Positions 1 to 64,000 of a stretch of DNA of 64,000 bases are shown here, piece by piece. Below the pieces are notes generated by a model. It made no database searches and was not told the origin of the DNA. It saw only the letters and a program-made list of their open reading frames with translations. The stretch's first letter is position 1. The number at the start of each line of letters is the position of its first letter. This DNA is from Enterococcus faecium. Its GTDB lineage: Bacteria; Bacillota; Bacilli; Lactobacillales; Enterococcaceae. The translations under genes were made by a program, and so were the position numbers. Location: the NCBI RefSeq assembly GCF_029023785.1, contig NZ_CP118955.1:1176501-1240500 (forward strand), in the 5' to 3' direction.

Positions 1-86
1 AAATCTAAAAAAATAGCATTAAGTATAACAAGAATCATTCCGGTGTATAAAAATATATTAGCATTAAGTTTGTTGATAAGCGTCAT
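1..86 (-). CDS. Partial small membrane protein, cut by window edge
   Basis: An open frame starts at ATG 86-84 behind a good AGGAGG ribosome binding site and runs off the left edge. The visible 28 residues begin MTLINKLNANIF and then turn hydrophobic, so a membrane segment is likely. The family cannot be named from this fragment. Confidence 0.55.
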   Translation of the reverse strand, partial: MTLINKLNANIFLYTGMILVILNAIFLD

Positions 87-264
87 TTTTCTTCCTCCTA
101 TCACTTTTAGATAAGAGTATCTCTTATTTATTTTATAGTCAATACCTTAATAATAAGTCGACAGAAACAAGAATTAAGGAGAAACAGTTGGATGTCAAGT
201 GATAGTACTAGTATAAAGACAAAAACAACAAGTGAGAAAATTTATAGTTATAAAAGCAGAAAAA

Positions 265-519
265 TTAATAATTCTTATAAAGATATCGCAAAACAACGAT
301 AAAAAGAATAAGAGATAAAAACAACCCTACTACGTAAAAATTTAATGCTGAAAGCGATTGATAAAATGTATGTTTTATTATTTTTATTATAAAAAACGCA
401 GATGGTAAAAAAGAAAGCACTAATATAATCGCTTTTCTAGAACGTTTAGTGAAGTAAAAGAAAGAGATGACACCAATACAGACTGGAATCCAAAATAAAA
501 GCATACTAAATGTGACCAC
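265..519 (-). CDS. Small two- to three-TM membrane protein, paralog family member 1
   Basis: Unrecognised hydrophobic protein of about 84 residues with the pattern LLFWIP, then a basic FYFTKRSRK loop, then two more hydrophobic stretches and a C-terminal RYLYK. The ATG at 534 is possible, but GGGAG eight bases before GTG 519 makes GTG the better start. That start gives exactly the length of the paralog at 35128-35382. Related genes lie at 5436-5693 and 5844-6104. It stands alone with no operon partner. Function unknown. Confidence 0.6.
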   Translation of the reverse strand: MVTFSMLLFWIPVCIGVISFFYFTKRSRKAIILVLSFLPSAFFIIKIIKHTFYQSLSALNFYVVGLFLSLILFIVVLRYLYKNY

Positions 520-616
520 AGCATCATCTCCCATATAGTCTTATATCAATTAGGATAATAGCATTTTATCAACTAATAGCCAACTAATAACCAAATAATA
601 AGAAGAATAGTTTCGA

Positions 617-832
617 ATGAATCACAGATACCTCAAATTAACAAAATTAAGAAAACACGAACTAACTGCAGCGAAAGCAAAATTAAAAAAAGAATACGGA
701 GCTTCTGCAGAAGAAACATATAAAGTTGCGAAAAATTGTATTGCTAATATAATCACACTGCAAACATTTTGTTTAAAAACGGAAATAGTTAACGAAGAAC
801 AAAAAGAAACTAGATATTACTCGATAAATTGA
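617..832 (+). CDS. Hypothetical basic 71-residue protein
   Basis: Lysine-rich, without a membrane segment or signal peptide, and with no family I recognise. The N-terminal half (residues 1-45) looks helical and highly charged. The upstream ribosome binding site is weak (AGAAG), so the start and even the reality of the gene are uncertain. It lies ahead of the cold-shock gene on the same strand but is separated from it by that gene's own promoter. Confidence 0.4.
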   Translation: MNHRYLKLTKLRKHELTAAKAKLKKEYGASAEETYKVAKNCIANIITLQTFCLKTEIVNEEQKETRYYSIN

Positions 833-943
833 TAGAGAGATCATTCATTGAAGGTCTTTCTCGTTGGTTAATCAATTATTGTGATTTTCTGAAATTTCAC
901 ATCTTTTTTATTTATATTTAAACCGTATATCGAGTGATTATCC

Positions 944-972
944 TTGTGTTAGCATTACATCCGTGTTATAGT
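944..972 (+). promoter_or_regulatory. Sigma-A promoter of cold-shock gene 1
   Basis: TTGTGT (944-949), 17-base spacer, TATAGT (967-972). The same arrangement with the same spacing occurs before the second csp gene (32825-32853), which supports the call. Confidence 0.7.
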
Positions 973-979
973 AAATAAG

Positions 980-1094
980 TAATCTAATTTGAAACGTAAT
1001 CTGAGCGATATATTCACACTATAAAAACTCCTTTTACCAAGTAATATTAATTGCAATAAAACACGTATTATATACGTATCAGGAGGAAATATAT
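980..1094 (+). promoter_or_regulatory. Conserved long 5' leader of cold-shock gene 1
   Basis: About 115 untranslated bases between promoter and ATG. Blocks such as TTGAAACGTAAT, TGAGCGATATAT and AAAACTCCTTTT, and the final ACGTATCAGGAGGAA, are shared with the leader of the second csp gene at 32860-32979, although the DNA outside the two loci is unrelated. Long structured leaders are the known thermosensing element of cspA-type mRNAs; the same role here is inferred. Confidence 0.6.
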
Positions 1095-1292
1095 ATGAAT
1101 AACGGTACAGTAAAATGGTTTAACTCAGATAAAGGTTTTGGTTTCATCACTGGTGAAGATGGAAATGACGTATTCGCTCATTTCTCAGCAATCCAAGGAG
1201 AAGGCTTTAAGTCTTTAGATGAAGGCCAAGCAGTTACTTATGATATTGAAGAAGGACAACGTGGTCCTCAAGCAGTAAATATCGTAAAATAA
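1095..1292 (+). CDS. Cold-shock protein, CspA family
   Basis: A 65-residue single cold-shock domain. The RNP1 motif KGFGFIT (residues 13-19) and RNP2 motif DVFAHF (residues 25-30) are intact, so it should bind single-stranded RNA and DNA and melt mRNA structure at low temperature. AGGAGG lies ten bases before the ATG. It is a monocistronic unit with its own promoter, long leader and terminator. It is nearly identical to the protein at 32980-33180, so the two are recent paralogs. Confidence 0.95.
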
Positions 1293-1302
1293 TGTTGAAC
1301 GT

Positions 1303-1331
1303 TAACCGCCTCATATGAGGTGGTTTTTTTG
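1303..1331 (+). terminator. Terminator of cold-shock gene 1
   Basis: ACCGCCTC and GAGGTGGT form an eight-pair stem (one G-U) followed by seven T. Confidence 0.85.
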
Positions 1332-1344
1332 TTTATGTCGGTAG

Positions 1345-1385
1345 AAAAAATTCCTCACCGTAATATTAGGTGAGGGATTTTTTTC
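1345..1385. terminator. Second hairpin terminator
   Basis: Inverted repeat TTCCTCACC / GGTGAGGGA flanked by A-run and T-run, able to work in both directions; backs up the csp terminator. Confidence 0.6.
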
Positions 1386-1570
1386 GTTCATTAATTAATT
1401 TTAACATTATTTTTTGCTTCAGTTTGGCTATTTTCTGACAGCCAGTTTTTACCTGCTTTATTTGAAATTGTCGAATCGTAAAGAAGCTACTTTTTTGAGC
1501 AAAGGAATTTACATATTTTATTAAAAATGGTTTAATGGTTTAAACTAATAAACGAAATAGGTGGATCACA

Positions 1571-1924
1571 ATGAATGGACACGATCGCTTAAAAACAGAA
1601 CTAGAATCATTAAGTGATTTTTTAGCAGCTTTAGGTGACAGAAAAAGACAATTGATTTTGATTAGATTATTAAATGAAAAAAGCTGTCATGGTTTGCAAG
1701 TAGGAGAACTAACTGACGATACAGGTTTATCAAGACCAGCAGTATCGCACCACTTGAAAATTTTAAAAGACGCCGATTTATTAGAGGTCAGAGAAGAAGG
1801 AACTAAAAATTTTTACTATTTAAAACACGAAAATAAAAATATATATAAACTAAGAGATTTTTTGTCTGACGTAATAGATGAAATAGAGGAGCTAAAAAAC
1901 AGTGAAGAAAATTCTGATAGTTGA
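1571..1924 (+). CDS. ArsR-family winged-helix regulator
   Basis: A 117-residue protein with the ArsR-type fold. LGDRKRQLILIRLL opens the DNA-binding domain, GLSRPAVSHHLKILKDADL (about residues 53-71) is the recognition helix-turn-helix, and FYYLK is the wing. I see no CxC metal site, so it probably senses something other than arsenic or cadmium. The start follows GGTGG. Its 3' end overlaps the DJ-1 gene by 23 bases, so the two are translationally coupled and it likely controls the operon. Repeated TGGTTTAA blocks just upstream (about 1528-1546) could be its operator. Confidence 0.85.
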   Translation: MNGHDRLKTELESLSDFLAALGDRKRQLILIRLLNEKSCHGLQVGELTDDTGLSRPAVSHHLKILKDADLLEVREEGTKNFYYLKHENKNIYKLRDFLSDVIDEIEELKNSEENSDS

Positions 1925-2585
1925 AACAAATGTCAATCAATACAAAGGAACAAATAAAGCTACTGGGCTTTGGCTAGGAGAAACAGTAGAATTTTTAGCA
2001 GAAATCTATAAATATCAATTTGAAGCTGATTTTGTCAGTCCGTTAGGTGGTTATGTACCGATTGACCCTCGAAGTATGAGAAATCTAGATTCTGATGTAA
2101 TAGACCTTTATTCTAATAAAGCTTTTATTGAAAAAGGTTTGAGGAATACGTTGTCTCCTGCAAACGTAAAGAGCAAAGATTATACTGCTATTTACTTTAC
2201 TGGTGGGGGTGGGCATGGTGTCATGTGGGATTTTCCCGAGAATAGTGCATTACAAAAAATAGCTAGTGATATTTATGAATCAAATGGATATGTGTTATTT
2301 GTGTGCCATGGTATAGCAGGTTTATTTAATATCAGACTTGCTAATAATGACTATTTAATAGCAAATAAAAAATTGACTGGTTTTACTAAAGCGGAGGAAT
2401 TATTGGCGATGAAAAGCAAAGTAGTTCCTTTTGATAATGAAGAGATGACTGTAAGGAGAAAAGGATATTTTATCAAGAAGCGTTTCTTTAAGAGTCATGT
2501 GGTAAAGGATGGACATCTGATTACTGGACAAAATCCGTATTCAACAAGAGAACTAGCACGAACATTCATTAAGGAGGTTATCTAA
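1902..2585 (+). CDS. DJ-1/PfpI family protein (Hsp31-like)
   Basis: A 227-residue class I glutamine-amidotransferase-like protein. The nucleophile elbow FVCHGIAGL carries the reactive cysteine, and the upstream FTGGGGHGVMWDF loop is typical of the Hsp31/YhbO-type branch, whose members act in glyoxalase or protein-repair reactions. GTG 1902 is the start, with AGGAG about ten bases upstream inside the ArsR gene. Its stop abuts the ATG of the broken epimerase gene, so arsR, this gene and the epimerase formed one stress operon. The exact substrate cannot be told. Confidence 0.85.
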   Translation: MKKILIVETNVNQYKGTNKATGLWLGETVEFLAEIYKYQFEADFVSPLGGYVPIDPRSMRNLDSDVIDLYSNKAFIEKGLRNTLSPANVKSKDYTAIYFTGGGGHGVMWDFPENSALQKIASDIYESNGYVLFVCHGIAGLFNIRLANNDYLIANKKLTGFTKAEELLAMKSKVVPFDNEEMTVRRKGYFIKKRFFKSHVVKDGHLITGQNPYSTRELARTFIKEVI

Positions 2586-3510
2586 ATGCAAACAGTTATT
2601 GGCAGTAATGGCCAAATTGGATACGAGTTAGCAAAAGAACTTAATCAAACTTACGGGAAACAGCTTCGCTTAGTTAGTCGAAATCCGAAATCAATCGACG
2701 ATACAGACGAACTAATCTCAGCGGATATTTTTAGATCGTGAGGCAACTATTCGCGCTGTAGCAGGAAGTGAGATTGTTTATTTTGCTGCAGGATTACCGA
2801 TGGACTCCGAACAGTGGAAAACAAAATTTGAAATCATGTTAGAAAACGTCATACAGGCTTGTAAAGAAACAAAGGCGAAATTAGTTTTTTTCGATAATAC
2901 TTATATGTACGAAAAAAATGACACGGAACAATTTTAGGATAGCAAATTTATTTATGATGGTATCAAATCCACTGTTCGAGCTAAAATGGCAGACCGGCTA
3001 GTGACTGAAATGGAGAATCCTGACATAGATGTGATGATTTGTCGCGCTCCTGAATTTTATGGACCTAATAAGACGCAAAGTATTACAAACAGTTTATTGT
3101 TTAACCGAGTGAAAAATGATAAGACTGCTTTGTTACCAATTTCTGATCAAACATTAAGGACATTAATATGGACACCTGATGCTAGTAAAGCCATGGCGCT
3201 TTTAGCAAATCAGCCTGACACTTATAACCAAACCTGGCATCTACCTTGTGATGTAAGTCGAACATATGAAGAGATGATAAAGTTGATGGAAGAAAAATTG
3301 CACAAACCGGTAAAATATAAAGTGATCAAACAATGGATGTTTGATCTTGGCTCTATATTCAATAAAAATATGCAAGAGCTAAAAGAGTTATTACCTAGAT
3401 ATCATTATGACAACAAGTTTAATTCTGATAAATTTAAAAAGAAATTTCCAGATTTTGAAATAACAACATTCTCAAATGCATTAGACGATTTATTCAAGTT
3501 AGAAAAGTAA
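2586..3510 (+). pseudogene. NAD(P)-dependent epimerase/dehydratase, frameshifted and with a stop
   Basis: Reading starts at ATG 2586 with a Rossmann motif (GSNGQIG) of an extended or atypical SDR. An extra T in the T5 run at 2728-2732 shifts the frame and brings a TGA at 2739. After the frame is restored, reading continues (SEIVYFAAGLPMDSEQW) until an in-frame TAG at 2935-2937, then resumes to 3510 through FYGPN and WTPDASKA. Two separate lesions argue for a true pseudogene rather than one sequencing error. It was the third gene of the arsR/DJ-1 operon. Confidence 0.85.
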
Positions 3511-3521
3511 TATTACTCGAG

Positions 3522-3576
3522 AAAAAAACGATAGTTGACTTTCCATATTTAATGGATGTCAACTATCGCTTTTTCG
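3522..3576. terminator. Bidirectional terminator between convergent genes
   Basis: CGATAGTTGAC and GTCAACTATCG form an 11-pair stem with A-run before and T-run after; serves the epimerase side (+) and the VOC gene (-). Confidence 0.8.
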
Positions 3577-3589
3577 TTTTATCTCATGG

Positions 3590-3982
3590 CTAGAATAACA
3601 ATTGCCAAGTAAAGCCAAACTTGTCAGTCACCCAGCAAACTTCCGTATACTTCTCATAGTTTTTTTCATGCATCATTACAGTTCCGCTATCTTTTAATGT
3701 ATTAAACGCCTGATCGAATTCTGCCTGATCATCTACTTCAATCAAAATGGTAGATGCCCAGGTGGAGGCAGGTGCAGGGAAATCTTTTGACATATCCAAA
3801 AATCCAATTACTTGATTGCCTAATTTAAGTTCGCCTTCAAGGATAAGATCCGGTTCCTCTTTACTGGTATCTCCATACCGATTCAACTTAGTGATTTCGG
3901 AGTTAGGAAAAGCTTTGTGATACCAATTGATTGCTTCTTCTGCTTGACCATTATACGTCAAAAACGGCAATATTTGCTTCAT
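3590..3982 (-). CDS. VOC-family (PhnB/glyoxalase-like) protein
   Basis: A 130-residue protein of the PhnB-type vicinal oxygen chelate fold. It shows the typical start ILPFLTYNGQAEEAINWYHKAFP and the end YTEVCWVTDKFGFTWQLLF. PhnB-like proteins have no well-defined reaction. The start at 3982 is chosen because GGAGGG lies just upstream; the longer frame to 4036 adds a basic tail unlike the family. It is a single gene. Confidence 0.85.
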   Translation of the reverse strand: MKQILPFLTYNGQAEEAINWYHKAFPNSEITKLNRYGDTSKEEPDLILEGELKLGNQVIGFLDMSKDFPAPASTWASTILIEVDDQAEFDQAFNTLKDSGTVMMHEKNYEKYTEVCWVTDKFGFTWQLLF

Positions 3983-4153
3983 CTTTTTCCCTCCAGATTC
4001 CTTTTTGCGAGATCGATTGCAAAGCGATTGTAACATGGAATGGGTAAAAAAGACTAAGGAAAGGAACTAAATCGAAATGGTGAATTCTCCTGCATAAGTT
4101 TCATGGGATTCTTTAAGTGTTTATGACAAGTTTTTCTTTCATTAATAATCAGT

Positions 4154-4945
4154 CTAGTATTTATATAAAAACGCGGATAGCAAATATAATAGGGCAATAT
4201 GTGCCGGATAAAAGATATAGAAGAAATATTTCATTCCTTTTCCTTTTTGTCCGTTATATAACAATATCGGGATGACTGAAAAGATCATTATCCACTGGGT
4301 CGTACCCAAGAAGAAGTATATGCCGGCAACGATTGAGATAATAATACATTGAATGCTACGGTGATTTCTTACTAAATAAAGTAAAGGAATCAAAAGAACC
4401 ATAAAATTATTTTCTGCTAAAAGCAGTGCAGGTAAAAATGACGTAATCAGCATAAAAACAATTTTATTTTGAACGATTACTGGACTGGAAAATAACAAGG
4501 GAATAAATAGTGAGAGTAAGATTGGTAAAATGAACAAGAAAATACTTGTAAGAATCTTTTTCCAACTTCCAGTATTTTTTCCATCAGTGAAAAGATCAAT
4601 TGCATACATCATGACCGTACCAATAAACAAATCTCTAAAAATATTATTTATCAATACCACTTCATCATAATGAACGATATTACCAAGAAAATAAGTGAAG
4701 AAAGCCATAAGAACCATTGAGAAATAAAGTCGCTGCATATATTTCTTTTTATCATGTGTATGTGAGAAGCCTGCAACGCTTATAAAAAAGAACAAAGTAG
4801 CAACTGGCCTACCAAACCAATCCAGCCAATCGGGAGCACCAAACGGATAAAACATTTGATGAATGTGATCGATAAACATCAACGTAATCCCTAAAATTTT
4901 TAGATCAAAGGTAGAAAATCCTTTTTTCAAGCTAACAGTATTCAA
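4154..4945 (-). CDS. TraX-family membrane protein
   Basis: A 263-residue integral membrane protein with about eight hydrophobic segments. FDLKILGITLMFIDHIHQMF at the N-terminus and FGRPVATLFFFISVAGFSHT following it are hallmarks of the TraX family, which is related to membrane acyltransferases. TraX of F plasmid acetylates pilin; in Firmicute chromosomes the substrate is unknown. AGGAGG precedes the ATG. No operon partners are visible. Confidence 0.85.
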   Translation of the reverse strand: MNTVSLKKGFSTFDLKILGITLMFIDHIHQMFYPFGAPDWLDWFGRPVATLFFFISVAGFSHTHDKKKYMQRLYFSMVLMAFFTYFLGNIVHYDEVVLINNIFRDLFIGTVMMYAIDLFTDGKNTGSWKKILTSIFLFILPILLSLFIPLLFSSPVIVQNKIVFMLITSFLPALLLAENNFMVLLIPLLYLVRNHRSIQCIIISIVAGIYFFLGTTQWIMIFSVIPILLYNGQKGKGMKYFFYIFYPAHIALLYLLSAFLYKY

Positions 4946-5371
4946 ATTTTTCCCTCCTAATTAAATAAATGAAACAAGTGACAGTTGTATTATTAATAAA
5001 GTTGAGCAAGAATCACAATCGAAAAAGCTACCACTTTTGTCATATGATTTTCTATAATAATTAACGAGATGGAGAAATCATCTTTGAAATATTAATGAAT
5101 GGGAGATAAAATAGAGCGTAACTATAATTAAATTATGTAAACCTAAAAACTGCAAGTAATTTCTATGCCAATGTATCACGAAACTAGAAGTACTCCAATT
5201 TGTCTAAACGTTTATCTATAATAAAAAAGTGCGAAATGCCGCACTCTTTATTTAGTTTTTATGCAAAAAATCAAGTTATAAGATAAAGTAGGTGAGATTT
5301 TGTTACTATGAATAACATAATAAGAAAGTAAAGTGGATTGATTTGAGATCTTTTTATACTTCAAAAAAGAT
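4946..5371. other. Intergenic stretch, mostly empty
   Basis: AT-rich with stops in all frames. The only structure is a hairpin GTGCG/CGCAC with flanking A and T runs at 5221-5256, a likely bidirectional terminator. Confidence 0.5.
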
Positions 5372-5377
5372 AACACC

Positions 5378-5412
5378 CAACTTTCAAAAATATGTTTTGG
5401 AAGTTGGGATAA
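5378..5412 (-). terminator. Terminator of small membrane protein gene
   Basis: CCCAACTT / AAGTTGGG stem downstream (minus strand) of the gene at 5436-5693. Confidence 0.6.
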
Positions 5413-5435
5413 ACGAGTTAATACATTTTAATACA

Positions 5436-5693
5436 TTATTTTTTATTCAAAAAAAATAGCACAATGGCAAAGATCATAAGAGAGATCATAATCCCCAATG
5501 AATGACTAAAAAGAAAAGCAGAATCACATGCCATATCATCCCATATTTCTTCAAGAAAATAAATAAGCCGGAAAAAGGGAAGGAATAGTAGAACATCGAT
5601 CCAGCACCATTTTTTTCTTCTTTTGAAATAACATAAAACAATAAACATGAACGTGCAGGGAAGTAAAAACAAAGCTTTACTCATAACTAACAA
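5436..5693 (-). CDS. Small membrane protein, paralog family member 2
   Basis: About 85 residues with three hydrophobic segments. A basic CYFKRRKKW loop follows the first segment, and the protein ends IVLFFLNKK. The frame opens at ATG 5732, but AGGAG lies eight bases before TTG 5693; that start gives a length and N-terminus (MLVMSKALFLLP) that match the paralogs, so I take TTG. Relatives lie at 265, 5844 and 35128. Function unknown. Confidence 0.6.
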   Translation of the reverse strand: MLVMSKALFLLPCTFMFIVLCYFKRRKKWCWIDVLLFLPFFRLIYFLEEIWDDMACDSAFLFSHSLGIMISLMIFAIVLFFLNKK

Positions 5694-5815
5694 AATACCA
5701 GCTCCTTTTATTTTTTTCTCCCCCACATTCAAAGAGTCACAATGGTATGTACTTAATAATAGAAAAATGGATCAACTTGTATGAATATCAGCTGAAAAGA
5801 TCTGCACCAAATAAA

Positions 5816-5843
5816 AAACTTCCAGCCAAAACTGACTGGAAGT
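5816..5843 (-). terminator. Terminator of small membrane protein gene
   Basis: CTTCCAG/CTGGAAG stem followed on the minus strand by a T-run; serves the gene ending at 5844. Confidence 0.75.
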
Positions 5844-6104
5844 TTATTTTTTTCTGAAATATTCTAACACAAATATGAAAAAGATGGCTGAAGCTAATAA
5901 GCCGATTTCGTAGCAAAACAATGAGATACCAGAGTCGTAATAATAAAATCCTCTAATCTTATGGATAAAATAGATCATCGGACAAGCAGATAAGAGTAAG
6001 TATTTATTAGGCCTTTTGAATAAGTAAAAGAAAGCACTGGTCATTATGATAAATGGTATCCAAAACAAAAGTTTACTTAAGACAATCAAATGATCAACTC
6101 TCAT
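5844..6104 (-). CDS. Small membrane protein, paralog family member 3
   Basis: About 86 residues: KLLFWIPFI, then a FFYLFKRPNKYLLL loop, two further hydrophobic segments, and a C-terminal LEYFRKK. It is the closest match to the gene at 265-519. ATG 6104 has no clear ribosome binding site; GAGAG eight bases before TTG 6089 would give the same N-terminal position as in the paralogs. It is adjacent to member 2 on the same strand, but each has its own terminator. Function unknown. Confidence 0.6.
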   Translation of the reverse strand: MRVDHLIVLSKLLFWIPFIIMTSAFFYLFKRPNKYLLLSACPMIYFIHKIRGFYYYDSGISLFCYEIGLLASAIFFIFVLEYFRKK

Positions 6105-6208
6105 ATTTTTTACCAAGAGAGATCATAACATCTTTATCGTAAAAACAAAATATTTTTTTGCTCATTTTGAAAATTTAAACATACTCGTTCTTATCCAAAT
6201 ATATAAAA

Positions 6209-6238
6209 ATCGCCCCTCATCCATCGAGAGGCGATAAG
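6209..6238 (-). terminator. Terminator of hsp20 gene
   Basis: Minus-strand stem CGCCTCTC / GAGGGGCG followed by a T-run. Confidence 0.75.
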
Positions 6239-6240
6239 TT

Positions 6241-6654
6241 CTAATTTAACTCAATTTTTTTTGTTTCTTTTGGCTGATGAGCTGTTTTAGGTAATACTAA
6301 TTTCAGCACACCGTTTTTAAAGGTTCCAGTGATTTTTTCTTCATCAACATTAGGAAGATAGAATGAACGTTTGTAAGAGACCGAATGTCTTTCTTTCCGT
6401 ACATAGTTGCCATCTTCTTTATCTTCTGTATGGGACTCATGATTGGCGGAGATCGTCAAAGTATTATCTGAATATTCAACTGTCGTGTCTTCTTTGTCAC
6501 AGCCAGGCATATCAGCAGTTAGTTTGTATTCTTTTTCATTTTCGACTAAATCCACTTTTGGATAACTTGAAACACCTAAAAAATCATTGAATGCTGGACT
6601 AAACACGTCATTGAAATCAGGGAACATGTCGCGAATGCTAGGTACATTTGCCAT
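6241..6654 (-). CDS. Small heat-shock protein, Hsp20/alpha-crystallin family
   Basis: A 137-residue ATP-independent holdase. A variable N-terminal arm (FPDFNDVFSPAFNDF) is followed by the alpha-crystallin domain from about residue 30 (PKVDLVENEKEYKL, ADMPG) to the conserved GVLKLVLPK with its G-x-L signature, and a short C-terminal tail. AAGGATG lies just before the start. It is monocistronic with its own terminator. No CIRCE element is visible; CtsR-type control cannot be confirmed. Confidence 0.93.
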   Translation of the reverse strand: MANVPSIRDMFPDFNDVFSPAFNDFLGVSSYPKVDLVENEKEYKLTADMPGCDKEDTTVEYSDNTLTISANHESHTEDKEDGNYVRKERHSVSYKRSFYLPNVDEEKITGTFKNGVLKLVLPKTAHQPKETKKIELN

Positions 6655-6659
6655 TTTTA

Positions 6660-7100
6660 ATCATCCTTTCAATAAGTATTTTTTATTTATCCCTATTTAT
6701 GTAATAACTCTATTTTGAAAAAAATGCAAGTATAATGGTTAGCTTTGTGAATATTTCATCTAATACGATACAAAGGCTATCTTTCTAATTTGAAAAAGGG
6801 ATCATTAAAATAATAAGAAGAAAATATGTCAAAAGGTAAAAAAAGTAAATTCTTCTATCCAAATATAGAAAAATTGAATCTAGAAAACCGTCCGACAATA
6901 AATTTCATTAACTCAGTTGACCGAAAATGAAGTAGATACCAAAAATTTATCAAGAGAGCAAGTAGAGAAGTGAGTATATTCATAAGAGAAAAGCTGTAAC
7001 GAATTATTAGGTTAATGCAAATGCTTATTTATACTCCGTATAACTTTCTCAGAAAAAATGATACCGATAATGACTTGCTAGTACTGTAAATCCGTATAAT
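6660..7100. other. Intergenic stretch, possible 34-codon ORF
   Basis: No clear gene. A 34-codon plus-strand frame at 6826-6930 (MSKGKKSKFF) has only a weak ribosome binding site and may be debris. The rest is AT-rich with no repeats. Confidence 0.3.
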
Positions 7101-7109
7101 ATCATCTAA

Positions 7110-7595
7110 TCAAAATGGTGTTCCATTTGCATCTGTCATCGTAATCGATCCTTCGGGTGACACTCGATAAAAACCAACGCTTCCAGATCCCCCTTGGGAA
7201 CGGATTTGTTTGCTGGAAGCTGTGAACAAATAATCTCGATCAATTTTTTGATAAAAGCTAATAACAATATCGTCACTTTGTAATTCGGAACGGTGGGCAA
7301 TAAGAAATAGAAGTGCTTTGTCAGAGTTTTCTAATGGAAGAGAAGGTACAGTGTTTTCTTGCATTTCAGATGTTGAAGAAATGCTAGACGACTGAATACT
7401 TGATTGGCTATGTTGCGAATCTACATTACCAGTAGAAGTATTAGTAATGGAAGTAGTAGAAGTACTTTTAGTTGAACCAACCTCAGTTGTTGAAATGGCT
7501 GCTGAAGATTCTTTAACAGAATTCTTTGTTTTATATCCACAGGCAGAAAAAAGTATTACAGTTCCCAACAAGCCTGCGTAAATCCCTTTATGCAT
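7110..7595 (-). CDS. Secreted lipoprotein of unknown function
   Basis: 161 residues. A signal peptide with lipobox LFSAC (Cys at residue 19) is followed by a Ser/Thr-rich linker (about residues 27-85). The C-terminal folded domain of about 75 residues begins SDKALLFLIAHRSEL and ends TMTDANGTPF. Lipid anchoring to the outer membrane face is inferred from the lipobox. The C-terminal domain resembles those at the ends of other enterococcal lipoproteins, but I cannot name it. AGGAGG precedes the ATG. Confidence 0.8.
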   Translation of the reverse strand: MHKGIYAGLLGTVILFSACGYKTKNSVKESSAAISTTEVGSTKSTSTTSITNTSTGNVDSQHSQSSIQSSSISSTSEMQENTVPSLPLENSDKALLFLIAHRSELQSDDIVISFYQKIDRDYLFTASSKQIRSQGGSGSVGFYRVSPEGSITMTDANGTPF

Positions 7596-7671
7596 GATAG
7601 CTCCTCCTAAAATAGATTATCTTTATTCAGTATATCACTTAAACAAAGAGAAGCAGATGGTTTAAAATGAA

Positions 7672-7700
7672 AAAACCTTCCCAATAAAGGGAAGGTTTAT
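7672..7700 (-). terminator. Terminator of DUF378 gene
   Basis: AACCTTCCC/GGGAAGGTT stem followed on the minus strand by six T. Confidence 0.85.
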
Positions 7701-7733
7701 GAAGATAATAACTTTTTTAATAATTATAGCTTT

Positions 7734-7949
7734 CTAATATCTTTCATCAACTTTTCTAGTAATCATTGGGAAAAATTTCAAGCAGTAGATCGCACAAATA
7801 CCTACGACGATATAAATGATCTTCGCAAAAATAGTTGTTGAACCACCAGCAATCATAGCTACTAAATCAAGTTCGAACAAGCCTACCAACAGCCAGTTCA
7901 ACCCTCCCACAATCAATAAAGTTAATGCAATAGCATCTAAAGTTTTCAT
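7734..7949 (-). CDS. DUF378 membrane protein
   Basis: 71 residues with two transmembrane segments. It carries the DUF378 pattern: LDAIALTLLIVGGLNWLLVGLF, then IAGG, then IIYIVVGICAIYCLKF. Function of the family is unknown. A good ribosome binding site (GGAAGGAG) precedes the ATG. Single gene. Confidence 0.88.
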   Translation of the reverse strand: MKTLDAIALTLLIVGGLNWLLVGLFELDLVAMIAGGSTTIFAKIIYIVVGICAIYCLKFFPMITRKVDERY

Positions 7950-8132
7950 TAGAATTCTCCTTCCTTAAATGATAAAACAATTATATATCAAAAAGAGAAA
8001 CATTGCTTATATAACGCTCAGGAATTTTAGTAATCTATGCAAAAAGATGAAAATTTTTTTTGCTCTTCCATTAGTACACATTTTTTAGCTGAAGCTGTAA
8101 ATTTCATGTCTTAATTTTTTTTAGTGAGCTTT

Positions 8133-8138
8133 TATACT
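8133..8138 (+). promoter_or_regulatory. Probable -10 of the glucitol operon promoter
   Basis: TATACT 35 bases before the first ATG, with no good -35 at 17 bases. A weak -35 fits a promoter that needs the GutR activator. Candidate only. Confidence 0.35.
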
Positions 8139-8172
8139 GGATTTGTAAGAAAAAAGAAGGAGAGGATCACAT

Positions 8173-8973
8173 ATGCCGGATTGGTTGGATATTGCAGGAA
8201 AAGTAGTAATTGTAACTGGAGGTTCCTCAGGAATTGGAAGAAGTATCGTCGAAAATTTGTTGAAGCAGAATGCACAAGTAGCGAATTTTGATGTAACTGA
8301 ATGCCGTATACAGCATGAAAACCTACTATCTTTAAAAGTCGATGTGTCTTCTAAAACGGACATAGAAGAAGGGATATATAAAGTAATGAAACATTTCAAG
8401 ACGATCGATGGTCTAGTCAATAATGCAGGAATAAATATTCCTTCTCTTCTAATAGATAGAAATCATCCAAAAAGCAAGTATGAATTATCAGAACAAGTTT
8501 TTGATAAGATGATCGCTGTCAATCAAAAAAGTGTATATTTGATGAGCCAAGCAGTTGGAAGAATCTTGGTGCAAAAGGGATCAGGAGTGATCGTGAATCT
8601 TTCTTCTGAATCAGGATTGGAAGGATCAGAAGGACAGAGCTGTTATGCTGCTACAAAAGCAGCGATGAACAGTTTTACTCGTTCTTGGGCAAAAGAGTTA
8701 GGAAAGAGGAATGTTCGTGTGGTAGGTGTTGCACCAGGGATACTGGAAGAAACCGGTTTGAGAACACAAGAATATGAAGAAGCTCTTTCTTATACGAGAG
8801 GTATAAGCGTCGAACAGCTGAGAAACGGTTACAGTCGAACAAGTACGATCCCTCTAGGAAGGAGTGGTAAGCTGCAAGAAGTGGCGGATCTAGTCTGCTA
8901 TTATCTTTCAGAAAGATCAAGTTATATCACTGGAGTCACGACTAATATTTCAGGAGGTAAAACAAGAGGATAA
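8173..8973 (+). CDS. srlD: Sorbitol-6-phosphate 2-dehydrogenase, SDR family
   Basis: A 266-residue short-chain dehydrogenase expected to oxidise glucitol-6-phosphate to fructose-6-phosphate with NAD. The cofactor loop is TGGSSGIG (about residues 15-22), with NNAG following. The catalytic Ser-Tyr-Lys set is seen in NLSSESG and CYAATKAA (YxxxK). Substrate is assigned from context: it is first in an operon with gutR, gutM and the glucitol PTS genes. GGAGAGG gives a clear start. The gene is intact although the regulator and EIIBC genes downstream are broken. Confidence 0.88.
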   Translation: MPDWLDIAGKVVIVTGGSSGIGRSIVENLLKQNAQVANFDVTECRIQHENLLSLKVDVSSKTDIEEGIYKVMKHFKTIDGLVNNAGINIPSLLIDRNHPKSKYELSEQVFDKMIAVNQKSVYLMSQAVGRILVQKGSGVIVNLSSESGLEGSEGQSCYAATKAAMNSFTRSWAKELGKRNVRVVGVAPGILEETGLRTQEYEEALSYTRGISVEQLRNGYSRTSTIPLGRSGKLQEVADLVCYYLSERSSYITGVTTNISGGKTRG

Positions 8974-8991
8974 AGGATAGGGGGGACGCAC

Positions 8992-10858
8992 GTGACGCTA
9001 GTAAACAGATGGTACCAATTATTGAAATTACTAGTCACTCACAAGAAAGTTTCAATCCAGGAAGTGCAAAAAGAAATCAAAACCAGTAATCAAACCATAA
9101 AAAAAGATATTGGGGAGTTGAATGAAGAAATTGCCGGTATTGCAAAAATCATCCAAAAAAACAAACATTTTGAACTTGAAATTTATGATTTTGATTTTTT
9201 TGATGAGATCATGCAAGGAAAATTGAAAACAGCCAGTGATTTCAATTCGGCATCCAAAAGAATCGCTTATTTACTAAATAGGCTGATCGAAACAGAGGAT
9301 TTCTTACGTATGGATGATTTGTCTGAAGAAGTCGGTGTCAGCAGAGGAACAGTGGTCAAGGATCTAAAGACATTAAAAGAGATGATCAATGATTTTGATG
9401 TAAAGATTACAGGCACACCAAATAAAGGACTAAGAATAATAGGAGATGAGCTAGAATTACGACTACTTTTGTTTTATTTTGTTTCTCCCTACTTTTCAGA
9501 GACGAAAACAGAACAGGTTCTAGAAGAAAAACAAGCAATCAAACATTTTCAGAAGAAGACGAATGCTAGTAAACAAGAAATCACCCTTTTGACGAAAGTT
9601 ATCGGTATTTCTTTGAATAGAATCTCTAGTAACTATCTGTTGAAGAAGCCCATCAATCGTTACAGTGGGTGTTTTGAATATATCCAAGAATTCAATGAAC
9701 TGATCAATCGGTTGGAAGAAATCTATGAACTAACTTTGAGCCAATATGAAAAAGATTTTGTCAGTTTTCCTTTGAACATCATCAACACAAGTATAACGAT
9801 GATAAGAAAAGCTAACTCTGATTTGCGCTTATATTTCGACCCCATGATGATGCGTATTCGACGATTAGATCTCATTGATCTGGATGAGTCCTTCTTATAT
9901 CAAGAGATGAAACAGCACCTCTCTTTATTGATAAATCGGGTAATTTTTCGTTATCGATTGACTGATTTATTTTATGGTGAGATAGAAAAAAAGTATCCTT
10001 TTTCTTACCAAATCGCTAGCGAATGCATACAAGCATTAGAAGCTATCTTGCAACATAAGATCTCTAAAGTAGAGATCAGCTACCTAACGTTGTATTTGGA
10101 GTTAGCATTTCGATATCAAAAGAGCATTTTTCCTCTAAAAAAGTAGCCATTGTTCATACGACAGGAAAAGGAACAGCATTAATGATCCAAAGACAAATCA
10201 AAAGGATATTGGGGACGGATATACAAATAACACATGTTTCAGAAGAACAATATGAAAAAGTAGATCTAAACAAATATTTCGCTGTTTTTACAACGATTCC
10301 GTTAAAAAATGTAAATGAAGAGACACCGGTGATCCATTTGACTAATCTTTTCGATGACTCTTGGTTAAGGGCACAATGGCAAAAAGCAAAAAAAAGCGAT
10401 TAGTCGGGTTTCATTCTACTGTTTTTTTCTATCAAATATGGAAAGAAAAAAAGACGTATCAAGAATATTTAAACAAATTAGTCGCTCCTTTGATCAGAGG
10501 CTATTATGTGGATGAAGAATTTGAAAAAAGGATCTTGAAAAGAGAATCTCAGCAAAGCACATTTGTTAACAAAGAATTTGCTTTTCCTCACACAACCAAC
10601 CAGCTATCTCAACACATTGTTTTATCAGTAGGGCTAATAACTGATCAAGGTTTAGCAGAAACAGGAGGAAATGGAGTTATTTTTTTATTTGCCATACCTG
10701 AAGAAATGACGGCTGAAGTTGAAAATGAATTATTTGAGCTATACGATATCCTATTTGAACTCATAAAAATGGGAATAGATGAGTTTATTGAATTAGCACC
10801 GACACAGGAATCATTTTTAAAACTAATCAAAAGTAAAGGAGAGAGACTTCATGAATGA
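8992..10858 (+). pseudogene. gutR: Glucitol operon activator GutR (PRD/PTS-domain), two frameshifts
   Basis: A BglG/MtlR-type regulator of about 620 residues in three pieces. GTG 8992 to 10146 holds the helix-turn-helix domains and the PRD region. 10147-10403 reads VAIVHTTGKGTA, the EIIB-like part. 10375-10858 is the EIIA-like part with FPHTTNQLS. Each junction needs one added A: in the A6 run at 10137-10142 and in the A8 run at 10388-10395. The 3' end overlaps gutM by eight bases, as in intact operons. Two losses in poly-A could be real decay or sequencing error; if real, the operon lacks its activator. Confidence 0.85.
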
Positions 10859-11342
10859 TATGTATCTATTCATAGTTTTCGCAGCTTCAGCTTATGTGCT
10901 GCAAGCAGTTATCAGTTGGAAGCAACTAAAGCATTTCAATCAAACATATAGCGAACTGCGAAGAAAAGGAAAAGTAGCGATTGGTAAACGACCTGGGAAA
11001 ATCCGTTCAGGCACGATTGTTATGCTAGCTATAGACGATCATGATCAAGTTTTAGAAGTCAGGAAAATGCAAGGGGTTACATCTTTGGCAAAATTTCATT
11101 CATTACCTGTCTATGCGGGTGAAGATATCCATTACATCGATCGTTACCATCCCTCAGTTCGAGCGGAAGATCGTTTGACACAAGCAGCTTTAGAAAATGC
11201 CAGAGAAGTATACTTACGAATAGAGGCAGGAAATGAAAAAAGTGAACAACCTACATTGCCTTTTATTGCTATGCTCAATAATTTTCGGATATGGAAAAGT
11301 ACGATCAAAGAAAAAAGGAGTGACAAACGATGGATATCATAA
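10851..11342 (+). CDS. gutM: Glucitol operon accessory protein GutM
   Basis: 163 residues. One N-terminal transmembrane segment is followed by KQLKHFNQTYSELRRKGKVAIGKRPGKIRSGTIVMLAID, characteristic of GutM (SrlM), a membrane-linked co-activator of glucitol genes. It overlaps gutR at its start and srlA at its end (13 bases), so translation is coupled throughout. Intact. Confidence 0.9.
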   Translation: MNDMYLFIVFAASAYVLQAVISWKQLKHFNQTYSELRRKGKVAIGKRPGKIRSGTIVMLAIDDHDQVLEVRKMQGVTSLAKFHSLPVYAGEDIHYIDRYHPSVRAEDRLTQAALENAREVYLRIEAGNEKSEQPTLPFIAMLNNFRIWKSTIKEKRSDKRWIS

Positions 11343-11884
11343 CAAAATTTGCTGAGAGATTTATGAGGCTGTTCCAAACAGGTGCAGAAACATTCATAAG
11401 CTGGATGACAGGAATCGTACCAGTTGTCTTGATGCTGATGGTTGCAATGAATACGCTGATTGCTTTTTTAGGTGAAGACCGAGTAACGAAAGTAGCCAAA
11501 TTATCAGCGAAAAATCCGCTTACTCGTTACCTTGTGTTACCGTTCTTATCTGCTTTTATGTTGGGAAATCCTATGTCATTTACAATGGCTCGTTTCCTTC
11601 CAGAATACTACAAACCAAGCTATTATGCTGCTCAAGCTCAATTTTGTCATACGAGCAATGGTGTATTCCCCCATATTAATCCTGGAGAATTGTTTGTATG
11701 GATTGGGATTGCTCAAGGGATCGAAACCTTAGGGCTAAATTCGATGGAGCTGGCTATCCGATACTTGCTTGTGGGACTGCTGATGAACTTTATTGGTGGT
11801 TGGATAACTGATTTTACTACTGGATTTGTATGCAGACAGCAAGGAATCGTTCTTAGCAAAAAAGTAGAGCTTTCAGTTGATTAG
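11330..11884 (+). CDS. srlA: PTS glucitol/sorbitol transporter subunit IIC2
   Basis: A 184-residue membrane protein of near full family length. It starts MDIITKFAERFMRLFQTGAETF and carries the conserved FLSAFMLGNPMSFTMARFLPEYYKPSYYAAQAQFCHTSNG block (about residues 64-103). With SrlE it forms the membrane channel that takes in glucitol while phosphorylating it. GGAG precedes the ATG. Intact. Confidence 0.93.
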   Translation: MDIITKFAERFMRLFQTGAETFISWMTGIVPVVLMLMVAMNTLIAFLGEDRVTKVAKLSAKNPLTRYLVLPFLSAFMLGNPMSFTMARFLPEYYKPSYYAAQAQFCHTSNGVFPHINPGELFVWIGIAQGIETLGLNSMELAIRYLLVGLLMNFIGGWITDFTTGFVCRQQGIVLSKKVELSVD

Positions 11885-11901
11885 AGAAAGGAGTGTTTTA
11901 A

Positions 11902-12898
11902 ATGTATAGTGATATCAAGATCGTAAAAGGAAACGGCGGGTATGGAGGTCCTTTGATTATTAGGCCGACAAAAGTTAAACACAAGTTCATCTATGTCACA
12001 GGTGGAGGTGAGAGGCCAATGATCGTAGATAAAATAGAAGAACTGACAGGTATGGAGTCTATCAATGGATTCAAAACATCAATACCTGATAGTGAAATCG
12101 CGCTTGCAATCGTTGACTGTGGAGGGACTCTTAGATGTGGAATTTATCCTAAAAAAGGGATACCAACCATCAATATCGTTCCCACAGGAAAAAGTGGCCC
12201 ATTAGCACAATATATCACTGAAGATATTTATGTTTCAGCAGTAGGATTAGAACAAATACAGCCACTAATGGAAACTAGTGATAACAAAGAAACAGTAAAT
12301 ACTACATCTCCAGATAAAAAGTACAAATATGATACTTCTAAAAAGATAACCGAGCAAAAAGCAGAGCAGCAAAACTGGATAGCAAAAATTGGAATGGGCG
12401 CGGGAAAAGTAGTTGCTACATTCAATCAATCAGCAAGAGAAGCAGTAGATACGATGATCCGGACAGTGATCCCTTTTATGGCTTTCGTTTCCCTTTTGAT
12501 TGGTGTGATACAAGGTTCTGGGATCGGTAATGTATTTGCTAACATTATGGCACCTTTAGCAGGAAATGCAGTTGGATTAACAATCATTGGCTTTAATTTG
12601 TTCACTGCTATTTTTATCTCCTTTGCTTGGTCAAGGGGCAGTTATTAGCCAAGTGATTGGAACATTGATCGGTGTAGAGATTGGAAAAGGAAATATTCCT
12701 CCCCAATTAGCATTACCGGCACTATTTGCTATCAATACTCAAAATGCATGTGATTTTATTCCAGTCGGTCTAGGTTTGGAAGAAGCAAAAGCTGAGACAG
12801 TAGAAGTAGGTGTACCATCAGTTCTTTATTCAAGATTTCTTAACGGCATCCCACGAGTTATCATTGCTTGGGTAGCAAGTTTTGGATTATATAGCTGA
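11902..12898 (+). pseudogene. srlE: PTS glucitol/sorbitol transporter subunit IIBC, frameshifted
   Basis: About 332 residues when repaired. The IIB part (residues 1-120) has VDCGGTLRCGIYPKKG, with the candidate phospho-cysteine. The IIC part includes RTVIPFMAFVSLLIGVIQGSG. One extra G at 12589-12590 shifts the frame and ends the first piece at 12648; the other frame continues [17 protein letters not shown] and ends [19 protein letters not shown]. The break lies inside a membrane segment of the transporter, so the product should not work unless the base is a sequence error. Confidence 0.87.
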
Positions 12899-12915
12899 GT
12901 TTAGGAGGAACAGAG

Positions 12916-13314
12916 ATGACGATCTTTGAAACGGTTGTAACAGATGTTGGTATAGAAGCAGAAGTATTCAGGAAAGAAAAAATAATGATTTTATTTGGAG
13001 ATGAAGCACCGGAAACATTAACAGATTATTGTTATAAGATTGAATTGAATCAGGTAAGAAAAGAAATAACTTGTGATATGAAGCTCTGCTTTGATAAACA
13101 AATGTATGTAATCACAGCAGTAGGAGATGTTGTCCAAACTAATTTGAATGAATTAGGACATATCACGATAAAATTTGATGGATCTCATGAGCCGGAACTT
13201 CCAGGAACAATGTATGTAGAAGATAAGGAAATGCCGTATTTAAGAAAGGGGACAATCATTAAAATCGATCAAGAGGATCAGAATGGGGGAAAGCTATATG
13301 GAAATCATGCTTGA
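12916..13314 (+). CDS. srlB: PTS glucitol/sorbitol transporter subunit IIA
   Basis: A 132-residue glucitol-type EIIA. ILFGDEAPETLTDYCYKIE and NLNELGHITIKFDG are family blocks. The phosphate-accepting histidine of the family most likely corresponds to LGHITIKF here. It overlaps the transaldolase-like gene by 17 bases. Intact. Confidence 0.9.
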   Translation: MTIFETVVTDVGIEAEVFRKEKIMILFGDEAPETLTDYCYKIELNQVRKEITCDMKLCFDKQMYVITAVGDVVQTNLNELGHITIKFDGSHEPELPGTMYVEDKEMPYLRKGTIIKIDQEDQNGGKLYGNHA

Positions 13315-13993
13315 TACAGCAAATACAAAAAGTATTTATTCTTGTCAACAGTTTTTGAATTTAACAGGCGTAACAACAAATCCTACTATTCTGAAAAAAG
13401 AAGGAGCGTCAAACTTCTTCTCGCATATGAAAGAAATCAAAAAAATAATCGGACAGATTCCTATCCATATTCAGACAATAGGAAGAACGGAAGAAGAAAT
13501 GATAGAGGATGCTCGAGTTATCATAGAAGAACTGGGAAAAGATACGTTTATCAAGGTGCCGGTGAATCAAGCAGGCCTTCAAGCGATCAAAAAGTTGAAA
13601 AAAGAAGGTTATTTGATTACCGGTACAGCTATTTACACAGAATTACAAGGGTATTTAGCTATTAATAATGGAGCAGATTATATTGCACCTTATTATAACA
13701 GGATGCAAAATCAAGGCATTGATGCTATGAAAGTGATTGATTCGTTGCGGACTGAGATCGAACGTACGCAAAGTCCAACAAAAATATTAGCAGCTAGTTT
13801 CAAAAATTGTGAACAAGTCACTACAGCCATTCGATCTGGAGCTCATGCGATAACGTTAGGTAAAGAGCTACTAGATCAAGTATTAGAGATGCCCTCGATT
13901 GATAAAGCAGTGAGGGGCTTCCAAGAAGATTGGGTGCAAACTTTCCAAGCAGAAACGATTGGTGAACTAAAAAAGGTCGCTGATTACTTCTGA
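13298..13993 (+). CDS. Transaldolase-like / fructose-6-phosphate aldolase family protein
   Basis: A 231-residue TIM-barrel protein. MLDTANTKSI, GVTTNPTIL and KVPVNQAGLQAIKKL carry the Schiff-base lysine region, and LAASFKN follows later; together these are typical of the small transaldolase/FSA family. At the end of a glucitol operon it could act on the fructose-6-phosphate produced. ATG 13298 is chosen because GGGGGAAAG precedes it; the longer frame from 13283 overlaps that site. Intact. Confidence 0.85.
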   Translation: MEIMLDTANTKSIYSCQQFLNLTGVTTNPTILKKEGASNFFSHMKEIKKIIGQIPIHIQTIGRTEEEMIEDARVIIEELGKDTFIKVPVNQAGLQAIKKLKKEGYLITGTAIYTELQGYLAINNGADYIAPYYNRMQNQGIDAMKVIDSLRTEIERTQSPTKILAASFKNCEQVTTAIRSGAHAITLGKELLDQVLEMPSIDKAVRGFQEDWVQTFQAETIGELKKVADYF

Positions 13994-14015
13994 ATCAATT
14001 TCTCCATAAAATAAA

Positions 14016-14048
14016 CGATAGCCTTCTCGAAAACTCGAGAAGGCTATC
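14016..14048. terminator. Hairpin at end of glucitol operon
   Basis: GATAGCCTTCTCGA and its complement form a 14-pair stem with a three-base loop. There is no long T-run, so it may act as an mRNA 3' stabiliser as much as a terminator. Confidence 0.6.
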
Positions 14049-14049
14049 T

Positions 14050-14455
14050 GACGATTCAATATTCATTAATTTAAAGTTTGGGTGACTATTACTAACTATT
14101 ACTTATTTCTCATTTAAACGATGTATTCCCTAACCTCTAATACATCCTTGTAACTCTGAAGTTACGCCAGTTTTGAATAAATTTCATAAAAACAAATGAA
14201 AAGTGTCGCATAAAAATATCTTTCGTGTTTCTCTAGTATAACAGAATAAGAAGAACAAGTCCAGAAGGGATATTTTCAGTCTTTTTTTAAATAACTTTTC
14301 AGTCGAGTTTGAGTTTATGATAGTTGTTTTTGAAGCGATACGGCAAGTGAAAAAATAGGGGAGCATGAAAGAATCTACTTAATGGCGCATTGATTCATGT
14401 GATAGAAATAAAAAACTTTTTTAAATTTATATCCTCATGATTGTAACAAATAAAA
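14050..14455. other. Intergenic stretch with no recognisable gene
   Basis: AT-rich, frames closed on both strands apart from one 60-codon minus-strand frame without ribosome binding site or homology I recognise. Nothing supported. Confidence 0.4.
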
Positions 14456-14560
14456 AAAGACCCCAATGAAGTTGTGGCAAAAGTGGTTTGCCTCAAAAAT
14501 AAGAAGGAATTTCCAAAAATCACTTCTCAAATTTTGCCACATCCCCAATTGGGTCAAATT
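14456..14560 (-). terminator. Extended hairpin terminator of prsA
   Basis: GACCCCAAT and GTGGCAAAA on the left pair with TTTTGCCAC and AATTGGGTC on the right, giving a hairpin of about 100 bases. The minus-strand read ends in seven T. It is far longer than a usual terminator and may be a captured palindromic element. Confidence 0.6.
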
Positions 14561-14563
14561 TGT

Positions 14564-15418
14564 TTATTTGAATATATTTTTTACATAAGGATCTTTAATA
14601 GTTACATTGTCTTTTTTCATCACTTTACGGATTGTTTTATCCATGAATTCCGTATCAAGAGTTTTTGCTTCGGTAGCAATTTTTTCTAGCTCAGATTTGT
14701 ATTTGCCTTTATTAGAACCTTTATCCTGTTTTTTTACCATTTTTACTAGATAATAGCTTTGCTGATAAGTCGTTGGATCTGTTACAGGAATGATATCAGA
14801 AACTTCCCCGTTTTTTAGTTTAAATGCTGCTTTTTTTACTTCAGTAGGAATCTCTGGATTGGTTGAATCAAAATTCATTTTTCCATCAGTTTCCTTTAAT
14901 GTTTTATTTTTTCCATAAGCTTGAACAAGCTTGGAGAAATTTTCCCCTTCATTTGTTGCTTTTTTTGCTTTATCTGCTTCTTCTTTAGTCGAAAATAGAA
15001 TGATCTGTGTACTAACTTCTGGATAGAATTCTTTCCAAGCAGTGTCTAGATCTTTATCTGTTAATTTTACATTGGCTTTCAAACCGTATTGGAAAGCCAG
15101 CATCTGTTTAAAGAGTTTCTTATATGTCTCTTCTGTTTGGCCAACTGCTTTTAATTGTTCCTTGTAGTTTGGACCGAGTTTTTTGATTTGTTCATTATAT
15201 TCTTTTGTTACTTCCTTTGAAGAAATCTCTTTTCCGTATACATCATCAAATGCTTTGAAGACAATCATTTTTTTTAATAGTGTTTGATTATTTGATTTAA
15301 CTTTTGGGTTATCATAAAAATCCTGAACTGTAAGTGTTCCACCTTTAAACGTTGCAATCGTTTCATTGGACTTGCTACAACCTGAGAATAGTAAAATTGC
15401 ACATGCTGAAAGGCACAT
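14564..15418 (-). CDS. prsA: Foldase PrsA-type lipoprotein, natural start disrupted
   Basis: 284 residues from ATG 15418. Lipobox LFSGC, then an N-domain, a parvulin-like core (about residues 120-225, ILFSTKEEADKAKKA to LKNGEVSDII) and a C-terminal helical part. PrsA folds secreted proteins, including penicillin-binding proteins, outside the membrane. The expected start, TTG 15439 behind AAAGGATGGG, is followed by AAA AAA and then an in-frame TAA (15430-15428). ATG 15418 lacks a ribosome binding site and would give a signal peptide without its lysines. Expression is therefore doubtful. Confidence 0.85.
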   Translation of the reverse strand: MCLSACAILLFSGCSKSNETIATFKGGTLTVQDFYDNPKVKSNNQTLLKKMIVFKAFDDVYGKEISSKEVTKEYNEQIKKLGPNYKEQLKAVGQTEETYKKLFKQMLAFQYGLKANVKLTDKDLDTAWKEFYPEVSTQIILFSTKEEADKAKKATNEGENFSKLVQAYGKNKTLKETDGKMNFDSTNPEIPTEVKKAAFKLKNGEVSDIIPVTDPTTYQQSYYLVKMVKKQDKGSNKGKYKSELEKIATEAKTLDTEFMDKTIRKVMKKDNVTIKDPYVKNIFK

Positions 15419-15636
15419 AATTAGTAGTTATTTTTTCAAAAAAATTTCCCATCCTTTCCTTATTAAAAACAGTCTAACAGAAGAATTAGGGAGACAGTCT
15501 TTCATTTTCGTAAGGTTGCTGTAGATATTCTTAGTTCGTAAAAATCTATTCTCTCTATGATGGAGAACATTTACATAGTTTTCACGAGACAAGAAAGAAA
15601 AGGGTTGTTAAACTTAATATAAAGGAGGGATGAAAG

Positions 15637-16476
15637 ATGTTCAGGATTATTCGGTTGATTGGATCTGTTTTAATAGTCTTAGTTGGTTTTGTTTTAGGAA
15701 TTCTTGTCAATAATGCACTTGCGGATATGTTTATTGGAAATAGTGAATGGATTGGAGCAATTGCCGGTACAGTCGGACATTTAGCTGTTTTTTTACTAGC
15801 TTTATTTCTTGCTAGTAAGGTCGAAGGAAAAAGAATAGAAGATTATGGTGTTTCTGTTCGAGGAAAAGACTGGGGGTATTTAGCGGGAGGTCTCGTTGTT
15901 GGAATTGGAGTGTTTCTGCTTATTACTAGTCCATTATATTTGACGGGGGCGTATCGGTTAGATTCAGGAAACGCAAACATTGTGCCGCTGATAACGAGTT
16001 TTATTTTATTTATTGCAGTGGGGGCATCAGAAGAGCTTTTATTCCGTGGCTTTTTTCAGCATCAGATGCTTAGATTTGGTCCGTTAATAGCAATGATTGG
16101 ATCTGCTGCATTATTTGCTCTTTTGCACGGATTGAATCCTAACATGACATTTCTGGCAGTTTTCAATATCTTTTTAGCAGGTTGCTTTTTCAGTGCACTT
16201 ATCTACAGTACAGGAAGTTTATTTACGGCTATTGGTGCTCATATTACTTGGAATTGGACACAAGGAGCTATTTTGGGTATACCAGTCAGCGGAACGCAAG
16301 AACAAGGTTTTTTCTCCACTCTGATCCAATCGCAAAATACAATAATTACTGGGGGAAACTTTGGGGCTGAAGCATCTATATCGACTACATTATTCTTGTT
16401 AGTCTTGATTGTTGGTTTGTTACTCTATGCATATAAAACAAAGCGGATGAAGAAATACACTGCTGTTTATCAATAA
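15637..16476 (+). CDS. CPBP-family intramembrane metalloprotease
   Basis: A 279-residue protein with about eight membrane segments. The Abi/CAAX protease motifs are intact: EELLFRG (EExxxR, about residue 133), LLHGLNPN with a metal-binding His, and HITWNW with the last His. Family members act in prenyl-protein processing or bacteriocin self-immunity; here no bacteriocin operon is intact next to it. GGAGGG precedes the ATG. Single gene. Confidence 0.9.
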   Translation: MFRIIRLIGSVLIVLVGFVLGILVNNALADMFIGNSEWIGAIAGTVGHLAVFLLALFLASKVEGKRIEDYGVSVRGKDWGYLAGGLVVGIGVFLLITSPLYLTGAYRLDSGNANIVPLITSFILFIAVGASEELLFRGFFQHQMLRFGPLIAMIGSAALFALLHGLNPNMTFLAVFNIFLAGCFFSALIYSTGSLFTAIGAHITWNWTQGAILGIPVSGTQEQGFFSTLIQSQNTIITGGNFGAEASISTTLFLLVLIVGLLLYAYKTKRMKKYTAVYQ

Positions 16477-16560
16477 CTATATAGTTATTAATGATTATCC
16501 ATATTTAAAATGTTATATGGAGATCAACAGAGTATACTTTAGTACCTGCTATAAGCAACA

Positions 16561-16590
16561 AAAAAGTCCCTTCTAATAAAAGAGACTTTG
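16561..16590 (-). terminator. Terminator of small membrane gene
   Basis: AAAGTC/GACTTT-centred stem followed on the minus strand by six T. Confidence 0.65.
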
Positions 16591-16593
16591 AAG

Positions 16594-16794
16594 TTATTTA
16601 TTTTTTTTGGATTTCCTGTAAATTGAAAAAGCTTCAAGAACACTTAAAAACAATACCGTATAGAAACCAGAACCTATAAAGTCTTTATTTAGTAAATATT
16701 CAACAGAAATTCCGATAATACTACCTAACAACAAATTGATTAAAAGGGAAAGATAAGGATGTTTTTCGTAGAATAAATCTATTTTAGCTTTCAT
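16594..16794 (-). CDS. Small membrane protein, possible immunity-type
   Basis: 66 residues, two hydrophobic segments, ending in basic RKSKKNK. AAAGGAG precedes the ATG. It directly follows, on the same strand, the wreck of a secreted protein gene (16815-17268), the gene order of a bacteriocin and its immunity protein. That reading is inference only; no family is recognised. Confidence 0.6.
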   Translation of the reverse strand: MKAKIDLFYEKHPYLSLLINLLLGSIIGISVEYLLNKDFIGSGFYTVLFLSVLEAFSIYRKSKKNK

Positions 16795-16814
16795 AGGTTC
16801 TCCTTTTGTATTAT

Positions 16815-17268
16815 TTACTCTATTTTATAATCAGTGGTCACAGCTCTTCTCACTCCGTCATAGCCAGTTCGTTTGTAAAATCCTACCCAGCTATTACAAT
16901 TTTTGTCTTATAGTCGAGCGACTGCATTTACTGGGATATTGCCATAATTTGTCCAATCAGCTGCTAGAGTAGGCAGTATTTATAGCTCCAGCTGTTATAC
17001 CAGTACTTAAAGCAATATGAGGATATTGCCATGCTTCCCACGTTGCAACATTAGCACGAGCTTTTGTTTCCATTTTTACTACCATAAGACGACCGTTCTC
17101 GTCTTTTCTATAGATACATTCAAGTTATCATCGTTAGAATAACTAGTATTTTTGATGATATTTTGTTCGCTAGCAAAAACAATTCCAGTTGGGAGAATTG
17201 TTGATCCAAAAGTTAGTAACAAGGTTGATAATAGCAAACTTTTTAATAATATTTTTTCTTGATGTCCG
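16815..17268 (-). pseudogene. Secreted protein remnant, multiply broken
   Basis: The minus strand reads a clear signal peptide (KILLKSLLLSTLLLTFGS, ending VFASEQ) but the ATG is missing. After DDNLNVSIEK a frameshift leads to DENGRLMVVKMETKARANVATWEAW..., then another shift gives AADWTNYGNIPVNAVARL, a stop, and a final DKNCNSWVGFYKRTGYDG to the end. Several lesions rule out a simple sequencing error. The size (about 150 residues) and the following small membrane gene suggest a secreted peptide or bacteriocin-like product, but I do not recognise the family. Confidence 0.6.
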
Positions 17269-17399
17269 CCTCTTAAAATAAATTGTAATATACGTATTTA
17301 CGAATTTAATATAACATGTGACTTGTTTTAAAAGAGAAAAAATCACAAACAGTTGTTTTGAATTCATAATCGCTAGTGTCATTTGACGTGCTAGTAAAC

Positions 17400-17690
17400 A
17401 GAATGTATTGCCTAAAAATTATCCTTTAGACGAAAGAAACAAAAATTAGTTGTATCTATTTTAATTATTATGATACAGGCAGCAGAGCATATGTTTTTGA
17501 TGTTTTTAATACTTGAGAAATTTCATAGTAAGTAGTAAGGCACCTACTGGTTCAAAAAGATGTGGACATTGATCTATTAGTATAGAAGTAATTGATTGAT
17601 TTTATTAAAACTCGACATAAAAGCTTTAAAAAAAGACATGGAGAATAAAGAAAAGAATTAGTGATAGAATGATAGTATAATAGTTTTTAC
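17400..17690. other. Intergenic stretch with no supported gene
   Basis: Frames closed. A perfect TATAAT at 17676-17681 has no matching -35; it sits just before the hairpin at 17697-17742. Confidence 0.35.
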
Positions 17691-17696
17691 TTCATA

Positions 17697-17742
17697 AGAT
17701 AACAACTGCTCAGTAGTCAACTGAAAGTGGTTGTTTTTTGTT
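17697..17742 (+). terminator. Strong hairpin terminator
   Basis: AACAAC...GTTGTT with inner CAGT/ACTG pairs, followed by TTTTTTG on the plus strand. No gene ends just before it, so it may close a short non-coding transcript or the wreck of a lost gene. Confidence 0.6.
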
Positions 17743-17746
17743 TTCT

Positions 17747-17849
17747 CTATCTTTTCAAGATATCTTTTATAAATGGTTTTTCTTTAAACATGCCAACGTT
17801 TTGCGCGTCTAGAAGACGAGCAACCAGAACCTGTATATAATTTAATCAT
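17747..17849 (-). pseudogene. Spx/ArsC-like gene fragment
   Basis: With ribosome binding site GGAGGA, the frame reads MIKLYTGSGCSSSRRAKRWHV and stops. The GCSSSRRAKRW block is the N-terminal redox region of Spx-type proteins, with the second cysteine of CxxC replaced by Ser. After a one-base shift FKEKPFIKDILKR matches the next Spx block. The middle is deleted and the remaining two thirds are absent. Confidence 0.6.
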
Positions 17850-18109
17850 GATACATTCCTCCAATAGCTAAATATTTATGAAATAATAACATGAAGAAAT
17901 AGTCGAAAAGTGCCATTTATAGGTGTAAAATAAGAAAATGTTGTCACGTATAAAGGAACGAACGAGATAAGAAATGCTATCAAAGGAACCCCAATAAAAA
18001 AATCAGAAAATGGAATATATTTTTTTGATTTCTAACCATAAAATGGAAAATAGTAGTAAACGAAACATCATTAGAAGAAAGAACTAGAAAAAAGAAAGAA
18101 GGCATACGT

Positions 18110-18616
18110 ATGTCAAACACAGCCGACGCAATAGTAGTGATCGATTTACAAAAAGGGGTATGTTTTGATTCTTCACCGATACACGAATTAGAAACAGTGA
18201 CAGCATTAGTGAATAAAAGAATCAAAACATACGAAACGATTGGAAAGCCAGTTATTTTCGTTCAACACGAAGATGATCAATTAGTGCCACAAACAAAACC
18301 ATGGGAGATATTGTCGGAATTATCTATTCCTGAGCACAGTTATTTTGTGAGAAAAACCCATGCGAATTCATTTTATAAGACTAATTTGAGTGTTTTATTA
18401 ACTGAATTGGACTGTCATTCGATCGAATTATGTGGGGCACAAGCAGAGTATTGTATAGATACGACTGTGAAGTTTGCTCATGGATTAGGATACCAGCTTA
18501 TGATGTGTAGAGGAGCAACGACAACTTATGATAATCCTTTTATGAAAGCAAAGGAAACAATCGCTTTTTACGAGAAAATTTGGGATAAACGATTTCTGAC
18601 ATTTTTGGAGCAATAA
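18110..18616 (+). CDS. Isochorismatase-family cysteine hydrolase
   Basis: 168 residues. The triad of the family is visible: Asp in VVIDLQKG, Lys in VRKTHANSFYKT, and the nucleophile in AEYCIDTTVKFA. Members hydrolyse amides or vinyl ethers (nicotinamidase, isochorismatase and others); the substrate cannot be told. AGAAGG precedes the ATG. Single gene. Confidence 0.88.
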   Translation: MSNTADAIVVIDLQKGVCFDSSPIHELETVTALVNKRIKTYETIGKPVIFVQHEDDQLVPQTKPWEILSELSIPEHSYFVRKTHANSFYKTNLSVLLTELDCHSIELCGAQAEYCIDTTVKFAHGLGYQLMMCRGATTTYDNPFMKAKETIAFYEKIWDKRFLTFLEQ

Positions 18617-18631
18617 GTTGTTTCTTCGTTT

Positions 18632-18676
18632 AAAAAAAGCAGAATGGATACTGGTTTATCCATTCTGCTTTATTAC
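18632..18676 (+). terminator. Terminator of cysteine hydrolase gene
   Basis: AAAGCAGAATGGATA and its complement around a short loop, then a T-rich tail. Confidence 0.7.
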
Positions 18677-18792
18677 GTAAAATGAGAAAATAATCCTGTT
18701 CTATTTTTATGGGATAAACCATTTATTTTTTGTATAAAAAATGTTTGCGTTTACATACAATTCTCCTAGAAACATAAAAAGGAGTGAATAGC

Positions 18793-20700
18793 TTGAGAAC
18801 AAAACAAGTATTAAAGGGAGCGTTGGTCATCTTATTTGCTGTAAGTACAAGCGTCCCGCAATGGACAGTATATGGAGAGAGCATTTCTTCCGAATCGGAA
18901 TCTCGGGAGGTAGAAACCACAGAAACTACTGATGCTGGAAATGAAACGAAATCGAGTACTTCACAAACAGAAACAAATACTGAAACAACGGCTGAGACAT
19001 CTGTTACTAGCACAGATCAAGAAACGACCGCTACCACAGATAACCAACAAACAGAAGAAGCAACAGCTACAAAAATGTCAAACGACGAATCCTCTTCTGC
19101 TAAAGTAAGTGACAAAGAGAATGGTACAGAAAATGATGATATCGGTAAAGGTGAAAATTTCAATGGTAAAGAATATTTGAATTACTTCGGTAAACAGATG
19201 ACAGAAATACTTAATGGACCAACAGAAGACATCAAGTCAAAATTAATAGAGTTATTAGTCACTGAGCTTGCTGTTAATGATTATGGTGTAGATAAAGAGA
19301 TTATCAAACATCTGATTGCTACTTATCTATTGTACGATATCGCTTTTGCAAAAAACAGTGTGTTGATGTCGATGCTTGGAGGTACAGATGATGGGACAAC
19401 GCCTACAGAAAAAACAGGCTTCTATCCAAATACAAAACAACTTCATCAAACTGTACTAAACAAACAAGATGGCAAAATGATGGATGTATATGCATATTAT
19501 GTCGATCAAGGTTCAGATAAAACAGTCATGATCCATGGCGGATTTCGAGGGAATTGGAATAACGGGATCATTACAGAAGAATACGATGATTTTTATAAGG
19601 CCGGGTATAATTTATTATTTGTTGATTCCAGAGCGACTGGTAATAGCGGAGGCGATTATGTGACCTATGGACAATATGAGTCAGATGACGTCCTTTACTG
19701 GATAAATCAAGAAGTTCGAGAGCGGCCATCTCAAAAGATTTTACTTTATGGTGGTTCGATGGGAGCAGCTACGATGATGTCTGTATTAGCGAAAGATATT
19801 CCTGTCAATGTCAAAGGAATTATTGAAAATTGCGGATTTGCATCAATTGATGAACAACTACGTTTTACGTACAACCAGACAGTAGTCCCCGCACTACCGG
19901 ATGCCATAAAAAATCAGTTAGACATCATTGGGGATCAAGAGCATGAATATTTATTTATGGGCCTTTTGAAACAATACTATTTTGATCAGGAGATGCATTT
20001 GGATACAAAAGCTGCTCTACCTACGATTGGAATGTCAGATTCATTGCCTAAATTGATTATCCATGGAACAGCAGATGATGTAGTACCTGTGTCTAACGCG
20101 CAAAAATTATATGAGTTATCAGGAGGGTATAAAGATCTTTTATTAGTAGAAGGAGCAGGGCATGGAAAGGCACAGGAAGTTGACCATGCTGCCTACACGA
20201 AACATGTAACGGACTTTTTGAAAGTAGTGTTTCATGATCAGATAAACGTAAAGTATGTGGATGAAAACAATAAAAGTCTACTCAAAGACCAGGACGAAAA
20301 CCAGCTTTACGGAGCTTATGGAGAGAATTATATGACAGAGCAAAAGACATTCGAAGGATACGAATTAGCAAATGTTGAAGGACCGACTGAAGGGGTTTTT
20401 AATGAGACGATACCAACTATTATTTACCATTACAAAAAAATCCCAGTAGCTCCACCAAAAAAGCAAGATCCGACAGAGAATGCAGACAATAAGGGAAAGA
20501 ATGAACCTCGAGAGGATCAATCAAGTGATGATACGCAACCGATTCAGATGACAGTGAAAGTACAAAAAAAGACAGATGCAAAAAAAGAATGTTGCCGAAA
20601 ACTGGAGAAAAGAAACATTCGCTTCTCATTTATTCAGGTGGATTTTTATCTGTTAGCACGATTATCACATGGATTTGGCGAAGAAAGAGAGGGTAAATGA
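18793..20700 (+). CDS. Secreted alpha/beta hydrolase with MucBP repeat; LPKTG anchor out of frame
   Basis: TTG 18793 follows AAAGGAG by eight bases and opens a signal peptide. A Ser/Thr/Glu-rich linker (about residues 30-115) leads to an alpha/beta hydrolase domain: Ser in YGGSMGAATM, Asp in HGTADDVVP, His in GAGHGKA. A MucBP-type repeat follows (INVKYVDENNKSLL to IIYHYKK). The frame ends in non-matching sequence, but one base away lies LPKTGEKKHS, a hydrophobic span and RRKRG, ending at TAA 20696: a perfect sortase signal. One A lost from the run at 20580-20586 explains it. As read, the enzyme would be released rather than wall-anchored. Confidence 0.85.
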   Translation: MRTKQVLKGALVILFAVSTSVPQWTVYGESISSESESREVETTETTDAGNETKSSTSQTETNTETTAETSVTSTDQETTATTDNQQTEEATATKMSNDESSSAKVSDKENGTENDDIGKGENFNGKEYLNYFGKQMTEILNGPTEDIKSKLIELLVTELAVNDYGVDKEIIKHLIATYLLYDIAFAKNSVLMSMLGGTDDGTTPTEKTGFYPNTKQLHQTVLNKQDGKMMDVYAYYVDQGSDKTVMIHGGFRGNWNNGIITEEYDDFYKAGYNLLFVDSRATGNSGGDYVTYGQYESDDVLYWINQEVRERPSQKILLYGGSMGAATMMSVLAKDIPVNVKGIIENCGFASIDEQLRFTYNQTVVPALPDAIKNQLDIIGDQEHEYLFMGLLKQYYFDQEMHLDTKAALPTIGMSDSLPKLIIHGTADDVVPVSNAQKLYELSGGYKDLLLVEGAGHGKAQEVDHAAYTKHVTDFLKVVFHDQINVKYVDENNKSLLKDQDENQLYGAYGENYMTEQKTFEGYELANVEGPTEGVFNETIPTIIYHYKKIPVAPPKKQDPTENADNKGKNEPREDQSSDDTQPIQMTVKVQKKTDAKKECCRKLEKRNIRFSFIQVDFYLLARLSHGFGEEREGK

Positions 20701-21702
20701 ATGAAATGGTTCAAGCGAATAGTGATTGCAGTACCAGTTATCATCGTAGTTATTTTAGTCACTGTATTTTTGATTAATCAAATCACACCAAAGCCGATTA
20801 GCTTGCTTGTTAGAAAACAATTTGACACAAGTGAAAAAGAACAAGTATATGCCCGACCAGATGATTTCCAGCAAAAAATCGAACAAATCGATATAAAAAA
20901 AGAAATATCCTATCCTTCAAAATACAAAAATAATAATATGGATATCTACACACCGAAAGTGGAAAAGAAAAAGTCACCGATTCTTTTCTGGATGCATGGA
21001 GGCGCATATGTAGGAGGGGATAAAAATGATTGTCGTGATTATTTGGAATATCTATGTTCAGACACGCAGCAAATCATCGTAAATATAGATTATGAACGAT
21101 CACCGGAAGCAAAACATCCTACACCAGTTATCCAATTGAACGAAGCCATTCAAGCAGCTAAAAAAGAGATAAAAGATCAAGCAGATTGGTCGAATATTTC
21201 GATTGGTGGAGATTCGGCAGGTGCACAAATTAGTGGAGAATATTTGTTAGCACTTCAAAATGAAGAAATTAAAAAAGCTGATCATCTTGATCCGACTTTG
21301 GAGAACAAGCAGATTACGAAGTTTATTTCTTTGTCTGGTCTGTTGGATCCTTCTGCATTTACTCAAGTAAGTGATAAAATCTCTAGCTTTCTTTATGAAA
21401 AATGTGGATGGGCTTACTTTGATAATAAGGACTTTGAACAATCAGAGAAGGTCAAAAGTTTAGCCTTGGTCAGACATGCGGATCGTTGGACGCAAAACAC
21501 ATTCTTAACGGATGGAAATACAAATACGTTTACGAAACAAATGGAAGAAGTAACTTCTGTATTTGAGAAAGCGGGGGTGAAAGTCACAAAAGTAGATTAT
21601 GCGGAGAAAAATGCTGTTTTGAACCATGAATATCAGTTTGATTTCAGCAATAAACAAGCGCAAGAAACATATCAAAAGTTAGTAATGTTTTTCAAGGAGT
21701 AA
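20701..21702 (+). CDS. Membrane-anchored alpha/beta hydrolase (esterase/lipase-like)
   Basis: 333 residues. One N-terminal transmembrane anchor (about residues 6-25), then an extracellular alpha/beta hydrolase: HGGAYVGG oxyanion loop, nucleophile GDSAGA, and a C-terminal NHEYQFDF with the likely His. This is the HSL/BD-FAE type that cleaves esters. It begins four bases after the restored stop of the preceding secreted hydrolase, so the two form an operon and probably work on the same outside substrate. Confidence 0.87.
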   Translation: MKWFKRIVIAVPVIIVVILVTVFLINQITPKPISLLVRKQFDTSEKEQVYARPDDFQQKIEQIDIKKEISYPSKYKNNNMDIYTPKVEKKKSPILFWMHGGAYVGGDKNDCRDYLEYLCSDTQQIIVNIDYERSPEAKHPTPVIQLNEAIQAAKKEIKDQADWSNISIGGDSAGAQISGEYLLALQNEEIKKADHLDPTLENKQITKFISLSGLLDPSAFTQVSDKISSFLYEKCGWAYFDNKDFEQSEKVKSLALVRHADRWTQNTFLTDGNTNTFTKQMEEVTSVFEKAGVKVTKVDYAEKNAVLNHEYQFDFSNKQAQETYQKLVMFFKE

Positions 21703-21717
21703 AGTCTTATGATGCAA

Positions 21718-21843
21718 AAGAGGTTGTAATCTGTCACTTAGCTCCAAGTCACAAGGAGCAATTTCAATAAACAAGCTTTTCATGGTTTATGAATATTGTA
21801 ACTTGTGACTGAGGAGTTAGAGATGGCAAGGGGCACCTTTTAT
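21718..21843. repeat. Palindromic repeat, copy E
   Basis: Starts AAGAGGTTGTAA and ends CACCTTTTA. The arms (AGTCACAAG/CTTGTGACT, CTCC/GGAG, ATAAAC/GTTTAT) pair around loop AAGCTTTTCATG. Same plan as copies at 36131, 36254 and 44278, with different stem sequence. It lies just after the esterase gene. Confidence 0.6.
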
Positions 21844-21903
21844 TCGAAATTTGGGAATATCACACGATTATTGTCACGATCTCTTTTACGTAAATTTTAT
21901 AAG

Positions 21904-22110
21904 TCAGATTTGTTGTTTTGATCGTTTAAAAAAAGCAACAAATCCGAAGCCTGCGGAGGCAAGAAGGGACAAAAAGCCGAGTGGTAAGCAAAAGAATGCT
22001 GGTTCCACTAATATTCCGTTGTTATTGATATAAGGCTGGGAACAAAGATGAATAGCAAATAAAATCAATGCACTAGCGAAAAAAAGCAAAGAAATATGGA
22101 TAGCTTTCAT
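21904..22110 (-). CDS. DUF3955 membrane protein
   Basis: About 68 residues, two membrane segments, with the DUF3955 core INNNGILVEPAFFCLPLGFL between them. ATG 22110 is chosen because AAAGGAGG lies just upstream; the frame extends three codons further. Function unknown, single gene. Confidence 0.8.
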   Translation of the reverse strand: MKAIHISLLFFASALILFAIHLCSQPYINNNGILVEPAFFCLPLGFLSLLASAGFGFVAFFKRSKQQI

Positions 22111-22319
22111 AAGCAGCACCTCCTTTTTTATAATTGTATGATAAATAGATTAAGAATCTATAAATGTGACAAGTTTGTTAGGATGTGAATAAAATGATCA
22201 TCCAGCGAACTTGAAACAAAGATGGCTAATGATAAGCAATTAATGATTCAGCAATCAGATAGTTACAAAGTTTACCATCATACGTCTAGACCAATAATAG
22301 AAAATATGGGAATATAATA

Positions 22320-22386
22320 GAAAAGATTTAGGATACCCCCAAAAGAATTTCCCCAAAAATTCGATGTATCCTAAACTTTTTTATTT
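22320..22386. terminator. Bidirectional hairpin
   Basis: AGATTTAGGATAC pairs with GTATCCTAAACTT across a 30-base loop, with T-runs beyond. No gene ends directly before it on either strand. Confidence 0.5.
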
Positions 22387-22555
22387 TACATAACAATCAT
22401 ATCAACTGTGAAATAAAATTACAAATGATAACCTAAAATGAGGCCAAAAGCCAGTGTTATCAAGGAAATACTTAATTTACCAAAAATTTTTTTAATTTTT
22501 TAGAAAATAAGAAACAAAAATAATAAAAAAAAGAAAAGATAAATTTTTTACTACT

Positions 22556-22722
22556 GTATACTAACTTTGTTATCGCATCTAACAAGTAACTCGAATAATA
22601 CCAATACAACCTTCTCCAAAGATGCGATGACATACGTTCTAACCCACCGACTATTGATGTTCTGTACCACCCTTGCAGAACCAAAAAAGCCACTACCAAA
22701 TATTTGGTAGTGGCTTTTTTTG
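22556..22722 (+). ncRNA. Possible structured small RNA
   Basis: No open frame. ATCGCATCT at about 22571 pairs with AGATGCGAT at about 22620 (nine pairs), and the stretch ends in a perfect terminator at 22686-22722. A TATACT lies at 22556 but no good -35. The terminator may instead serve rpiR on the other strand. No known family recognised. Confidence 0.25.
22686..22722. terminator. Strong bidirectional terminator
   Basis: GCCACTACCAAAT/ATTTGGTAGTGGC, a perfect 13-pair stem with A-run before and T-run after; ends the RpiR gene on the minus strand. Confidence 0.88.
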
Positions 22723-22755
22723 TTTTATGGATTTTTCGCTTTTTATGTTATGGTG

Positions 22756-23604
22756 CTATTCTTTGATTTCAGAAATCGTATGTCGAACTTTAGCGATAGA
22801 ACGACGTGATTCTTTTTCGTTGTAAAACATCAAAATCACATATAGAGAGTCCAAAATGCTTAGTTGAGAAATACGGGAAGCTAAAGCTTCAGATCGGAAT
22901 TCTGTTTCTTCAGAAATAGAAATAAAAACGACATCGCCAAGTTTAGCAAGGGAAGAATTAGCTTGGCTAGTAATAACGATTGTTTTTGCTCCAGTTTTTC
23001 TTACGGTTTCAGCAATATGGATTGTTTCTTTTGATTGCCCTGTGTGAGAAATCAAAACAGCACAGTCTTTTTCCGTCAATAAAGAAGCTTCCATCAATTG
23101 AATATGGTAATCCGTGCTGTGAGAAGTTGCAATAGGGGAACGCAAAAATTTATGATAAGCGTCAGTTGCTACAATCTCTGAACCGCCAACACCGAAAAAA
23201 TAGACACGTTTAGATTCATTGATAATAGTAGCCGCTTTTTTTAGATCCTTTTGTTGTAACAACTTTTTTGTGTCATTTAAAGTTGAAATACTAGACTCGA
23301 ACACCTTTTGCGCCATAGTGAGCTCAGTATCTGTTTTCTGAATATTTTCGTGGATAGAAATAGCAGATAGATCATTTTCTTGGATCAACATCGCCATTTT
23401 GAAATCTTTAAATCCATTATAACCAAGTTTTTTTGTAAATTGAAAAAAAGTAGAGTCAGCAATACCTAGTTCACTTGCTAAATTGCTAATAGGACTATGA
23501 CTTACTTTGCTTGGATTTTCTAAAATATAATCGGCGATAGCCTGTTCTTTTGGGCTGAAGTCGTTGTACATTGTTTTGATTTGTAGTCTTATGGAGACGC
23601 TCAT
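22756..23604 (-). CDS. RpiR-family transcriptional regulator
   Basis: 282 residues. An N-terminal helix-turn-helix (about residues 1-77, SPISNLASELGIADSTFFQFTKKLGYNGFKDFK) is followed by a SIS domain (about residues 125-255) that binds phosphosugars (VYFFGVGGSEIVA, LISHTGQSKETI). It is divergent from the PTS/mannonate operon and surely controls it, with the perfect palindrome at 23700-23724 as likely site. The effector is probably a phosphorylated sugar acid from the pathway. GGAGG precedes the start. Confidence 0.92.
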   Translation of the reverse strand: MSVSIRLQIKTMYNDFSPKEQAIADYILENPSKVSHSPISNLASELGIADSTFFQFTKKLGYNGFKDFKMAMLIQENDLSAISIHENIQKTDTELTMAQKVFESSISTLNDTKKLLQQKDLKKAATIINESKRVYFFGVGGSEIVATDAYHKFLRSPIATSHSTDYHIQLMEASLLTEKDCAVLISHTGQSKETIHIAETVRKTGAKTIVITSQANSSLAKLGDVVFISISEETEFRSEALASRISQLSILDSLYVILMFYNEKESRRSIAKVRHTISEIKE

Positions 23605-23699
23605 GAGAATTCCTCCTTTTCATAATAAGATTATCATTTTTTCCGTTCTCATTAATGTTAAAGATACAAGGAGAGTAGGAAAAAATCAAACAAAAAATA

Positions 23700-23724
23700 T
23701 TTTTGTAAAATCTATTTACAAAAA
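23700..23724. promoter_or_regulatory. Probable RpiR operator
   Basis: Perfect inverted repeat TTTTTGTAAA-N5-TTTACAAAAA. It covers the -35 of the PTS operon promoter, the expected place for a repressor. Confidence 0.7.
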
Positions 23725-23742
23725 AATATTTTTTTGTATAAT
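23715..23742 (+). promoter_or_regulatory. Promoter of the PTS/mannonate operon
   Basis: TTTACA (23715-23720), 16-base spacer, TATAAT (23737-23742), about 28 bases before the first ATG at 23770. Confidence 0.7.
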
Positions 23743-23769
23743 GAGGGTATAAGAAATGGAGGCGCTATC

Positions 23770-24672
23770 ATGGAAATTGGTGTAATTGGTTTGGGAAAAA
23801 TGGGATTGAATTTAGCTTTAAACTTAAAAGAGCACCATCACAAAGTACAAGGACTCGACATTTCAAGTACAGCTGTTAGTCAGGCAAGAGAAAATGACAT
23901 TCCTGCTTATCAAGAGATCTCTGAATTTCTAGCTACTTTTGAGCAGAAAAAAATCATCTGGTTAATGCTTCCTGCTGGAGAGATAACCGAAAACATGTTA
24001 AGAAAACTTTTTCCAAAACTCGGACCAGGAGACATTATTATTGAAGGCGGAAACTCTTATTATAAAGATTCAATCCGTCGAGCAGAAGAGTTTCAGAAAA
24101 ATGAAATCGGTTACTTGGATTGTGGGACTTCTGGAGGAATCGAAGGAGCACGACATCAAGCCTGCTTAATGATTGGAGGAGATAAAGAAACTTTTCTATC
24201 CGTGGAACAATTATTCAAAGATGTAGCAATTGAAAGAGGATATCTGTATGCTGGTGCATCCGGAAGCGGACACTTCTTGAAAATGATCCATAATGGAATC
24301 GAATATGGAATGATGCAAGCAATCGGTGAAGGATTCCAACTTGTACAAAAAAGTGAGTATGCTTTTGACTTGGAACAAGTCGCACGTGTTTGGAATCATG
24401 GTTCGGTGATTCGCGGCTGGCTGATGGAAATCATGGAAGATCAGTTAAACGAACATCCCAATTTAAGTAATTATCGGGGAATCGTTTCTGCATCAGGTGA
24501 AGCAAAATGGACGGTTGAAACAGCGCTAGAAATGGCTGTTCCAGTTCCAGTAATTGCAACTAGTTTGTTCATGAGGAATCTTTCACAGGAAGAAGATAGT
24601 TTTTCAGCAAAAGTAGTTTCAGCACTAAGAAATGGGTTTGGCGGACATGAAATAGTTGAAAAAGGTGAGTAA
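23770..24672 (+). CDS. 6-phosphogluconate dehydrogenase-like, short type
   Basis: 300 residues, the short (YqeC/GntZ-like) form rather than the 470-residue enzyme. NAD(P) loop GVIGLGKMGLNLA at the N-terminus. EGGNSYYKDS and CGTSGGIEGARHQACLMIGGD form the substrate-binding part, and HFLKMIHNGIEYGMMQ carries the catalytic lysine. It should oxidise a phosphorylated sugar acid. ATG 23770 follows GGAGG; it is the first gene of the operon. Whether it uses 6-phosphogluconate or a related acid is open. Confidence 0.85.
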   Translation: MEIGVIGLGKMGLNLALNLKEHHHKVQGLDISSTAVSQARENDIPAYQEISEFLATFEQKKIIWLMLPAGEITENMLRKLFPKLGPGDIIIEGGNSYYKDSIRRAEEFQKNEIGYLDCGTSGGIEGARHQACLMIGGDKETFLSVEQLFKDVAIERGYLYAGASGSGHFLKMIHNGIEYGMMQAIGEGFQLVQKSEYAFDLEQVARVWNHGSVIRGWLMEIMEDQLNEHPNLSNYRGIVSASGEAKWTVETALEMAVPVPVIATSLFMRNLSQEEDSFSAKVVSALRNGFGGHEIVEKGE

Positions 24673-24673
24673 A

Positions 24674-25675
24674 ATGCCAGATTATCATATAGCAATCGTT
24701 AATTCCAGCAGTTTCGGAAGAGTCTTTCCACACCACTTGGAAAGATTAAAGTCAGTTGGAGACGTTCATTTCTTTACTGTTGATCAAGAGATTCCAGGAA
24801 AAGAACTAGCGGAGTTACTTAAAGGATTCAATATCATTATTGCAAGTGTTACGCCATTTTTTCGACGAGATTTTTTTGAAAACAAAGATGAACTGCTATT
24901 GATTTCCCGACATGGTATTGGTTACAACAATATTGATTTAAAAGCAGCAAAAGAACACCAGACAATCGTATCTATCATACCTGCTTTAGTTGAACGAAAT
25001 GCTGTAGCAGAAAATAATATAACTAATTTGTTGTCCATGCTTCGACGCACGACACAAGCACAAGCAAGAGTCAAGGACGATCGATGGGAAGATCGGGCGG
25101 AGTTCGTCGGTAGGACGCTGTTTAACAAAACAGTTGGTGTGATTGGTGCAGGAAATACCGGAAGCGGAGTAATCGAAATTTTGCGTAACGGTTTTCGCTG
25201 TGATGTTCTAGCTTATGATCCTTACAAATCAGATTTATACATCGAAAGCTTTGGTGCAAAAAAAGTAGAACTTCAAGAATTACTGGAACAATCAGATATC
25301 ATTTGTTTATGTGCGAATTTGACAGAAGAGAACTATCACATGATTTCTGATAAAGAAGTCGATCAGATGAAAGAAAATGTTTATCTATCTAATAGTGCAA
25401 GAGGCGCTCTAGTTGATGAAGAAGCGATGATTAATGGTCTGAAAAGCGGAAAGATCGCAGGATATGCCACAGATGTTTTAGAAGAAGAACCGGGACGTCA
25501 AGATCATCCGTATTTAGCGTTTGAACAAGTAGTGATTACGCCACATATATCGGCCTACACAAGGGAATGTTTAGAAGCAATGGGTGAAAAATGTGTCAGA
25601 GATGTCGAACAGATCAGTCAGCACCTTCTTCCTGAACGTTCTGTCCAGACAAAGAGCAACTATATAAAAGGATGA
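24674..25675 (+). CDS. D-isomer-specific 2-hydroxyacid dehydrogenase
   Basis: 333 residues. NAD-binding GVIGAGNTGSGV (about residues 156-167). The catalytic set is split as in the family: Arg in LSNSARGALVDEEA, Glu in ATDVLEEEPGRQDHP, His in ITPHISAYT. It starts two bases after the previous stop, so it is tightly coupled. The N-terminal part differs from D-lactate and phosphoglycerate dehydrogenases; the substrate is likely a sugar-acid derivative of this pathway. Confidence 0.87.
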   Translation: MPDYHIAIVNSSSFGRVFPHHLERLKSVGDVHFFTVDQEIPGKELAELLKGFNIIIASVTPFFRRDFFENKDELLLISRHGIGYNNIDLKAAKEHQTIVSIIPALVERNAVAENNITNLLSMLRRTTQAQARVKDDRWEDRAEFVGRTLFNKTVGVIGAGNTGSGVIEILRNGFRCDVLAYDPYKSDLYIESFGAKKVELQELLEQSDIICLCANLTEENYHMISDKEVDQMKENVYLSNSARGALVDEEAMINGLKSGKIAGYATDVLEEEPGRQDHPYLAFEQVVITPHISAYTRECLEAMGEKCVRDVEQISQHLLPERSVQTKSNYIKG

Positions 25676-26787
25676 TGAAGAAAATGGTGAACGGTTTAAA
25701 AGTGAAAACAGGCCCTCAATTTTATTTATATGAAGAAGGTGGTATTTCAAAAGTTTCTGATCTCTTGAAATCATACGGCGCGAAAAGAGTACTGGTCACC
25801 CACGGAACGGTATCATGGAAAAAGGCGCTACCTAAATTAGTATTTTTGAATGACGAAACGATTCAATTTTTTTATCATCGTTATTCTGGAGAATGTAGTT
25901 ATGCTGAAGCCAGACGAATAGCTACAATCATCAAAAAAAATGAAATCGATTTCGTAGTTGGCGTTGGCGGAGGAAAACTGACCGATCTAGTGGGTTATAG
26001 TGCCAATCTTGCAAGAATCGATTTCGGCGTCATCCCTACTTTAGCTAGTAATTGTGCTCCATGGACACCTCTTGCTGTCATGTATAAGGAGAATGGACAA
26101 GCAGAAGGGAAAACAGAACACTTTTACAGACAAGCTGCTTTTTTTATAACAGATCCCCAATTAGTGATTGATTCCCCTGTTCCATATTTCATTGCCGGGT
26201 TAGCAGATACACTAGCAAAATGGTATGAATCTGAGCTCATCTTAGAACAAGATTTTTTGCAAGATGAATCATTTTTGAAGCTAGCACAAGATACTGCGAA
26301 GATCTGCAAAGAAGAGATTTTGAATCATTCTGCTAAAGCAATCCAAGATATGGCACAAAGAAAACTGACATCGGAGTTCAAACAGCTTTCAGAGATTATC
26401 TTTGCTGTTGCTGGTTTAGTTGGAGGATTAGGAGATAAATACGCAAGAAATGCGGCAGCACATGCTATGCATGACGCTATCAGTAAATATATTCCGGAAA
26501 GCCATCGTTTTCTACATGGAGAAAAAGTAGCGTATGGGATTTTCTATCAACTGGCACTAGAAGGTCGCTGGGAAAAAATAGACGAGTTATATCCTTTGTA
26601 TCGGGAATTAGAACTGCCGGTTTCTCTAGAACAAATGGGATTATTTCCGAAAGATAAACAGATAATAGATAAAATGGCTGAATTTATTGATTCGAAAGAG
26701 AAAGTGCATTTGATTCCTATAGAGGTAACACAGAAATCACTGATACAGTCAATGATGGAACTGGAAGGTTATATCAGAAAGATCTGA
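25672..26787 (+). CDS. Iron-containing/glycerol dehydrogenase-like oxidoreductase
   Basis: 371 residues of the GldA/EutG superfamily. GVGGGKLTDLVGYSA is the NAD loop. Metal ligands are seen in GLADTLAKWYE (Asp), AAAHAMHDAI (His) and HRFLHGEKVAYG (His). It overlaps the previous gene by four bases. It probably interconverts a ketose-type group and an alcohol within the same pathway. The exact start among nearby ATGs is uncertain (25672, 25675 or 25684). Confidence 0.85.
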   Translation: MMKKMVNGLKVKTGPQFYLYEEGGISKVSDLLKSYGAKRVLVTHGTVSWKKALPKLVFLNDETIQFFYHRYSGECSYAEARRIATIIKKNEIDFVVGVGGGKLTDLVGYSANLARIDFGVIPTLASNCAPWTPLAVMYKENGQAEGKTEHFYRQAAFFITDPQLVIDSPVPYFIAGLADTLAKWYESELILEQDFLQDESFLKLAQDTAKICKEEILNHSAKAIQDMAQRKLTSEFKQLSEIIFAVAGLVGGLGDKYARNAAAHAMHDAISKYIPESHRFLHGEKVAYGIFYQLALEGRWEKIDELYPLYRELELPVSLEQMGLFPKDKQIIDKMAEFIDSKEKVHLIPIEVTQKSLIQSMMELEGYIRKI

Positions 26788-26800
26788 AGGAGGAGGACAC

Positions 26801-27634
26801 ATGGAAACATTAAGTGTAGTACAAAGTTTGTTGATTGCTTTATGGGTAGCCGCGGTTATGTCCCGCTGGTTAGGTGGAGGAGCCACGTTGACCTTACGTT
26901 TTTCTCCTTTGATGACTGGATTAGTCGTCGGGTTGATCATGGGGGAAGTTGCACAAGCGATGATTGTTACAGCCGCTTTGCAAATGATTTATATGGGGGT
27001 TTTTTCTCCAGGAGGATCAATGCCAGCTGAACCATCTATTGCAGCAGCTATCGCAGTACCAGTCGCATTATTAGGGGATCTGTCGCCAGAAGCAGCGATT
27101 GCCGTTGCGGTGCCAGTCGGATTGCTCGGAAGTTACTTGTATCAGTTTCGTTTTTTCATCAATACTTTTTTAGGTAAATATACAGACAAAGCTGTAGAAG
27201 ATTTGAATACAAAAGCTATGGCCCGATCAATTATTCTTTATCCAACGGTTGCCTCATTTTTATTATTCGTTCCGCTTGTTTTCATTGCTTTATATTTAGG
27301 GGCGCCATTGATCGCTGATGTAATCAAAGCTTTAGAGGGAACAGTCGTTATCCACATTCTTGAAGTAGTAGGTGGAGGGTTAGCGGCAATCGGTATCGCG
27401 ACAACTGTATACGTTATCGGTCGAAAAGATTATCTGGTCTTTTTCTTCCTTGCTTATTTTATGAGTGTTGTTTTGAAATCTTTAGATATTACGATGGTTA
27501 CTTATGCCATTTTTGGGATTATTATCGCTTTGATCTTTGTCCAGTCGCAAAAAGGGAAACAAGTACAGCCTGCCACAAGCAATAACAATTCAGCATCTTT
27601 TGATGACGAAGATGACTATGATGACGGATTTTAA
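26801..27634 (+). CDS. PTS mannose/fructose/sorbose-family transporter subunit IIC
   Basis: A 277-residue polytopic protein of EII-Man type. AALQMIYMGVFSPGGSMPAEPSIAAAIAVPVALL is the signature block. With the IID that follows it forms the membrane channel. GGAGGAGG precedes the ATG. A short acidic C-terminal tail (DDEDDYDDGF) is unusual. Third part of the operon. Confidence 0.92.
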   Translation: METLSVVQSLLIALWVAAVMSRWLGGGATLTLRFSPLMTGLVVGLIMGEVAQAMIVTAALQMIYMGVFSPGGSMPAEPSIAAAIAVPVALLGDLSPEAAIAVAVPVGLLGSYLYQFRFFINTFLGKYTDKAVEDLNTKAMARSIILYPTVASFLLFVPLVFIALYLGAPLIADVIKALEGTVVIHILEVVGGGLAAIGIATTVYVIGRKDYLVFFFLAYFMSVVLKSLDITMVTYAIFGIIIALIFVQSQKGKQVQPATSNNNSASFDDEDDYDDGF

Positions 27635-27651
27635 TTTAGGAGGAATGGGAA

Positions 27652-28509
27652 ATGGCTGAAATAATGGATAATCAAACAGGTGCTCCTGAAGAAATCACGA
27701 AAAAAGATGTAACAAAAGCCTATCTGAGATGGCATTTTGCAAACGAAATTCCTCACTCTTTTGAACGTTACTTGGCGCCATCACTACTATACGGAATGAT
27801 GCCAATCTTGAAAAAACTTTATAAAGATGAAGACTCTTTAAAAGCAGCATATAAACGGCAGTTACTGTTCTTCAACACTCAATTAAGCTGGGGTGGCGGT
27901 GTGATTACTGGCCTAATGTCTTCTATGGAACAGCAAAGAGCAGAAGAAGAGTATGAAGAAAAAGAGATCTTGATGCAGGATGACTTGATGTATAACACGA
28001 AAGCGGGATTGATGGGGGCACTAGCAGGAATCGGAGATGCAATCGATTCAGGAACCGTCCAATATATTTTTATCGCAATCGCGGTACCTTGGGCACAACA
28101 GGGAAGTCCTTTAGGCGCACTTTTTCCTTTTATCTGCTTTGGGTTGTATCAGGTTTTACTAGGGGTATTTTTCGCAAGACAAGCTTTCACTATGGGCCGT
28201 AATGCTACAGGCCTAATGCAAAACACTGGTGTTCAGACAGCGATTGAAATGCTATCAGTTTTAGGGTTGTTTATGATGGGGGTGCTTGCGGGAAACTATG
28301 TAAAAGTAGAATCTTCATTGAAATTTGCGATATCCGGACGTGAGTTTGTTATCCAGGAAATTCTTGATCAAATCGTGCCAGGGATATTACCTTTAGCTGT
28401 CGTAATGGGTGTGTACTTGTTCTATACGAAAAAAGGATTGAAAGTCACACAAGCATTATTATGGCTGACTGGAATATTAATTGTGCTAGCAGGAATCGGT
28501 ATTTTATAA
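27652..28509 (+). CDS. PTS mannose/fructose/sorbose-family transporter subunit IID
   Basis: A 285-residue IID. An N-terminal cytoplasmic region (LRWHFANEIPHSFERYLAPSLLYGMMPILKKLY) is followed by LMGALAGIGDAIDSGTVQYIFIAIA and a C-terminal membrane helix bundle. It is paired with IIC, as always in the mannose family. GGAGG ribosome site. Confidence 0.93.
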   Translation: MAEIMDNQTGAPEEITKKDVTKAYLRWHFANEIPHSFERYLAPSLLYGMMPILKKLYKDEDSLKAAYKRQLLFFNTQLSWGGGVITGLMSSMEQQRAEEEYEEKEILMQDDLMYNTKAGLMGALAGIGDAIDSGTVQYIFIAIAVPWAQQGSPLGALFPFICFGLYQVLLGVFFARQAFTMGRNATGLMQNTGVQTAIEMLSVLGLFMMGVLAGNYVKVESSLKFAISGREFVIQEILDQIVPGILPLAVVMGVYLFYTKKGLKVTQALLWLTGILIVLAGIGIL

Positions 28510-28530
28510 AAAGAAGGGAACGTGAATAAG

Positions 28531-29040
28531 ATGGGTGTAGTCAATTTAGCGCGTGTGGATGAGCGTTTGATCCATGGGCAAGTAATGGTAACGTTATCTC
28601 AAAAAAGTGGAGTGAATTCCATTTTTGTTGTAGACGAAGTTGTAGCAAAAGATAAATTTATGAGAGATCTTTACAAAAATGCAGGAAGCCGTACAGGACA
28701 AAAAACAATTGTCATTACACCAGAGAAAGCTAAATTCTATTGGGATGAATATCAATTTAAAGAATACAATTGTATTTTGATCGCAAAAACAGTCCAAACG
28801 ATTTACGACTTAGTAAAACACGGAATCCCCATGGAAGAATTGAATATTGGAGGGATTGCTCAAAAAAATCCTGATACAGATCTTTTAGTGACGAAATCTG
28901 TTTATTTAAATAAATCAGATGCTGAAAAATTGAAAGAAATGAATGAACAATATGGCGTAAAGAATATTTATTTTCAAGCCACTCCATCTGCACCTAAAAC
29001 AGGATTAAAAGATGTATTGAACAAGTTTGATTTGTCATAA
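28531..29040 (+). CDS. PTS mannose/fructose/sorbose-family transporter subunit IIB
   Basis: 169 residues. The phosphorylated histidine lies in LARVDERLIHGQVMV near the N-terminus, the classic IIB site. It accepts phosphate from IIA and passes it to the sugar. ATG 28531 is preferred to GTG 28522, which is only three bases from GAAGGG. Confidence 0.92.
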   Translation: MGVVNLARVDERLIHGQVMVTLSQKSGVNSIFVVDEVVAKDKFMRDLYKNAGSRTGQKTIVITPEKAKFYWDEYQFKEYNCILIAKTVQTIYDLVKHGIPMEELNIGGIAQKNPDTDLLVTKSVYLNKSDAEKLKEMNEQYGVKNIYFQATPSAPKTGLKDVLNKFDLS

Positions 29041-29076
29041 ACAAATGCTTAGAAAAAAGATAAAGAGGGCGAAAAA

Positions 29077-29943
29077 ATGAAGAAGAACGAGCTGTTTCGT
29101 GATTGGGAATTTCGTTATCGCTATATTTACCGTAAGCGCCGTACAAAAAAGAGTAAACAGCGTTTTCTTTCAGCATTAGTATCAGATATTTACAGTATGA
29201 GAACAGATGTGACAGTCACTGCTTACGATACGCTAGCCTACCGATCAAAAAATATTTATGTTGGAGATATCGAAAAAGCAGAGAAAGTTATCTGTACTTA
29301 TTACGATACACCCGTTCATGCATTAGGAAGTTATTTCATGTTTGATTGGAAAGACCAAAGGAAAAAAACAATCTACTCTATATTATTGTCCTTCATTTTG
29401 TTGTTCAGTTTAGGTTGGTGGGGAATGATGATATATAACAAAAATCCTCATCACGTATTCGATCTGCTATCCGTACAAACAGGTATCACTGTACTAGCAT
29501 TTGGGAGCTACTTTTTCTTATTGGGAAAAGCAGCTCGCGGATGGCCTAGCAGACAAACTTTTATTCGAAATACTTCATCCATATTAACGATGCTAGAAAT
29601 GATCCGTACGATTGATGATCCGAGTGTAGCGTATGCGTTTGTTGATGAAGGCTGTTATGGAGAAAAGGGCTTAGACAGCGTGAGATCGGGTATGAAAAAA
29701 GAGGCTATTCTTTTTTATCTAGACTCTGTTGGGGCAGATACACCGCTACAGTTTTCGGGAAATTATTTTTCAAATAAAGAACAGTGGCTGAAACAAGTTG
29801 ATAAGTTGAAAGAAAAAAACGTCAATTATATTTTTAGTGCAAGAAAAAAGCAAGCGCAGTTCTTCTATTTGACCAAAACAGATTTACGAGGGAAAACATT
29901 TAATTGGCAAAATGCCAATCAGATTATTGCTCTTTTTCGATAA
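29077..29943 (+). CDS. Membrane protein with degenerate M28 peptidase-like fold
   Basis: 288 residues, not assigned to a named family. Order: basic N-terminus; VICTYYDTP (residues 71-79), like the HxD block of M28 zinc peptidases but with Tyr for His; two membrane helices (about 98-120 and 135-152) inserted; NTSSILTMLEMIR (165-177), like the DNxSG helix; FVDEGCYGEKGLDSV (188-202), like the EExGxxGS block with Asp-Glu; and FYLDSVGAD (213-221), like the ligand block. Most zinc ligands are lost, so it is probably not a peptidase. It sits between PTS IIB and IIA, so it likely helps or regulates this transporter. Inference only. Confidence 0.7.
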   Translation: MKKNELFRDWEFRYRYIYRKRRTKKSKQRFLSALVSDIYSMRTDVTVTAYDTLAYRSKNIYVGDIEKAEKVICTYYDTPVHALGSYFMFDWKDQRKKTIYSILLSFILLFSLGWWGMMIYNKNPHHVFDLLSVQTGITVLAFGSYFFLLGKAARGWPSRQTFIRNTSSILTMLEMIRTIDDPSVAYAFVDEGCYGEKGLDSVRSGMKKEAILFYLDSVGADTPLQFSGNYFSNKEQWLKQVDKLKEKNVNYIFSARKKQAQFFYLTKTDLRGKTFNWQNANQIIALFR

Positions 29944-29976
29944 GTAAAAAGTGCAAAACAAGGAGTGAGAAGACTA

Positions 29977-30420
29977 ATGTTGGAAATCATGATCGTTACA
30001 CATGGTAAGTTGAGCGAAGGACTGAAAGATGCGGCGGAAGTAATTGTCGGGACATCGAGCCATATTGAAACAATGTGCTTAGAGTCTGGGGAGGACATCC
30101 AAACATTCGGAGAGAAGGTCAAAGAAAAATTAACTATGATCAACACAGCAGAACCCATGCTAGTATTTGTTGATCTAATTAGCGCAAGTCCGTACAATCA
30201 AGCGCTCTTGGCAGTCAATGAACTGACTGAAGAAAAGAAAGCAGCCACTTATGTCATAGGGGGCGTGAATCTGCCAATGTTGTTAGAAGCAATCAATCAT
30301 CAGATGCTTCACACACCGATAGAAGAAGCGGTGGAACAAATTGTCAAACAAGGAAAAGATAATTTAACTGTTTGGCATGCTTCAGCGGAAGAAAAAAAAT
30401 TAGATGAGGACGATTTTTAG
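29977..30420 (+). CDS. PTS mannose/fructose/sorbose-family transporter subunit IIA
   Basis: A 147-residue IIA. The phospho-histidine is in IMIVTHGKLSEGL close to the N-terminus, and LVFVDLISASPYNQAL and GGVNLPMLLEA follow. ATG 29977 has GGAG at the right distance; GTG 29965 lies on top of that site. It completes the IIC-IID-IIB-IIA set. Confidence 0.92.
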   Translation: MLEIMIVTHGKLSEGLKDAAEVIVGTSSHIETMCLESGEDIQTFGEKVKEKLTMINTAEPMLVFVDLISASPYNQALLAVNELTEEKKAATYVIGGVNLPMLLEAINHQMLHTPIEEAVEQIVKQGKDNLTVWHASAEEKKLDEDDF

Positions 30421-30436
30421 AAGGAAGGCTGAAAAG

Positions 30437-31522
30437 ATGAAGTGGGGATTTAGATGGTATGGTGAAAAAGGGGATTCGATCCCATTAAAATATGTTCGCC
30501 AAATACCGGGAATAAATGGGATAATTGGAACTTTGCTGACTAAAATGCCTGGAGATGTTTGGGAGATTTCAGAAATTGAGGAGTTGAAAGCATCTGTTGA
30601 GAGCCAAGGACTGGAACTGCTTGGAATTGAAAGTGTAGCGATCCACGATGCAATCAAGGCAGGGACAGATGAACGAGATTACTATATTGATAACTATATA
30701 CGAACAATCAAAAACTTGTCTCGATGTGGGGTTCGATTGATTTGTTATAGCTTCAAACCAATTTTTGGATGGGCGAAAACTGATTTGTTTAATGAAAACA
30801 ACGATGGAAGCTATTCTCTTTTATACGATCAGAAAATCGTCGATCAGATGGAGCCAGGAGAAATGTATCAATTGATACACAGCCAGTCAAAGGGATTCAA
30901 ATTGCCGGGTTGGGAAGAAGAACGGTTGAAAAAATTCGCTCAGCTGGAAAAACTGTATGAAGGAATGACCGAAGAAGAATTATTTGAAAATCTGACTTAT
31001 TTTTTAGAAAAAGTGATTCCAGTGTGCGAAAAAGCAGATGTAAAAATGGCTATCCATCCAGATGATCCGCCATGGGAACTTTTTGGTTTTCCTAGAGTGA
31101 CGAAAAATCTTGGCGACTTGAAGAAAATTCTAAATGCAGTAGATTCTCCATATAATGGACTAACGCTGTGCACAGGATCTTTAGGGGCAAATCCGGAAAA
31201 CGATTTAGTTGAAATCATCCATGAGGTAGGTTCGCGCATCCATTTTGTCCACTTCAGAAACGTGGAGTTTTTAGGAGAAAGAAAGTTCAAAGAAACGGCA
31301 CATCCCTCTACAGAAGGCTCCCTTGATATGTATCATATTATGAAAGCGTTGGTGCAAGAAGGGTTCGACGGTCCTATACGCCCTGATCATGGTAGAACCG
31401 TGTGGGGTGAAGTGGCTATGCCTGGATATGGCCTGTATGATCGTGCAATGGGACTCACTTACATGCAAGGTCTATATGAGGCGATAAGTAAGGAAAAACC
31501 ACTGGGAGAGCATTATGAATAA
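30437..31522 (+). CDS. uxuA: Mannonate dehydratase
   Basis: A 361-residue TIM-barrel dehydratase that converts D-mannonate to 2-keto-3-deoxygluconate. MKWGFRWYGEKG at the start, MAIHPDDPPWELFGFPRV, LTLCTGSLGANPEND, HFVHFRN and RPDHGRTVWGE carry the metal and catalytic residues of UxuA. The sequence lies in an operon without uxuB, kdgK or kdgA; these would have to be elsewhere. It fits uptake of a sugar acid or a derivative by the PTS. Overlaps the HAD gene by eight bases. Confidence 0.93.
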   Translation: MKWGFRWYGEKGDSIPLKYVRQIPGINGIIGTLLTKMPGDVWEISEIEELKASVESQGLELLGIESVAIHDAIKAGTDERDYYIDNYIRTIKNLSRCGVRLICYSFKPIFGWAKTDLFNENNDGSYSLLYDQKIVDQMEPGEMYQLIHSQSKGFKLPGWEEERLKKFAQLEKLYEGMTEEELFENLTYFLEKVIPVCEKADVKMAIHPDDPPWELFGFPRVTKNLGDLKKILNAVDSPYNGLTLCTGSLGANPENDLVEIIHEVGSRIHFVHFRNVEFLGERKFKETAHPSTEGSLDMYHIMKALVQEGFDGPIRPDHGRTVWGEVAMPGYGLYDRAMGLTYMQGLYEAISKEKPLGEHYE

Positions 31523-32228
31523 AATCAAGCTCTTCATCTTTGATATGGATGGCCTTTTATTAGAAACTGGACGTTTAGCTTATCGTGCTTATGTAAAATC
31601 AGCACAAAAGTATGATTATGAAATGCGTAAGGAAGTCTATTATTTACTAACTGGCCAAACAGAAATGGCGATAAGAGAACAAATGGGCATTTTGTACGGA
31701 GAAGATGTTCCATATATCAAATGGCGAGAAGCAATCAATCAATATAAAGAAAAAATCGTGAAAGAAGATAAGAGAGTATATACGAAAAAAGGAGCAGAAG
31801 AAATTTTATCTTTTGCAAAAGAAAGAGGAATCCATACAATCGTGGCTTCGTCTAATACACGGGTAAAAGTAGAAATGTATTTAAAAATGGAAAATCTATA
31901 TGCCTTGTTTGATCAAATCATTTCAGGGGATGATGTAAAAAAAGGAAAGCCGGAACCAGAGATCTTTTTGAAAGCTTGTTCAAAAATGAATATTCCTCCA
32001 AGTGAAGCACTTGTATTTGAAGACTCGATTGCAGGGATCGAAGCAGCAAGGCGAGCGGGCATTTTGTCTTTTCTCATCAAAGATCATTTGATAGGGTTGC
32101 CCGATCATAATGGGAAGCATAAGTTGAAAGTAGATGTAAGTTTATATGAATCCAATAAAGCAGACTATGAATTTTATGACCTGCATCAAGCAAAACGATT
32201 TTTAGAAAGTAAAGGGTTGTATCTCTAA
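31515..32228 (+). CDS. HAD-superfamily hydrolase, beta-phosphoglucomutase type
   Basis: 237 residues. Motif I FDMDGLLLETG, motif II VASSNTR, Lys and motif III in KKGKPEPEIF and VFEDSIAGIEAA. The cap follows motif I. As a sugar phosphatase it could remove the phosphate added by the PTS, giving free mannonate or a precursor for UxuA. It is the last gene and overlaps uxuA. Confidence 0.88.
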   Translation: MNKIKLFIFDMDGLLLETGRLAYRAYVKSAQKYDYEMRKEVYYLLTGQTEMAIREQMGILYGEDVPYIKWREAINQYKEKIVKEDKRVYTKKGAEEILSFAKERGIHTIVASSNTRVKVEMYLKMENLYALFDQIISGDDVKKGKPEPEIFLKACSKMNIPPSEALVFEDSIAGIEAARRAGILSFLIKDHLIGLPDHNGKHKLKVDVSLYESNKADYEFYDLHQAKRFLESKGLYL

Positions 32229-32261
32229 TAAAGAGGACTATTTTCTAGTCCTCTTTATTTA
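32229..32261 (+). terminator. Terminator of the PTS/mannonate operon
   Basis: AAGAGGACTA/TAGTCCTCTT stem followed by TATTTATT. Confidence 0.85.
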
Positions 32262-32356
32262 TTGTCCTGCACGACTGAGGGAACAGATGAAAAAGAAGTA
32301 ATTTTTTATTTTGAAGTATCTACCTTATTTGTAGTGAACAATTTAGAACAAACACA

Positions 32357-32396
32357 AAACGCATCTACTGTTATCTACCAGTAGATGCGTTTAAAG
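32357..32396. terminator. Hairpin between convergent genes
   Basis: AACGCATCTACTG pairs with CAGTAGATGCGTT; T-rich on the minus strand. Confidence 0.6.
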
Positions 32397-32434
32397 AGAA
32401 GAACGAGAATCGTCCATATGAGGGTTTCCACTCC

Positions 32435-32584
32435 TTATGCAGATTTTTTTAATTCTTGCACTGCTTGTTCGATCGTAACACCTGTCGCTACATGATTGGT
32501 ATTTTCTTTGTCAAAAACGACAAATAGATTCAAATCTGTATCCAAGGTTACTCGATATTGTATATCTTTGTTATAGAATGTCAT
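32435..32584 (-). CDS. Small protein with HicB-like N-terminal fold (49 aa)
   Basis: AAAGGAG lies seven bases before ATG 32584. The product YRVTLDTDLNLFVVF...VATGVTIEQAVQELKKSA has the three-strand-one-helix pattern with G-x-T-x-E-A-x-x-x-L found in HicB antitoxins, but lacks the DNA-binding tail and has no HicA neighbour. Function unknown. Confidence 0.6.
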   Translation of the reverse strand: MTFYNKDIQYRVTLDTDLNLFVVFDKENTNHVATGVTIEQAVQELKKSA

Positions 32585-32824
32585 AGCCATTCTCCTTTCT
32601 TTAAATACTTGCTGAAAGGCAACGAACGCGTTGATAACGAAATTCCATTTATAAGTATACCACCAATTGAAAGGTTTTCATAGTTAAGAAATTTTAAAGT
32701 CAAAAGTTGCAGATAAAAGCAAATAAACAAGAAAACAAAAAGTGAATCAATCGCGGTTATTCAACTTTTTCTTCGATTCGAAGACAATAGAAGACAATGA
32801 ATTTTATATTTCATTGCATTATCC

Positions 32825-32853
32825 TTGTGTTATTAGAAAAAGCATGATATATT
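32825..32853 (+). promoter_or_regulatory. Promoter of cold-shock gene 2
   Basis: TTGTGT (32825-32830), 17 bases, TATATT (32848-32853); matches the first csp promoter. Confidence 0.7.
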
Positions 32854-32859
32854 AAATGA

Positions 32860-32979
32860 GTAATCTATTTTGAAACGTAATTTGAGCGATATATCTACAT
32901 AGATAAAACTCCTTTTGCCTATCAAATATTTATTGCAACGAAAAAACGTACATTGATACGTATCAGGAGGAATTTATTT
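32860..32979 (+). promoter_or_regulatory. Conserved long 5' leader of cold-shock gene 2
   Basis: About 120 untranslated bases sharing TTTTGAAACGTAAT, TGAGCGATATAT, AAAACTCCTTTT and ATACGTATCAGGAGGAA with the leader at 980-1094. Spacing between blocks is kept. Confidence 0.6.
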
Positions 32980-33180
32980 ATGAATAACGGTACAGTAAAA
33001 TGGTTCAACGCAGACAAAGGTTTTGGCTTTATCACTGGTGAAGATGGAAATGATGTATTTGCACATTTTTCAGCTATCCAAGGTGACGGCTTCAAAACTT
33101 TAGAAGAAGGCCAAGCAGTGTCTTACGATGTTGAAGATGGTCAACGTGGCCCTCAAGCAACAAACATTGTTAAAGCTTAA
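32980..33180 (+). CDS. Cold-shock protein, CspA family (second copy)
   Basis: 66 residues, single cold-shock domain with KGFGFIT and DVFAHF. It differs from the first copy at only a few positions (NADKG for NSDKG, an extra C-terminal Ala). The ATG at 32980, not 32953, has AGGAGG at the right distance. Own promoter, leader and terminator. Confidence 0.95.
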
Positions 33181-33195
33181 TAAAAATTGACTTTT

Positions 33196-33228
33196 AACCG
33201 TCTTTTCGAAAGAAAAGACGGTTTTTTT
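33196..33228 (+). terminator. Terminator of cold-shock gene 2
   Basis: AACCGTCTTTTC/GAAAAGACGGTT stem with seven T. Confidence 0.9.
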
Positions 33229-33304
33229 GTACGAAAAAATTCATTGGTCGTTGAATGGGCTGAATAGTAGTGTATAAAACAATTTTGTGGAGCGTGAAGC
33301 TTTT

Positions 33305-33605
33305 ATGGTAGAGGAAAATACGAATAAAGTGATGTTGATAAAAAGATTCCTATCTTGAATATGAATCGAGATGTCTTGAAAATGAATGAGTTTGACCAAT
33401 CATTATCCTATCGAAATTTACAGTTTCGTTCGATTGGTCTGTCAATTAATGAAAAAGTAAAAAAGAATATGTTCTAGGAAGAGGGCGGCACATCTAAATT
33501 TTTAAGTAACGGACAGTTCAAATATCAAGCATTGAAAGAGGCTATCCTACTGTTTGAAGGAATACGAATATATAAAAACGACAAAGAGGAAAAAGTAGTT
33601 CATTA
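33305..33605 (+). pseudogene. Remnant of an unknown protein gene
   Basis: MVEENTNKV breaks off by frameshift. The other frame continues DKKIPILNMNRDVLKMNEFDQ to VKKNMF, a TAG stop, and EEGGTSKFLSNGQFKY to KEEKVVH at 33605. Two lesions. I do not recognise the family. Confidence 0.5.
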
Positions 33606-33616
33606 AATCCCTTCAA

Positions 33617-33668
33617 GTGATGAAAGAATGAGATCTAATAAAACCTGATCTTTCATCTGTTTTTTTAA
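33617..33668 (+). terminator. Hairpin after the remnant
   Basis: GATGAAAGA/TCTTTCATC stem with inner GATC pairs, followed by seven T. Confidence 0.7.
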
Positions 33669-33876
33669 TAACGTAATAATTTTTTTATTTTTTGTGCTTT
33701 CGCCGTTATTGTAGAGTGATTTAGCATTCTTATTTTTAAAAATAACTGTGTTATATATTAAAAAAGGCATAATAGTTATAAGCTTTTTTAAAGAATATTT
33801 AGAAATTATTAATTTTCGTCTGAAAACAAAAAAAGAAAGCGTTATTATTTTAGTCTATTTTCAGGGGGGTAACCTT

Positions 33877-34311
33877 ATGATAAAAAAACTATTTTTACTA
33901 TCAATATTAACGCTAGCAATGGCAGGTTGTTCTGACTCTGGCTTAGCAACTGAACTGATCACAAAATCAACTGAAGCCACGACAGAGGAGTTAAAATGTG
34001 GAAACGATCACAGTGACTACAGAGGCTTAAATCGACGATGCATGGGAATATTAGGCAGAAGCAATTGTAAGCATCGATGTAGTAATCGAAGAAGGTGTGG
34101 AAGAAGCAACAGAAAAATCAAAAGAAAGATCAAAAGAAGCAATCTGTGCTGTGCATCGTATACAGACGTCGAAGATGCGGTACTTTTAAACCACGTCAGG
34201 AGATGTTCATTTATGTCTAGGGAAGTTGGCGATGAACCAAAACTAGAGTACGCTTTTAGTTTTGCACGTGAGGATGAAGATAACCCTAAAACTTACGACA
34301 TTTTAGCTTGA
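33877..34311 (+). pseudogene. Broken lipoprotein gene
   Basis: GGGGGG precedes ATG 33877. A signal peptide with lipobox AMAGC and the linker TKSTEATTEE are clear. From about 33995 the reading frame turns into an improbable Cys/Arg-rich stretch, while the next frame reads VETITVTTEA, a stop, DDAWEY, a stop, and AEAIVSIDVVIEEG, which looks natural. The C-terminus (DEPKLEYAFSFARED) is back in the first frame. At least two indels and two stops. Confidence 0.6.
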
Positions 34312-34371
34312 TCTAAGATGGTTAAAGCTTTTTAATGAAGTAAGAGGAGATAGAAGGCTTTTCTAGTTATA

Positions 34372-34737
34372 TTAGGTAAGATAAATTCCTTTTTGCTCCA
34401 AATTTGCTAAACATTCTGCTAGATAAACTTCATCGTGTTCCGGATAAATCGGCACGTTGCGCTCTACAGTAGGTAAATCAAAAAATGCTTCGCATGATTT
34501 GCCACGATACATAGGATTTTTCCACTCTGGTGCTGGGCTGTAACCACGTTTTTCCATTTCATCCATGACAAGCTGATGATATTGGAATAATCTATAAGGA
34601 GAATAGTGAAAAACATAATCCACAGTAGCATGTTTCTTTCCCCAGCCATTTCCTCTTAATGCACAGCATTCCCGATGTTGTCCTAAAAGCTGTTGACGAG
34701 GAAGCTTTGAAATCAATTTTTCATGCCATAATCGCAT
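34372..34737 (-). CDS. Pyrimidine-dimer glycosylase-like protein (TIGR02328 type)
   Basis: 121 residues. MRLWHEKLISKLPRQQLLGQHRECCALRGNGWGKKHATVDYVF is the signature start, with HxLxxxLP-type and Thr/Glu residues related to T4 endonuclease V (Pyr_excise). YSPAPEWKNPMYRGK follows. DNA-repair function is inferred from the distant similarity and has not been shown for this branch. GGAG precedes the ATG. Confidence 0.8.
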   Translation of the reverse strand: MRLWHEKLISKLPRQQLLGQHRECCALRGNGWGKKHATVDYVFHYSPYRLFQYHQLVMDEMEKRGYSPAPEWKNPMYRGKSCEAFFDLPTVERNVPIYPEHDEVYLAECLANLEQKGIYLT

Positions 34738-34785
34738 AGAAATGTCTCCTTTATATATAGATTGTTAACCTTAGACGTTAAATGA

Positions 34786-34811
34786 AAAAACCAGCACCAA
34801 GGCTGGAAAAA
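34786..34811 (-). terminator. Terminator of XRE gene
   Basis: CCAGC/GCTGG stem with six T on the minus strand. Confidence 0.7.
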
Positions 34812-34812
34812 A

Positions 34813-35058
34813 TCACTTCAGTTTGCTTGCTGTTTCTGAGCGACCAATTAGGTAATCAACGGAAATATCGTAAAAGTCAGCGATATAGATTAATTCAATG
34901 ATGCTTGGAATTTCTTCTCCTTCTTCGTACTTACGATATTTGAATAAAGGAATACTTAAAGCGCTAGAAACAGCTACTTGAGATAAAGATCGGCCAGTTC
35001 TTAAGAAATTCAGACGACAACGTAAAGTATCCAGTAAAATAGCTTCTTCGATACTCAT
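34813..35058 (-). CDS. XRE-family helix-turn-helix regulator
   Basis: 81 residues. LRTGRSLSQVAVSSALSIPLFKYRKYEEGEEIPSIIELIYIADFYDISVDYLIGR is a complete Cro/C1-type domain; the usual Gln at the start of helix 3 is replaced, so DNA recognition may be unusual. AAAGGTG precedes the ATG. Partner genes are not evident. Confidence 0.88.
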   Translation of the reverse strand: MSIEEAILLDTLRCRLNFLRTGRSLSQVAVSSALSIPLFKYRKYEEGEEIPSIIELIYIADFYDISVDYLIGRSETASKLK

Positions 35059-35127
35059 TTAATCACCTTTCATTATAGTAGAATAGTTATAATGACTATA
35101 GAAAGCTACACATGCAATCAATAGTAC

Positions 35128-35382
35128 TCAATGTTTTTTATTTAAACGTATCAAATAAAGAATGACGATCAATAAAGACAAAACCAGTCCTGATAATTCT
35201 TCTATAAAAACACTATCGGGTTCAAAGTAGTTGTAATTAAAAACTTTCCACATAAAGTAGATAGCCGGAAGAGTCAAAATAGCTAAATAAAACCGTTCTT
35301 TGTTCCAATTCATAAGATAAACAATACTTGCGACCAGTGCGACCGCAGGCACCCAAAACAAAACTCTCACCAACGTAATCAT
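35128..35382 (-). CDS. Small membrane protein, paralog family member 4
   Basis: 84 residues: MITLVRVLFWVPAV, a short basic loop (NWNKERFYLAIL), LPAIYFMWKVFNYNYF, then a last hydrophobic segment ending RLNKKH. GAGGAG precedes ATG. The length and pattern equal those of the gene at 265-519, and more loosely of those at 5436 and 5844. Here the paralog stands 30 kb away from the others, next to a second small membrane gene. Function unknown. Confidence 0.65.
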   Translation of the reverse strand: MITLVRVLFWVPAVALVASIVYLMNWNKERFYLAILTLPAIYFMWKVFNYNYFEPDSVFIEELSGLVLSLLIVILYLIRLNKKH

Positions 35383-35485
35383 GTAACGGACTCCTCAACG
35401 ATTCATATAATAAAAGATAACATGTTATTGCATACATCACAAATGAAATGCTAGGAAAATAAAAGAAGAATAGATCAATGAAAAA

Positions 35486-35536
35486 TGAAAAAGCAGAACA
35501 GTTTTCTGCTGATAAGCAGGAACTGTTCCGCTGAAT
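35486..35536 (-). terminator. Terminator hairpin
   Basis: GAACAGTT / AACTGTTC stem with a second inner hairpin (CTGCT/AGCAG); T-rich on the minus strand. Confidence 0.55.
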
Positions 35537-35545
35537 GTGTCTTAT

Positions 35546-35911
35546 CTATCGAGAAAAAATCAATGGATTGATATCTAAGTAATTCAATACATATAAAAAG
35601 AGGACGATCGCATTCACTAAAAAGGAAAGAATGATGATCCCATAGCGAATGGAAACATATTTAACAAATACTTTTGTTTGAATACGGGCATATCTTTTTC
35701 CTTTATAGCTGAGCATCATGACAAGAAGCAAAAGGGTAATCACACCTTGAAAAATCATTCCAATAAACAGAATTCCTGAGGTTTGATAATTTAATTGGAG
35801 AAAATAAGCTGCTGCCGCAACTAAATCGAATAAAATCGCAATAAATGGCAAAATAATCACTCCTAACATTGAGAATAAATAAAAGAATAACATTTTTTCT
35901 AAAATAAGCAA
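35546..35911 (-). CDS. Membrane protein of unknown function
   Basis: 121 residues with three hydrophobic segments (about 7-35, 45-70, 88-112). A basic loop SYKGKRYARIQTKVFVKY lies between the last two. No family recognised. The ribosome binding site is poor, so the start is uncertain. Confidence 0.6.
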   Translation of the reverse strand: MLILEKMLFFYLFSMLGVIILPFIAILFDLVAAAAYFLQLNYQTSGILFIGMIFQGVITLLLLVMMLSYKGKRYARIQTKVFVKYVSIRYGIIILSFLVNAIVLFLYVLNYLDINPLIFSR

Positions 35912-35993
35912 ATAAAAATTAAAGTAACAAAATAGTTATGACACAAGTAAAAGAAATAAGAATAACAATATTATTTTACTTATATTTTGAAAC

Positions 35994-36022
35994 TTGTGAG
36001 AGTTTGTCATTCGTGCTATAGT
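35994..36022 (+). promoter_or_regulatory. tRNA promoter
   Basis: TTGTGA (35994-35999), 17 bases, TATAGT (36017-36022), 33 bases before the tRNA. Confidence 0.6.
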
Positions 36023-36055
36023 TGAAAAGTAACAAAAATAAATTTTATTTATGAT

Positions 36056-36129
36056 GTACCTTTAGCTCAGTTGGTTAGAGCAGACGGCTCATAACCGTCC
36101 GGTCGTAGGTTCGAGTCCTACAAGGTACA
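36056..36129 (+). tRNA. tRNA with CAT anticodon (probably Met)
   Basis: Complete cloverleaf: acceptor GTACCTT/AAGGTAC, D-arm GCTC/GAGC, anticodon stem GACGG/CCGTC with loop CTCATAA, T-arm GTAGG/CCTAC, discriminator A. CCA is not encoded. The CAT anticodon fits elongator Met, or Ile after lysidine modification. The acceptor is not of initiator type. It is a lone tRNA with no neighbours in a cluster. Confidence 0.93.
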
Positions 36130-36130
36130 T

Positions 36131-36253
36131 AAGAGGTTGTGAAAAAGCTGCCCTGCATCAAGTAATAAGAACAGCCAAGTAAAAACAGCTTCTTATGTTT
36201 TTACTTGGCTGTTCTTATTACTGCAGATGCAAGCTTTTGAATACCGTTTAAGG
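36131..36253. repeat. Palindromic repeat, copy A
   Basis: Starts AAGAGGTTGTGAAA one base after the tRNA and ends GAATACCGTTTAAGG. Inside lies a perfect arm of 26-27 pairs (AGTAATAAGAACAGCC... and its complement), with outer pairs TGCATC/GATGCA and AAAAGCT/AGCTTTT, around loop CAGCTTCTTATG. Confidence 0.75.
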
Positions 36254-36375
36254 AAGAGGTTGTGAAATCAGCGTTTTGACCTGAGTATTAGCTTAACAAA
36301 CGGAAAAATAGTTCCTCATATTTTGCCGTTTGTTAAGCTAATACCGAGGGTCAGCTGATTGAACACCATTTAAGA
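36254..36375. repeat. Palindromic repeat, copy B
   Basis: Starts AAGAGGTTGTGAAA and ends GAACACCATTTAAG as in copy A, with loop ATAGTTCCTCATAT. The stem is entirely different (GTATTAGCTTAACAAACGG and its complement, 19 pairs; TGACC/GGTCA; AATCAGC/GCTGATT). Directly tandem with copy A. Confidence 0.75.
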
Positions 36376-36400
36376 AAGAGGTCGTGAGCCTGCCGTTTCA
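36376..36400. repeat. Palindromic repeat, truncated copy C
   Basis: Only the first arm remains (AAGAGGTCGTGAG) directly after copy B; no matching second arm was found. Confidence 0.5.
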
Positions 36401-36440
36401 CTCTGTGTCATAAAAAAGCCAATCTACTTTGATAGAAAAA

Positions 36441-36478
36441 GCACGTAGGACTAAAACAGTTCTGCGTGCTTTTTTTAT
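36441..36478. terminator. Bidirectional terminator
   Basis: AAAAAGCACG/CGTGCTTTTT stem with flanking runs; ends the cysteine hydrolase operon on the minus strand. Confidence 0.85.
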
Positions 36479-36513
36479 TGTGTGTTAAATATCGTAAATG
36501 AAGATAGATATTT

Positions 36514-37011
36514 TTATGATTCGACGATAGAGACGTTGAAATCTTTCAACAGCTCTAAAGCGGATTCTCCGTGTTTTCTACTGGAGACTAACATTGGATC
36601 AACAAAAAAGTCTGCTTCAGGAAAAGCACTCTGCAGGCCTATCAGATTAGAGAGTACACACAAGTTTGTTTCAATCCCGACTACTTCGATCTCTTTTTGT
36701 TCTTCTTTGCTTTCAAATAAAGTTTCCTGGATTTCAGCTAAAGTTTCAGGTGGAATCGTAAAGTAATACTTTTTAATCACTCGTTCATTTTCTTGTGGAG
36801 AAAGAAGAGGGATCAATTGCAAATCTTCTCGTTCTTCTTCTTTGTCCTTCAGTTCAACTGGTATATCCCGTGTGAAGAGAATATATTCATTATTTTGGCG
36901 TGCTTTAGCTAATCTTTGAGCAATACGTTCTGCCAATTGATCTGACTCTGGAATATAAAATTCGCTGTTTGGATCAAGAATATGATTTTGCATATCAATA
37001 ATAACTAACAT
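36514..37011 (-). CDS. Isochorismatase/nicotinamidase-family cysteine hydrolase
   Basis: 165 residues. Asp in VIIDMQNHILD, Lys in VIKKYYF, nucleophile in ETNLCVLSNLIGL. ATG 37011 is taken because GGAGGAAAG lies just upstream; ATG 37032 is seven codons longer and overlaps the site. It follows the HAD gene by about 40 bases, so the two form an operon. Substrate unknown; PncA-type nicotinamide cleavage is possible. Confidence 0.87.
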   Translation of the reverse strand: MLVIIDMQNHILDPNSEFYIPESDQLAERIAQRLAKARQNNEYILFTRDIPVELKDKEEEREDLQLIPLLSPQENERVIKKYYFTIPPETLAEIQETLFESKEEQKEIEVVGIETNLCVLSNLIGLQSAFPEADFFVDPMLVSSRKHGESALELLKDFNVSIVES

Positions 37012-37050
37012 TTTCTTTCCTCCTACATTCATATCGTCATTTTATTCTTT

Positions 37051-37860
37051 TTAATAGAAGTTTTTTAAAATATAAGCAACACCAGCTTCTTCATTCGTCA
37101 GTGTTACTTGGTTTGCAATTTCTTTTACTTGTCGCTGTGCATTCCCCATCGCAATACTCAACCCGCTGTAATTCAACATAGCAATGTCGTTTTCTTGATC
37201 GCCAAAAGCCATGATGTCACTCGATTCGATTCCAAGGTAATCCGCCAGAAAAACAAGTGAATGAGCTTTAGTGATACCTGTAGGCGTGATTTCTAAGAAA
37301 TGCGGATCAGAGAATACTGATTGGATACCATCTGCTTGCAGATCTCTTTGTAGCTTCTGTAGTTTTTCTTCACTCTTATCTGTTAATGCTAATTTAAGAT
37401 AGCTAAGAGAAGGATCTTCCAACATATTTAAAATTTGATCAAAAGAATGGTTCTGTAAATTGAAATGTTCATAATAAGGGTCATCTTTGACTAGATTTGA
37501 TTCATCGAATGTCAGCTGATCATCTTGGGTTTCTCGGCTAGCAATGATGGATATTTTCGCTTCTTGAGCATAGAAGAAGGCTTTTCTCAGTGTATCGCTA
37601 TCTATTTTTGAACGTCTGAGAACTTTCGCCATTTTTCCATCCTTCATTTCAGCAATCAGTGAACCATTGGAAGAAATCAAATAGCCACCGATTCCTAATT
37701 CGGAAAAAATATCTTTAGCAGAAATGCTGTTCCTTCCGGTAGCGACGGTTACGATTCCGCCATTTTCATCAAATTTCCGAAGTGCTTGGATATTTTCTTC
37801 TGGTATCTTTCCATTTCGATCAAGCAAGGTACCGTCTAAATCAATCGCTGCTAGTTTCAT
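37051..37860 (-). CDS. Cof-type HAD phosphatase
   Basis: 269 residues. Motif I AAIDLDGTLLD, motif II VATGRN, Lys and motif III in GITKAHSL and MAFGDQENDIAML. The C2B cap of Cof proteins lies between. These dephosphorylate small sugar phosphates or cofactors with broad range. First gene of a two-gene operon. Confidence 0.9.
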   Translation of the reverse strand: MKLAAIDLDGTLLDRNGKIPEENIQALRKFDENGGIVTVATGRNSISAKDIFSELGIGGYLISSNGSLIAEMKDGKMAKVLRRSKIDSDTLRKAFFYAQEAKISIIASRETQDDQLTFDESNLVKDDPYYEHFNLQNHSFDQILNMLEDPSLSYLKLALTDKSEEKLQKLQRDLQADGIQSVFSDPHFLEITPTGITKAHSLVFLADYLGIESSDIMAFGDQENDIAMLNYSGLSIAMGNAQRQVKEIANQVTLTNEEAGVAYILKNFY

Positions 37861-37861
37861 T

Positions 37862-38193
37862 TTATCTTCCTACTTTCTTTTTACATATCTATTTTCCTGT
37901 TACCTTAAGATTAAATGAGAATTTAAAAAAATGAAACTAACTTGCTTTGTCATTATGAATTTTTTCAAAAAACATTCTTAAGAAAAAGGTGGCTATATAT
38001 AGTAGTTTTTGGTCAATACCTTTGAATAAAAAGCCATGAAAAACGAATAGTTAGCGCTTACCAATGCGTTTTGTGATAAAAAAATTTTAAAATATTCAAT
38101 GAAAACAAAGCATATATTTTGCTTTAAAACCAAATGAGGAATATTCTAGATGTAGAACAGGTTAGAAAAAGATTAGAAAAAGGAGTGATTTTG
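37862..38193. other. Divergent intergenic region
   Basis: About 330 bases between the Cof gene and the glycosyltransferase operon, holding both promoters; no repeat or hairpin of note. The frame extending the glycosyltransferase upstream to 38134 lacks a ribosome site. Confidence 0.4.
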
Positions 38194-39051
38194 ATGGAGA
38201 AGAGATACGGCGTAGTTCCTGTGGTAACTGCTTCAGACGAAAATTATGCTCCTTACTTGAGCGTGATGATCGCAACTGCATTAGAAAATTGCAATAAAAC
38301 AAGACGCATAAAATTTTATGTGATTGACGATGGTCTATCAGAATATAGTAAAGAAGGATTGGAAGAAACGGTAAATAAATATTCAAGTAATGCAAGTATC
38401 CAATTCCTGACAGTGGAAAAAGATATCTACGAAGACTTCCTAGTCAGTGACCATATCACAACTACCGCTTACTTAAGAATTTCTTTACCAAACTTATTAG
38501 CTAAAGAGGATTATAAGAAAGTCCTTTACTTAGATTCAGATGTGTTAGTACTAGACGATATCGTAAAACTATATGATGAGCCGTTAAATGGAAAAACAAT
38601 CGGCGCTATTATCGATCCAGGCCAAGTGAAAGCTTTGGAAAGATTAGGAATCGATTCCGATGACTTGTACTTCAATTCAGGAGTGATGGTGATTGACATT
38701 GATCAATGGAATAAAAAAGAAATTACAGAAAAAACTATCCATTACCTCAGTGAAAATGGCGATCGAATCATCTATCACGACCAAGATGCTTTGAATGCTG
38801 TACTTTATGAAGATTGGGAACAACTTCATCCAAAATGGAACATGCAGACTTCGCTGATTTTTGAACGTCATCCAGCACCAAATGAAAAATATGAACGTCA
38901 GTATAAAGAAGGAAATGAAAAACCTTCGATCGTTCACTTTACAGGACATGATAAACCTTGGAATACGTTGAAAGATCATCCGTATACCAATTTATACTTA
39001 AAAAAATTAGCACACAGTACTCTAACGAAAGTAGGCGAGATCAATGAATAA
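38194..39051 (+). CDS. Glycosyltransferase family 8 protein (first of two)
   Basis: 285 residues of GT8 (LgtC/galactosyltransferase type). Nucleotide-binding VVPVVTASDENYAPYLSVMI at the start; DxD metal motif in VLYLDSDVLVLDD; FNSGVMVIDIDQW; HDQDALNAVL; HFTGHDKPW. It adds a sugar from UDP-sugar to a cell surface acceptor. ATG 38194 follows GGAGTG. Overlaps the next GT8 gene by eight bases. Confidence 0.93.
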   Translation: MEKRYGVVPVVTASDENYAPYLSVMIATALENCNKTRRIKFYVIDDGLSEYSKEGLEETVNKYSSNASIQFLTVEKDIYEDFLVSDHITTTAYLRISLPNLLAKEDYKKVLYLDSDVLVLDDIVKLYDEPLNGKTIGAIIDPGQVKALERLGIDSDDLYFNSGVMVIDIDQWNKKEITEKTIHYLSENGDRIIYHDQDALNAVLYEDWEQLHPKWNMQTSLIFERHPAPNEKYERQYKEGNEKPSIVHFTGHDKPWNTLKDHPYTNLYLKKLAHSTLTKVGEINE

Positions 39052-39946
39052 AAAAGAAATAGCAGTAGTCGCAAGTTGTAACACAAAATTCGTACCACAT
39101 TTAGCTGCATTATTTGTCTCAGTATTAGATAATTGCAACCCGTCTAAATTTGTTCGGTTCTATGTGATTGACGATGATATCGATTTTGAAAGTAAACAGC
39201 TTTTACGCTTCTCAGTGAAAAACGCACGAATGAACTCAGATGTGGAATTCTTGAAAATCAATAAAGAATTCTTTACAAATGTGGTAATCAGCGATCGTAT
39301 TCCAGAAACAGCTTATTATCGTATTGCGATTCCGGAATTATTCCGCGGCACAGAAGTTGAACGTATCTTATATATGGATTGCGACATGATCGCTTTACAA
39401 GATATCTCTAAATTATGGCGTCTTGACTTCGGTGATTCAATCGTAGCAGCTGTTGAAGACGCTGGGTTCCATCAACGACTGGAAAAAATGAAAATTTCAG
39501 CTAAATCAATGCGTTATTTCAACTCAGGTTTGATGCTGATCAATGTGAAAAAATGGTTAGATGAAAATATTACGCAAAAAGTATTAGATTTCATCGAACA
39601 TAATCCAGAAAAATTACGATTCCATGACCAAGATGCATTAAATGCTATCTTACATGACCGTTGGTTACCACTTCATCCGCGTTGGAATGCACAAGGCTAT
39701 ATCATGGCAAAAGCAAAAAAACATCCAACAGCAGCAGGTGAACGTGAATACGAAGAAACTCGCAACAATCCTTACATTATCCATTTTTCAGGACATGTGA
39801 AACCGTGGAGCAAGGATTTTGAAGGGCCAACGAAGAAATATTACGAAAAATATGCAGGGATGACGGCTTTCCGTTGTGTAGCTAAATTCCCTAAATATCC
39901 AAAATATGCAAAAGTTCAACCAAAAACAGATGTAGTTGTTAAATAA
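39044..39946 (+). CDS. Glycosyltransferase family 8 protein (second of two)
   Basis: 300 residues, GT8. DxD in ILYMDCDMIALQDIS, FNSGLMLINVKKW, HDQDALNAIL, HFSGHVKPW. A basic Lys/Tyr-rich tail (FPKYPKYAKV) is added and may contact the membrane. It is a diverged duplicate of the previous gene and translationally coupled to it, so the two probably build alternating links of one glycan. Confidence 0.93.
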   Translation: MNKKEIAVVASCNTKFVPHLAALFVSVLDNCNPSKFVRFYVIDDDIDFESKQLLRFSVKNARMNSDVEFLKINKEFFTNVVISDRIPETAYYRIAIPELFRGTEVERILYMDCDMIALQDISKLWRLDFGDSIVAAVEDAGFHQRLEKMKISAKSMRYFNSGLMLINVKKWLDENITQKVLDFIEHNPEKLRFHDQDALNAILHDRWLPLHPRWNAQGYIMAKAKKHPTAAGEREYEETRNNPYIIHFSGHVKPWSKDFEGPTKKYYEKYAGMTAFRCVAKFPKYPKYAKVQPKTDVVVK

Positions 39947-39978
39947 TAGAAGACAACAACTGAAGAGGGGGAGTAGGA

Positions 39979-40329
39979 ATGGAAATTACAATGTCTAAAA
40001 ATGCAGTAGAGACGTTAATTGAAAAGGTTGGGGAAAATACAAAAATCGCACTCGCGCTTATCAATGATTCCGATCCATTTTTAAGGGACAAAGGTGCTTT
40101 TGCAAAAGGCAGCTTTTTTCAAATCATTCCTTTTGTTTCGGAATTTGGAGAATATGCGACTAAAATCGAGCATCCATTATTGGACATCTATACATCTAAA
40201 TTAGAGCAAAATTATTTCGGTAAACGATTGAACATGGACTTCAACAAACAGCTTGACAGCTTTTCATTAGAAAATGAAATCGCAGTACTCGATTATAATA
40301 TCAAATTAAAGAACTGCTTCTTCAGCTAA
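39979..40329 (+). CDS. Iron-sulfur cluster biosynthesis-family (HesB-like) protein
   Basis: 116 residues with the overall HesB/IscA-like layout (MEITMSKNAVETLIEKVGENTKIAL at the start), but the three conserved cysteines are not in place: only one Cys is present, near the C-terminus (KNCFFS). Metal delivery is therefore doubtful. GAGGGGGAG gives a strong start. In one operon with the GT8 pair and CorA. Confidence 0.7.
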   Translation: MEITMSKNAVETLIEKVGENTKIALALINDSDPFLRDKGAFAKGSFFQIIPFVSEFGEYATKIEHPLLDIYTSKLEQNYFGKRLNMDFNKQLDSFSLENEIAVLDYNIKLKNCFFS

Positions 40330-40362
40330 TAGTTTCGAGAAAGTCCAAAAAGGAGGTATACA

Positions 40363-41301
40363 TTGAGATACTACTTTGTGGATGAAGAAAAGAATGTAAT
40401 AGAAACAGATGAAAAAAAATATAATTGGCTCGTACTTGATAGTGCAAAGCCCGAAGAGATTGAGCAAGCAATCGAAGAATTCGAGCTTCCTGATGATATT
40501 TTCGTAGGAACCGAATATCCGGAAGAAGTTTCTCGGATGGAGCGCCTTTATGAGACGAAACTAGAGCATCCATTTTCTTTGGTAGTGATTAATCTAGATC
40601 AGTCAGATAATCGTATCGAAAAAAAATTAACGCCAATATCTTTTGTACTTTCCGATAATCTCTTGATTACTTGTATCGATAGAAAAACCGAATTTGTGGA
40701 TCGGCTGCTGACAAAGCATGGAAATCATTTAAACTCGTTTGAAAAGATCATCACGTATACATTATTAGATATTTACACCCATTACGTGAAAGAACTAAGA
40801 GAGATGAAAAAGCGAATTGACGCTTTGGATAAAGCAGCTCGTAAAACAACGGAAAATGAAGAACTGTATAAACAGGCAGATCTTGAAAGAGACATCGTAT
40901 ATATCGATCATACCTTAAGAGATCAACGGGAAACAATGGATCAATTATGGAATTCTGAAACTTTCATCAAACGTTTAGACGATGAACAGCTACTCTATGA
41001 TGTCCATTTGAGACAGCGACAAACAGAAAAAATGATCGAGATCTATCGAGATTTATTAGAGAGTATTGGTGATCTATTCAACGGGATGATGGACAATAAT
41101 CTAAATCATATCATGAAATATCTAGATTCAGCTGCATTAATCATTTCCGTTCCGGCGTTGTTCGCAGGGATTTGGGGAATGAATACAGGAGGATTACCGG
41201 GTAAAAGTTCTGCTCTAGGCTTTATACTCGTAGTCTTTGGCTCTTTGATAGCAGCAGTAGTTTTAGGTTACCATTTATACCGGAAAGATTATACAAATTA
41301 A
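40363..41301 (+). CDS. corA: CorA-family divalent metal transporter
   Basis: 312 residues. A long cytoplasmic domain with a coiled coil (about residues 130-235) leads to two C-terminal membrane helices with the pore motif GMN in FAGIWGMNTGG. The usual GMN-x-Q/E is here GMNTG. Mg2+ uptake, or Co2+/Zn2+ in some subfamilies. TTG start behind GGAGG. Near the end of the GT8 operon. Confidence 0.92.
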   Translation: MRYYFVDEEKNVIETDEKKYNWLVLDSAKPEEIEQAIEEFELPDDIFVGTEYPEEVSRMERLYETKLEHPFSLVVINLDQSDNRIEKKLTPISFVLSDNLLITCIDRKTEFVDRLLTKHGNHLNSFEKIITYTLLDIYTHYVKELREMKKRIDALDKAARKTTENEELYKQADLERDIVYIDHTLRDQRETMDQLWNSETFIKRLDDEQLLYDVHLRQRQTEKMIEIYRDLLESIGDLFNGMMDNNLNHIMKYLDSAALIISVPALFAGIWGMNTGGLPGKSSALGFILVVFGSLIAAVVLGYHLYRKDYTN

Positions 41302-41378
41302 AGAATCTATTTAAAACAGGTATCAAACAAAGAAATTTGTTTTGGCAATACAATTTAAAAACTAGGAGGAATACAGCA

Positions 41379-42272
41379 ATGACAGAACCAAAATTAATCG
41401 ACCCGCGAAACTTGTACCATACGGAGAAATTTCCTAAACAAGATCAGGATACACCAGCTTTACAGCAGAATATGATTCCTGTTCCTGATTGTGGAGAAGA
41501 ATCCTATGAAGGCAATAATCAACTAGAAAACCGCCGTGTACTAATCACTGGTGGAGATTCAGGGATCGGTCGTGCAGCAGCGATTGCATTTGCTAGAGAA
41601 GGGGCAGATATCGCTCTTCAATTCTTCCCAGGAGAAGAAAAAGATGCAGAGGAAGTAGCAAAATACGTGAAAGTTGCAGGACGTAAGATTGTCTTACTAC
41701 CTTTTGATCTTCGTGACGAACAAGCACCTAAAGAAATCATAGATAAAGCCGTGAGTGAACTTGGCGGGCTAGATACGATGGTACTAAACGCAGGACAGCA
41801 AATTTCTTGTCAGTCTATTGCTGAGTTACCACTTGAGCAAGTCAAAGACACATTTATGATAAACATCATCGCTATGTTTGCTTTAGTGAAAGAAGCTGTT
41901 CCGCATATCCCAGCAGGAGGAGCAATCGTAACAACAACTTCTGTTCAAGCATTCAATCCAAGCGAACATTTATTAGATTACGCAGCAACAAAAGCTTCAA
42001 TCGCTAACTTTACGATCGGTTTAGCAAAACAGCTTGCACCTAAAGGAATCCGTGTAAATGGTGTAGCACCTGGTCCAATCTGGACACCATTACAACTAGA
42101 CGAAGGACAACCTTCTGATTCGATCCCTGAATTTGGTCAGCAAAGTTTACTAGAACGTGCAGGTCAGCCAGGAGAATTAGCACCAGTTTATGTTTTCTTA
42201 GCATCGAATAAAGCAAGTTATGTTACAGCCCAAATTTACGGAGTAACTGGTGGAGAAGCGATCAACTTATAA
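41379..42272 (+). CDS. SDR-family oxidoreductase (general stress protein 39 type)
   Basis: 297 residues with an N-terminal extension (about 45 residues: DPRNLYHTEKFPKQDQDTP). NAD loop TGGDSGIGRAAAIAF, NAGQQ, active Tyr-Lys in YAATKASIA, and GPIWTPL. These match YhdF/Gsp39-like dehydrogenases, part of stress regulons in relatives. ATG 41379 follows AGGAGG; the frame begins earlier but that start has no ribosome site. Thirty-seven bases before amaP, so likely co-transcribed. Confidence 0.9.
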   Translation: MTEPKLIDPRNLYHTEKFPKQDQDTPALQQNMIPVPDCGEESYEGNNQLENRRVLITGGDSGIGRAAAIAFAREGADIALQFFPGEEKDAEEVAKYVKVAGRKIVLLPFDLRDEQAPKEIIDKAVSELGGLDTMVLNAGQQISCQSIAELPLEQVKDTFMINIIAMFALVKEAVPHIPAGGAIVTTTSVQAFNPSEHLLDYAATKASIANFTIGLAKQLAPKGIRVNGVAPGPIWTPLQLDEGQPSDSIPEFGQQSLLERAGQPGELAPVYVFLASNKASYVTAQIYGVTGGEAINL

Positions 42273-42309
42273 GAAGTTGATCGTTTCACCCCTATGAGGA
42301 GGTGCGAAA

Positions 42310-42873
42310 ATGAATAAAGGTGTAAAAACGATCGGAGTGATCGGAACATTACTTTTGCTATCTGTGCTTTTGTTTGCGATACTATTAAGTGCAACCTATC
42401 CATTGCCTTTTCAGCTAGAGAAGTTTCGATTCTTTTCCATCACTAATTCATACGTGCAACAATATGTATTTTGGCTTGCCGTTGCATTTGCTATTTTGAC
42501 AATTATCACGTTACTTGTTTTCCTGTTTTATCCAAAAACAATCGGAAACTTTCTACTGAAACATGGTGATGGGGAGTTGACGTTGGATAAAAAAGCAATT
42601 GAAGGAATGGTTCGTTCTCACTTGCATGAAGATGAATTCATCCATTCACCAAAAGTAAATGTCAAAGCAACGAAAAACAAGATCGCCGTCAATGTAAAAG
42701 GGGAGTTGAAACGAACTTCAGCACTCATTGGTAAAACAGGAACATTGATGAAAGAAATCGAAAATGAAGTACAACACATATTGGGAACAAAAGAGCCAGT
42801 GAAAGTATCGGTGAAATACACAGGCTTTGAAGAACCAGCTAAACGAAGCAATGACCGCAAACGAGTAGAATAG
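42310..42873 (+). CDS. amaP: Alkaline shock response membrane anchor AmaP
   Basis: 187 residues. Two membrane helices (about residues 8-30 and 52-76) are followed by a cytoplasmic Asp23-like domain (LTLDKKAIEGMVRSHLHEDEFIHSPKVNVK to VKVSVKY). AmaP tethers Asp23/Gls24 proteins to the membrane. GAGGAGG start. It heads the gls33 set; a close copy is at 47466-48032. Confidence 0.9.
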   Translation: MNKGVKTIGVIGTLLLLSVLLFAILLSATYPLPFQLEKFRFFSITNSYVQQYVFWLAVAFAILTIITLLVFLFYPKTIGNFLLKHGDGELTLDKKAIEGMVRSHLHEDEFIHSPKVNVKATKNKIAVNVKGELKRTSALIGKTGTLMKEIENEVQHILGTKEPVKVSVKYTGFEEPAKRSNDRKRVE

Positions 42874-42886
42874 GGGGGGACCAAAA

Positions 42887-43075
42887 ATGAAAGAACTATT
42901 TTCGACATACAAGCTCCCTATCATCTTTGGGGTACTTGGATTGATATTAGCCGTTTTATGGATCACCGTGGGCTTTTTCAAGACCTTATTGATCTTGATC
43001 ATGGCAGCGATCGGCGTCGCTATCGGTTTTTATCTGAAACAAACGAAAATCTTAGATCACTATTTTAAATCTTAG
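42887..43075 (+). CDS. DUF2273 small membrane protein
   Basis: 62 residues with two adjacent membrane helices and the DUF2273 pattern (FSTYKLPIIFGVLGLILAVLWITVGFFKTLLIL). It always lies between amaP and gls genes. Copy at 48045-48233. Confidence 0.9.
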   Translation: MKELFSTYKLPIIFGVLGLILAVLWITVGFFKTLLILIMAAIGVAIGFYLKQTKILDHYFKS

Positions 43076-43087
43076 GAGGAAACATCC

Positions 43088-43990
43088 ATGAATAACAATA
43101 ACAAAAATAATAACAATAAAATGAACAACCAAAAACCAGTGTCTGCACATCCAGACCCAACGACACCAAACCAATCAAATGGTGTGAACGATGAAAAGAA
43201 CAAAACAGCACCAGTATCTGCACATCCAGATCCAGTAGTCCCTAACGTTCAACAAGGAGTAGAAGAGAAGAAACATGATGCAGAAAAGCATGCACCTCAT
43301 CATCCAGGAACTCCAGAATCTAAAGTTCCAGAACAACATGATGCAATCGATCCTTCTAAACCTGTGGAAGAGCAAAAACATCCTTCTGACCATGCGAAAG
43401 CACAAGAAAAACTTAGTTCTGACCACACAAACGGACAAGGAAAACTTGGTTCTGATCATACAAATAACCAAGGAAAGCATGATTCTGAACAGGAAGATTC
43501 AATGCGCGGTGAGCTGAATTATGAAGATAAAGTTGTGCAAAAAATCATCGGAATCGCAATTGAACAAGTAGACGGTTTATTATCTGCAAACGGTGGTTTC
43601 TTCTCTAATGTGGCAGGAAAACTTGTGAATACAGATAATGTAACGGCTGGGATCGAAACAGAAGTCGGTAAAAAACAAGTAGCAGTTGATATGGATGTCA
43701 TTGTGGAATATGGCAAAGATATCGAAAAAATCTTTGAAGAAATGCAAGAAGTAATCGGCAAAGAAGTAAAAAATATGACACATTTAGAAGTGATCGAAGT
43801 CAACGCTAACGTAGTGGACATCAAAACAAAAGAAGAATTTGAAAAAGATCAAGAAACGGTGCAAGACAAAGTAACTGACGCAGCGAAAAAAACCGGTGAA
43901 TTTGCTTCGAATCAAACAGATAAAGTAAAATCAGCAGCTGGAAGCGGCGCACAAAAAGTAAAAGAAAATACAGAACCACGGGTTCAGTAA
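43088..43990 (+). CDS. gls33: Asp23/Gls24-family envelope stress protein Gls33
   Basis: 300 residues. The first 145 are low-complexity, with two PVSAHPDP repeats and three SDHTN(N/G)QGK-type repeats. The Asp23 domain follows (GELNYEDKVVQKIIGIAIEQVDGLLSANGGFFSNVAGKLVN..., ending IEVNANVVDIKTKEEFEKDQET), then an Ala/Lys tail ending KENTEPRVQ. Size fits Gls33 of E. faecium, which acts in bile-salt tolerance and virulence. The shorter Gls20 lacks the N-terminal part. Imperfect DNA repeats at about 43390-43480 invite copy-number change. Confidence 0.9.
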   Translation: MNNNNKNNNNKMNNQKPVSAHPDPTTPNQSNGVNDEKNKTAPVSAHPDPVVPNVQQGVEEKKHDAEKHAPHHPGTPESKVPEQHDAIDPSKPVEEQKHPSDHAKAQEKLSSDHTNGQGKLGSDHTNNQGKHDSEQEDSMRGELNYEDKVVQKIIGIAIEQVDGLLSANGGFFSNVAGKLVNTDNVTAGIETEVGKKQVAVDMDVIVEYGKDIEKIFEEMQEVIGKEVKNMTHLEVIEVNANVVDIKTKEEFEKDQETVQDKVTDAAKKTGEFASNQTDKVKSAAGSGAQKVKENTEPRVQ

Positions 43991-44021
43991 TAAGGAAGTA
44001 AAACATTAGGAGGAACGAAAC

Positions 44022-44264
44022 ATGGGATTTATTTGGTCACTTATCGTCGGAGGAATTATCGGAGCAATTGCAGGAGCAATCACGAATAAAGGTTCTTCGA
44101 TGGGGATTATTGCAAATGTCGTAGCAGGTTTAGTTGGATCAGCACTTGGTCAAGCATTATTAGGTTCTTGGGGACCAAGTATTGCAGGAATGGCAATCGT
44201 GCCATCATTGATTGGTGCCATCATTTTAGTACTAATCGTATCATTCTTTGCTCGAAAACTGTAA
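44022..44264 (+). CDS. glsB: GlsB (transglycosylase-associated-type) membrane protein
   Basis: 80 residues, three membrane helices, with the Gly-rich pattern FIWSLIVGGIIGAIAGAITNKGSSMGIIANVVAGLVGSALG of the YeaQ/YmgE family. It always follows gls genes in E. faecium and E. faecalis. AGGAGG start. Copy at 48835-49077. Confidence 0.93.
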   Translation: MGFIWSLIVGGIIGAIAGAITNKGSSMGIIANVVAGLVGSALGQALLGSWGPSIAGMAIVPSLIGAIILVLIVSFFARKL

Positions 44265-44277
44265 AAAGACTTTTAAA

Positions 44278-44402
44278 AAGAGGTCGTGAAAAAGCTGTTC
44301 TTCATCAAGTAATAAGAACAGCCAAACAAAAATAGCTTCTCATATTTTTCATTTGGTTGGGCATATTATCGAAGATGCAAGCTTTTGAACACTGTTTATA
44401 CG
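44278..44402. repeat. Palindromic repeat, copy D
   Basis: Starts AAGAGGTCGTGAAA and ends GAACACTGTTTA, with loop ATAGCTTCTCATAT. The stem resembles copy A (AGTAATAAGAACAGCC) but the second arm has mismatches (GGTTGGGCATATTATC), so the element is decaying. Confidence 0.65.
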
Positions 44403-44403
44403 G

Positions 44404-44448
44404 AATAAGAGGCTGTGACAAGACTTTTGTCACAGCCTCTTATTTATG
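44404..44448 (+). terminator. Terminator of the gls33 operon
   Basis: AATAAGAGGCTGTGACAA pairs with TTGTCACAGCCTCTTATT, an 18-pair stem. Confidence 0.85.
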
Positions 44449-44519
44449 CGGGCAAATTCCCAATTAGATTTTTAAAAGTTTTTCCTTAAATGTGTCTTTA
44501 TTGATACAGAGAAGCTTCT

Positions 44520-44891
44520 TTAATAAAACAATGCCTCCCTAAATTTTCTTGAGATAGGAAAGGTGAACATACAAAATAATACGACCACTTTGAAAACCCA
44601 GATGATCCACAAATGGATCGTATGATACTGATGAAGTAAAAAGCAATGGATCAGAAACTCAAAGAGATTGAAAAAGACAAGGAAGAAATAATATCTCTTT
44701 TTTACTCTTGTCTGTTTTAGCCAATAATAGCTCGTAAAGTAATCTAGACAAACAAATAGAAGTAAACAAAGTTTCGTAAGAGCAGCAATCGTATCATGTT
44801 GCTCTGCTAGACGATTGACGAGCAGGAAAAATGTTGGTAATGGAATATAGATCACGAGTAATGAAAGAAAAAAGTAAACAATAAATGGCAT
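44520..44891 (-). CDS. Membrane protein of unknown function
   Basis: 123 residues, four hydrophobic segments, with the basic turn KQTRVKKRYY between the second and third and PISRKFREALFY at the end. AGGAGG precedes ATG. No family recognised. It stands between two stress loci but on the other strand. Confidence 0.65.
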   Translation of the reverse strand: MPFIVYFFLSLLVIYIPLPTFFLLVNRLAEQHDTIAALTKLCLLLFVCLDYFTSYYWLKQTRVKKRYYFFLVFFNLFEFLIHCFLLHQYHTIHLWIIWVFKVVVLFCMFTFPISRKFREALFY

Positions 44892-45430
44892 ACTATTCCT
44901 CCTAATTGTGTGAGTTCGCCCTCATTTTAAAATAACGATATTTGTTTGTGAAGCTTTTTCGTGTCGTAACAAATGTTATCTAATGTATTTTTAAATAAAT
45001 AATCATTATTATCAAAATAATGTTAAAAATAAAAAAGAATTGTCCATCACTGTTATTCAAATCATTTTATCAAAACTACATAGTAAATGTTAAAAAGCAA
45101 CATGACATAATATATAGAAGGCTTTACAGTATATATGGGAGCTTACTAAAAAAGAATGGAGTAAGAGTTAACACAATGGGCCATTAGCTGAAGTTTTAAG
45201 CACTTCAAGGTATGAAACAGAATGGCCTGTAATACTACATGATTATTTAGACTGCTCAAACTGCTATCAGTCTGGTGGAATGAATAAAGTATTATACTAA
45301 AAGCAGATCCAACTACAACGTAACAGGAAACCAGTTGTATCAGGAAAAGTGATAATACATGGAGAAGAAAAGGCCCCCTTTGTATGAGTCAGTACATATC
45401 TTATTTATAGATAAAACGGTATTCAATCGA
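44892..45430. other. Intergenic stretch with possible gene debris
   Basis: About 540 bases without an open gene. A plus-strand frame reads NGPLAEVLSTSRYETEW... and DYLDCSNCYQSGGMNKVLY to a stop at about 45300, without a start; it may be a remnant. No repeats. Confidence 0.3.
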
Positions 45431-45432
45431 AA

Positions 45433-45503
45433 TAAAAAATCTGAATAATAGACGTAAATAACTTCTAAAAGTCTCACACATCTATCATTCAGATTATTTT
45501 TTA
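45433..45503 (-). terminator. Terminator of DUF2975/XRE pair
   Basis: AATCTGAAT/ATTCAGATT arms with a T-run on the minus strand. Confidence 0.65.
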
Positions 45504-45526
45504 TTTACTGTTTGTTCTACTTTATT

Positions 45527-45754
45527 TTATTCTTCTGGTATAGTATTCGAGTCATTTTTATAGGTCAACAAATCACCTGGTTGACACTCCAAAACTTGGC
45601 AGATTTTTTCGAGAGTGGAAAAACGGATGGCTTTTGCTTTTCCATTTTTTAGAATAGAGATGTTTGCCATCGTAATGCCCACTTTCTCACTCAATTCAGT
45701 CACACTCATTTTTTTTTGAGCTAATACTACATCTAAATTAACGATAATTGCCAT
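45527..45754 (-). CDS. XRE-family helix-turn-helix regulator (YozG-like)
   Basis: About 75 residues, small Cro/C1 domain: LAQKKMSVTELSEKVGITMANISILKNGKAKAIRFSTLEKICQVLECQPGDLL. ATG 45754 lies behind AGGTG; the frame extends four codons upstream. It directly follows the DUF2975 gene, its standing partner in Firmicutes. Confidence 0.9.
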   Translation of the reverse strand: MAIIVNLDVVLAQKKMSVTELSEKVGITMANISILKNGKAKAIRFSTLEKICQVLECQPGDLLTYKNDSNTIPEE

Positions 45755-45762
45755 GTCGCACC

Positions 45763-46236
45763 TCACACTGTCAAATCATGATCTGTCTTAAGTAAAATCG
45801 CATGTTCAAGCAGTTTTTCCAGCACGCTTGTTAATGTGTATACTGCAAAAGGAATGAATACGACAGCGATTCCTACCAACATCAAACCTGGAGCATCGTC
45901 TAAATCCGCTACTTTCATAAATTTAGGAAGTAAGCCAAAAAAGGCGAAACCAATAAACAAAATGGTTCGTTCGATTTTTTTTAGTATGTTTAAGCTTTGA
46001 GTGGAAAAAGCTTGGTTATCTTCGATTTTTTTCAATAGTTTCAATAAGAAATAAGCAATAACGATCCCTAGGAGAAGGGCAAAGTAAATGACAGAAACAA
46101 ATAATGTGGTCTGCCAATCAAAATTGAATCCTTTTTCGCTTGTAGCGATCTGAGTATAAAAAAGTACGCCGAACAAAATAAATACGGCACTTATACCTAA
46201 AACGACAAATTTTAATAGCAATGTTTTAAATTTCAT
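45763..46236 (-). CDS. DUF2975 membrane protein
   Basis: 157 residues with four membrane helices. LLKLLKKIEDNQAFSTQSLNILKKIERTILFIG is the DUF2975 signature loop, and the last part ends LTSVLEKLLEHAILLKTDHDLTV. With the XRE gene downstream it forms a known gene pair whose role is unsettled. Confidence 0.88.
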   Translation of the reverse strand: MKFKTLLLKFVVLGISAVFILFGVLFYTQIATSEKGFNFDWQTTLFVSVIYFALLLGIVIAYFLLKLLKKIEDNQAFSTQSLNILKKIERTILFIGFAFFGLLPKFMKVADLDDAPGLMLVGIAVVFIPFAVYTLTSVLEKLLEHAILLKTDHDLTV

Positions 46237-46249
46237 TTTTATCCCTCTT

Positions 46250-46830
46250 TTATCTTTGATAGCTAAAATATAGCAGAATAATTATTGTAAAACAACTATT
46301 TTTTATCGAAAAACAATAAAAATATATCGTTTATAAAAAATGATAGAGTATGAAGGTGTGGAGTGCATTTAACAGCTTTTTTTGATTGTAAGAAACATTT
46401 AAAACCAGTTATTTTAGATTCTATGTGTGTCTCTTCTATAATGCTAGTTTAGATGCCTGGGATTATATTGGACAATACAGTTGGAGGATTTTTTATTATC
46501 TAGCGAAGAGAAGTGTAAGTTAACAGAACTGTATGAGAAAAAAGACAACTACGTAGTAGCTAACCGATTCATTAATTTTTTCAAGTTCATGTTTATTTAC
46601 GTATCAGAATTTTTCTTATTCAATGGTTTGGTGTAATCACCACTTATTTGTCCTTTATTGCTTATACAATGTTATACAAAAGGAAAATCAAGCATTGACG
46701 CATGGGGTGGTACTATCTAGCTGAAATAGCTTAATAAGCGCAAGTAGATGCATTGGATTAGTTTATAAATCAAAAGTGTTAGAGGTATTAAGAAGAAGTA
46801 GAAAAATAAAATGGATTGCCGAATAAAAAG
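46250..46830. other. Intergenic stretch with decayed coding sequence
   Basis: About 580 bases without an open gene. Short hydrophobic pieces in changing plus-strand frames (FMFIYVSEFFLFNGL, then MGWYYLAEIA) suggest an old membrane-protein gene broken by many indels. Confidence 0.35.
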
Positions 46831-46840
46831 TACCATAAAT

Positions 46841-46881
46841 CCTAAAACATGTGCCAACAGATAGATGGCACATGTTTATTT
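46841..46881. terminator. Strong hairpin terminator
   Basis: AAACATGTGCCA/TGGCACATGTTT stem followed by seven T on the plus strand; its T-run touches the end of the gene on the minus strand. Confidence 0.75.
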
Positions 46882-47049
46882 TTTTCGATAATTTTGTAAC
46901 AAAAATACGAAGATGAAAAAGAATAGAGATTCCCATAATGTAGTAGTCCAACTGAATTCTTTACTGATACCAAATACCATATTTCCTAGATTTGATACAA
47001 TCAAATAGCCAATCGTTATGATCAATGAATAGTACAATCTTTTCATCAT
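46876..47049 (-). CDS. Small membrane protein
   Basis: 57 residues from ATG 47049, which has GAGGT seven bases upstream; the longer frame to 47139 has no ribosome site. Two hydrophobic segments and a basic end (NYRKK). The layout resembles the gene at 16594-16794. No family recognised. Confidence 0.5.
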   Translation of the reverse strand: MMKRLYYSLIITIGYLIVSNLGNMVFGISKEFSWTTTLWESLFFFIFVFLLQNYRKK

Positions 47050-47465
47050 AGGACATACCTCGTTTTTATTTATAAGAATAGTATAAACCAAAGAAGTGAA
47101 TAAGAAAAATGATAATATAAAAATAAAGTAAGAACGCATTAAAGTAACTAAAGTTATTTATTGTATTTTTTAATTCTCCGAAAAAATTTAATAAATAAAT
47201 AGAATCTTGTAATAATAACTGAGCATAATCTTTGCAATTTTTAATCTTGAATAATATCCTTTAAGTATAGCCAGCAATCAAAAGTAAATAGAGAATAAGT
47301 AAGCAATTGTTATTTCAGTATCAGACTGGCAATAAAACGCCGTTATGATCCAGCAATGTTTGGTAGCGCTTTATTTACTGATGCTATGCTAACTGTTCGC
47401 TATCTATACTGTGATTGTCGGTAGAGTTATTTACAGGGTAAAAATAAGTTTATAGGAGGTGGAAA

Positions 47466-48032
47466 ATGAATAAGGGGTTAAAAATAATCGGTGTTATCAT
47501 GAGTTTACTGCTACTTTCAGTATTTCTAGCGATTGCGTTGATCAATGCGCCGTATATTATGCCTGAACAATTGGAACGATTTCGCTTCTTTACTTTAACG
47601 AATTACTACATGCAACAATATATTTTCTGGGCAGCTGTAGTATTTGCCGTTCTTGCTATTATCATCTTGCTAGTCGTTCTTTTCTATCCAAAGTCAAGAG
47701 GAACTTTCGTTATGAAACGGGAAGATGGCAAACTAACAATCGACAAAAAAGCGATCGAAGGGTTGGTACGTTCCCATTTACACGAAGAAGAGTTCATTCA
47801 TTCACCTAAAGTACGGATACGTTCAACGAAAAATCGAATCCATATCCATGTCAACGGAGACTTGAAACGAACTTCTTCATTAGTAGGGAAAACAGGTGTA
47901 TTGATGCAAGATATCGAAGAAGAAGTAACTAAAGTACTCGGAACAAAAGAAACGGTCAAAGTGGCAGTCACATACAGCGGTTATGAAGAACAAGAAGATA
48001 CAAGAGACTACAAGCACTCTCGAGTGGAATAG
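47466..48032 (+). CDS. AmaP-like membrane anchor (second copy)
   Basis: 188 residues, same layout as the protein at 42310-42873: two membrane helices, then an Asp23-like domain (LTIDKKAIEGLVRSHLHEEEFIHSPKVRIR). Heads the gls20 set. AGGAGG start. Confidence 0.9.
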   Translation: MNKGLKIIGVIMSLLLLSVFLAIALINAPYIMPEQLERFRFFTLTNYYMQQYIFWAAVVFAVLAIIILLVVLFYPKSRGTFVMKREDGKLTIDKKAIEGLVRSHLHEEEFIHSPKVRIRSTKNRIHIHVNGDLKRTSSLVGKTGVLMQDIEEEVTKVLGTKETVKVAVTYSGYEEQEDTRDYKHSRVE

Positions 48033-48044
48033 GAGGGCCAAATA

Positions 48045-48233
48045 ATGAAAGAACTATTTTCAGCATACAAGCTCCCTATTATCTTTGGGGGTCTTGGACT
48101 ACTGCTAGCTGTTTTATGGTTAACGATTGGATTTTTCAAGACATTGTTGATCATAATCATGACAGCAATTGGCGCAGGAATCGGTTTTTATTTGAAACAG
48201 TCAGGAATAGTTGATCAATTTTTTAAATCATAG
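48045..48233 (+). CDS. DUF2273 small membrane protein (second copy)
   Basis: 62 residues, two membrane helices, nearly the same as 42887-43075 (FSAYKLPIIFGGLGLLLAV). GGAGGG start. Confidence 0.9.
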   Translation: MKELFSAYKLPIIFGGLGLLLAVLWLTIGFFKTLLIIIMTAIGAGIGFYLKQSGIVDQFFKS

Positions 48234-48245
48234 GAGGAAACAAAG

Positions 48246-48803
48246 ATGGAAAACAAAAACATGAATACAACAAATGGATCAGTTTTGGCAAATGAAAAAG
48301 GAGAAAACCGCATGATGAATGGTGAATTGACTTATGAAGACAAAGTCATCCAAAAAATCATCGGTTATGCATTGAAAGATGTAGATGGTCTATTGACATT
48401 AGATGGCGGATTTTTCTCAAATATGGCTGAAAAATTAGTCAACACAGATAACGTAACAGCAGGTATCAATACAGAAGTAGGTAAGAAACAAGTAGCTGTG
48501 GATCTAGATGTGATCGTAGAATACGGTAAAGACATCGAAGATATTTACAACCAAATCAAAGAATTGATCAGTACTGAAGTAAACAATATGACACATTTAG
48601 ATGTTATCGAAGTGAATGTGAATGTTGCAGACATCAAAACACAAGAAGAATACCAAAAAGATCAAGAAACAGTACAAGACAAAGTAACAGAAGCAGCAAA
48701 ATCCACAGGACAATTTGCTTCACGCCAAACAGATAAAGCAAAATCTGCTGTAGGCAAAGGTGCACAAAAAGTCAAAGAAAATAACGAACCACGTGTACAA
48801 TAA
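48246..48803 (+). CDS. gls20: Asp23/Gls24-family envelope stress protein Gls20
   Basis: 185 residues. Asp23 domain from MMNGELTYEDKVIQKIIGYALKDVDGLLTLDGGFFSNMAEKLVN to IEVNVNVADIKTQEEYQKDQET, then an Ala/Lys tail ending KENNEPRVQ as in Gls33. It lacks the long repeat region of Gls33. Size fits Gls20 of E. faecium. Confidence 0.9.
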   Translation: MENKNMNTTNGSVLANEKGENRMMNGELTYEDKVIQKIIGYALKDVDGLLTLDGGFFSNMAEKLVNTDNVTAGINTEVGKKQVAVDLDVIVEYGKDIEDIYNQIKELISTEVNNMTHLDVIEVNVNVADIKTQEEYQKDQETVQDKVTEAAKSTGQFASRQTDKAKSAVGKGAQKVKENNEPRVQ

Positions 48804-48834
48804 GAAGTAAGAAGTCAGTTAGGAGGAATTTAAA

Positions 48835-49077
48835 ATGGGATTTATTTGGGCATTAATCGTCGGCGGTATCATTGGAGCAATTGCAGGAGCAATCACGAAT
48901 AAAGGATCATCAATGGGGATCATCGCAAACATCATTGCTGGTTTAGTAGGTTCAGCAATTGGACAAGCTTTACTAGGAACTTGGGGACCAACAATTGCAG
49001 GAATGGCTATCATTCCATCATTGATCGGTGCAATCATTTTAGTATTAGTCGTTTCATTCTTTGCACGTAAATTATAA
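48835..49077 (+). CDS. glsB1: GlsB1 membrane protein
   Basis: 80 residues, three membrane helices, close copy of the protein at 44022-44264. AGGAGG start. Last gene of the gls20 operon. Confidence 0.93.
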   Translation: MGFIWALIVGGIIGAIAGAITNKGSSMGIIANIIAGLVGSAIGQALLGTWGPTIAGMAIIPSLIGAIILVLVVSFFARKL

Positions 49078-49117
49078 GCAAATTGAAGAAAAACTTATGT
49101 TGAAATGAAGAACAAAT

Positions 49118-49156
49118 TTGAGAACCGTAGCGACACTCGCTGCGGTTCTTTTTTAT
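49118..49156 (+). terminator. Terminator of the gls20 operon
   Basis: GAACCG-AGCG/CGCT-CGGTTC stem, six T. Confidence 0.88.
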
Positions 49157-49224
49157 ATATTTTATATGAAGTATTCTTTATTCCTTATGAAAAAATATCT
49201 TTAAAAATAAAAAAAGACGAAAAT

Positions 49225-49263
49225 AAACGGTTTTCTATAAAAAGAAGACCGTTTATTTTTTGT
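49225..49263 (+). terminator. Second hairpin before amt
   Basis: AAACGGTTTTC/GAAGACCGTTT stem and T-run; may insulate amt. Confidence 0.7.
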
Positions 49264-49417
49264 CTTTATTTGTGTGAAAAACGAAAAAGAGCACAACACA
49301 TCAAGCTTTTATTAATTGTCTGTCTTTTATAAATGCAAGTATTAATTCAAAAAAACAGAAGAAAAAAACAACTACACCTTCTTTTATACTCGTAATCGTA
49401 GAAAGGAGGCGAAAAAA

Positions 49418-50632
49418 ATGAATACATTACCTATCAATACAGGAGATACAGCATTCATGATTTTATGTACAGCAATGGTTTGCCTGATGACTCCTGGTCT
49501 AGCTTTTTTTTACGGCGGATTAGCACGGAAGAATAATATACTAACGATCATGTCTCAATCTTTTCTCTCCGTTGGGATAACAACGATTATGTGGGTATTT
49601 GGTGGATTCGGATTGGCCTTTGGACGGGATATCGGCGGTGTTATTGGAAACCCGGCAGATTTCTTTTTGATGAGACATGTTACAAGCTTCCCCAACATGT
49701 TTCATGGTGCAACGATTCCATTTTTAATGTTCTTTCTTTACCAACTGATGTTTATCGTGATTACCGTTCCTTTGATGACAGGAGCTTTTGCAGGGAGATT
49801 GAATTTAAAAGGCTATATTATACTTGTTATTTTTTGGAATCTGCTGATTTATTTCCCTGTTTGCCACTGGATATGGGGTGGCGGATTTTTGGATCAGATG
49901 GGATTTAGAGATTTCGCTGGTGGAGCAGTCATCCACACGACAGCTGGATTCGGCTCTTTAGCATGTATCCTCACACTTGGTCAAAGAAAGATTCCTTTAG
50001 GAGAAAGAAGTCAGCATAGCAGTCTTATGGCAGCTGCTATCGGTACAGGACTGCTTTGGTTTGGCTGGTTCGGTTTTAATTCCGGTGGTGCACTTCGAGC
50101 AGATGAACAAGCAGTCAATGCATTTGGTTCAACATTCATCGCTCTTGCATTTGCGATGATTACTTGGCTGATCATTGCAAAAGTAAAAGGAAATGGCTTT
50201 GATTTTGTCGACGTACTAACAGGATCCGTTGCTGGATTGGCAGCCATTACGCCTTGTGCCGGTTATGTAGAAGCAAAAAGTGCCATGCTGATTGGGATCA
50301 TTGCGGGTATCGTCTGTCATGCTGCTGTTGATTTTCGTAAAAAGAAACAATGGGATGATGCACTTGATGTGTGGGGTGTTCATGGCATGGGCGGATTCAC
50401 AGGTACGATTCTGATAGGGATCTTTGCATCTAACAGCCATTTACTAACGAATCCAAGCAGCTGGTACTTCTTAGGGATTCAAGTGATTGGTGTCATCATT
50501 ACTGCCGTGTATGCCTATGTGCTGACAACAGTGATTTTAAAATCGGCGATGCACTTTACAACGATCACTACTACAAAAGAAGAACAAGAAGAAGGATTGG
50601 ACTTTTTCTTCTTTGGCAACAAACTCAATTGA
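49418..50632 (+). CDS. amtB: Ammonium transporter, Amt family
   Basis: 404 residues, eleven membrane helices. FILCTAMVCLMTPGLAFFYGGLARKNN is the Amt signature; WGGGFLDQMGFRDFAGGAVIHTTAGFGSLA and WDDALDVWGVHGMGGFTGTI carry the pore histidines. AAAGGAGG start. No glnK follows; instead a GadC-like antiporter and glutaminase come next. Confidence 0.95.
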   Translation: MNTLPINTGDTAFMILCTAMVCLMTPGLAFFYGGLARKNNILTIMSQSFLSVGITTIMWVFGGFGLAFGRDIGGVIGNPADFFLMRHVTSFPNMFHGATIPFLMFFLYQLMFIVITVPLMTGAFAGRLNLKGYIILVIFWNLLIYFPVCHWIWGGGFLDQMGFRDFAGGAVIHTTAGFGSLACILTLGQRKIPLGERSQHSSLMAAAIGTGLLWFGWFGFNSGGALRADEQAVNAFGSTFIALAFAMITWLIIAKVKGNGFDFVDVLTGSVAGLAAITPCAGYVEAKSAMLIGIIAGIVCHAAVDFRKKKQWDDALDVWGVHGMGGFTGTILIGIFASNSHLLTNPSSWYFLGIQVIGVIITAVYAYVLTTVILKSAMHFTTITTTKEEQEEGLDFFFFGNKLN

Positions 50633-50662
50633 AACAAATTCAAATAGAAAAGAGGAAGATTC

Positions 50663-52090
50663 ATGCAACAAAGCAAAACGAAAATTCCTGCAAAAAAATT
50701 AACGTTCTTTGGCTTTTTGGCTATGACCATCTCAATGGTCGTTTCATTATATGAATATCCCACATTCGCGACCTCAGGCTTCAGCTTAGTATTTTTCTTG
50801 TTATTAGGCGGTTTGCTATGGTTTATCCCTGTGGCATTGTGCGCAGCAGAGATGGCAACGGTGAAAGGATGGGAAAAAGGCGGTGTCTATACTTGGGTCA
50901 GTCGCACATTGGGAAAACGATTCGGTTTTGCCGCAATCTTTTTCCAATGGTTTGAGATAACAGTTGGCTACTTGACCATGCTGTATTTCTTAACTGGTGC
51001 ATTATCCTATGCAACGGGTATTGGTGCTATACAAAACAATAAATATCTGAAATTGGCAATCCTATTGATTATTTTCTGGGCTATTTTACTCTCACAGTTA
51101 AAAGGAACCAAATACACTTCATTGATTGCTCGGATCGGTTTTGTAGCTGGTATCTTGTTGCCAGCATTAGTCTTGTTTGGCTTAGGGATCCATTATGTCG
51201 CTTCAGGCGCTCCACTACAAACGATACTGTCTATGAAAACATTGATTCCTGATTTTTCGAAATTGCCTACGCTGGTTGTTTTTGTTTCCTTTATTTTAGC
51301 ATATATGGGCGTAGAAACATCTGCCAGTCATGCAAATGAAATGGAAAACCCTAAAAAGGATTATCCATTAGCAATGTTTGTATTGGTTATTCTGGCAATC
51401 ATTTTAGATACTTTTGGCGGATTGACCGTCGCTACTACAGTACCTCAACATGGTTTGTCTCTTAATACAGGGGTGATTCAATCGTTAGAATTCCTATTAA
51501 GACACATTGATCCAAATCTTGCATGGATTGCGAAAATTCTTGCGATTCTTGTTTGTTTAGGTGTCATCGGAGAAATTGCTTCTTGGGTAACCTCTCCTTC
51601 AAAAGCACTTCACGTAGCAGCAGAAGAAGGATTACTTCCTGAATATTTTGCAAAAGAAAACACACACGGTGTTCCTGCTCATTTGATGATCGCAAATGGG
51701 ATCGTTGCAACAATCTGGGCAGCCGTCTTTACATTAAGCGGCGGGGGGAATAATCTTTCATTTCTTGCAGCGATGTCATTGACTGTTGTAATCTACCTGA
51801 TGTTGTACTTTATGTTTTTCGCGGGCTATTTGAAGCTGGTTTTTAAAGATGACAGTCTTGAAAGAGCCTATCAGGTTCCAGGCGGAAAAGTTGTAAAAGT
51901 AATCGTTGCTTGTTTAGGTCTTTTGACTTCACTTTTTGCTTTTTGTATCTCATTTGTTCCACCTGCTAGTATCGCAGCTGGACAGCATGGGATTTATGAA
52001 ACGATTCTGATTGTTTCTTATCTTATCGTCTTAGTTATTCCATTTACGATCTACGCATGCCGTCATAAATTCCAGCATGCAGAAAAATAA
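50663..52090 (+). CDS. APC-family amino acid antiporter, GadC-like
   Basis: 475 residues, about twelve membrane helices of the glutamate:GABA antiporter subfamily. FFGFLAMTISMVVSLYEYPTFATSGF at the start, GGLLWFIPVALCAAEMATVKGWEKGGVYTWVS, and AYMGVETSASHANEMENPKKDYP. It lies between amt and glutaminase, which suggests exchange of glutamine for glutamate. No glutamate decarboxylase is nearby. GAGGAAG start. Confidence 0.87.
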   Translation: MQQSKTKIPAKKLTFFGFLAMTISMVVSLYEYPTFATSGFSLVFFLLLGGLLWFIPVALCAAEMATVKGWEKGGVYTWVSRTLGKRFGFAAIFFQWFEITVGYLTMLYFLTGALSYATGIGAIQNNKYLKLAILLIIFWAILLSQLKGTKYTSLIARIGFVAGILLPALVLFGLGIHYVASGAPLQTILSMKTLIPDFSKLPTLVVFVSFILAYMGVETSASHANEMENPKKDYPLAMFVLVILAIILDTFGGLTVATTVPQHGLSLNTGVIQSLEFLLRHIDPNLAWIAKILAILVCLGVIGEIASWVTSPSKALHVAAEEGLLPEYFAKENTHGVPAHLMIANGIVATIWAAVFTLSGGGNNLSFLAAMSLTVVIYLMLYFMFFAGYLKLVFKDDSLERAYQVPGGKVVKVIVACLGLLTSLFAFCISFVPPASIAAGQHGIYETILIVSYLIVLVIPFTIYACRHKFQHAEK

Positions 52091-52112
52091 AAAATGAAAG
52101 CTGGTTATTCAA

Positions 52113-53039
52113 ATGGAAGTAAAAGAATTAGAACAATTGATTGGAAAAAATTTCCACTATTATCAAACAGGACAAGTGGCGGATTACATTCCAGCATTAG
52201 CTGAAGTGGATCCCAAACAATTAGGTATGGCGATTTATGATTTGGATACAAAACAACTGATTGAGGGAGGAGACGCCGATGTGCGCTTTGCCATCGAAAG
52301 CATGTCAAAAGTTCCCGTATTGTTATTAGCAATCAAAGACAACGGAATAGAAAAAGTCTTTCAAACAATCAACACGGAACCAACCGGTTTTGCCTTCAAT
52401 TCTATCATGAATATGGAAATCAATCATCGCAAACATCCAATGAATCCTTTTGTTAATGCAGGAGCGATTGCAACAACCTCGTTGATTGCCGGTAAAGATG
52501 CAGATGAAAAATTTGAGCGAATCTTGTCATTTATGAAAGAGATCTGTGATGATCCTAATATCACATTGAATGAAGAAATCTATCATTCTGAATCAAGAAC
52601 AGGTGATATCAATCGCTCTCTTGCTTACTATATGAAAGGTAATCAAATGATCGAAGGAGACGTACCGGAGATACTCGATGCTTATTTCAGACAATGCTCC
52701 CTCAATGTCACCGCTACAGGCATAGCAAAATTAGCTGCTGTGCTGGCAAATAAAGGAATTGCTCCTTGGAATGGCAAACAAATCATTACTGAAGAAAGTG
52801 CTACAATCGTCAAATCAATTATGACAACTGCTGGTTTGTATGATGAATCAGGAGAGTTTTCCGTCCATGTTGGTGTACCTGCAAAAAGCGGTGTAGGCGG
52901 CGGGTTGATGGCAGCTGTGCCAAATCGTTACGGCATAGGTGTCTTCAGCCCGGCACTAGATCCATTTGGTAACAGCGCAGCTGGTATCCAATTGTTGAAA
53001 GATGTAGTCAAAGAACTAGACGCTGACATCTTTGAATAA
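52113..53039 (+). CDS. glsA: Glutaminase
   Basis: A 308-residue beta-lactamase-fold glutaminase that releases ammonia from glutamine. Nucleophile in FAIESMSKVPVLLLAI (SxxK), NPFVNAGAI, and the Tyr region SLAYYMKGNQM. SGVGGGLMAAVPNRYGIGVFSPALDPFGNSAAG closes it. Twenty-two bases behind the antiporter with a weak ribosome site. Makes an acid-tolerance set with the transporters before it. Confidence 0.95.
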   Translation: MEVKELEQLIGKNFHYYQTGQVADYIPALAEVDPKQLGMAIYDLDTKQLIEGGDADVRFAIESMSKVPVLLLAIKDNGIEKVFQTINTEPTGFAFNSIMNMEINHRKHPMNPFVNAGAIATTSLIAGKDADEKFERILSFMKEICDDPNITLNEEIYHSESRTGDINRSLAYYMKGNQMIEGDVPEILDAYFRQCSLNVTATGIAKLAAVLANKGIAPWNGKQIITEESATIVKSIMTTAGLYDESGEFSVHVGVPAKSGVGGGLMAAVPNRYGIGVFSPALDPFGNSAAGIQLLKDVVKELDADIFE

Positions 53040-53048
53040 CCATTCTTG

Positions 53049-53146
53049 AAAGAGGCTGGGGTAAAAGTCCAAACGGCTCAAAGCTACCTACAATGAGGCT
53101 GAAATTGTGAGCTTGTTTGACTTTTGTCCCAGTTTCTTTTTTTATT
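53049..53146 (+). repeat. Hairpin element and terminator of the amt operon
   Basis: AAAGAGGCTGGG ... CCCAGTTTCTTTTTTT with inner AAAGTC/GACTTT and CTCA/TGAG pairs. The AGAGGCTGGG start resembles a family of intergenic hairpins common in low-GC Firmicutes and, more loosely, the copies A-E here. Confidence 0.65.
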
Positions 53147-53246
53147 GGTTTTTGAAAGGGCTTTTCTAAATAAAAAGGAAACAAAAATACGATTTACAGA
53201 TATGATTAAATAAAATCATAAGAAAAACTGGAGGCGTGTATCAGGA

Positions 53247-54707
53247 ATGCTGGAAAATTACATCGAGCGAAATATATTTAGAAAAGTGTATCTGTGTGAA
53301 CAATTATTTGAATTCCAAGAAATAGACATCGAACAAACAGCTATTTCTCTAAGGGTGACTACACCAACGATCCTTCACGATCTAGAAAGTCTAGCCGAGT
53401 GTCTAGAATATTGTATAAAAGAACAAGTAAGAGAGAAGCATAAGTATAAACTCGTATTCAAACATGGTATTGCTCTTTCTGAGCTCACACAGTTTCTGTA
53501 CGGTCAATCTTATTTTTTAAAGTTTTTAAGTTATTATTTTAATGGTATATTCACGAGTACAGAACTGGCTGATCTTGAATTTATTTCTTTGAGCAAAGTA
53601 TATACAATCAAAAAAATCGTATTGGATTTTTTTAAAGAAAATGATTATTTGAAAAATAAAGAAATCATTATCCCAGAATTTGACTCGCGGAACATCTTGC
53701 TAGCTTTAGTACGTTATGTCAATTGGGAAGGCTATGAAAATAAAAATCCGTATGTAGAAGAAGCTTGTAACGAGTTGATTGATTATGTAGAGACTCATTT
53801 TTTTAAAAGAAGATATTCGGAAGATGAAAAGTCCTTTATCATACGAGGAATAGAGATCGCAATCGGAAGAAAGGCATTTCCCCTTGGACTGAAAGAAGAA
53901 GATAAGAAAAGCGCAGAAACGAAGCCGTTATTTCAATTAGTCTGTCAAGGATTGGAAGAGCAAAAAGGAATTCTAGACTTACAAGAAGAAGATGTCTATT
54001 ATATTTTTTCTTTGTTCAACAGTAGAAATTATACCAATGAGAACATGGAGCTGTTAAGAAAAGATTTCGAAGTTGTTTATAAAAATTTTGTTCTCAATGA
54101 CCTATCACTGAATGAATTGATTTTACAGATTATTAGTATCGCTGAAATCGACGATGCAGAAAATTTTATTTTCAAGCAATCCTTTTTACAATTTGTCCGT
54201 ACGTTGTGGGCAGATGGACAAGTATTTTTACCGGAAAGGATCTATCTTCTATCAGAAAAAGAACAACTTCTGTACGGAAAAATTGTAGAAATATTGGAAG
54301 AGTGGAAAAAGAAAAATCAAATCCAACTAAGATGGAATGAAAATTTCATTCGAAAATTCGTCAAAAGTCTTTCTTTGATCAACAGTGAACAAGCGGGGAG
54401 ACAGGAAATAGAAATTTTTGTTGTTTCAGAAAGTTCAGTCAAACAATTTTTTTATCGAACCCAATTTCATTTGTATGCGGAAGAAGGCATCGCTGAAATA
54501 AATCCTATTTTATTTCGTTCATTAGAAGAATTGCCTGATGAATGTCTATGTGCGAAAAAAAGAGTGGTTTTGTGCGATGCTGCTAGCTATCAAAATGGAT
54601 TAGAAACTGAAAAGACAAAGATCTATCCAATCTCATTAAAAGGTGCAAACATCCATTTGTATCATATTGCTCAGGAACTTCACCTATTAAAAAAACATAT
54701 TTCTTGA
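53247..54707 (+). CDS. Mga-like / PRD-type helix-turn-helix regulator
   Basis: 486 residues. N-terminal helix-turn-helix (about 25-60, ISLRVTTPTILHDLESL) and a second one (about 95-125, TSTELADLEFISLSKVYTIKK), then a long alpha-helical region. The C-terminal part FVVSESSVKQFFYRTQFHLYAEEGIAEINP resembles the EIIB-like domain of Mga/AtxA regulators. It is a single gene between terminators; target unknown. It could act on dxs or the amt operon. Confidence 0.8.
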   Translation: MLENYIERNIFRKVYLCEQLFEFQEIDIEQTAISLRVTTPTILHDLESLAECLEYCIKEQVREKHKYKLVFKHGIALSELTQFLYGQSYFLKFLSYYFNGIFTSTELADLEFISLSKVYTIKKIVLDFFKENDYLKNKEIIIPEFDSRNILLALVRYVNWEGYENKNPYVEEACNELIDYVETHFFKRRYSEDEKSFIIRGIEIAIGRKAFPLGLKEEDKKSAETKPLFQLVCQGLEEQKGILDLQEEDVYYIFSLFNSRNYTNENMELLRKDFEVVYKNFVLNDLSLNELILQIISIAEIDDAENFIFKQSFLQFVRTLWADGQVFLPERIYLLSEKEQLLYGKIVEILEEWKKKNQIQLRWNENFIRKFVKSLSLINSEQAGRQEIEIFVVSESSVKQFFYRTQFHLYAEEGIAEINPILFRSLEELPDECLCAKKRVVLCDAASYQNGLETEKTKIYPISLKGANIHLYHIAQELHLLKKHIS

Positions 54708-54721
54708 TGAGACCTTAATTA

Positions 54722-54769
54722 GGAGACCTTCTACAAAGCTTTTTAATTGTCTGTAGAAGGTTTTTATTT
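54722..54769 (+). terminator. Terminator of the Mga-like gene
   Basis: AGACCTTCTACA/TGTAGAAGGTTT stem with T-run. Confidence 0.85.
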
Positions 54770-54835
54770 GAGTCCTGATTCGTGCGAAGATCTACTTATA
54801 TAACAAGCTTTCTCTGAAATTTTTTTAAAATGCTA

Positions 54836-54866
54836 TTGACTTAGAGTCAACTCTAAGTAGTAGAAT
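54836..54866 (+). promoter_or_regulatory. MerR-type promoter of the Dxs-like gene
   Basis: TTGACT (54836-54841), 19-base spacer, TAGAAT (54861-54866). The palindrome CTTAGAGT-CA-ACTCTAAG (54840-54857) fills the spacer. An over-long spacer with a palindrome is the mark of MerR-family activation. No merR gene is in the window. Confidence 0.8.
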
Positions 54867-54927
54867 AGATAAAGTGTAACAAATCTATTTTCATTAAAAG
54901 AAGATAGTACGGAGGAGAGAATGTATT

Positions 54928-56691
54928 ATGAGTACAGTATTACATGTATTGGATGCAATCAATAGCCCCGCAGATGTCAAAAAATTATCTGTTGAGGAAA
55001 TGAAACAGTTGGCAGAAGAGATGCGCCAAAAAATCTTGCAAAAGGACAGCGATGTAGGTGGGCACGTTGGTCCGAATCTAGGTGTAGTAGAATTAACGAT
55101 TGCGTTTCATTATGTATTTGATTCACCAAAGGATAAAATCGTTTGGGATGTTTCCCATCAGTCTTATGGTCATAAGCTTTTAACTGGTCGAAAAAATGGT
55201 TTTGAAAAAGGACATTACCGTGAAGTGAGCGGATATTCCAACCAACATGAAAGTAAACATGACTATTTTACAGTGGGGCACACATCTACATCTATCAGCT
55301 TAGCAACAGGTTTAGCTAAAGCGAGAGATCTGAAGAAAGAATCAGGAAATGTGGTAGCATTTATCGGTGACGGCTCCCTAAGTGGTGGCTTAGCTTTTGA
55401 AGGATTGAACAATGGTGGTGTTTTACAATCCAATCTAATCGTATTAGTAAACGATAATGAGATGTCTATTGATGAGAATCATGGCAGTTTATATAAAAAC
55501 TTAGCTGAGCTTCGTCAAACCAACGGTAAAAGCAGCAATAACCTATTTAAAGCAATGGGATTTGATTATCGTTACGTGGATAATGGAAACGATCTGGAAA
55601 CGGTGATCCGTTTATTTGAAGAAGTAAAAGATATTGATCATCCGATTGTACTTCACGTCCATACGGAAAAAGGTCGCGGTTATCAGCCGGCAATCGATAA
55701 TAAAATGAAATATCATTGGCATGTACCATTTGATCTGTCCACCGGGGAGGCAAAGCAAGTAACTTCTGGAGAAACATTTAATATGATCATCATGGATTAT
55801 TTGGATAAGAAAATGCAAACAAGTACAGCTCCTATTGCCGCAGTCAATGCAGCGATACCAGGCGCCTTTGGACTGAAAACATTCCAAGAAAAACATCCAG
55901 ATCATTATTTTGACGTGGGGATCGCTGAACAGCACTCTATCACTTTCGCTTCTGCTTTGGCTTCTCAGGGAGTACGTCCAGTCGTCTTCCAATCAAGTAC
56001 TTTCTTGCAACGGGCATATGATCAATTATCACATGATTTAGCGATCAACGAGAATCCAGTGATTATTTTAGTCGGTGGCGGAACGATCTCAGCTAGTGAC
56101 CGAACACACCAAGGAACATTTGACATTCCTTACTTATCAAGTATCCCGAACATCAAATATCTTGCTCCAGCAACAAAAGAGGATATGATCTCTATGCTAG
56201 ATTGGGCGTTCGAACAAACAGCGCAGCCTGTAGCAATCCGAATTCCTACACATGGTGTAGAACATGGTACAGCTATCGCAAATGATTATAGTATTCCAGC
56301 CTATCAAACAGTAAATAATGGAGGAAAAGTAGCAATTTTAGCTTTAGGCGGTTTTCTTGAATTAGGAAAAGAAACAGTAAAAGCTTTTAGAAAAAAAGGA
56401 ATCGAAGCAACGTTGATCAATCCAGGAACGATCACAGAAAATGACGTAGAAACATTAGATAAATTAAAAGAAACACACGAATTAGTCATCACATTAGAAG
56501 ATGGTAGTTTGTCAGGAGGATTTGGCGAAAATATCAGTCGTTATTATGGTGATTCTTCAATGAACGTATTAAATTTTGGTGCAGAGAAAGAATTCACGGA
56601 TAGCGTTCCTGTAGGGCAGCTTTATGAACGTTATCATTTAACACCAAAACAAATCGTTGAAGATAGTCTGCGTGTCTTGAATATTCAATAA
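54928..56691 (+). CDS. dxs: 1-deoxy-D-xylulose-5-phosphate synthase-like enzyme
   Basis: 587 residues, slightly short for Dxs (about 620). Thiamine-diphosphate motif GDGSLSGGLAFEGLNNGG to NDNEMSI; DVGIAEQHSITFASALASQGVRPVVF; C-terminal transketolase domain. The usual HLASNLG block is GHVGPNLG here. E. faecium makes isoprenoids by the mevalonate path, so the role is unclear; thiamine or pyridoxal supply, or a different acyloin reaction, is possible. GGAGGAG start, own MerR-type promoter. Confidence 0.87.
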   Translation: MSTVLHVLDAINSPADVKKLSVEEMKQLAEEMRQKILQKDSDVGGHVGPNLGVVELTIAFHYVFDSPKDKIVWDVSHQSYGHKLLTGRKNGFEKGHYREVSGYSNQHESKHDYFTVGHTSTSISLATGLAKARDLKKESGNVVAFIGDGSLSGGLAFEGLNNGGVLQSNLIVLVNDNEMSIDENHGSLYKNLAELRQTNGKSSNNLFKAMGFDYRYVDNGNDLETVIRLFEEVKDIDHPIVLHVHTEKGRGYQPAIDNKMKYHWHVPFDLSTGEAKQVTSGETFNMIIMDYLDKKMQTSTAPIAAVNAAIPGAFGLKTFQEKHPDHYFDVGIAEQHSITFASALASQGVRPVVFQSSTFLQRAYDQLSHDLAINENPVIILVGGGTISASDRTHQGTFDIPYLSSIPNIKYLAPATKEDMISMLDWAFEQTAQPVAIRIPTHGVEHGTAIANDYSIPAYQTVNNGGKVAILALGGFLELGKETVKAFRKKGIEATLINPGTITENDVETLDKLKETHELVITLEDGSLSGGFGENISRYYGDSSMNVLNFGAEKEFTDSVPVGQLYERYHLTPKQIVEDSLRVLNIQ

Positions 56692-56698
56692 TTCATTA

Positions 56699-56748
56699 TG
56701 CTCACCATCCAGATAATTGTTTATACTAGTATCTGGATGGTTTTTTCA
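56699..56748 (+). terminator. Terminator of dxs
   Basis: ACCATCCAGATA/TATCTGGATGGT stem with six T. Confidence 0.88.
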
Positions 56749-56774
56749 TTATAAAAAGCAAAGGGGTGGATGTT

Positions 56775-57233
56775 ATGTATCAGCAAGTAGAAGAATATGT
56801 CAAAAAGTTCCAAGAAAAATATCCTAGTTATCAATCAGAAAAATTAGGTTTCTTTTCATTTGGGGATACAGAAAAAATGGCAGACGAGTTGAGCGAACTA
56901 GTTGTAAAAAAGATAAAGACTGGTACATCAAGTGGTTACGATCTGTATAAACAAGAGAATGAGCCTTTACCAAAAGTTGGTCAATTAGACGTGGTCCTGA
57001 ATGGAAAAAATGAACCAGTTTGTATCATCAAAAATATAAATGTGACCATCTTGCCTTTTAGTGAAGTCACGAAAGAGCATGCTTGGAAAGAAGGAGAAGG
57101 GGATCGGACATTAGCTTATTGGCGGAAAGTCCATGCTGAGTTTTTTAAACATGCTTATAAAGAAGCGTTGAACATAGAATTTACAGAAGAGAAGCTGGTC
57201 GTATACGAAGAATTTGAAGTAATTTTCTTTTAG
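56775..57233 (+). CDS. ASCH-domain protein
   Basis: 152 residues. FFSFGDTEKMADELSELVVKKIKTGTSSGYDLY, GQLDVVLNGKNEPVCIIKNINVTILPFSEVTKEHAWKEGEGDRTLAYWRKVH are the ASCH core with its GxKxxT-like start. ASCH proteins bind RNA or hydrolyse modified nucleosides (YqfB). ATG 56775 follows GGGGTGG. Confidence 0.88.
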   Translation: MYQQVEEYVKKFQEKYPSYQSEKLGFFSFGDTEKMADELSELVVKKIKTGTSSGYDLYKQENEPLPKVGQLDVVLNGKNEPVCIIKNINVTILPFSEVTKEHAWKEGEGDRTLAYWRKVHAEFFKHAYKEALNIEFTEEKLVVYEEFEVIFF

Positions 57234-57341
57234 TAAGAAAGGTCTGCTGAAAGAAATAGCTCATTATTGACTCCTGAATAGAAAAGGGTTACATTTTTAT
57301 ATGAAGCTGTATTTTTATATAACATTACTGGAGGAGATATT

Positions 57342-58025
57342 GTGGATACACTGGAACAAATCAAAGGCGGAGTCGTCGTTTCTTGTCAAGCTTTGGAAAA
57401 CGAGCCGCTACACAGTTCTTTTATTATGGGGAGAATGGCTTTGGCTGCAAAAGAAGGCGGAGCAGTTGGTATTCGAGCAAATACGACAGAAGATATCAAT
57501 GAAATCAAGCGAATCGTTGATTTACCGGTAATAGGGATTATCAAAAGAGATTACGATGGGTCAGAAGTGTTTATTACTGCGACAGAAAAAGAAGTGGAAG
57601 AACTTTTGGAGACGCAAGCAGAAATCATTGCACTGGATGCAACTTCTCGTAAACGTCCGACAGAAAAAACAACTGCTGAACTTGTCCAAATGATTCACGA
57701 ACACGGTCGGTTAGCTATGGCAGATATTTCGACTTTTGAGGAAGCGCTTCAAGCGCAAGAAGATGGTTTTGATCTTTTGTCTACGACTTTAGCAGGCTAT
57801 ACAGAATATTCACGAAAGACGCAGACACCTGATTTTGATTTATTGAATCAAATCATAGAACAAGTCGATATCCCAGTAATTATGGAAGGACATACTGACT
57901 CTCCTGAACAAGTAGAGAAAGCATATGAATTAGGTGCTTTTTCAGTCGTAGTTGGATCTATTATCACCCGTCCGCAATTGATCACTAAAAGATATGTCGA
58001 AGCCGCAAGTAAAGCAAATAACTAA
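57342..58025 (+). CDS. nanE: N-acetylmannosamine-6-phosphate 2-epimerase
   Basis: A 227-residue TIM barrel. GGVVVSCQALENEPLHSSFIMGRMALAAKEGGAVGIRANT, IIKRDYDGSEVFITAT, LDATSRKRP, and HTDSPEQVEKAYELGAFSVVVGSIITRP are NanE blocks. It turns ManNAc-6-P into GlcNAc-6-P. GTG start behind GGAGGAG. No other sialic-acid genes are next to it. Confidence 0.93.
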   Translation: MDTLEQIKGGVVVSCQALENEPLHSSFIMGRMALAAKEGGAVGIRANTTEDINEIKRIVDLPVIGIIKRDYDGSEVFITATEKEVEELLETQAEIIALDATSRKRPTEKTTAELVQMIHEHGRLAMADISTFEEALQAQEDGFDLLSTTLAGYTEYSRKTQTPDFDLLNQIIEQVDIPVIMEGHTDSPEQVEKAYELGAFSVVVGSIITRPQLITKRYVEAASKANN

Positions 58026-58075
58026 AAAACACGCACGGCACAGATTCTTGACAAAAAAGAAAAATTGATAGATAG

Positions 58076-58144
58076 TTTAAAGCAGATTCTAAGAAGATGA
58101 AAAAAGCATTACTTTTCATTTTGTCTTCAAGATCTGCTTTTTAA
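58076..58144 (+). terminator. Terminator of nanE
   Basis: AAAGCAGAT/ATCTGCTTT with inner AGAAGA-GAAAA pairs, T-rich tail. Confidence 0.75.
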
Positions 58145-58171
58145 CGAATTTTATAGAAAGAAGGCGAAACC

Positions 58172-58786
58172 ATGTTTGAACGGAGTCCTTCAGAATTGAC
58201 AGAACGTGAAAATTACAAGTTGCTGATTGGTTCAGTCATCCCTAGACCAGTAGCAGTAGTAACGACTAAATCAGCAAAAGATATAGTGAATATCGCACCC
58301 TTCAGTTACTTCAATATCGTCAGTTCGAATCGACCCATCTTATCCTTGGCGATCCAGAGAAAACAAGATGCAGTAAAAGACACAGCAAAGAATATTCTTG
58401 AGACAAGAGAAGCTGTTATCCATATCCTTGATGAGGACAACGTAGAAGAAGTAAATAAAACAGCAGCCAATCTGCCTAATGAGGAAAGCGAACTGTACCT
58501 GACTGACTTGACTTTAACTGATTCAGTAATCATTTCAGTACCAGCATTGACAGAAGCAAAAGTTCGTTTTGAAACATCCTTATATGAACATGTCGAGATA
58601 CGGAATAAAAATAAAGTAACAGCTGATTTATTTTTGCTAGAAGTACAGAAATATCATTTAAATGAAACAGTCTATGATGATAAGACAGGAAGGATCGATC
58701 CAAGAAAATTGAATGCTGTAAGCCGTTTGGCAGGAAATGATTATGCAGCAATAGGAGAAATTTTCACGATTGCACGTCCCGAATAA
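58172..58786 (+). CDS. Flavin reductase-like / FMN-binding split-barrel protein
   Basis: 204 residues. KLLIGSVIPRPVAVVTTKS, NIAPFSYFNIVSSNRPILSLAIQRK and DTAKNILETREAVIHI are flavin-reductase-domain blocks that hold FMN. Uses NAD(P)H; partner unknown. GAAGGCG start. Followed after 16 bases by a small gene. Confidence 0.88.
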   Translation: MFERSPSELTERENYKLLIGSVIPRPVAVVTTKSAKDIVNIAPFSYFNIVSSNRPILSLAIQRKQDAVKDTAKNILETREAVIHILDEDNVEEVNKTAANLPNEESELYLTDLTLTDSVIISVPALTEAKVRFETSLYEHVEIRNKNKVTADLFLLEVQKYHLNETVYDDKTGRIDPRKLNAVSRLAGNDYAAIGEIFTIARPE

Positions 58787-58801
58787 AAAGGAGCACTAGT
58801 T

Positions 58802-59008
58802 ATGTTAAAAATAAGCTATAAACCATCGACAGATTCAAAAGAAATGAAAAAAGAATATGAAACAGTGAATGATTTTCTGCAAGGGCAGTACTTAGAAGTT
58901 CCGCCATTGCAAGACCATTTTGTCGTTACTACTGTTACTTTAGATGGTAAGGAAATAGAAATGCCAGATCAAACGATTAGCGGATTGTTTAATTACTTTA
59001 ACAAATAA
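58802..59008 (+). CDS. Small DUF4649-like protein
   Basis: 68 residues, soluble: MLKISYKPSTDSKEMKKEYETVNDFLQGQYLEVP, then a beta-rich end. Pattern fits the DUF4649 family as I remember it. Same operon as the flavin reductase. AAGGAGC start. Confidence 0.7.
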   Translation: MLKISYKPSTDSKEMKKEYETVNDFLQGQYLEVPPLQDHFVVTTVTLDGKEIEMPDQTISGLFNYFNK

Positions 59009-59065
59009 ATATTTATTCCGAAAAGTGAAAAAACATATAAAAAAACACATAAAACTAAAAAATTA

Positions 59066-59116
59066 TCAAAGAATCCTGGTGCAACTGAAAGAATTTGCAA
59101 CGGGATTCTTTCAACT
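59066..59116 (+). terminator. Terminator before the riboswitch
   Basis: AAAGAATCC/GGATTCTTT with inner TGCAA/TTGCA pairs and a T-rich tail. Confidence 0.75.
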
Positions 59117-59182
59117 TATTTGTTATTTTTTTCTAAAAAATATTAAAGATTGTTAAATTTCACTATTTCATTTCAAATTCCA

Positions 59183-59211
59183 TTGCCTAATCATTAGGAA
59201 AAGTCTATCAT
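59183..59211 (+). promoter_or_regulatory. Promoter of the M-box/ftsW-psr-pbp5 transcript
   Basis: TTGCCT (59183-59188), 17 bases, TATCAT (59206-59211). Start of RNA expected near 59218, just before the riboswitch. Confidence 0.6.
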
Positions 59212-59236
59212 GAACTCGTAAATAGAATATAGTAAT

Positions 59237-59404
59237 AACCTTGTTAGGTGAGGCTCCTATACAAACATAGGCTGTTGCCCAGAAACGTCGAAAGTCGCCA
59301 ATGGGTAAAACAGAAACTGTCGGATTAAGGCTTTTTCCAATAGCTAAGAATGTTTTCTTTACGTTGTATAGTGCTAAAACTCGGACGATGAGATGATGCT
59401 AGGT
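59237..59404 (+). promoter_or_regulatory. M-box (ykoK-type) Mg2+ riboswitch
   Basis: The conserved M-box core is seen: GTTAGGTGAGGCTCCTATA with ATAGGCTGTTGCCC, AGAAACGTCGAAAG, GCCAATGGGTAAAACAGAAA, and far downstream GTATAGTGCTAAAACTC with CGATGAGATGA. AACCT (about 59236-59241) and AGGT (59401-59404) close the base stem. M-boxes sense Mg2+ and normally shut down Mg2+ transporter genes. Here the next gene is ftsW. Confidence 0.88.
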
Positions 59405-59442
59405 CAGAATTCTTGTTCGAAAAGGTTTCTGACCTTTTCTTT
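59401..59442 (+). terminator. Riboswitch expression-platform terminator
   Basis: AGGTCAGAA/TTCTGACCT stem followed by TTTTCTTT. It shares AGGT with the closing stem of the riboswitch, so the two can exclude each other. Confidence 0.8.
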
Positions 59443-59480
59443 ATATTTTTGTGACTGACTTATTTGATGAGACAAACTCG

Positions 59481-59515
59481 CTCCTCACCTGACAAGTGGA
59501 TTGCTGTGTGAGGAG
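59481..59515 (+). promoter_or_regulatory. Hairpin covering the ftsW ribosome binding site
   Basis: CTCCTCAC (59481-59488) pairs with GTGAGGAG (59508-59515), taking in most of the AGGAGG before GTG 59524. Translation would need this hairpin to open. Confidence 0.55.
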
Positions 59516-59523
59516 GAGATGCG

Positions 59524-60687
59524 GTGAAAAAAAGAAAAAAGATCGATTGGTGGATTTTGGGTCCTTATTTGACTTTGTCCATGATCGGTCTTTTAGAAGT
59601 ATACAGTGCCAGTTCTTATCGTTTATTGCAAGCCGATGAAAATACAAAAAGTCTATTATTGCGTCAACTAATTTTCATATTTTTGAGTTGGAGCGTGATC
59701 TTCTTAGCTCGTTCAGTCAAACTACACTATTTACTTCACCCTAAAATAGCAGGATACGGTTTAGCCTTATCGATTTTCTTTTTAGTATTAGTAAGAATAG
59801 GGATATTCGGTGTCACTGTCAACGGCGCACAACGTTGGATCTCTCTGTTTGGCATTCAATTCCAGCCTTCTGAACTGGCAAATCTTTTTTTGATTTTTTA
59901 TTTAAGCTGGTTTTTTCGTGACGGAAATAGTAGCCCAAAAGATCTAAAAAAACCATTCCTGATTACAGTAGGTATAACTTTTCTGATTTTATTTCAGCCA
60001 AAGATTGCTGGAGCATTGATGATCCTTTCGATTGCGTGGGTCATATTTTGGGCAGCGGCGGTTCCATTTAAAAAAGGGATCTATCTAATCGTTACTTTTT
60101 CTGCATTGCTGATTGGAGCAGCAGGCGGGGTATTATATTTAGGAAATAAAGGTTGGCTTCCACAGATGTTTAATCATGCTTATGAAAGGATCGCGACTTT
60201 AAGAGATTCTTTTATCGATAGTCATGGTGCGGGCTATCAAATGACCCATTCGTTTTATGCACTATATAATGGTGGCATATTTGGGCGGGGATTAGGAAAT
60301 AGTATCACAAAAAAAGGGTATCTTCCAGAGACAGAAACAGATTTTATTTTTTCGATTATTACAGAAGAGCTTGGGCTAATCGGTGCATTGTGTGTGCTTT
60401 TCTTATTGTTCTCATTATGCATGAGAATCTTTTGTTTAAGCAGTCGCTGTAAAAATCAGCAAGCTGGATTGTTTCTTTTAGGATTCGGAACTTTGCTATT
60501 CGTTCAGACGATAATGAACGTGGGAAGTATCGCGGGGCTGATGCCAATGACTGGTGTGCCATTGCCATTTGTTAGCTACGGAGGAACAAGTTATCTGATC
60601 CTTTCTTTAGGAATCGGAATCACGTTGAATATTTCTTCAAAGATACAGGCCGAAGAGTTGCCGCTCTATCGACCTGAAAAACAATAA
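59524..60687 (+). CDS. ftsW: FtsW/RodA/SpoVE-family cell-wall polymerase
   Basis: A 387-residue SEDS protein with ten membrane helices. ITVNGAQRWISLFGIQFQPSELANLFLIFYLSWFF, LFQPKIAGALMILSIAW, SFYALYNGGIFGRGLGNSITKKGYLPETETDFIFSIITEELGLIGAL and GLMPMTGVPLPFVSYGGTS are the family blocks. SEDS proteins polymerise glycan strands from lipid II. First gene of ftsW-psr-pbp5. GTG start behind AGGAGGAG. One typical catalytic block (DQP) reads FQPKIAG, with Gln-Pro kept but Asp replaced by Phe. Confidence 0.9.
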   Translation: MKKRKKIDWWILGPYLTLSMIGLLEVYSASSYRLLQADENTKSLLLRQLIFIFLSWSVIFLARSVKLHYLLHPKIAGYGLALSIFFLVLVRIGIFGVTVNGAQRWISLFGIQFQPSELANLFLIFYLSWFFRDGNSSPKDLKKPFLITVGITFLILFQPKIAGALMILSIAWVIFWAAAVPFKKGIYLIVTFSALLIGAAGGVLYLGNKGWLPQMFNHAYERIATLRDSFIDSHGAGYQMTHSFYALYNGGIFGRGLGNSITKKGYLPETETDFIFSIITEELGLIGALCVLFLLFSLCMRIFCLSSRCKNQQAGLFLLGFGTLLFVQTIMNVGSIAGLMPMTGVPLPFVSYGGTSYLILSLGIGITLNISSKIQAEELPLYRPEKQ

Positions 60688-60778
60688 AGAGAAACTGAGA
60701 AACTCTCAGTTTGAATTATCATAAAGTACAATCTTTTATTTTTCAAGCGAGAGGTTCTTTTAGAAAGAGGAATTCGCA

Positions 60779-61663
60779 ATGAAAGTATCTCAAAAAATCA
60801 TATTATCTATTTTGTTACTGCTTACATTAGTAGTTGGCTATTTTTCGATTGAGTTTATCCATGGATTTTCGTCTGCAAAACAGAGTTCAACTGTGAAAAA
60901 GGTAGAGCCGAAAAGTGTCCCTACCACACTAAATGTGGCTTTGATTGGTTCAGATGCTCGTTCGAAAGACGAAAACGGTCGCTCGGATTCACTTCTGGTT
61001 GCACAATACAACCAGAAAACACAACAAGCAAAACTGATCTCTATCATGAGAGATTCATATGTCGATATTCCAGGTTACGGAATGAATAAGATAAATGCAG
61101 CTTACTCTTATGGGGGAGTTGATTTATTAAATCAAACATTAAAGGAAAATTTCAAATTTGAAGCTCCCTATTATGCAAGTATCACATTTCAAGATTTTAT
61201 CGATTGCGTTAATGAACTGTTTCCTGGTGGAGTCAAGATCGATGCAGAAAAATCTCTAGATTTAGATGGCGTATATATAAACAAAGGAGAGCAAGTGATG
61301 GATGGTAATACTTTACTCCAGTATGCTCGATTTCGGGAAGACAAAGAAGGAGACTTCGGGAGGATCAGAAGGCAGCAGCAAGTGATCAAAGCTATCTCTC
61401 AGCAGCTGAAAGACGTAACTTCAATATTCAAGCTACCCAAAGCGGTTGGGAAATTACTTGGTAGTATCCAAACGAACCTTCCAGAAAGTGTGCTTCTGGA
61501 TTGTGGTATGGATTTCCTCAAAGACAATAATAAAAAGATCGATACATTATCCGTACCAGTAGACGGCAGTTGGGACTTCAACGACAATACGCCTTCCGGA
61601 AGTGTTCTGGAATTAGATTTGACCAAAAACCAAGAAGCAATCAAAAAATTTCTGAATAATTAA
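60779..61663 (+). CDS. psr: LytR-CpsA-Psr family protein Psr
   Basis: 294 residues. One N-terminal membrane helix, then the LCP domain: VALIGSDARSKDENGRSDSLLVAQYN, LISIMRDSYVDIPGYGMNKINAAYSYGG, and LLQYARFREDKEGDFGRIRRQQQVI with the conserved Arg set. LCP proteins link teichoic acids or polysaccharides to peptidoglycan. In E. faecium it lies between ftsW and pbp5 and was once seen as a pbp5 repressor. GAGG start. Full length. Confidence 0.93.
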   Translation: MKVSQKIILSILLLLTLVVGYFSIEFIHGFSSAKQSSTVKKVEPKSVPTTLNVALIGSDARSKDENGRSDSLLVAQYNQKTQQAKLISIMRDSYVDIPGYGMNKINAAYSYGGVDLLNQTLKENFKFEAPYYASITFQDFIDCVNELFPGGVKIDAEKSLDLDGVYINKGEQVMDGNTLLQYARFREDKEGDFGRIRRQQQVIKAISQQLKDVTSIFKLPKAVGKLLGSIQTNLPESVLLDCGMDFLKDNNKKIDTLSVPVDGSWDFNDNTPSGSVLELDLTKNQEAIKKFLNN

Positions 61664-61665
61664 GT

Positions 61666-61726
61666 AAAGAAAATAAAAGAAGTTAGAAATAACAATCTAT
61701 GTTATGTTCTGACTTCTTTTATTATG
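61666..61726 (+). promoter_or_regulatory. Hairpin between psr and pbp5
   Basis: AATAAAAGAAGT ... ACTTCTTTTATT arms with inner AGAA/TTCT and TAACA/TGTTA pairs. The tail is TTTTATTATG, weak for a full terminator, so it may attenuate read-through into pbp5. Confidence 0.55.
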
Positions 61727-61787
61727 TTAGAATAAACAGGTATAAATAGTGAAATAAAGGAATGACAAGCAAGAGAAGGAGGAAAAA

Positions 61788-63824
61788 ATGAAAAGAAGTG
61801 ACAAGCACGGCAAAAATCGAACAGGCGCTTATATTGCCGGCGCAGTGATCTTAATAGCAGCTGCGGGTGGCGGTTATTTTTACTACCAGCACTATCAAGA
61901 AACCCAAGCAGTAGAAGCTGGAGAAAAGACAGTTGAGCAATTTGTCCAAGCTTTGAACAAGGGAGATTATAACAAAGCTGCAGAAATGACATCAAAAAAG
62001 GCGGCAAATAAAAGTGCATTATCTGAAAAAGAGATCTTAGATAAATACCAGAATATATACGGTGCTGCTGATGTCAAAGGACTTCAGATATCGAATCTAA
62101 AAGTAGATAAAAAAGACGATTCTACTTACAGTTTTTCATATAAAGCAAAGATGAATACCTCATTAGGTGAATTGAAAGATCTTTCTTATAAAGGAACATT
62201 AGACAGAAATGATGGTCAAACCACGATCAACTGGCAACCCAACTTGGTTTTTCCAGAAATGGAAGGAAATGACAAAGTAAGCCTGACCACACAAGAAGCA
62301 GCAAGAGGGAATATTATAGATCGAAATGGTGAACCATTAGCAACAACAGGCAAACTAAAACAATTAGGAGTCGTTCCAAGTAAACTTGGAGATGGAGGCG
62401 AAAAAACAGCCAATATCAAAGCGATTGCTTCCTCCTTCGACTTAACAGAAGATGCTATCAATCAGGCGATTTCACAAAGCTGGGTACAACCCGATTACTT
62501 TGTCCCATTGAAAATCATTGATGGAGCAACGCCAGAACTTCCAGCTGGAGCTACCATTCAAGAAGTAGACGGCAGATATTATCCTTTGGGTGAAGCAGCT
62601 GCTCAGCTGATTGGTTACGTGGGAGATATCACAGCAGAAGATATTGATAAGAATCCAGAATTAAGCAGTAATGGAAAAATCGGTCGCTCAGGTTTGGAGA
62701 TGGCTTTTGATAAGGATCTTCGTGGGACAACAGGTGGGAAATTAAGCATTACAGATGCAGACGGTGTAGAGAAAAAAGTTCTGATCGAACATGAAGTTCA
62801 AAATGGCAAAGATATCAAATTGACAATCGATGCGAAGGCACAAAAAACAGCTTTTGACAGTCTAGGAGGAAAAGCTGGATCAACTGTTGCGACAACGCCA
62901 AAAACCGGTGATCTTCTTGCGCTTGCTAGCTCTCCAAGCTATGATCCAAACAAAATGACAAACGGGATCTCACAAGAAGATTACAAAGCTTATGAAGAAA
63001 ATCCTGAACAGCCATTCATCAGCCGATTTGCGACAGGTTATGCTCCTGGATCTACGTTTAAAATGATTACAGCAGCAATCGGTCTCGACAACGGCACTAT
63101 CGATCCAAATGAAGTGTTGACGATCAACGGGCTTAAATGGCAAAAAGACAGTTCTTGGGGATCTTATCAAGTAACGCGTGTCAGTGATGTATCACAAGTA
63201 GACTTAAAAACTGCTTTGATCTATTCCGATAATATATATATGGCACAAGAAACGTTGAAAATGGGTGAGAAAAAATTTCGTACAGGCTTAGATAAATTCA
63301 TTTTTGGTGAAGACCTTGATTTGCCAATTAGTATGAATCCAGCACAAATTTCTAATGAAGATAGCTTTAACTCAGATATCTTGCTAGCTGATACTGGATA
63401 TGGACAGGGCGAACTTCTAATTAATCCTATCCAGCAAGCAGCAATGTATTCTGTTTTTGCCAACAATGGCACACTTGTCTATCCTAAATTGATTGCAGAT
63501 AAAGAGACAAAAGATAAGAAGAATGTCATCGGCGAAACAGCAGTACAAACGATCGTGCCAGATCTGAGAGAAGTTGTGCAAGATGTAAATGGTACAGCAC
63601 ATTCTCTTTCTGCTTTAGGGATTCCGTTGGCAGCGAAAACTGGTACAGCGGAAATCAAAGAAAAACAGGATGAAAAGGGGAAAGAGAACAGTTTCTTGTT
63701 TGCTTTCAATCCTGATAACCAAGGTTATATGATGGTCAGCATGTTGGAAAATAAAGAAGATGATGATTCAGCAACCAAACGAGCATCGGAACTATTGCAA
63801 TACCTCAACCAAAATTATCAATAA
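61788..63824 (+). CDS. pbp5: Low-affinity penicillin-binding protein 5
   Basis: A 678-residue class B transpeptidase. N-terminal membrane anchor (about residues 15-35), MecA-type N-terminal domain, dimerisation domain, and transpeptidase domain with STFK (Ser422), SDN (480-482) and KTG (617-619). It gives intrinsic beta-lactam resistance in E. faecium. Residues linked to the resistant (R) form are A24, G27, Q34, E66, T68, D85, Q100, Q144, A172, I177, S216, A324, K496, T499, D525 and S667. Met485 and Glu629 remain as in the susceptible form, and there is no inserted Ser after 466. AAGGAGGAA start. Confidence 0.96.
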   Translation: MKRSDKHGKNRTGAYIAGAVILIAAAGGGYFYYQHYQETQAVEAGEKTVEQFVQALNKGDYNKAAEMTSKKAANKSALSEKEILDKYQNIYGAADVKGLQISNLKVDKKDDSTYSFSYKAKMNTSLGELKDLSYKGTLDRNDGQTTINWQPNLVFPEMEGNDKVSLTTQEAARGNIIDRNGEPLATTGKLKQLGVVPSKLGDGGEKTANIKAIASSFDLTEDAINQAISQSWVQPDYFVPLKIIDGATPELPAGATIQEVDGRYYPLGEAAAQLIGYVGDITAEDIDKNPELSSNGKIGRSGLEMAFDKDLRGTTGGKLSITDADGVEKKVLIEHEVQNGKDIKLTIDAKAQKTAFDSLGGKAGSTVATTPKTGDLLALASSPSYDPNKMTNGISQEDYKAYEENPEQPFISRFATGYAPGSTFKMITAAIGLDNGTIDPNEVLTINGLKWQKDSSWGSYQVTRVSDVSQVDLKTALIYSDNIYMAQETLKMGEKKFRTGLDKFIFGEDLDLPISMNPAQISNEDSFNSDILLADTGYGQGELLINPIQQAAMYSVFANNGTLVYPKLIADKETKDKKNVIGETAVQTIVPDLREVVQDVNGTAHSLSALGIPLAAKTGTAEIKEKQDEKGKENSFLFAFNPDNQGYMMVSMLENKEDDDSATKRASELLQYLNQNYQ

Positions 63825-63845
63825 AAAATTGCTTTTTAAGTACAG

Positions 63846-63886
63846 TAAAAGGACTGTGGCGTTATCGTCACAGTCCTTTTTTCAAA
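63846..63886 (+). terminator. Terminator of ftsW-psr-pbp5
   Basis: AAAAGGACTGTG/CACAGTCCTTTT stem followed by T-run. Confidence 0.92.
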
Positions 63887-64000
63887 TAAACGGTTTTCAC
63901 GATGTCTCTTTCACAACTTCTTTTTGATTTACTCACACTTCATAAACTTTTTTTGTAAAATATTTGAGAACAAGTGGAGAAATAAGTGTACTTAATAAAA
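63887..64000. other. Right-edge stretch
   Basis: AT-rich, no gene start or end visible before the window closes. Confidence 0.5.

What the first reader, a model, noticed from the sequence alone, without database searches (positions are those of the whole stretch)
59237..59442. Mg2+ riboswitch (M-box) directly upstream of ftsW-psr-pbp5
The sequence shows the M-box core, a base stem that competes with a terminator, and then ftsW 80 bases further on, with no gene between. M-boxes are known to control Mg2+ transporters. If it acts on this operon, the level of the main beta-lactam resistance protein of E. faecium would depend on Mg2+: low Mg2+ would open the terminator and raise FtsW, Psr and PBP5. 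If the riboswitch instead belongs to a lost transporter gene, it is an orphan captured by the operon. Either reading is notable, and I do not know of a report of this link.
Basis: partly seen in the sequence, partly recalled or inferred. Interest (0 to 1): 0.9.

Follow-up and report, generated by a model that had tools for sequence, protein, structure and literature searches.

The report
Magnesium riboswitch before cell-wall resistance operon
An RNA magnesium sensor sits at the head of the operon that makes the main penicillin-resistance protein of Enterococcus faecium, and the same sensor sits before related spare wall-building genes in many relatives, which suggests these bacteria change how they build their wall when magnesium runs low.

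Summary
Confirmed. Window 59233-59399 (+) is a full-length M-box Mg2+ riboswitch (RF00380, 145 bits, cut-off 44), followed by an intrinsic terminator with a predicted competing antiterminator, then ftsW-psr-pbp5. It is not an orphan: 9 of 15 genus members have an M-box-led psr-pbp5, three of them without ftsW, and over nine leaders the M-box is 90% and the terminator 95% invariant, against 14-43% for stretches around them. In the family, 41 of 44 orthologs of this accessory ftsW have an M-box within 1.3 kb upstream, and about 50 of 120 M-boxes examined (of 251) precede SEDS or LCP wall genes rather than Mg2+ transport genes (not a random sample). So: a known riboswitch class with a target class my searches did not find in print, a Mg2+-linked back-up wall set joined to PBP5 in the E. 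faecium group. Likely mechanism: ample Mg2+ closes P1 and the terminator acts; scarce Mg2+ frees the P1 3' strand, which opens the terminator and raises the operon. No Mg2+ response was tested. Published constructs give psr and pbp5 promoters of their own, so PBP5 probably follows Mg2+ only in part.

The parts
59183..59211 (+). promoter-like element TTGCCT-N17-TATCAT; predicted start of transcription near 59218
   Evidence: 9 of 12 matches; promoter-like hits in that region as a whole are no more than in shuffles, 10 against 8.7. Same arrangement 8-30 nt before the M-box in 26 of 27 leaders, shuffle mean 0.67, maximum 4 in 200 (pattern chosen after seeing the leaders, and the leaders are related)
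59233..59399 (+). M-box (ykoK leader) Mg2+ riboswitch aptamer, RF00380
   Evidence: 145 bits, E 7.6e-33, full length; 150 of 167 positions invariant in 9 pbp5-operon leaders
59381..59388 (+). 3' strand of the base stem P1 that doubles as 5' strand of the predicted antiterminator (UCGGACGA)
59413..59420 (+). 3' strand of the predicted antiterminator (UUGUUCGA) inside the terminator hairpin, a look-alike of the P1 5' strand
   Evidence: unchanged in 9 of 9 pbp5-operon leaders and in L082; L112 and L114 keep UUGUUCG
59401..59450 (+). intrinsic terminator: hairpin 59401-59435 and U-rich tail
   Evidence: 38 of 40 positions (59401-59440) invariant in 9 leaders
59524..60687 (+). ftsW, accessory SEDS glycosyltransferase of the FtsW2 type (387 aa)
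   Evidence: PF01098; below the TIGR02614 FtsW equivalog cut-off; accessory clade in the tree
60779..61663 (+). psr (lcpA), LytR-CpsA-Psr family glycopolymer transferase (294 aa)
   Evidence: PF03816
61788..63824 (+). pbp5, low-affinity class B penicillin-binding protein (678 aa)
   Evidence: NF051842 PBP4_5_Efaec, 1089 bits, cut-off 700

Best explanation
A transcription-attenuating M-box riboswitch controls entry into ftsW-psr-pbp5. Transcription starts near 59218. When cytosolic Mg2+ is ample the M-box folds, its base stem P1 closes and holds the P1 3' strand, so the terminator at 59401-59450 forms and most transcripts end there. When Mg2+ is scarce P1 stays open, its 3' strand pairs with the loop side of the terminator hairpin, the terminator cannot form and polymerase runs on into ftsW, psr and pbp5. 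The operon is thereby part of a Mg2+-starvation regulon found in part of the Enterococcaceae that joins Mg2+ import (mgtA, mgtE) with a back-up set for wall building and attachment of wall polymers (FtsW2, RodA2, LCP), to which PBP5 was joined in the E. faecium group. Shown here: the aptamer, the anatomy of the platform, conservation and gene linkage. Inferred from the known M-box family (recalled): ligand and direction. Inferred: the start site, the physiological purpose, and how far PBP5 itself follows.
For: RF00380 145 bits. The genome has one other M-box, before mgtA, 157 bits. 9 of 15 genus members have an M-box-led psr-pbp5 (6 with ftsW, 3 without); the 6 pbp5 loci without an M-box also show no psr match in about 4.5 kb upstream (L211 partly masked). 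Aptamer 90% and terminator 95% invariant, against 19% further upstream, 38% in the promoter stretch, 43% just before the aptamer and 14% in the spacer. Terminator and competing antiterminator predicted in 9 of 9 leaders. Promoter-like element in 26 of 27 leaders. 41 of 44 family FtsW2 orthologs M-box-linked. Named carriers: E. lactis, E. durans, E. pallens, E. alishanensis, E. gallinarum. Published: ftsW-lcpA-pbp5 is one polycistronic mRNA in E. hirae and E. faecium (PMC5059904, passages).
Against: No Mg2+ response measured here or met in the passages read. psr alone with its own promoter gave the same phenotype as with ftsW, and ftsW was judged no significant factor for PBP5 level in those plasmid tests (PMC11077988, passages). 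In Listeria the lmo2689 promoter fusion, ahead of mgtA-ftsW2-rodA3, did not change with MgSO4 or EDTA in BHI (PMC6686043, passages; whether the fusion held an M-box is not stated in what I read). Three of 44 family FtsW2 orthologs (G003, G015, G095) have no M-box upstream. Published inducers of such operons are wall stress through CroRS or CesRK, which may dominate. The antiterminator and the whole-leader fold are only marginally better than shuffles.
Confidence: 0.85

Rival explanations
1. The riboswitch works but matters only for FtsW (and partly Psr); PBP5 comes mainly from a promoter just before pbp5, so beta-lactam resistance hardly follows Mg2+. (Compatible with the switch mechanism above; it differs in the consequence.)
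For: 66 bp upstream of pbp5 was taken as its promoter region in a complementation construct (its result is not in the passages I saw), and psr with its own promoter acts without ftsW (PMC11077988, passages).
Against: In G006, G007 and G011 the M-box leads psr-pbp5 with no ftsW, and 9 of 9 psr-pbp5 loci of the genus keep it; a polycistronic mRNA is reported (PMC5059904, passages).
Confidence: 0.45
2. An orphan M-box left from a lost Mg2+ transporter gene, captured by the operon and without function.
For: M-boxes usually precede mgtA or mgtE; a few M-boxes in the set have no fitting gene (L064, L068, L221, L226).
Against: Aptamer and terminator 90-95% invariant across nine species against 14-43% around them; 41 of 44 family FtsW2 orthologs linked.
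Confidence: 0.03
3. The region is not a leader but an ordinary promoter with a palindromic protein-binding DNA site, as read by PMC13148053 (motif GAAAAGGT-N5-ACCTTTTC, -35 TCGAAA, -10 TATATT).
For: Published motif search in E. faecium and changed operon mRNA in croS variants (passages).
Against: The -35 (59417) and -10 (59442) lie in the terminator hairpin and its U tail; at that spacing TATATT is present in 1 of 9 leaders. The palindrome overlaps terminator and antiterminator strands. An upstream promoter-like element is present in 9 of 9.
Confidence: 0.07
4. The M-box does sense metal but answers in the cell to another divalent ion (for example Mn2+).
For: Recalled: M-box RNA also folds with Mn2+ in vitro (a paper title to that effect is in the reference list of PMC12824596); not tested here.
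Against: The same genome uses the same class before mgtA.
Confidence: 0.05

Closest known systems
M-box (ykoK/mgtE leader) riboswitch, RF00380
   Same: Full-length aptamer, terminator and competing P1 3' strand
   Different: Leads ftsW-psr-pbp5 (wall synthesis) rather than a Mg2+ transporter
L. monocytogenes lmo2689-lmo2686 (mgtA-ftsW2-rodA3) operon
   Same: Accessory SEDS pair in one operon with a Mg2+-type ATPase; the unnamed f7 loci L239 and L240 show M-box-mgtA-SEDS
   Different: mgtA comes first, no psr or pbp5; published control is CesRK and beta-lactams, with no effect of MgSO4 or EDTA (PMC6686043, passages)
E. faecalis ftsW2-rodA2 (OG1RF_11070-11071)
   Same: Accessory SEDS glycosyltransferases, low basal expression, raised through CroRS (PMC12724132, passages)
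   Different: The words riboswitch and magnesium do not occur in that paper.
M-box before mgtA in the same genome (G000:C1:589650-589824)
   Same: Same class, 157 bits
   Different: Classic transporter target

Membership tests
M-box riboswitch (RF00380) | covariance-model score above the curated gathering cut-off, full-length aptamer | tested here: met
   145 bits against 44, positions 1-169
M-box riboswitch (RF00380) | conserved core shared with a transporter-linked M-box | tested here: met
   alignment of 23 chosen leaders including the own mgtA M-box: 91 invariant of 220 columns
M-box riboswitch (RF00380) | expression platform in which the 3' strand of P1 competes with a terminator | tested here: met
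   predicted folds in 9 of 9 pbp5-operon leaders; prediction only, marginal against shuffles for the antiterminator alone
M-box riboswitch (RF00380) | Mg2+-dependent folding and transcription termination | not testable with these tools
   needs an in vitro or in vivo assay
Accessory FtsW2-type SEDS protein | SEDS family, separate clade from the two housekeeping copies of the same genome | tested here: met
   PF01098; tree of 72 proteins, 29-row accessory clade with support 100/99 (the program warns of long branches)
Housekeeping FtsW | TIGR02614 equivalog cut-off | tested here: not met
   281.7 bits against 337.5

The most novel reading that the evidence does not exclude
Many Enterococcaceae run a Mg2+-starvation programme that swaps in a second wall-building set (FtsW2, RodA2, LCP) under M-box control; the E. 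faecium group wired the low-affinity PBP5 into it, so cytosolic Mg2+ sets part of the intrinsic beta-lactam resistance, and that resistance is in part a by-product of a metal-starvation response.
Probability: 0.4. Interest if true: 0.92.

Novelty: new variant of a known kind. Interest (0 to 1): 0.8.

Why it matters
It puts the best-known intrinsic resistance operon of E. faecium behind a named RNA sensor and a simple variable, Mg2+, and makes a concrete prediction for growth and susceptibility-testing media. It re-reads a published palindrome and promoter as parts of a terminator. More widely, about two in five of the Enterococcaceae M-boxes examined here head wall-synthesis genes (not a random sample), which offers a testable genetic link for the old observation (recalled) that Mg2+ and wall synthesis are connected in Gram-positive bacteria.

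Tried and rejected
Orphan or relic riboswitch: rejected on conservation. A remnant M-box before the six other pbp5 loci and before the G003 ftsW2: none at E up to 0.5. Translational control by hiding the ribosome site: not tested by folding; the spacer 59441-59510 is only 14% invariant, so not pursued. A 68-aa ORF on the - strand (59441-59647): not tested. The Term-seq paper of Dar et al. is not held. Supplementary Table 4 of PMC7724050, which may list this M-box without comment, could not be read (no supplement look-ups allowed). 'About half' of family M-boxes before wall genes was my first wording; after classifying 21 more M-boxes from genera that mostly have one (mgtA 15, mgtE 3, LCP 1, other 2) it became about 50 of 120. 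Counting notes: the script lists SEDS 30, LCP 17, other 6, none 1 of 99; L103 and L107, listed as other, are SEDS-first by the coordinates, and L088 is mgtA behind a spurious minus-strand ORF; L073 is masked and L069 is cut off by the contig end.

Full report
What is there. Rfam/Infernal finds a full-length M-box aptamer at 59233-59399 on the + strand, 145 bits against a gathering score of 44. The genome has one other, before an mgtA-type Mg2+ ATPase (157 bits). Downstream of the window copy come ftsW (59524-60687), psr (60779-61663) and pbp5 (61788-63824); their matches are PF01098, PF03816 and the PBP4(5) model NF051842. The upstream neighbours are a NanE-like epimerase, a flavin-reductase-like protein and a 68-aa ORF without a Pfam match.

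Anatomy. A promoter-like TTGCCT-N17-TATCAT lies at 59183-59211 (by itself not above chance, 10 such hits in that region against 8.7 in shuffles). The pattern TTGnnn-N17-TAnnnT ending 8-30 nt before the M-box occurs in 26 of the 27 SEDS or pbp5 leaders I looked at, and in 9 of 9 pbp5-operon leaders; shuffles gave a mean of 0.67 and a maximum of 4 of 27. The pattern was chosen after seeing the leaders and they are related, so this is support, not a probability. After the aptamer comes a terminator hairpin 59401-59435 with a U-rich tail. The P1 3' strand 59381-59388 can instead pair with 59413-59420 in the terminator hairpin. This antiterminator is predicted in 9 of 9 pbp5-operon leaders at -11.9 to -12.4 kcal/mol and at -14.0 in L082; L112 and L114 keep the pairing strand in an otherwise different hairpin. 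Other leaders of the 27 have strong terminators too, but the same script does not show this antiterminator in most of them. Taken alone the window's antiterminator fold is weak against shuffles (z -1.9, 8 of 200), and the ligand-free fold of the whole leader is not exceptional (z -1.6) and lacks the long-range stem; the support is comparative. The arrangement is the OFF type known for M-boxes (family knowledge, recalled).

Conservation in the genus. 15 of 15 genomes have pbp5 and 15 of 15 have an M-box before mgtA. Six have M-box-ftsW-psr-pbp5 (G000, G002, G004, G005, G009, G013) and three M-box-psr-pbp5 without ftsW (G006, G007, G011). In the other six, pbp5 has neither an M-box nor a psr match in about 4.5 kb upstream (L211 partly masked). 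Across the nine leaders 150 of 167 aptamer positions and 38 of 40 terminator positions are invariant, against 18 of 93 upstream, 11 of 29 in the promoter stretch, 9 of 21 just before the aptamer and 10 of 70 in the spacer. This is what selection on the switch would give.

A wider pattern. In 105 Enterococcaceae genomes, 44 have an ortholog of this ftsW at E up to 1e-75. From the listed coordinates 35 have an M-box within 250 nt upstream on the same strand, 37 within 400 nt and 41 within 1.3 kb. In one of the four longer cases, G070 (L118), an LCP gene lies between; the other three were not read. The three exceptions are complete: G003, G095 and G015, whose ftsW2-rodA2 pair ends 2.1 kb before M-box-mgtA. 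By the matches column the family holds 251 M-boxes, 39 in the genus. I read downstream of 99 of them (39 of 39 from the genus, 60 of 212 from the rest, leaning to high scores): the first gene is SEDS in 30, mgtA 29, LCP 17, MgtC 8, a GNAT acetyltransferase 5, mgtE 3, other or none 7 (two of the 'other' are SEDS and one mgtA, see Tried and rejected). A further 21, mostly from genera with a single M-box, gave mgtA 15, mgtE 3, LCP 1, other 2. So about 50 of 120 head wall genes, concentrated in some genera, while genera with a single M-box have it at a transporter in 13 of the 13 such genomes that were new. In 40 M-boxes that I chose from other Lactobacillales families (listing) the first gene is mgtA 28, mgtE 3, MgtC 2, GNAT 1, SEDS 1, LCP 1 (followed by SEDS), other 4; in two of the four f7 loci SEDS follows mgtA, the layout described for Listeria lmo2689-lmo2686. 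Named carriers of M-box-ftsW2 are E. lactis, E. durans, E. pallens, E. alishanensis and E. gallinarum, with three more Enterococcus sp.: 8 of the 8 loci scanned, out of 80 returned.

Which FtsW. A tree of 72 SEDS proteins places the window protein in a 29-row accessory clade (100/99) apart from the two housekeeping copies of the same genome; the second SEDS of the tandem operons forms its own accessory clade (the program warns of long branches). The window protein falls below the FtsW equivalog cut-off (281.7 against 337.5 bits). I equate it with FtsW2 of E. faecalis, a glycosyltransferase in vitro with low basal expression; that paper itself reports ftsW2 homologs without rodA2 in E. faecium (PMC12724132, passages).

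Literature. I read passages, not whole papers. PMC13148053 treats the same region as a palindromic DNA motif GAAAAGGT-N5-ACCTTTTC with -35 TCGAAA and -10 TATATT. These are at 59417 and 59442, inside the terminator and its U tail; at that spacing TATATT occurs in 1 of 9 leaders. That paper also finds higher PBP5 in nusG and rpoB mutants. A terminator in the leader would be a natural place for NusG to act, but it reports no rise of the operon's mRNA in those mutants, which speaks against simple readthrough. PMC11077988 used pbp5 with 66 bp upstream as promoter region and found psr with its own promoter to act without ftsW. PMC5059904 reports a polycistronic ftsW-lcpA-pbp5 mRNA. PMC6686043 found no effect of MgSO4 or EDTA on the Listeria lmo2689 promoter fusion in BHI. 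PMC7724050 predicted 13 riboswitches in E. faecium 5' UTRs; M-box, magnesium, ftsW and pbp5 do not occur in its main text, and its table was not readable here, so this M-box may already be listed there without comment. Ten library searches showed no paper that links an M-box to pbp5 or ftsW; most subscription journals are not in that library.

Judgement. That this is an M-box tied to this operon is close to certain from sequence; 0.85 for the full mechanism. That PBP5 and resistance follow Mg2+ to a useful degree is open (about 0.4). The kind of riboswitch is known; the target class and its spread through a family are the new part.

Noticed in passing
L231 (G241:C16:177527-177699 and 177862-178040): Two M-boxes in tandem, about 160 nt apart, before mgtA.
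   Followed up: no
L074/L075 and L136 (Enterococcus alishanensis): Two divergent M-boxes about 600 nt apart, one before an LCP gene and one before ftsW2.
   Followed up: partly
L079 609-1758 and relatives: A GNAT acetyltransferase recurs between MgtC and mgtA in M-box operons; its role is unknown.
   Followed up: no
L064, L068, L221, L226, L253, L254, L288, L290: M-boxes well above the cut-off whose next gene is neither a Mg2+ transport nor a SEDS or LCP gene by my small reference set.
   Followed up: no
window 14108-14196 (+): Match to the BsrC sRNA family RF01410, 68.4 bits against 38.
   Followed up: no
window 32841-33226 (+): cspA thermoregulator RF01766 just at the cut-off (78.1 against 78).
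   Followed up: no
window 59417-59447: A published promoter and palindrome of the pbp5 operon (PMC13148053) coincide with the riboswitch terminator.
   Followed up: yes
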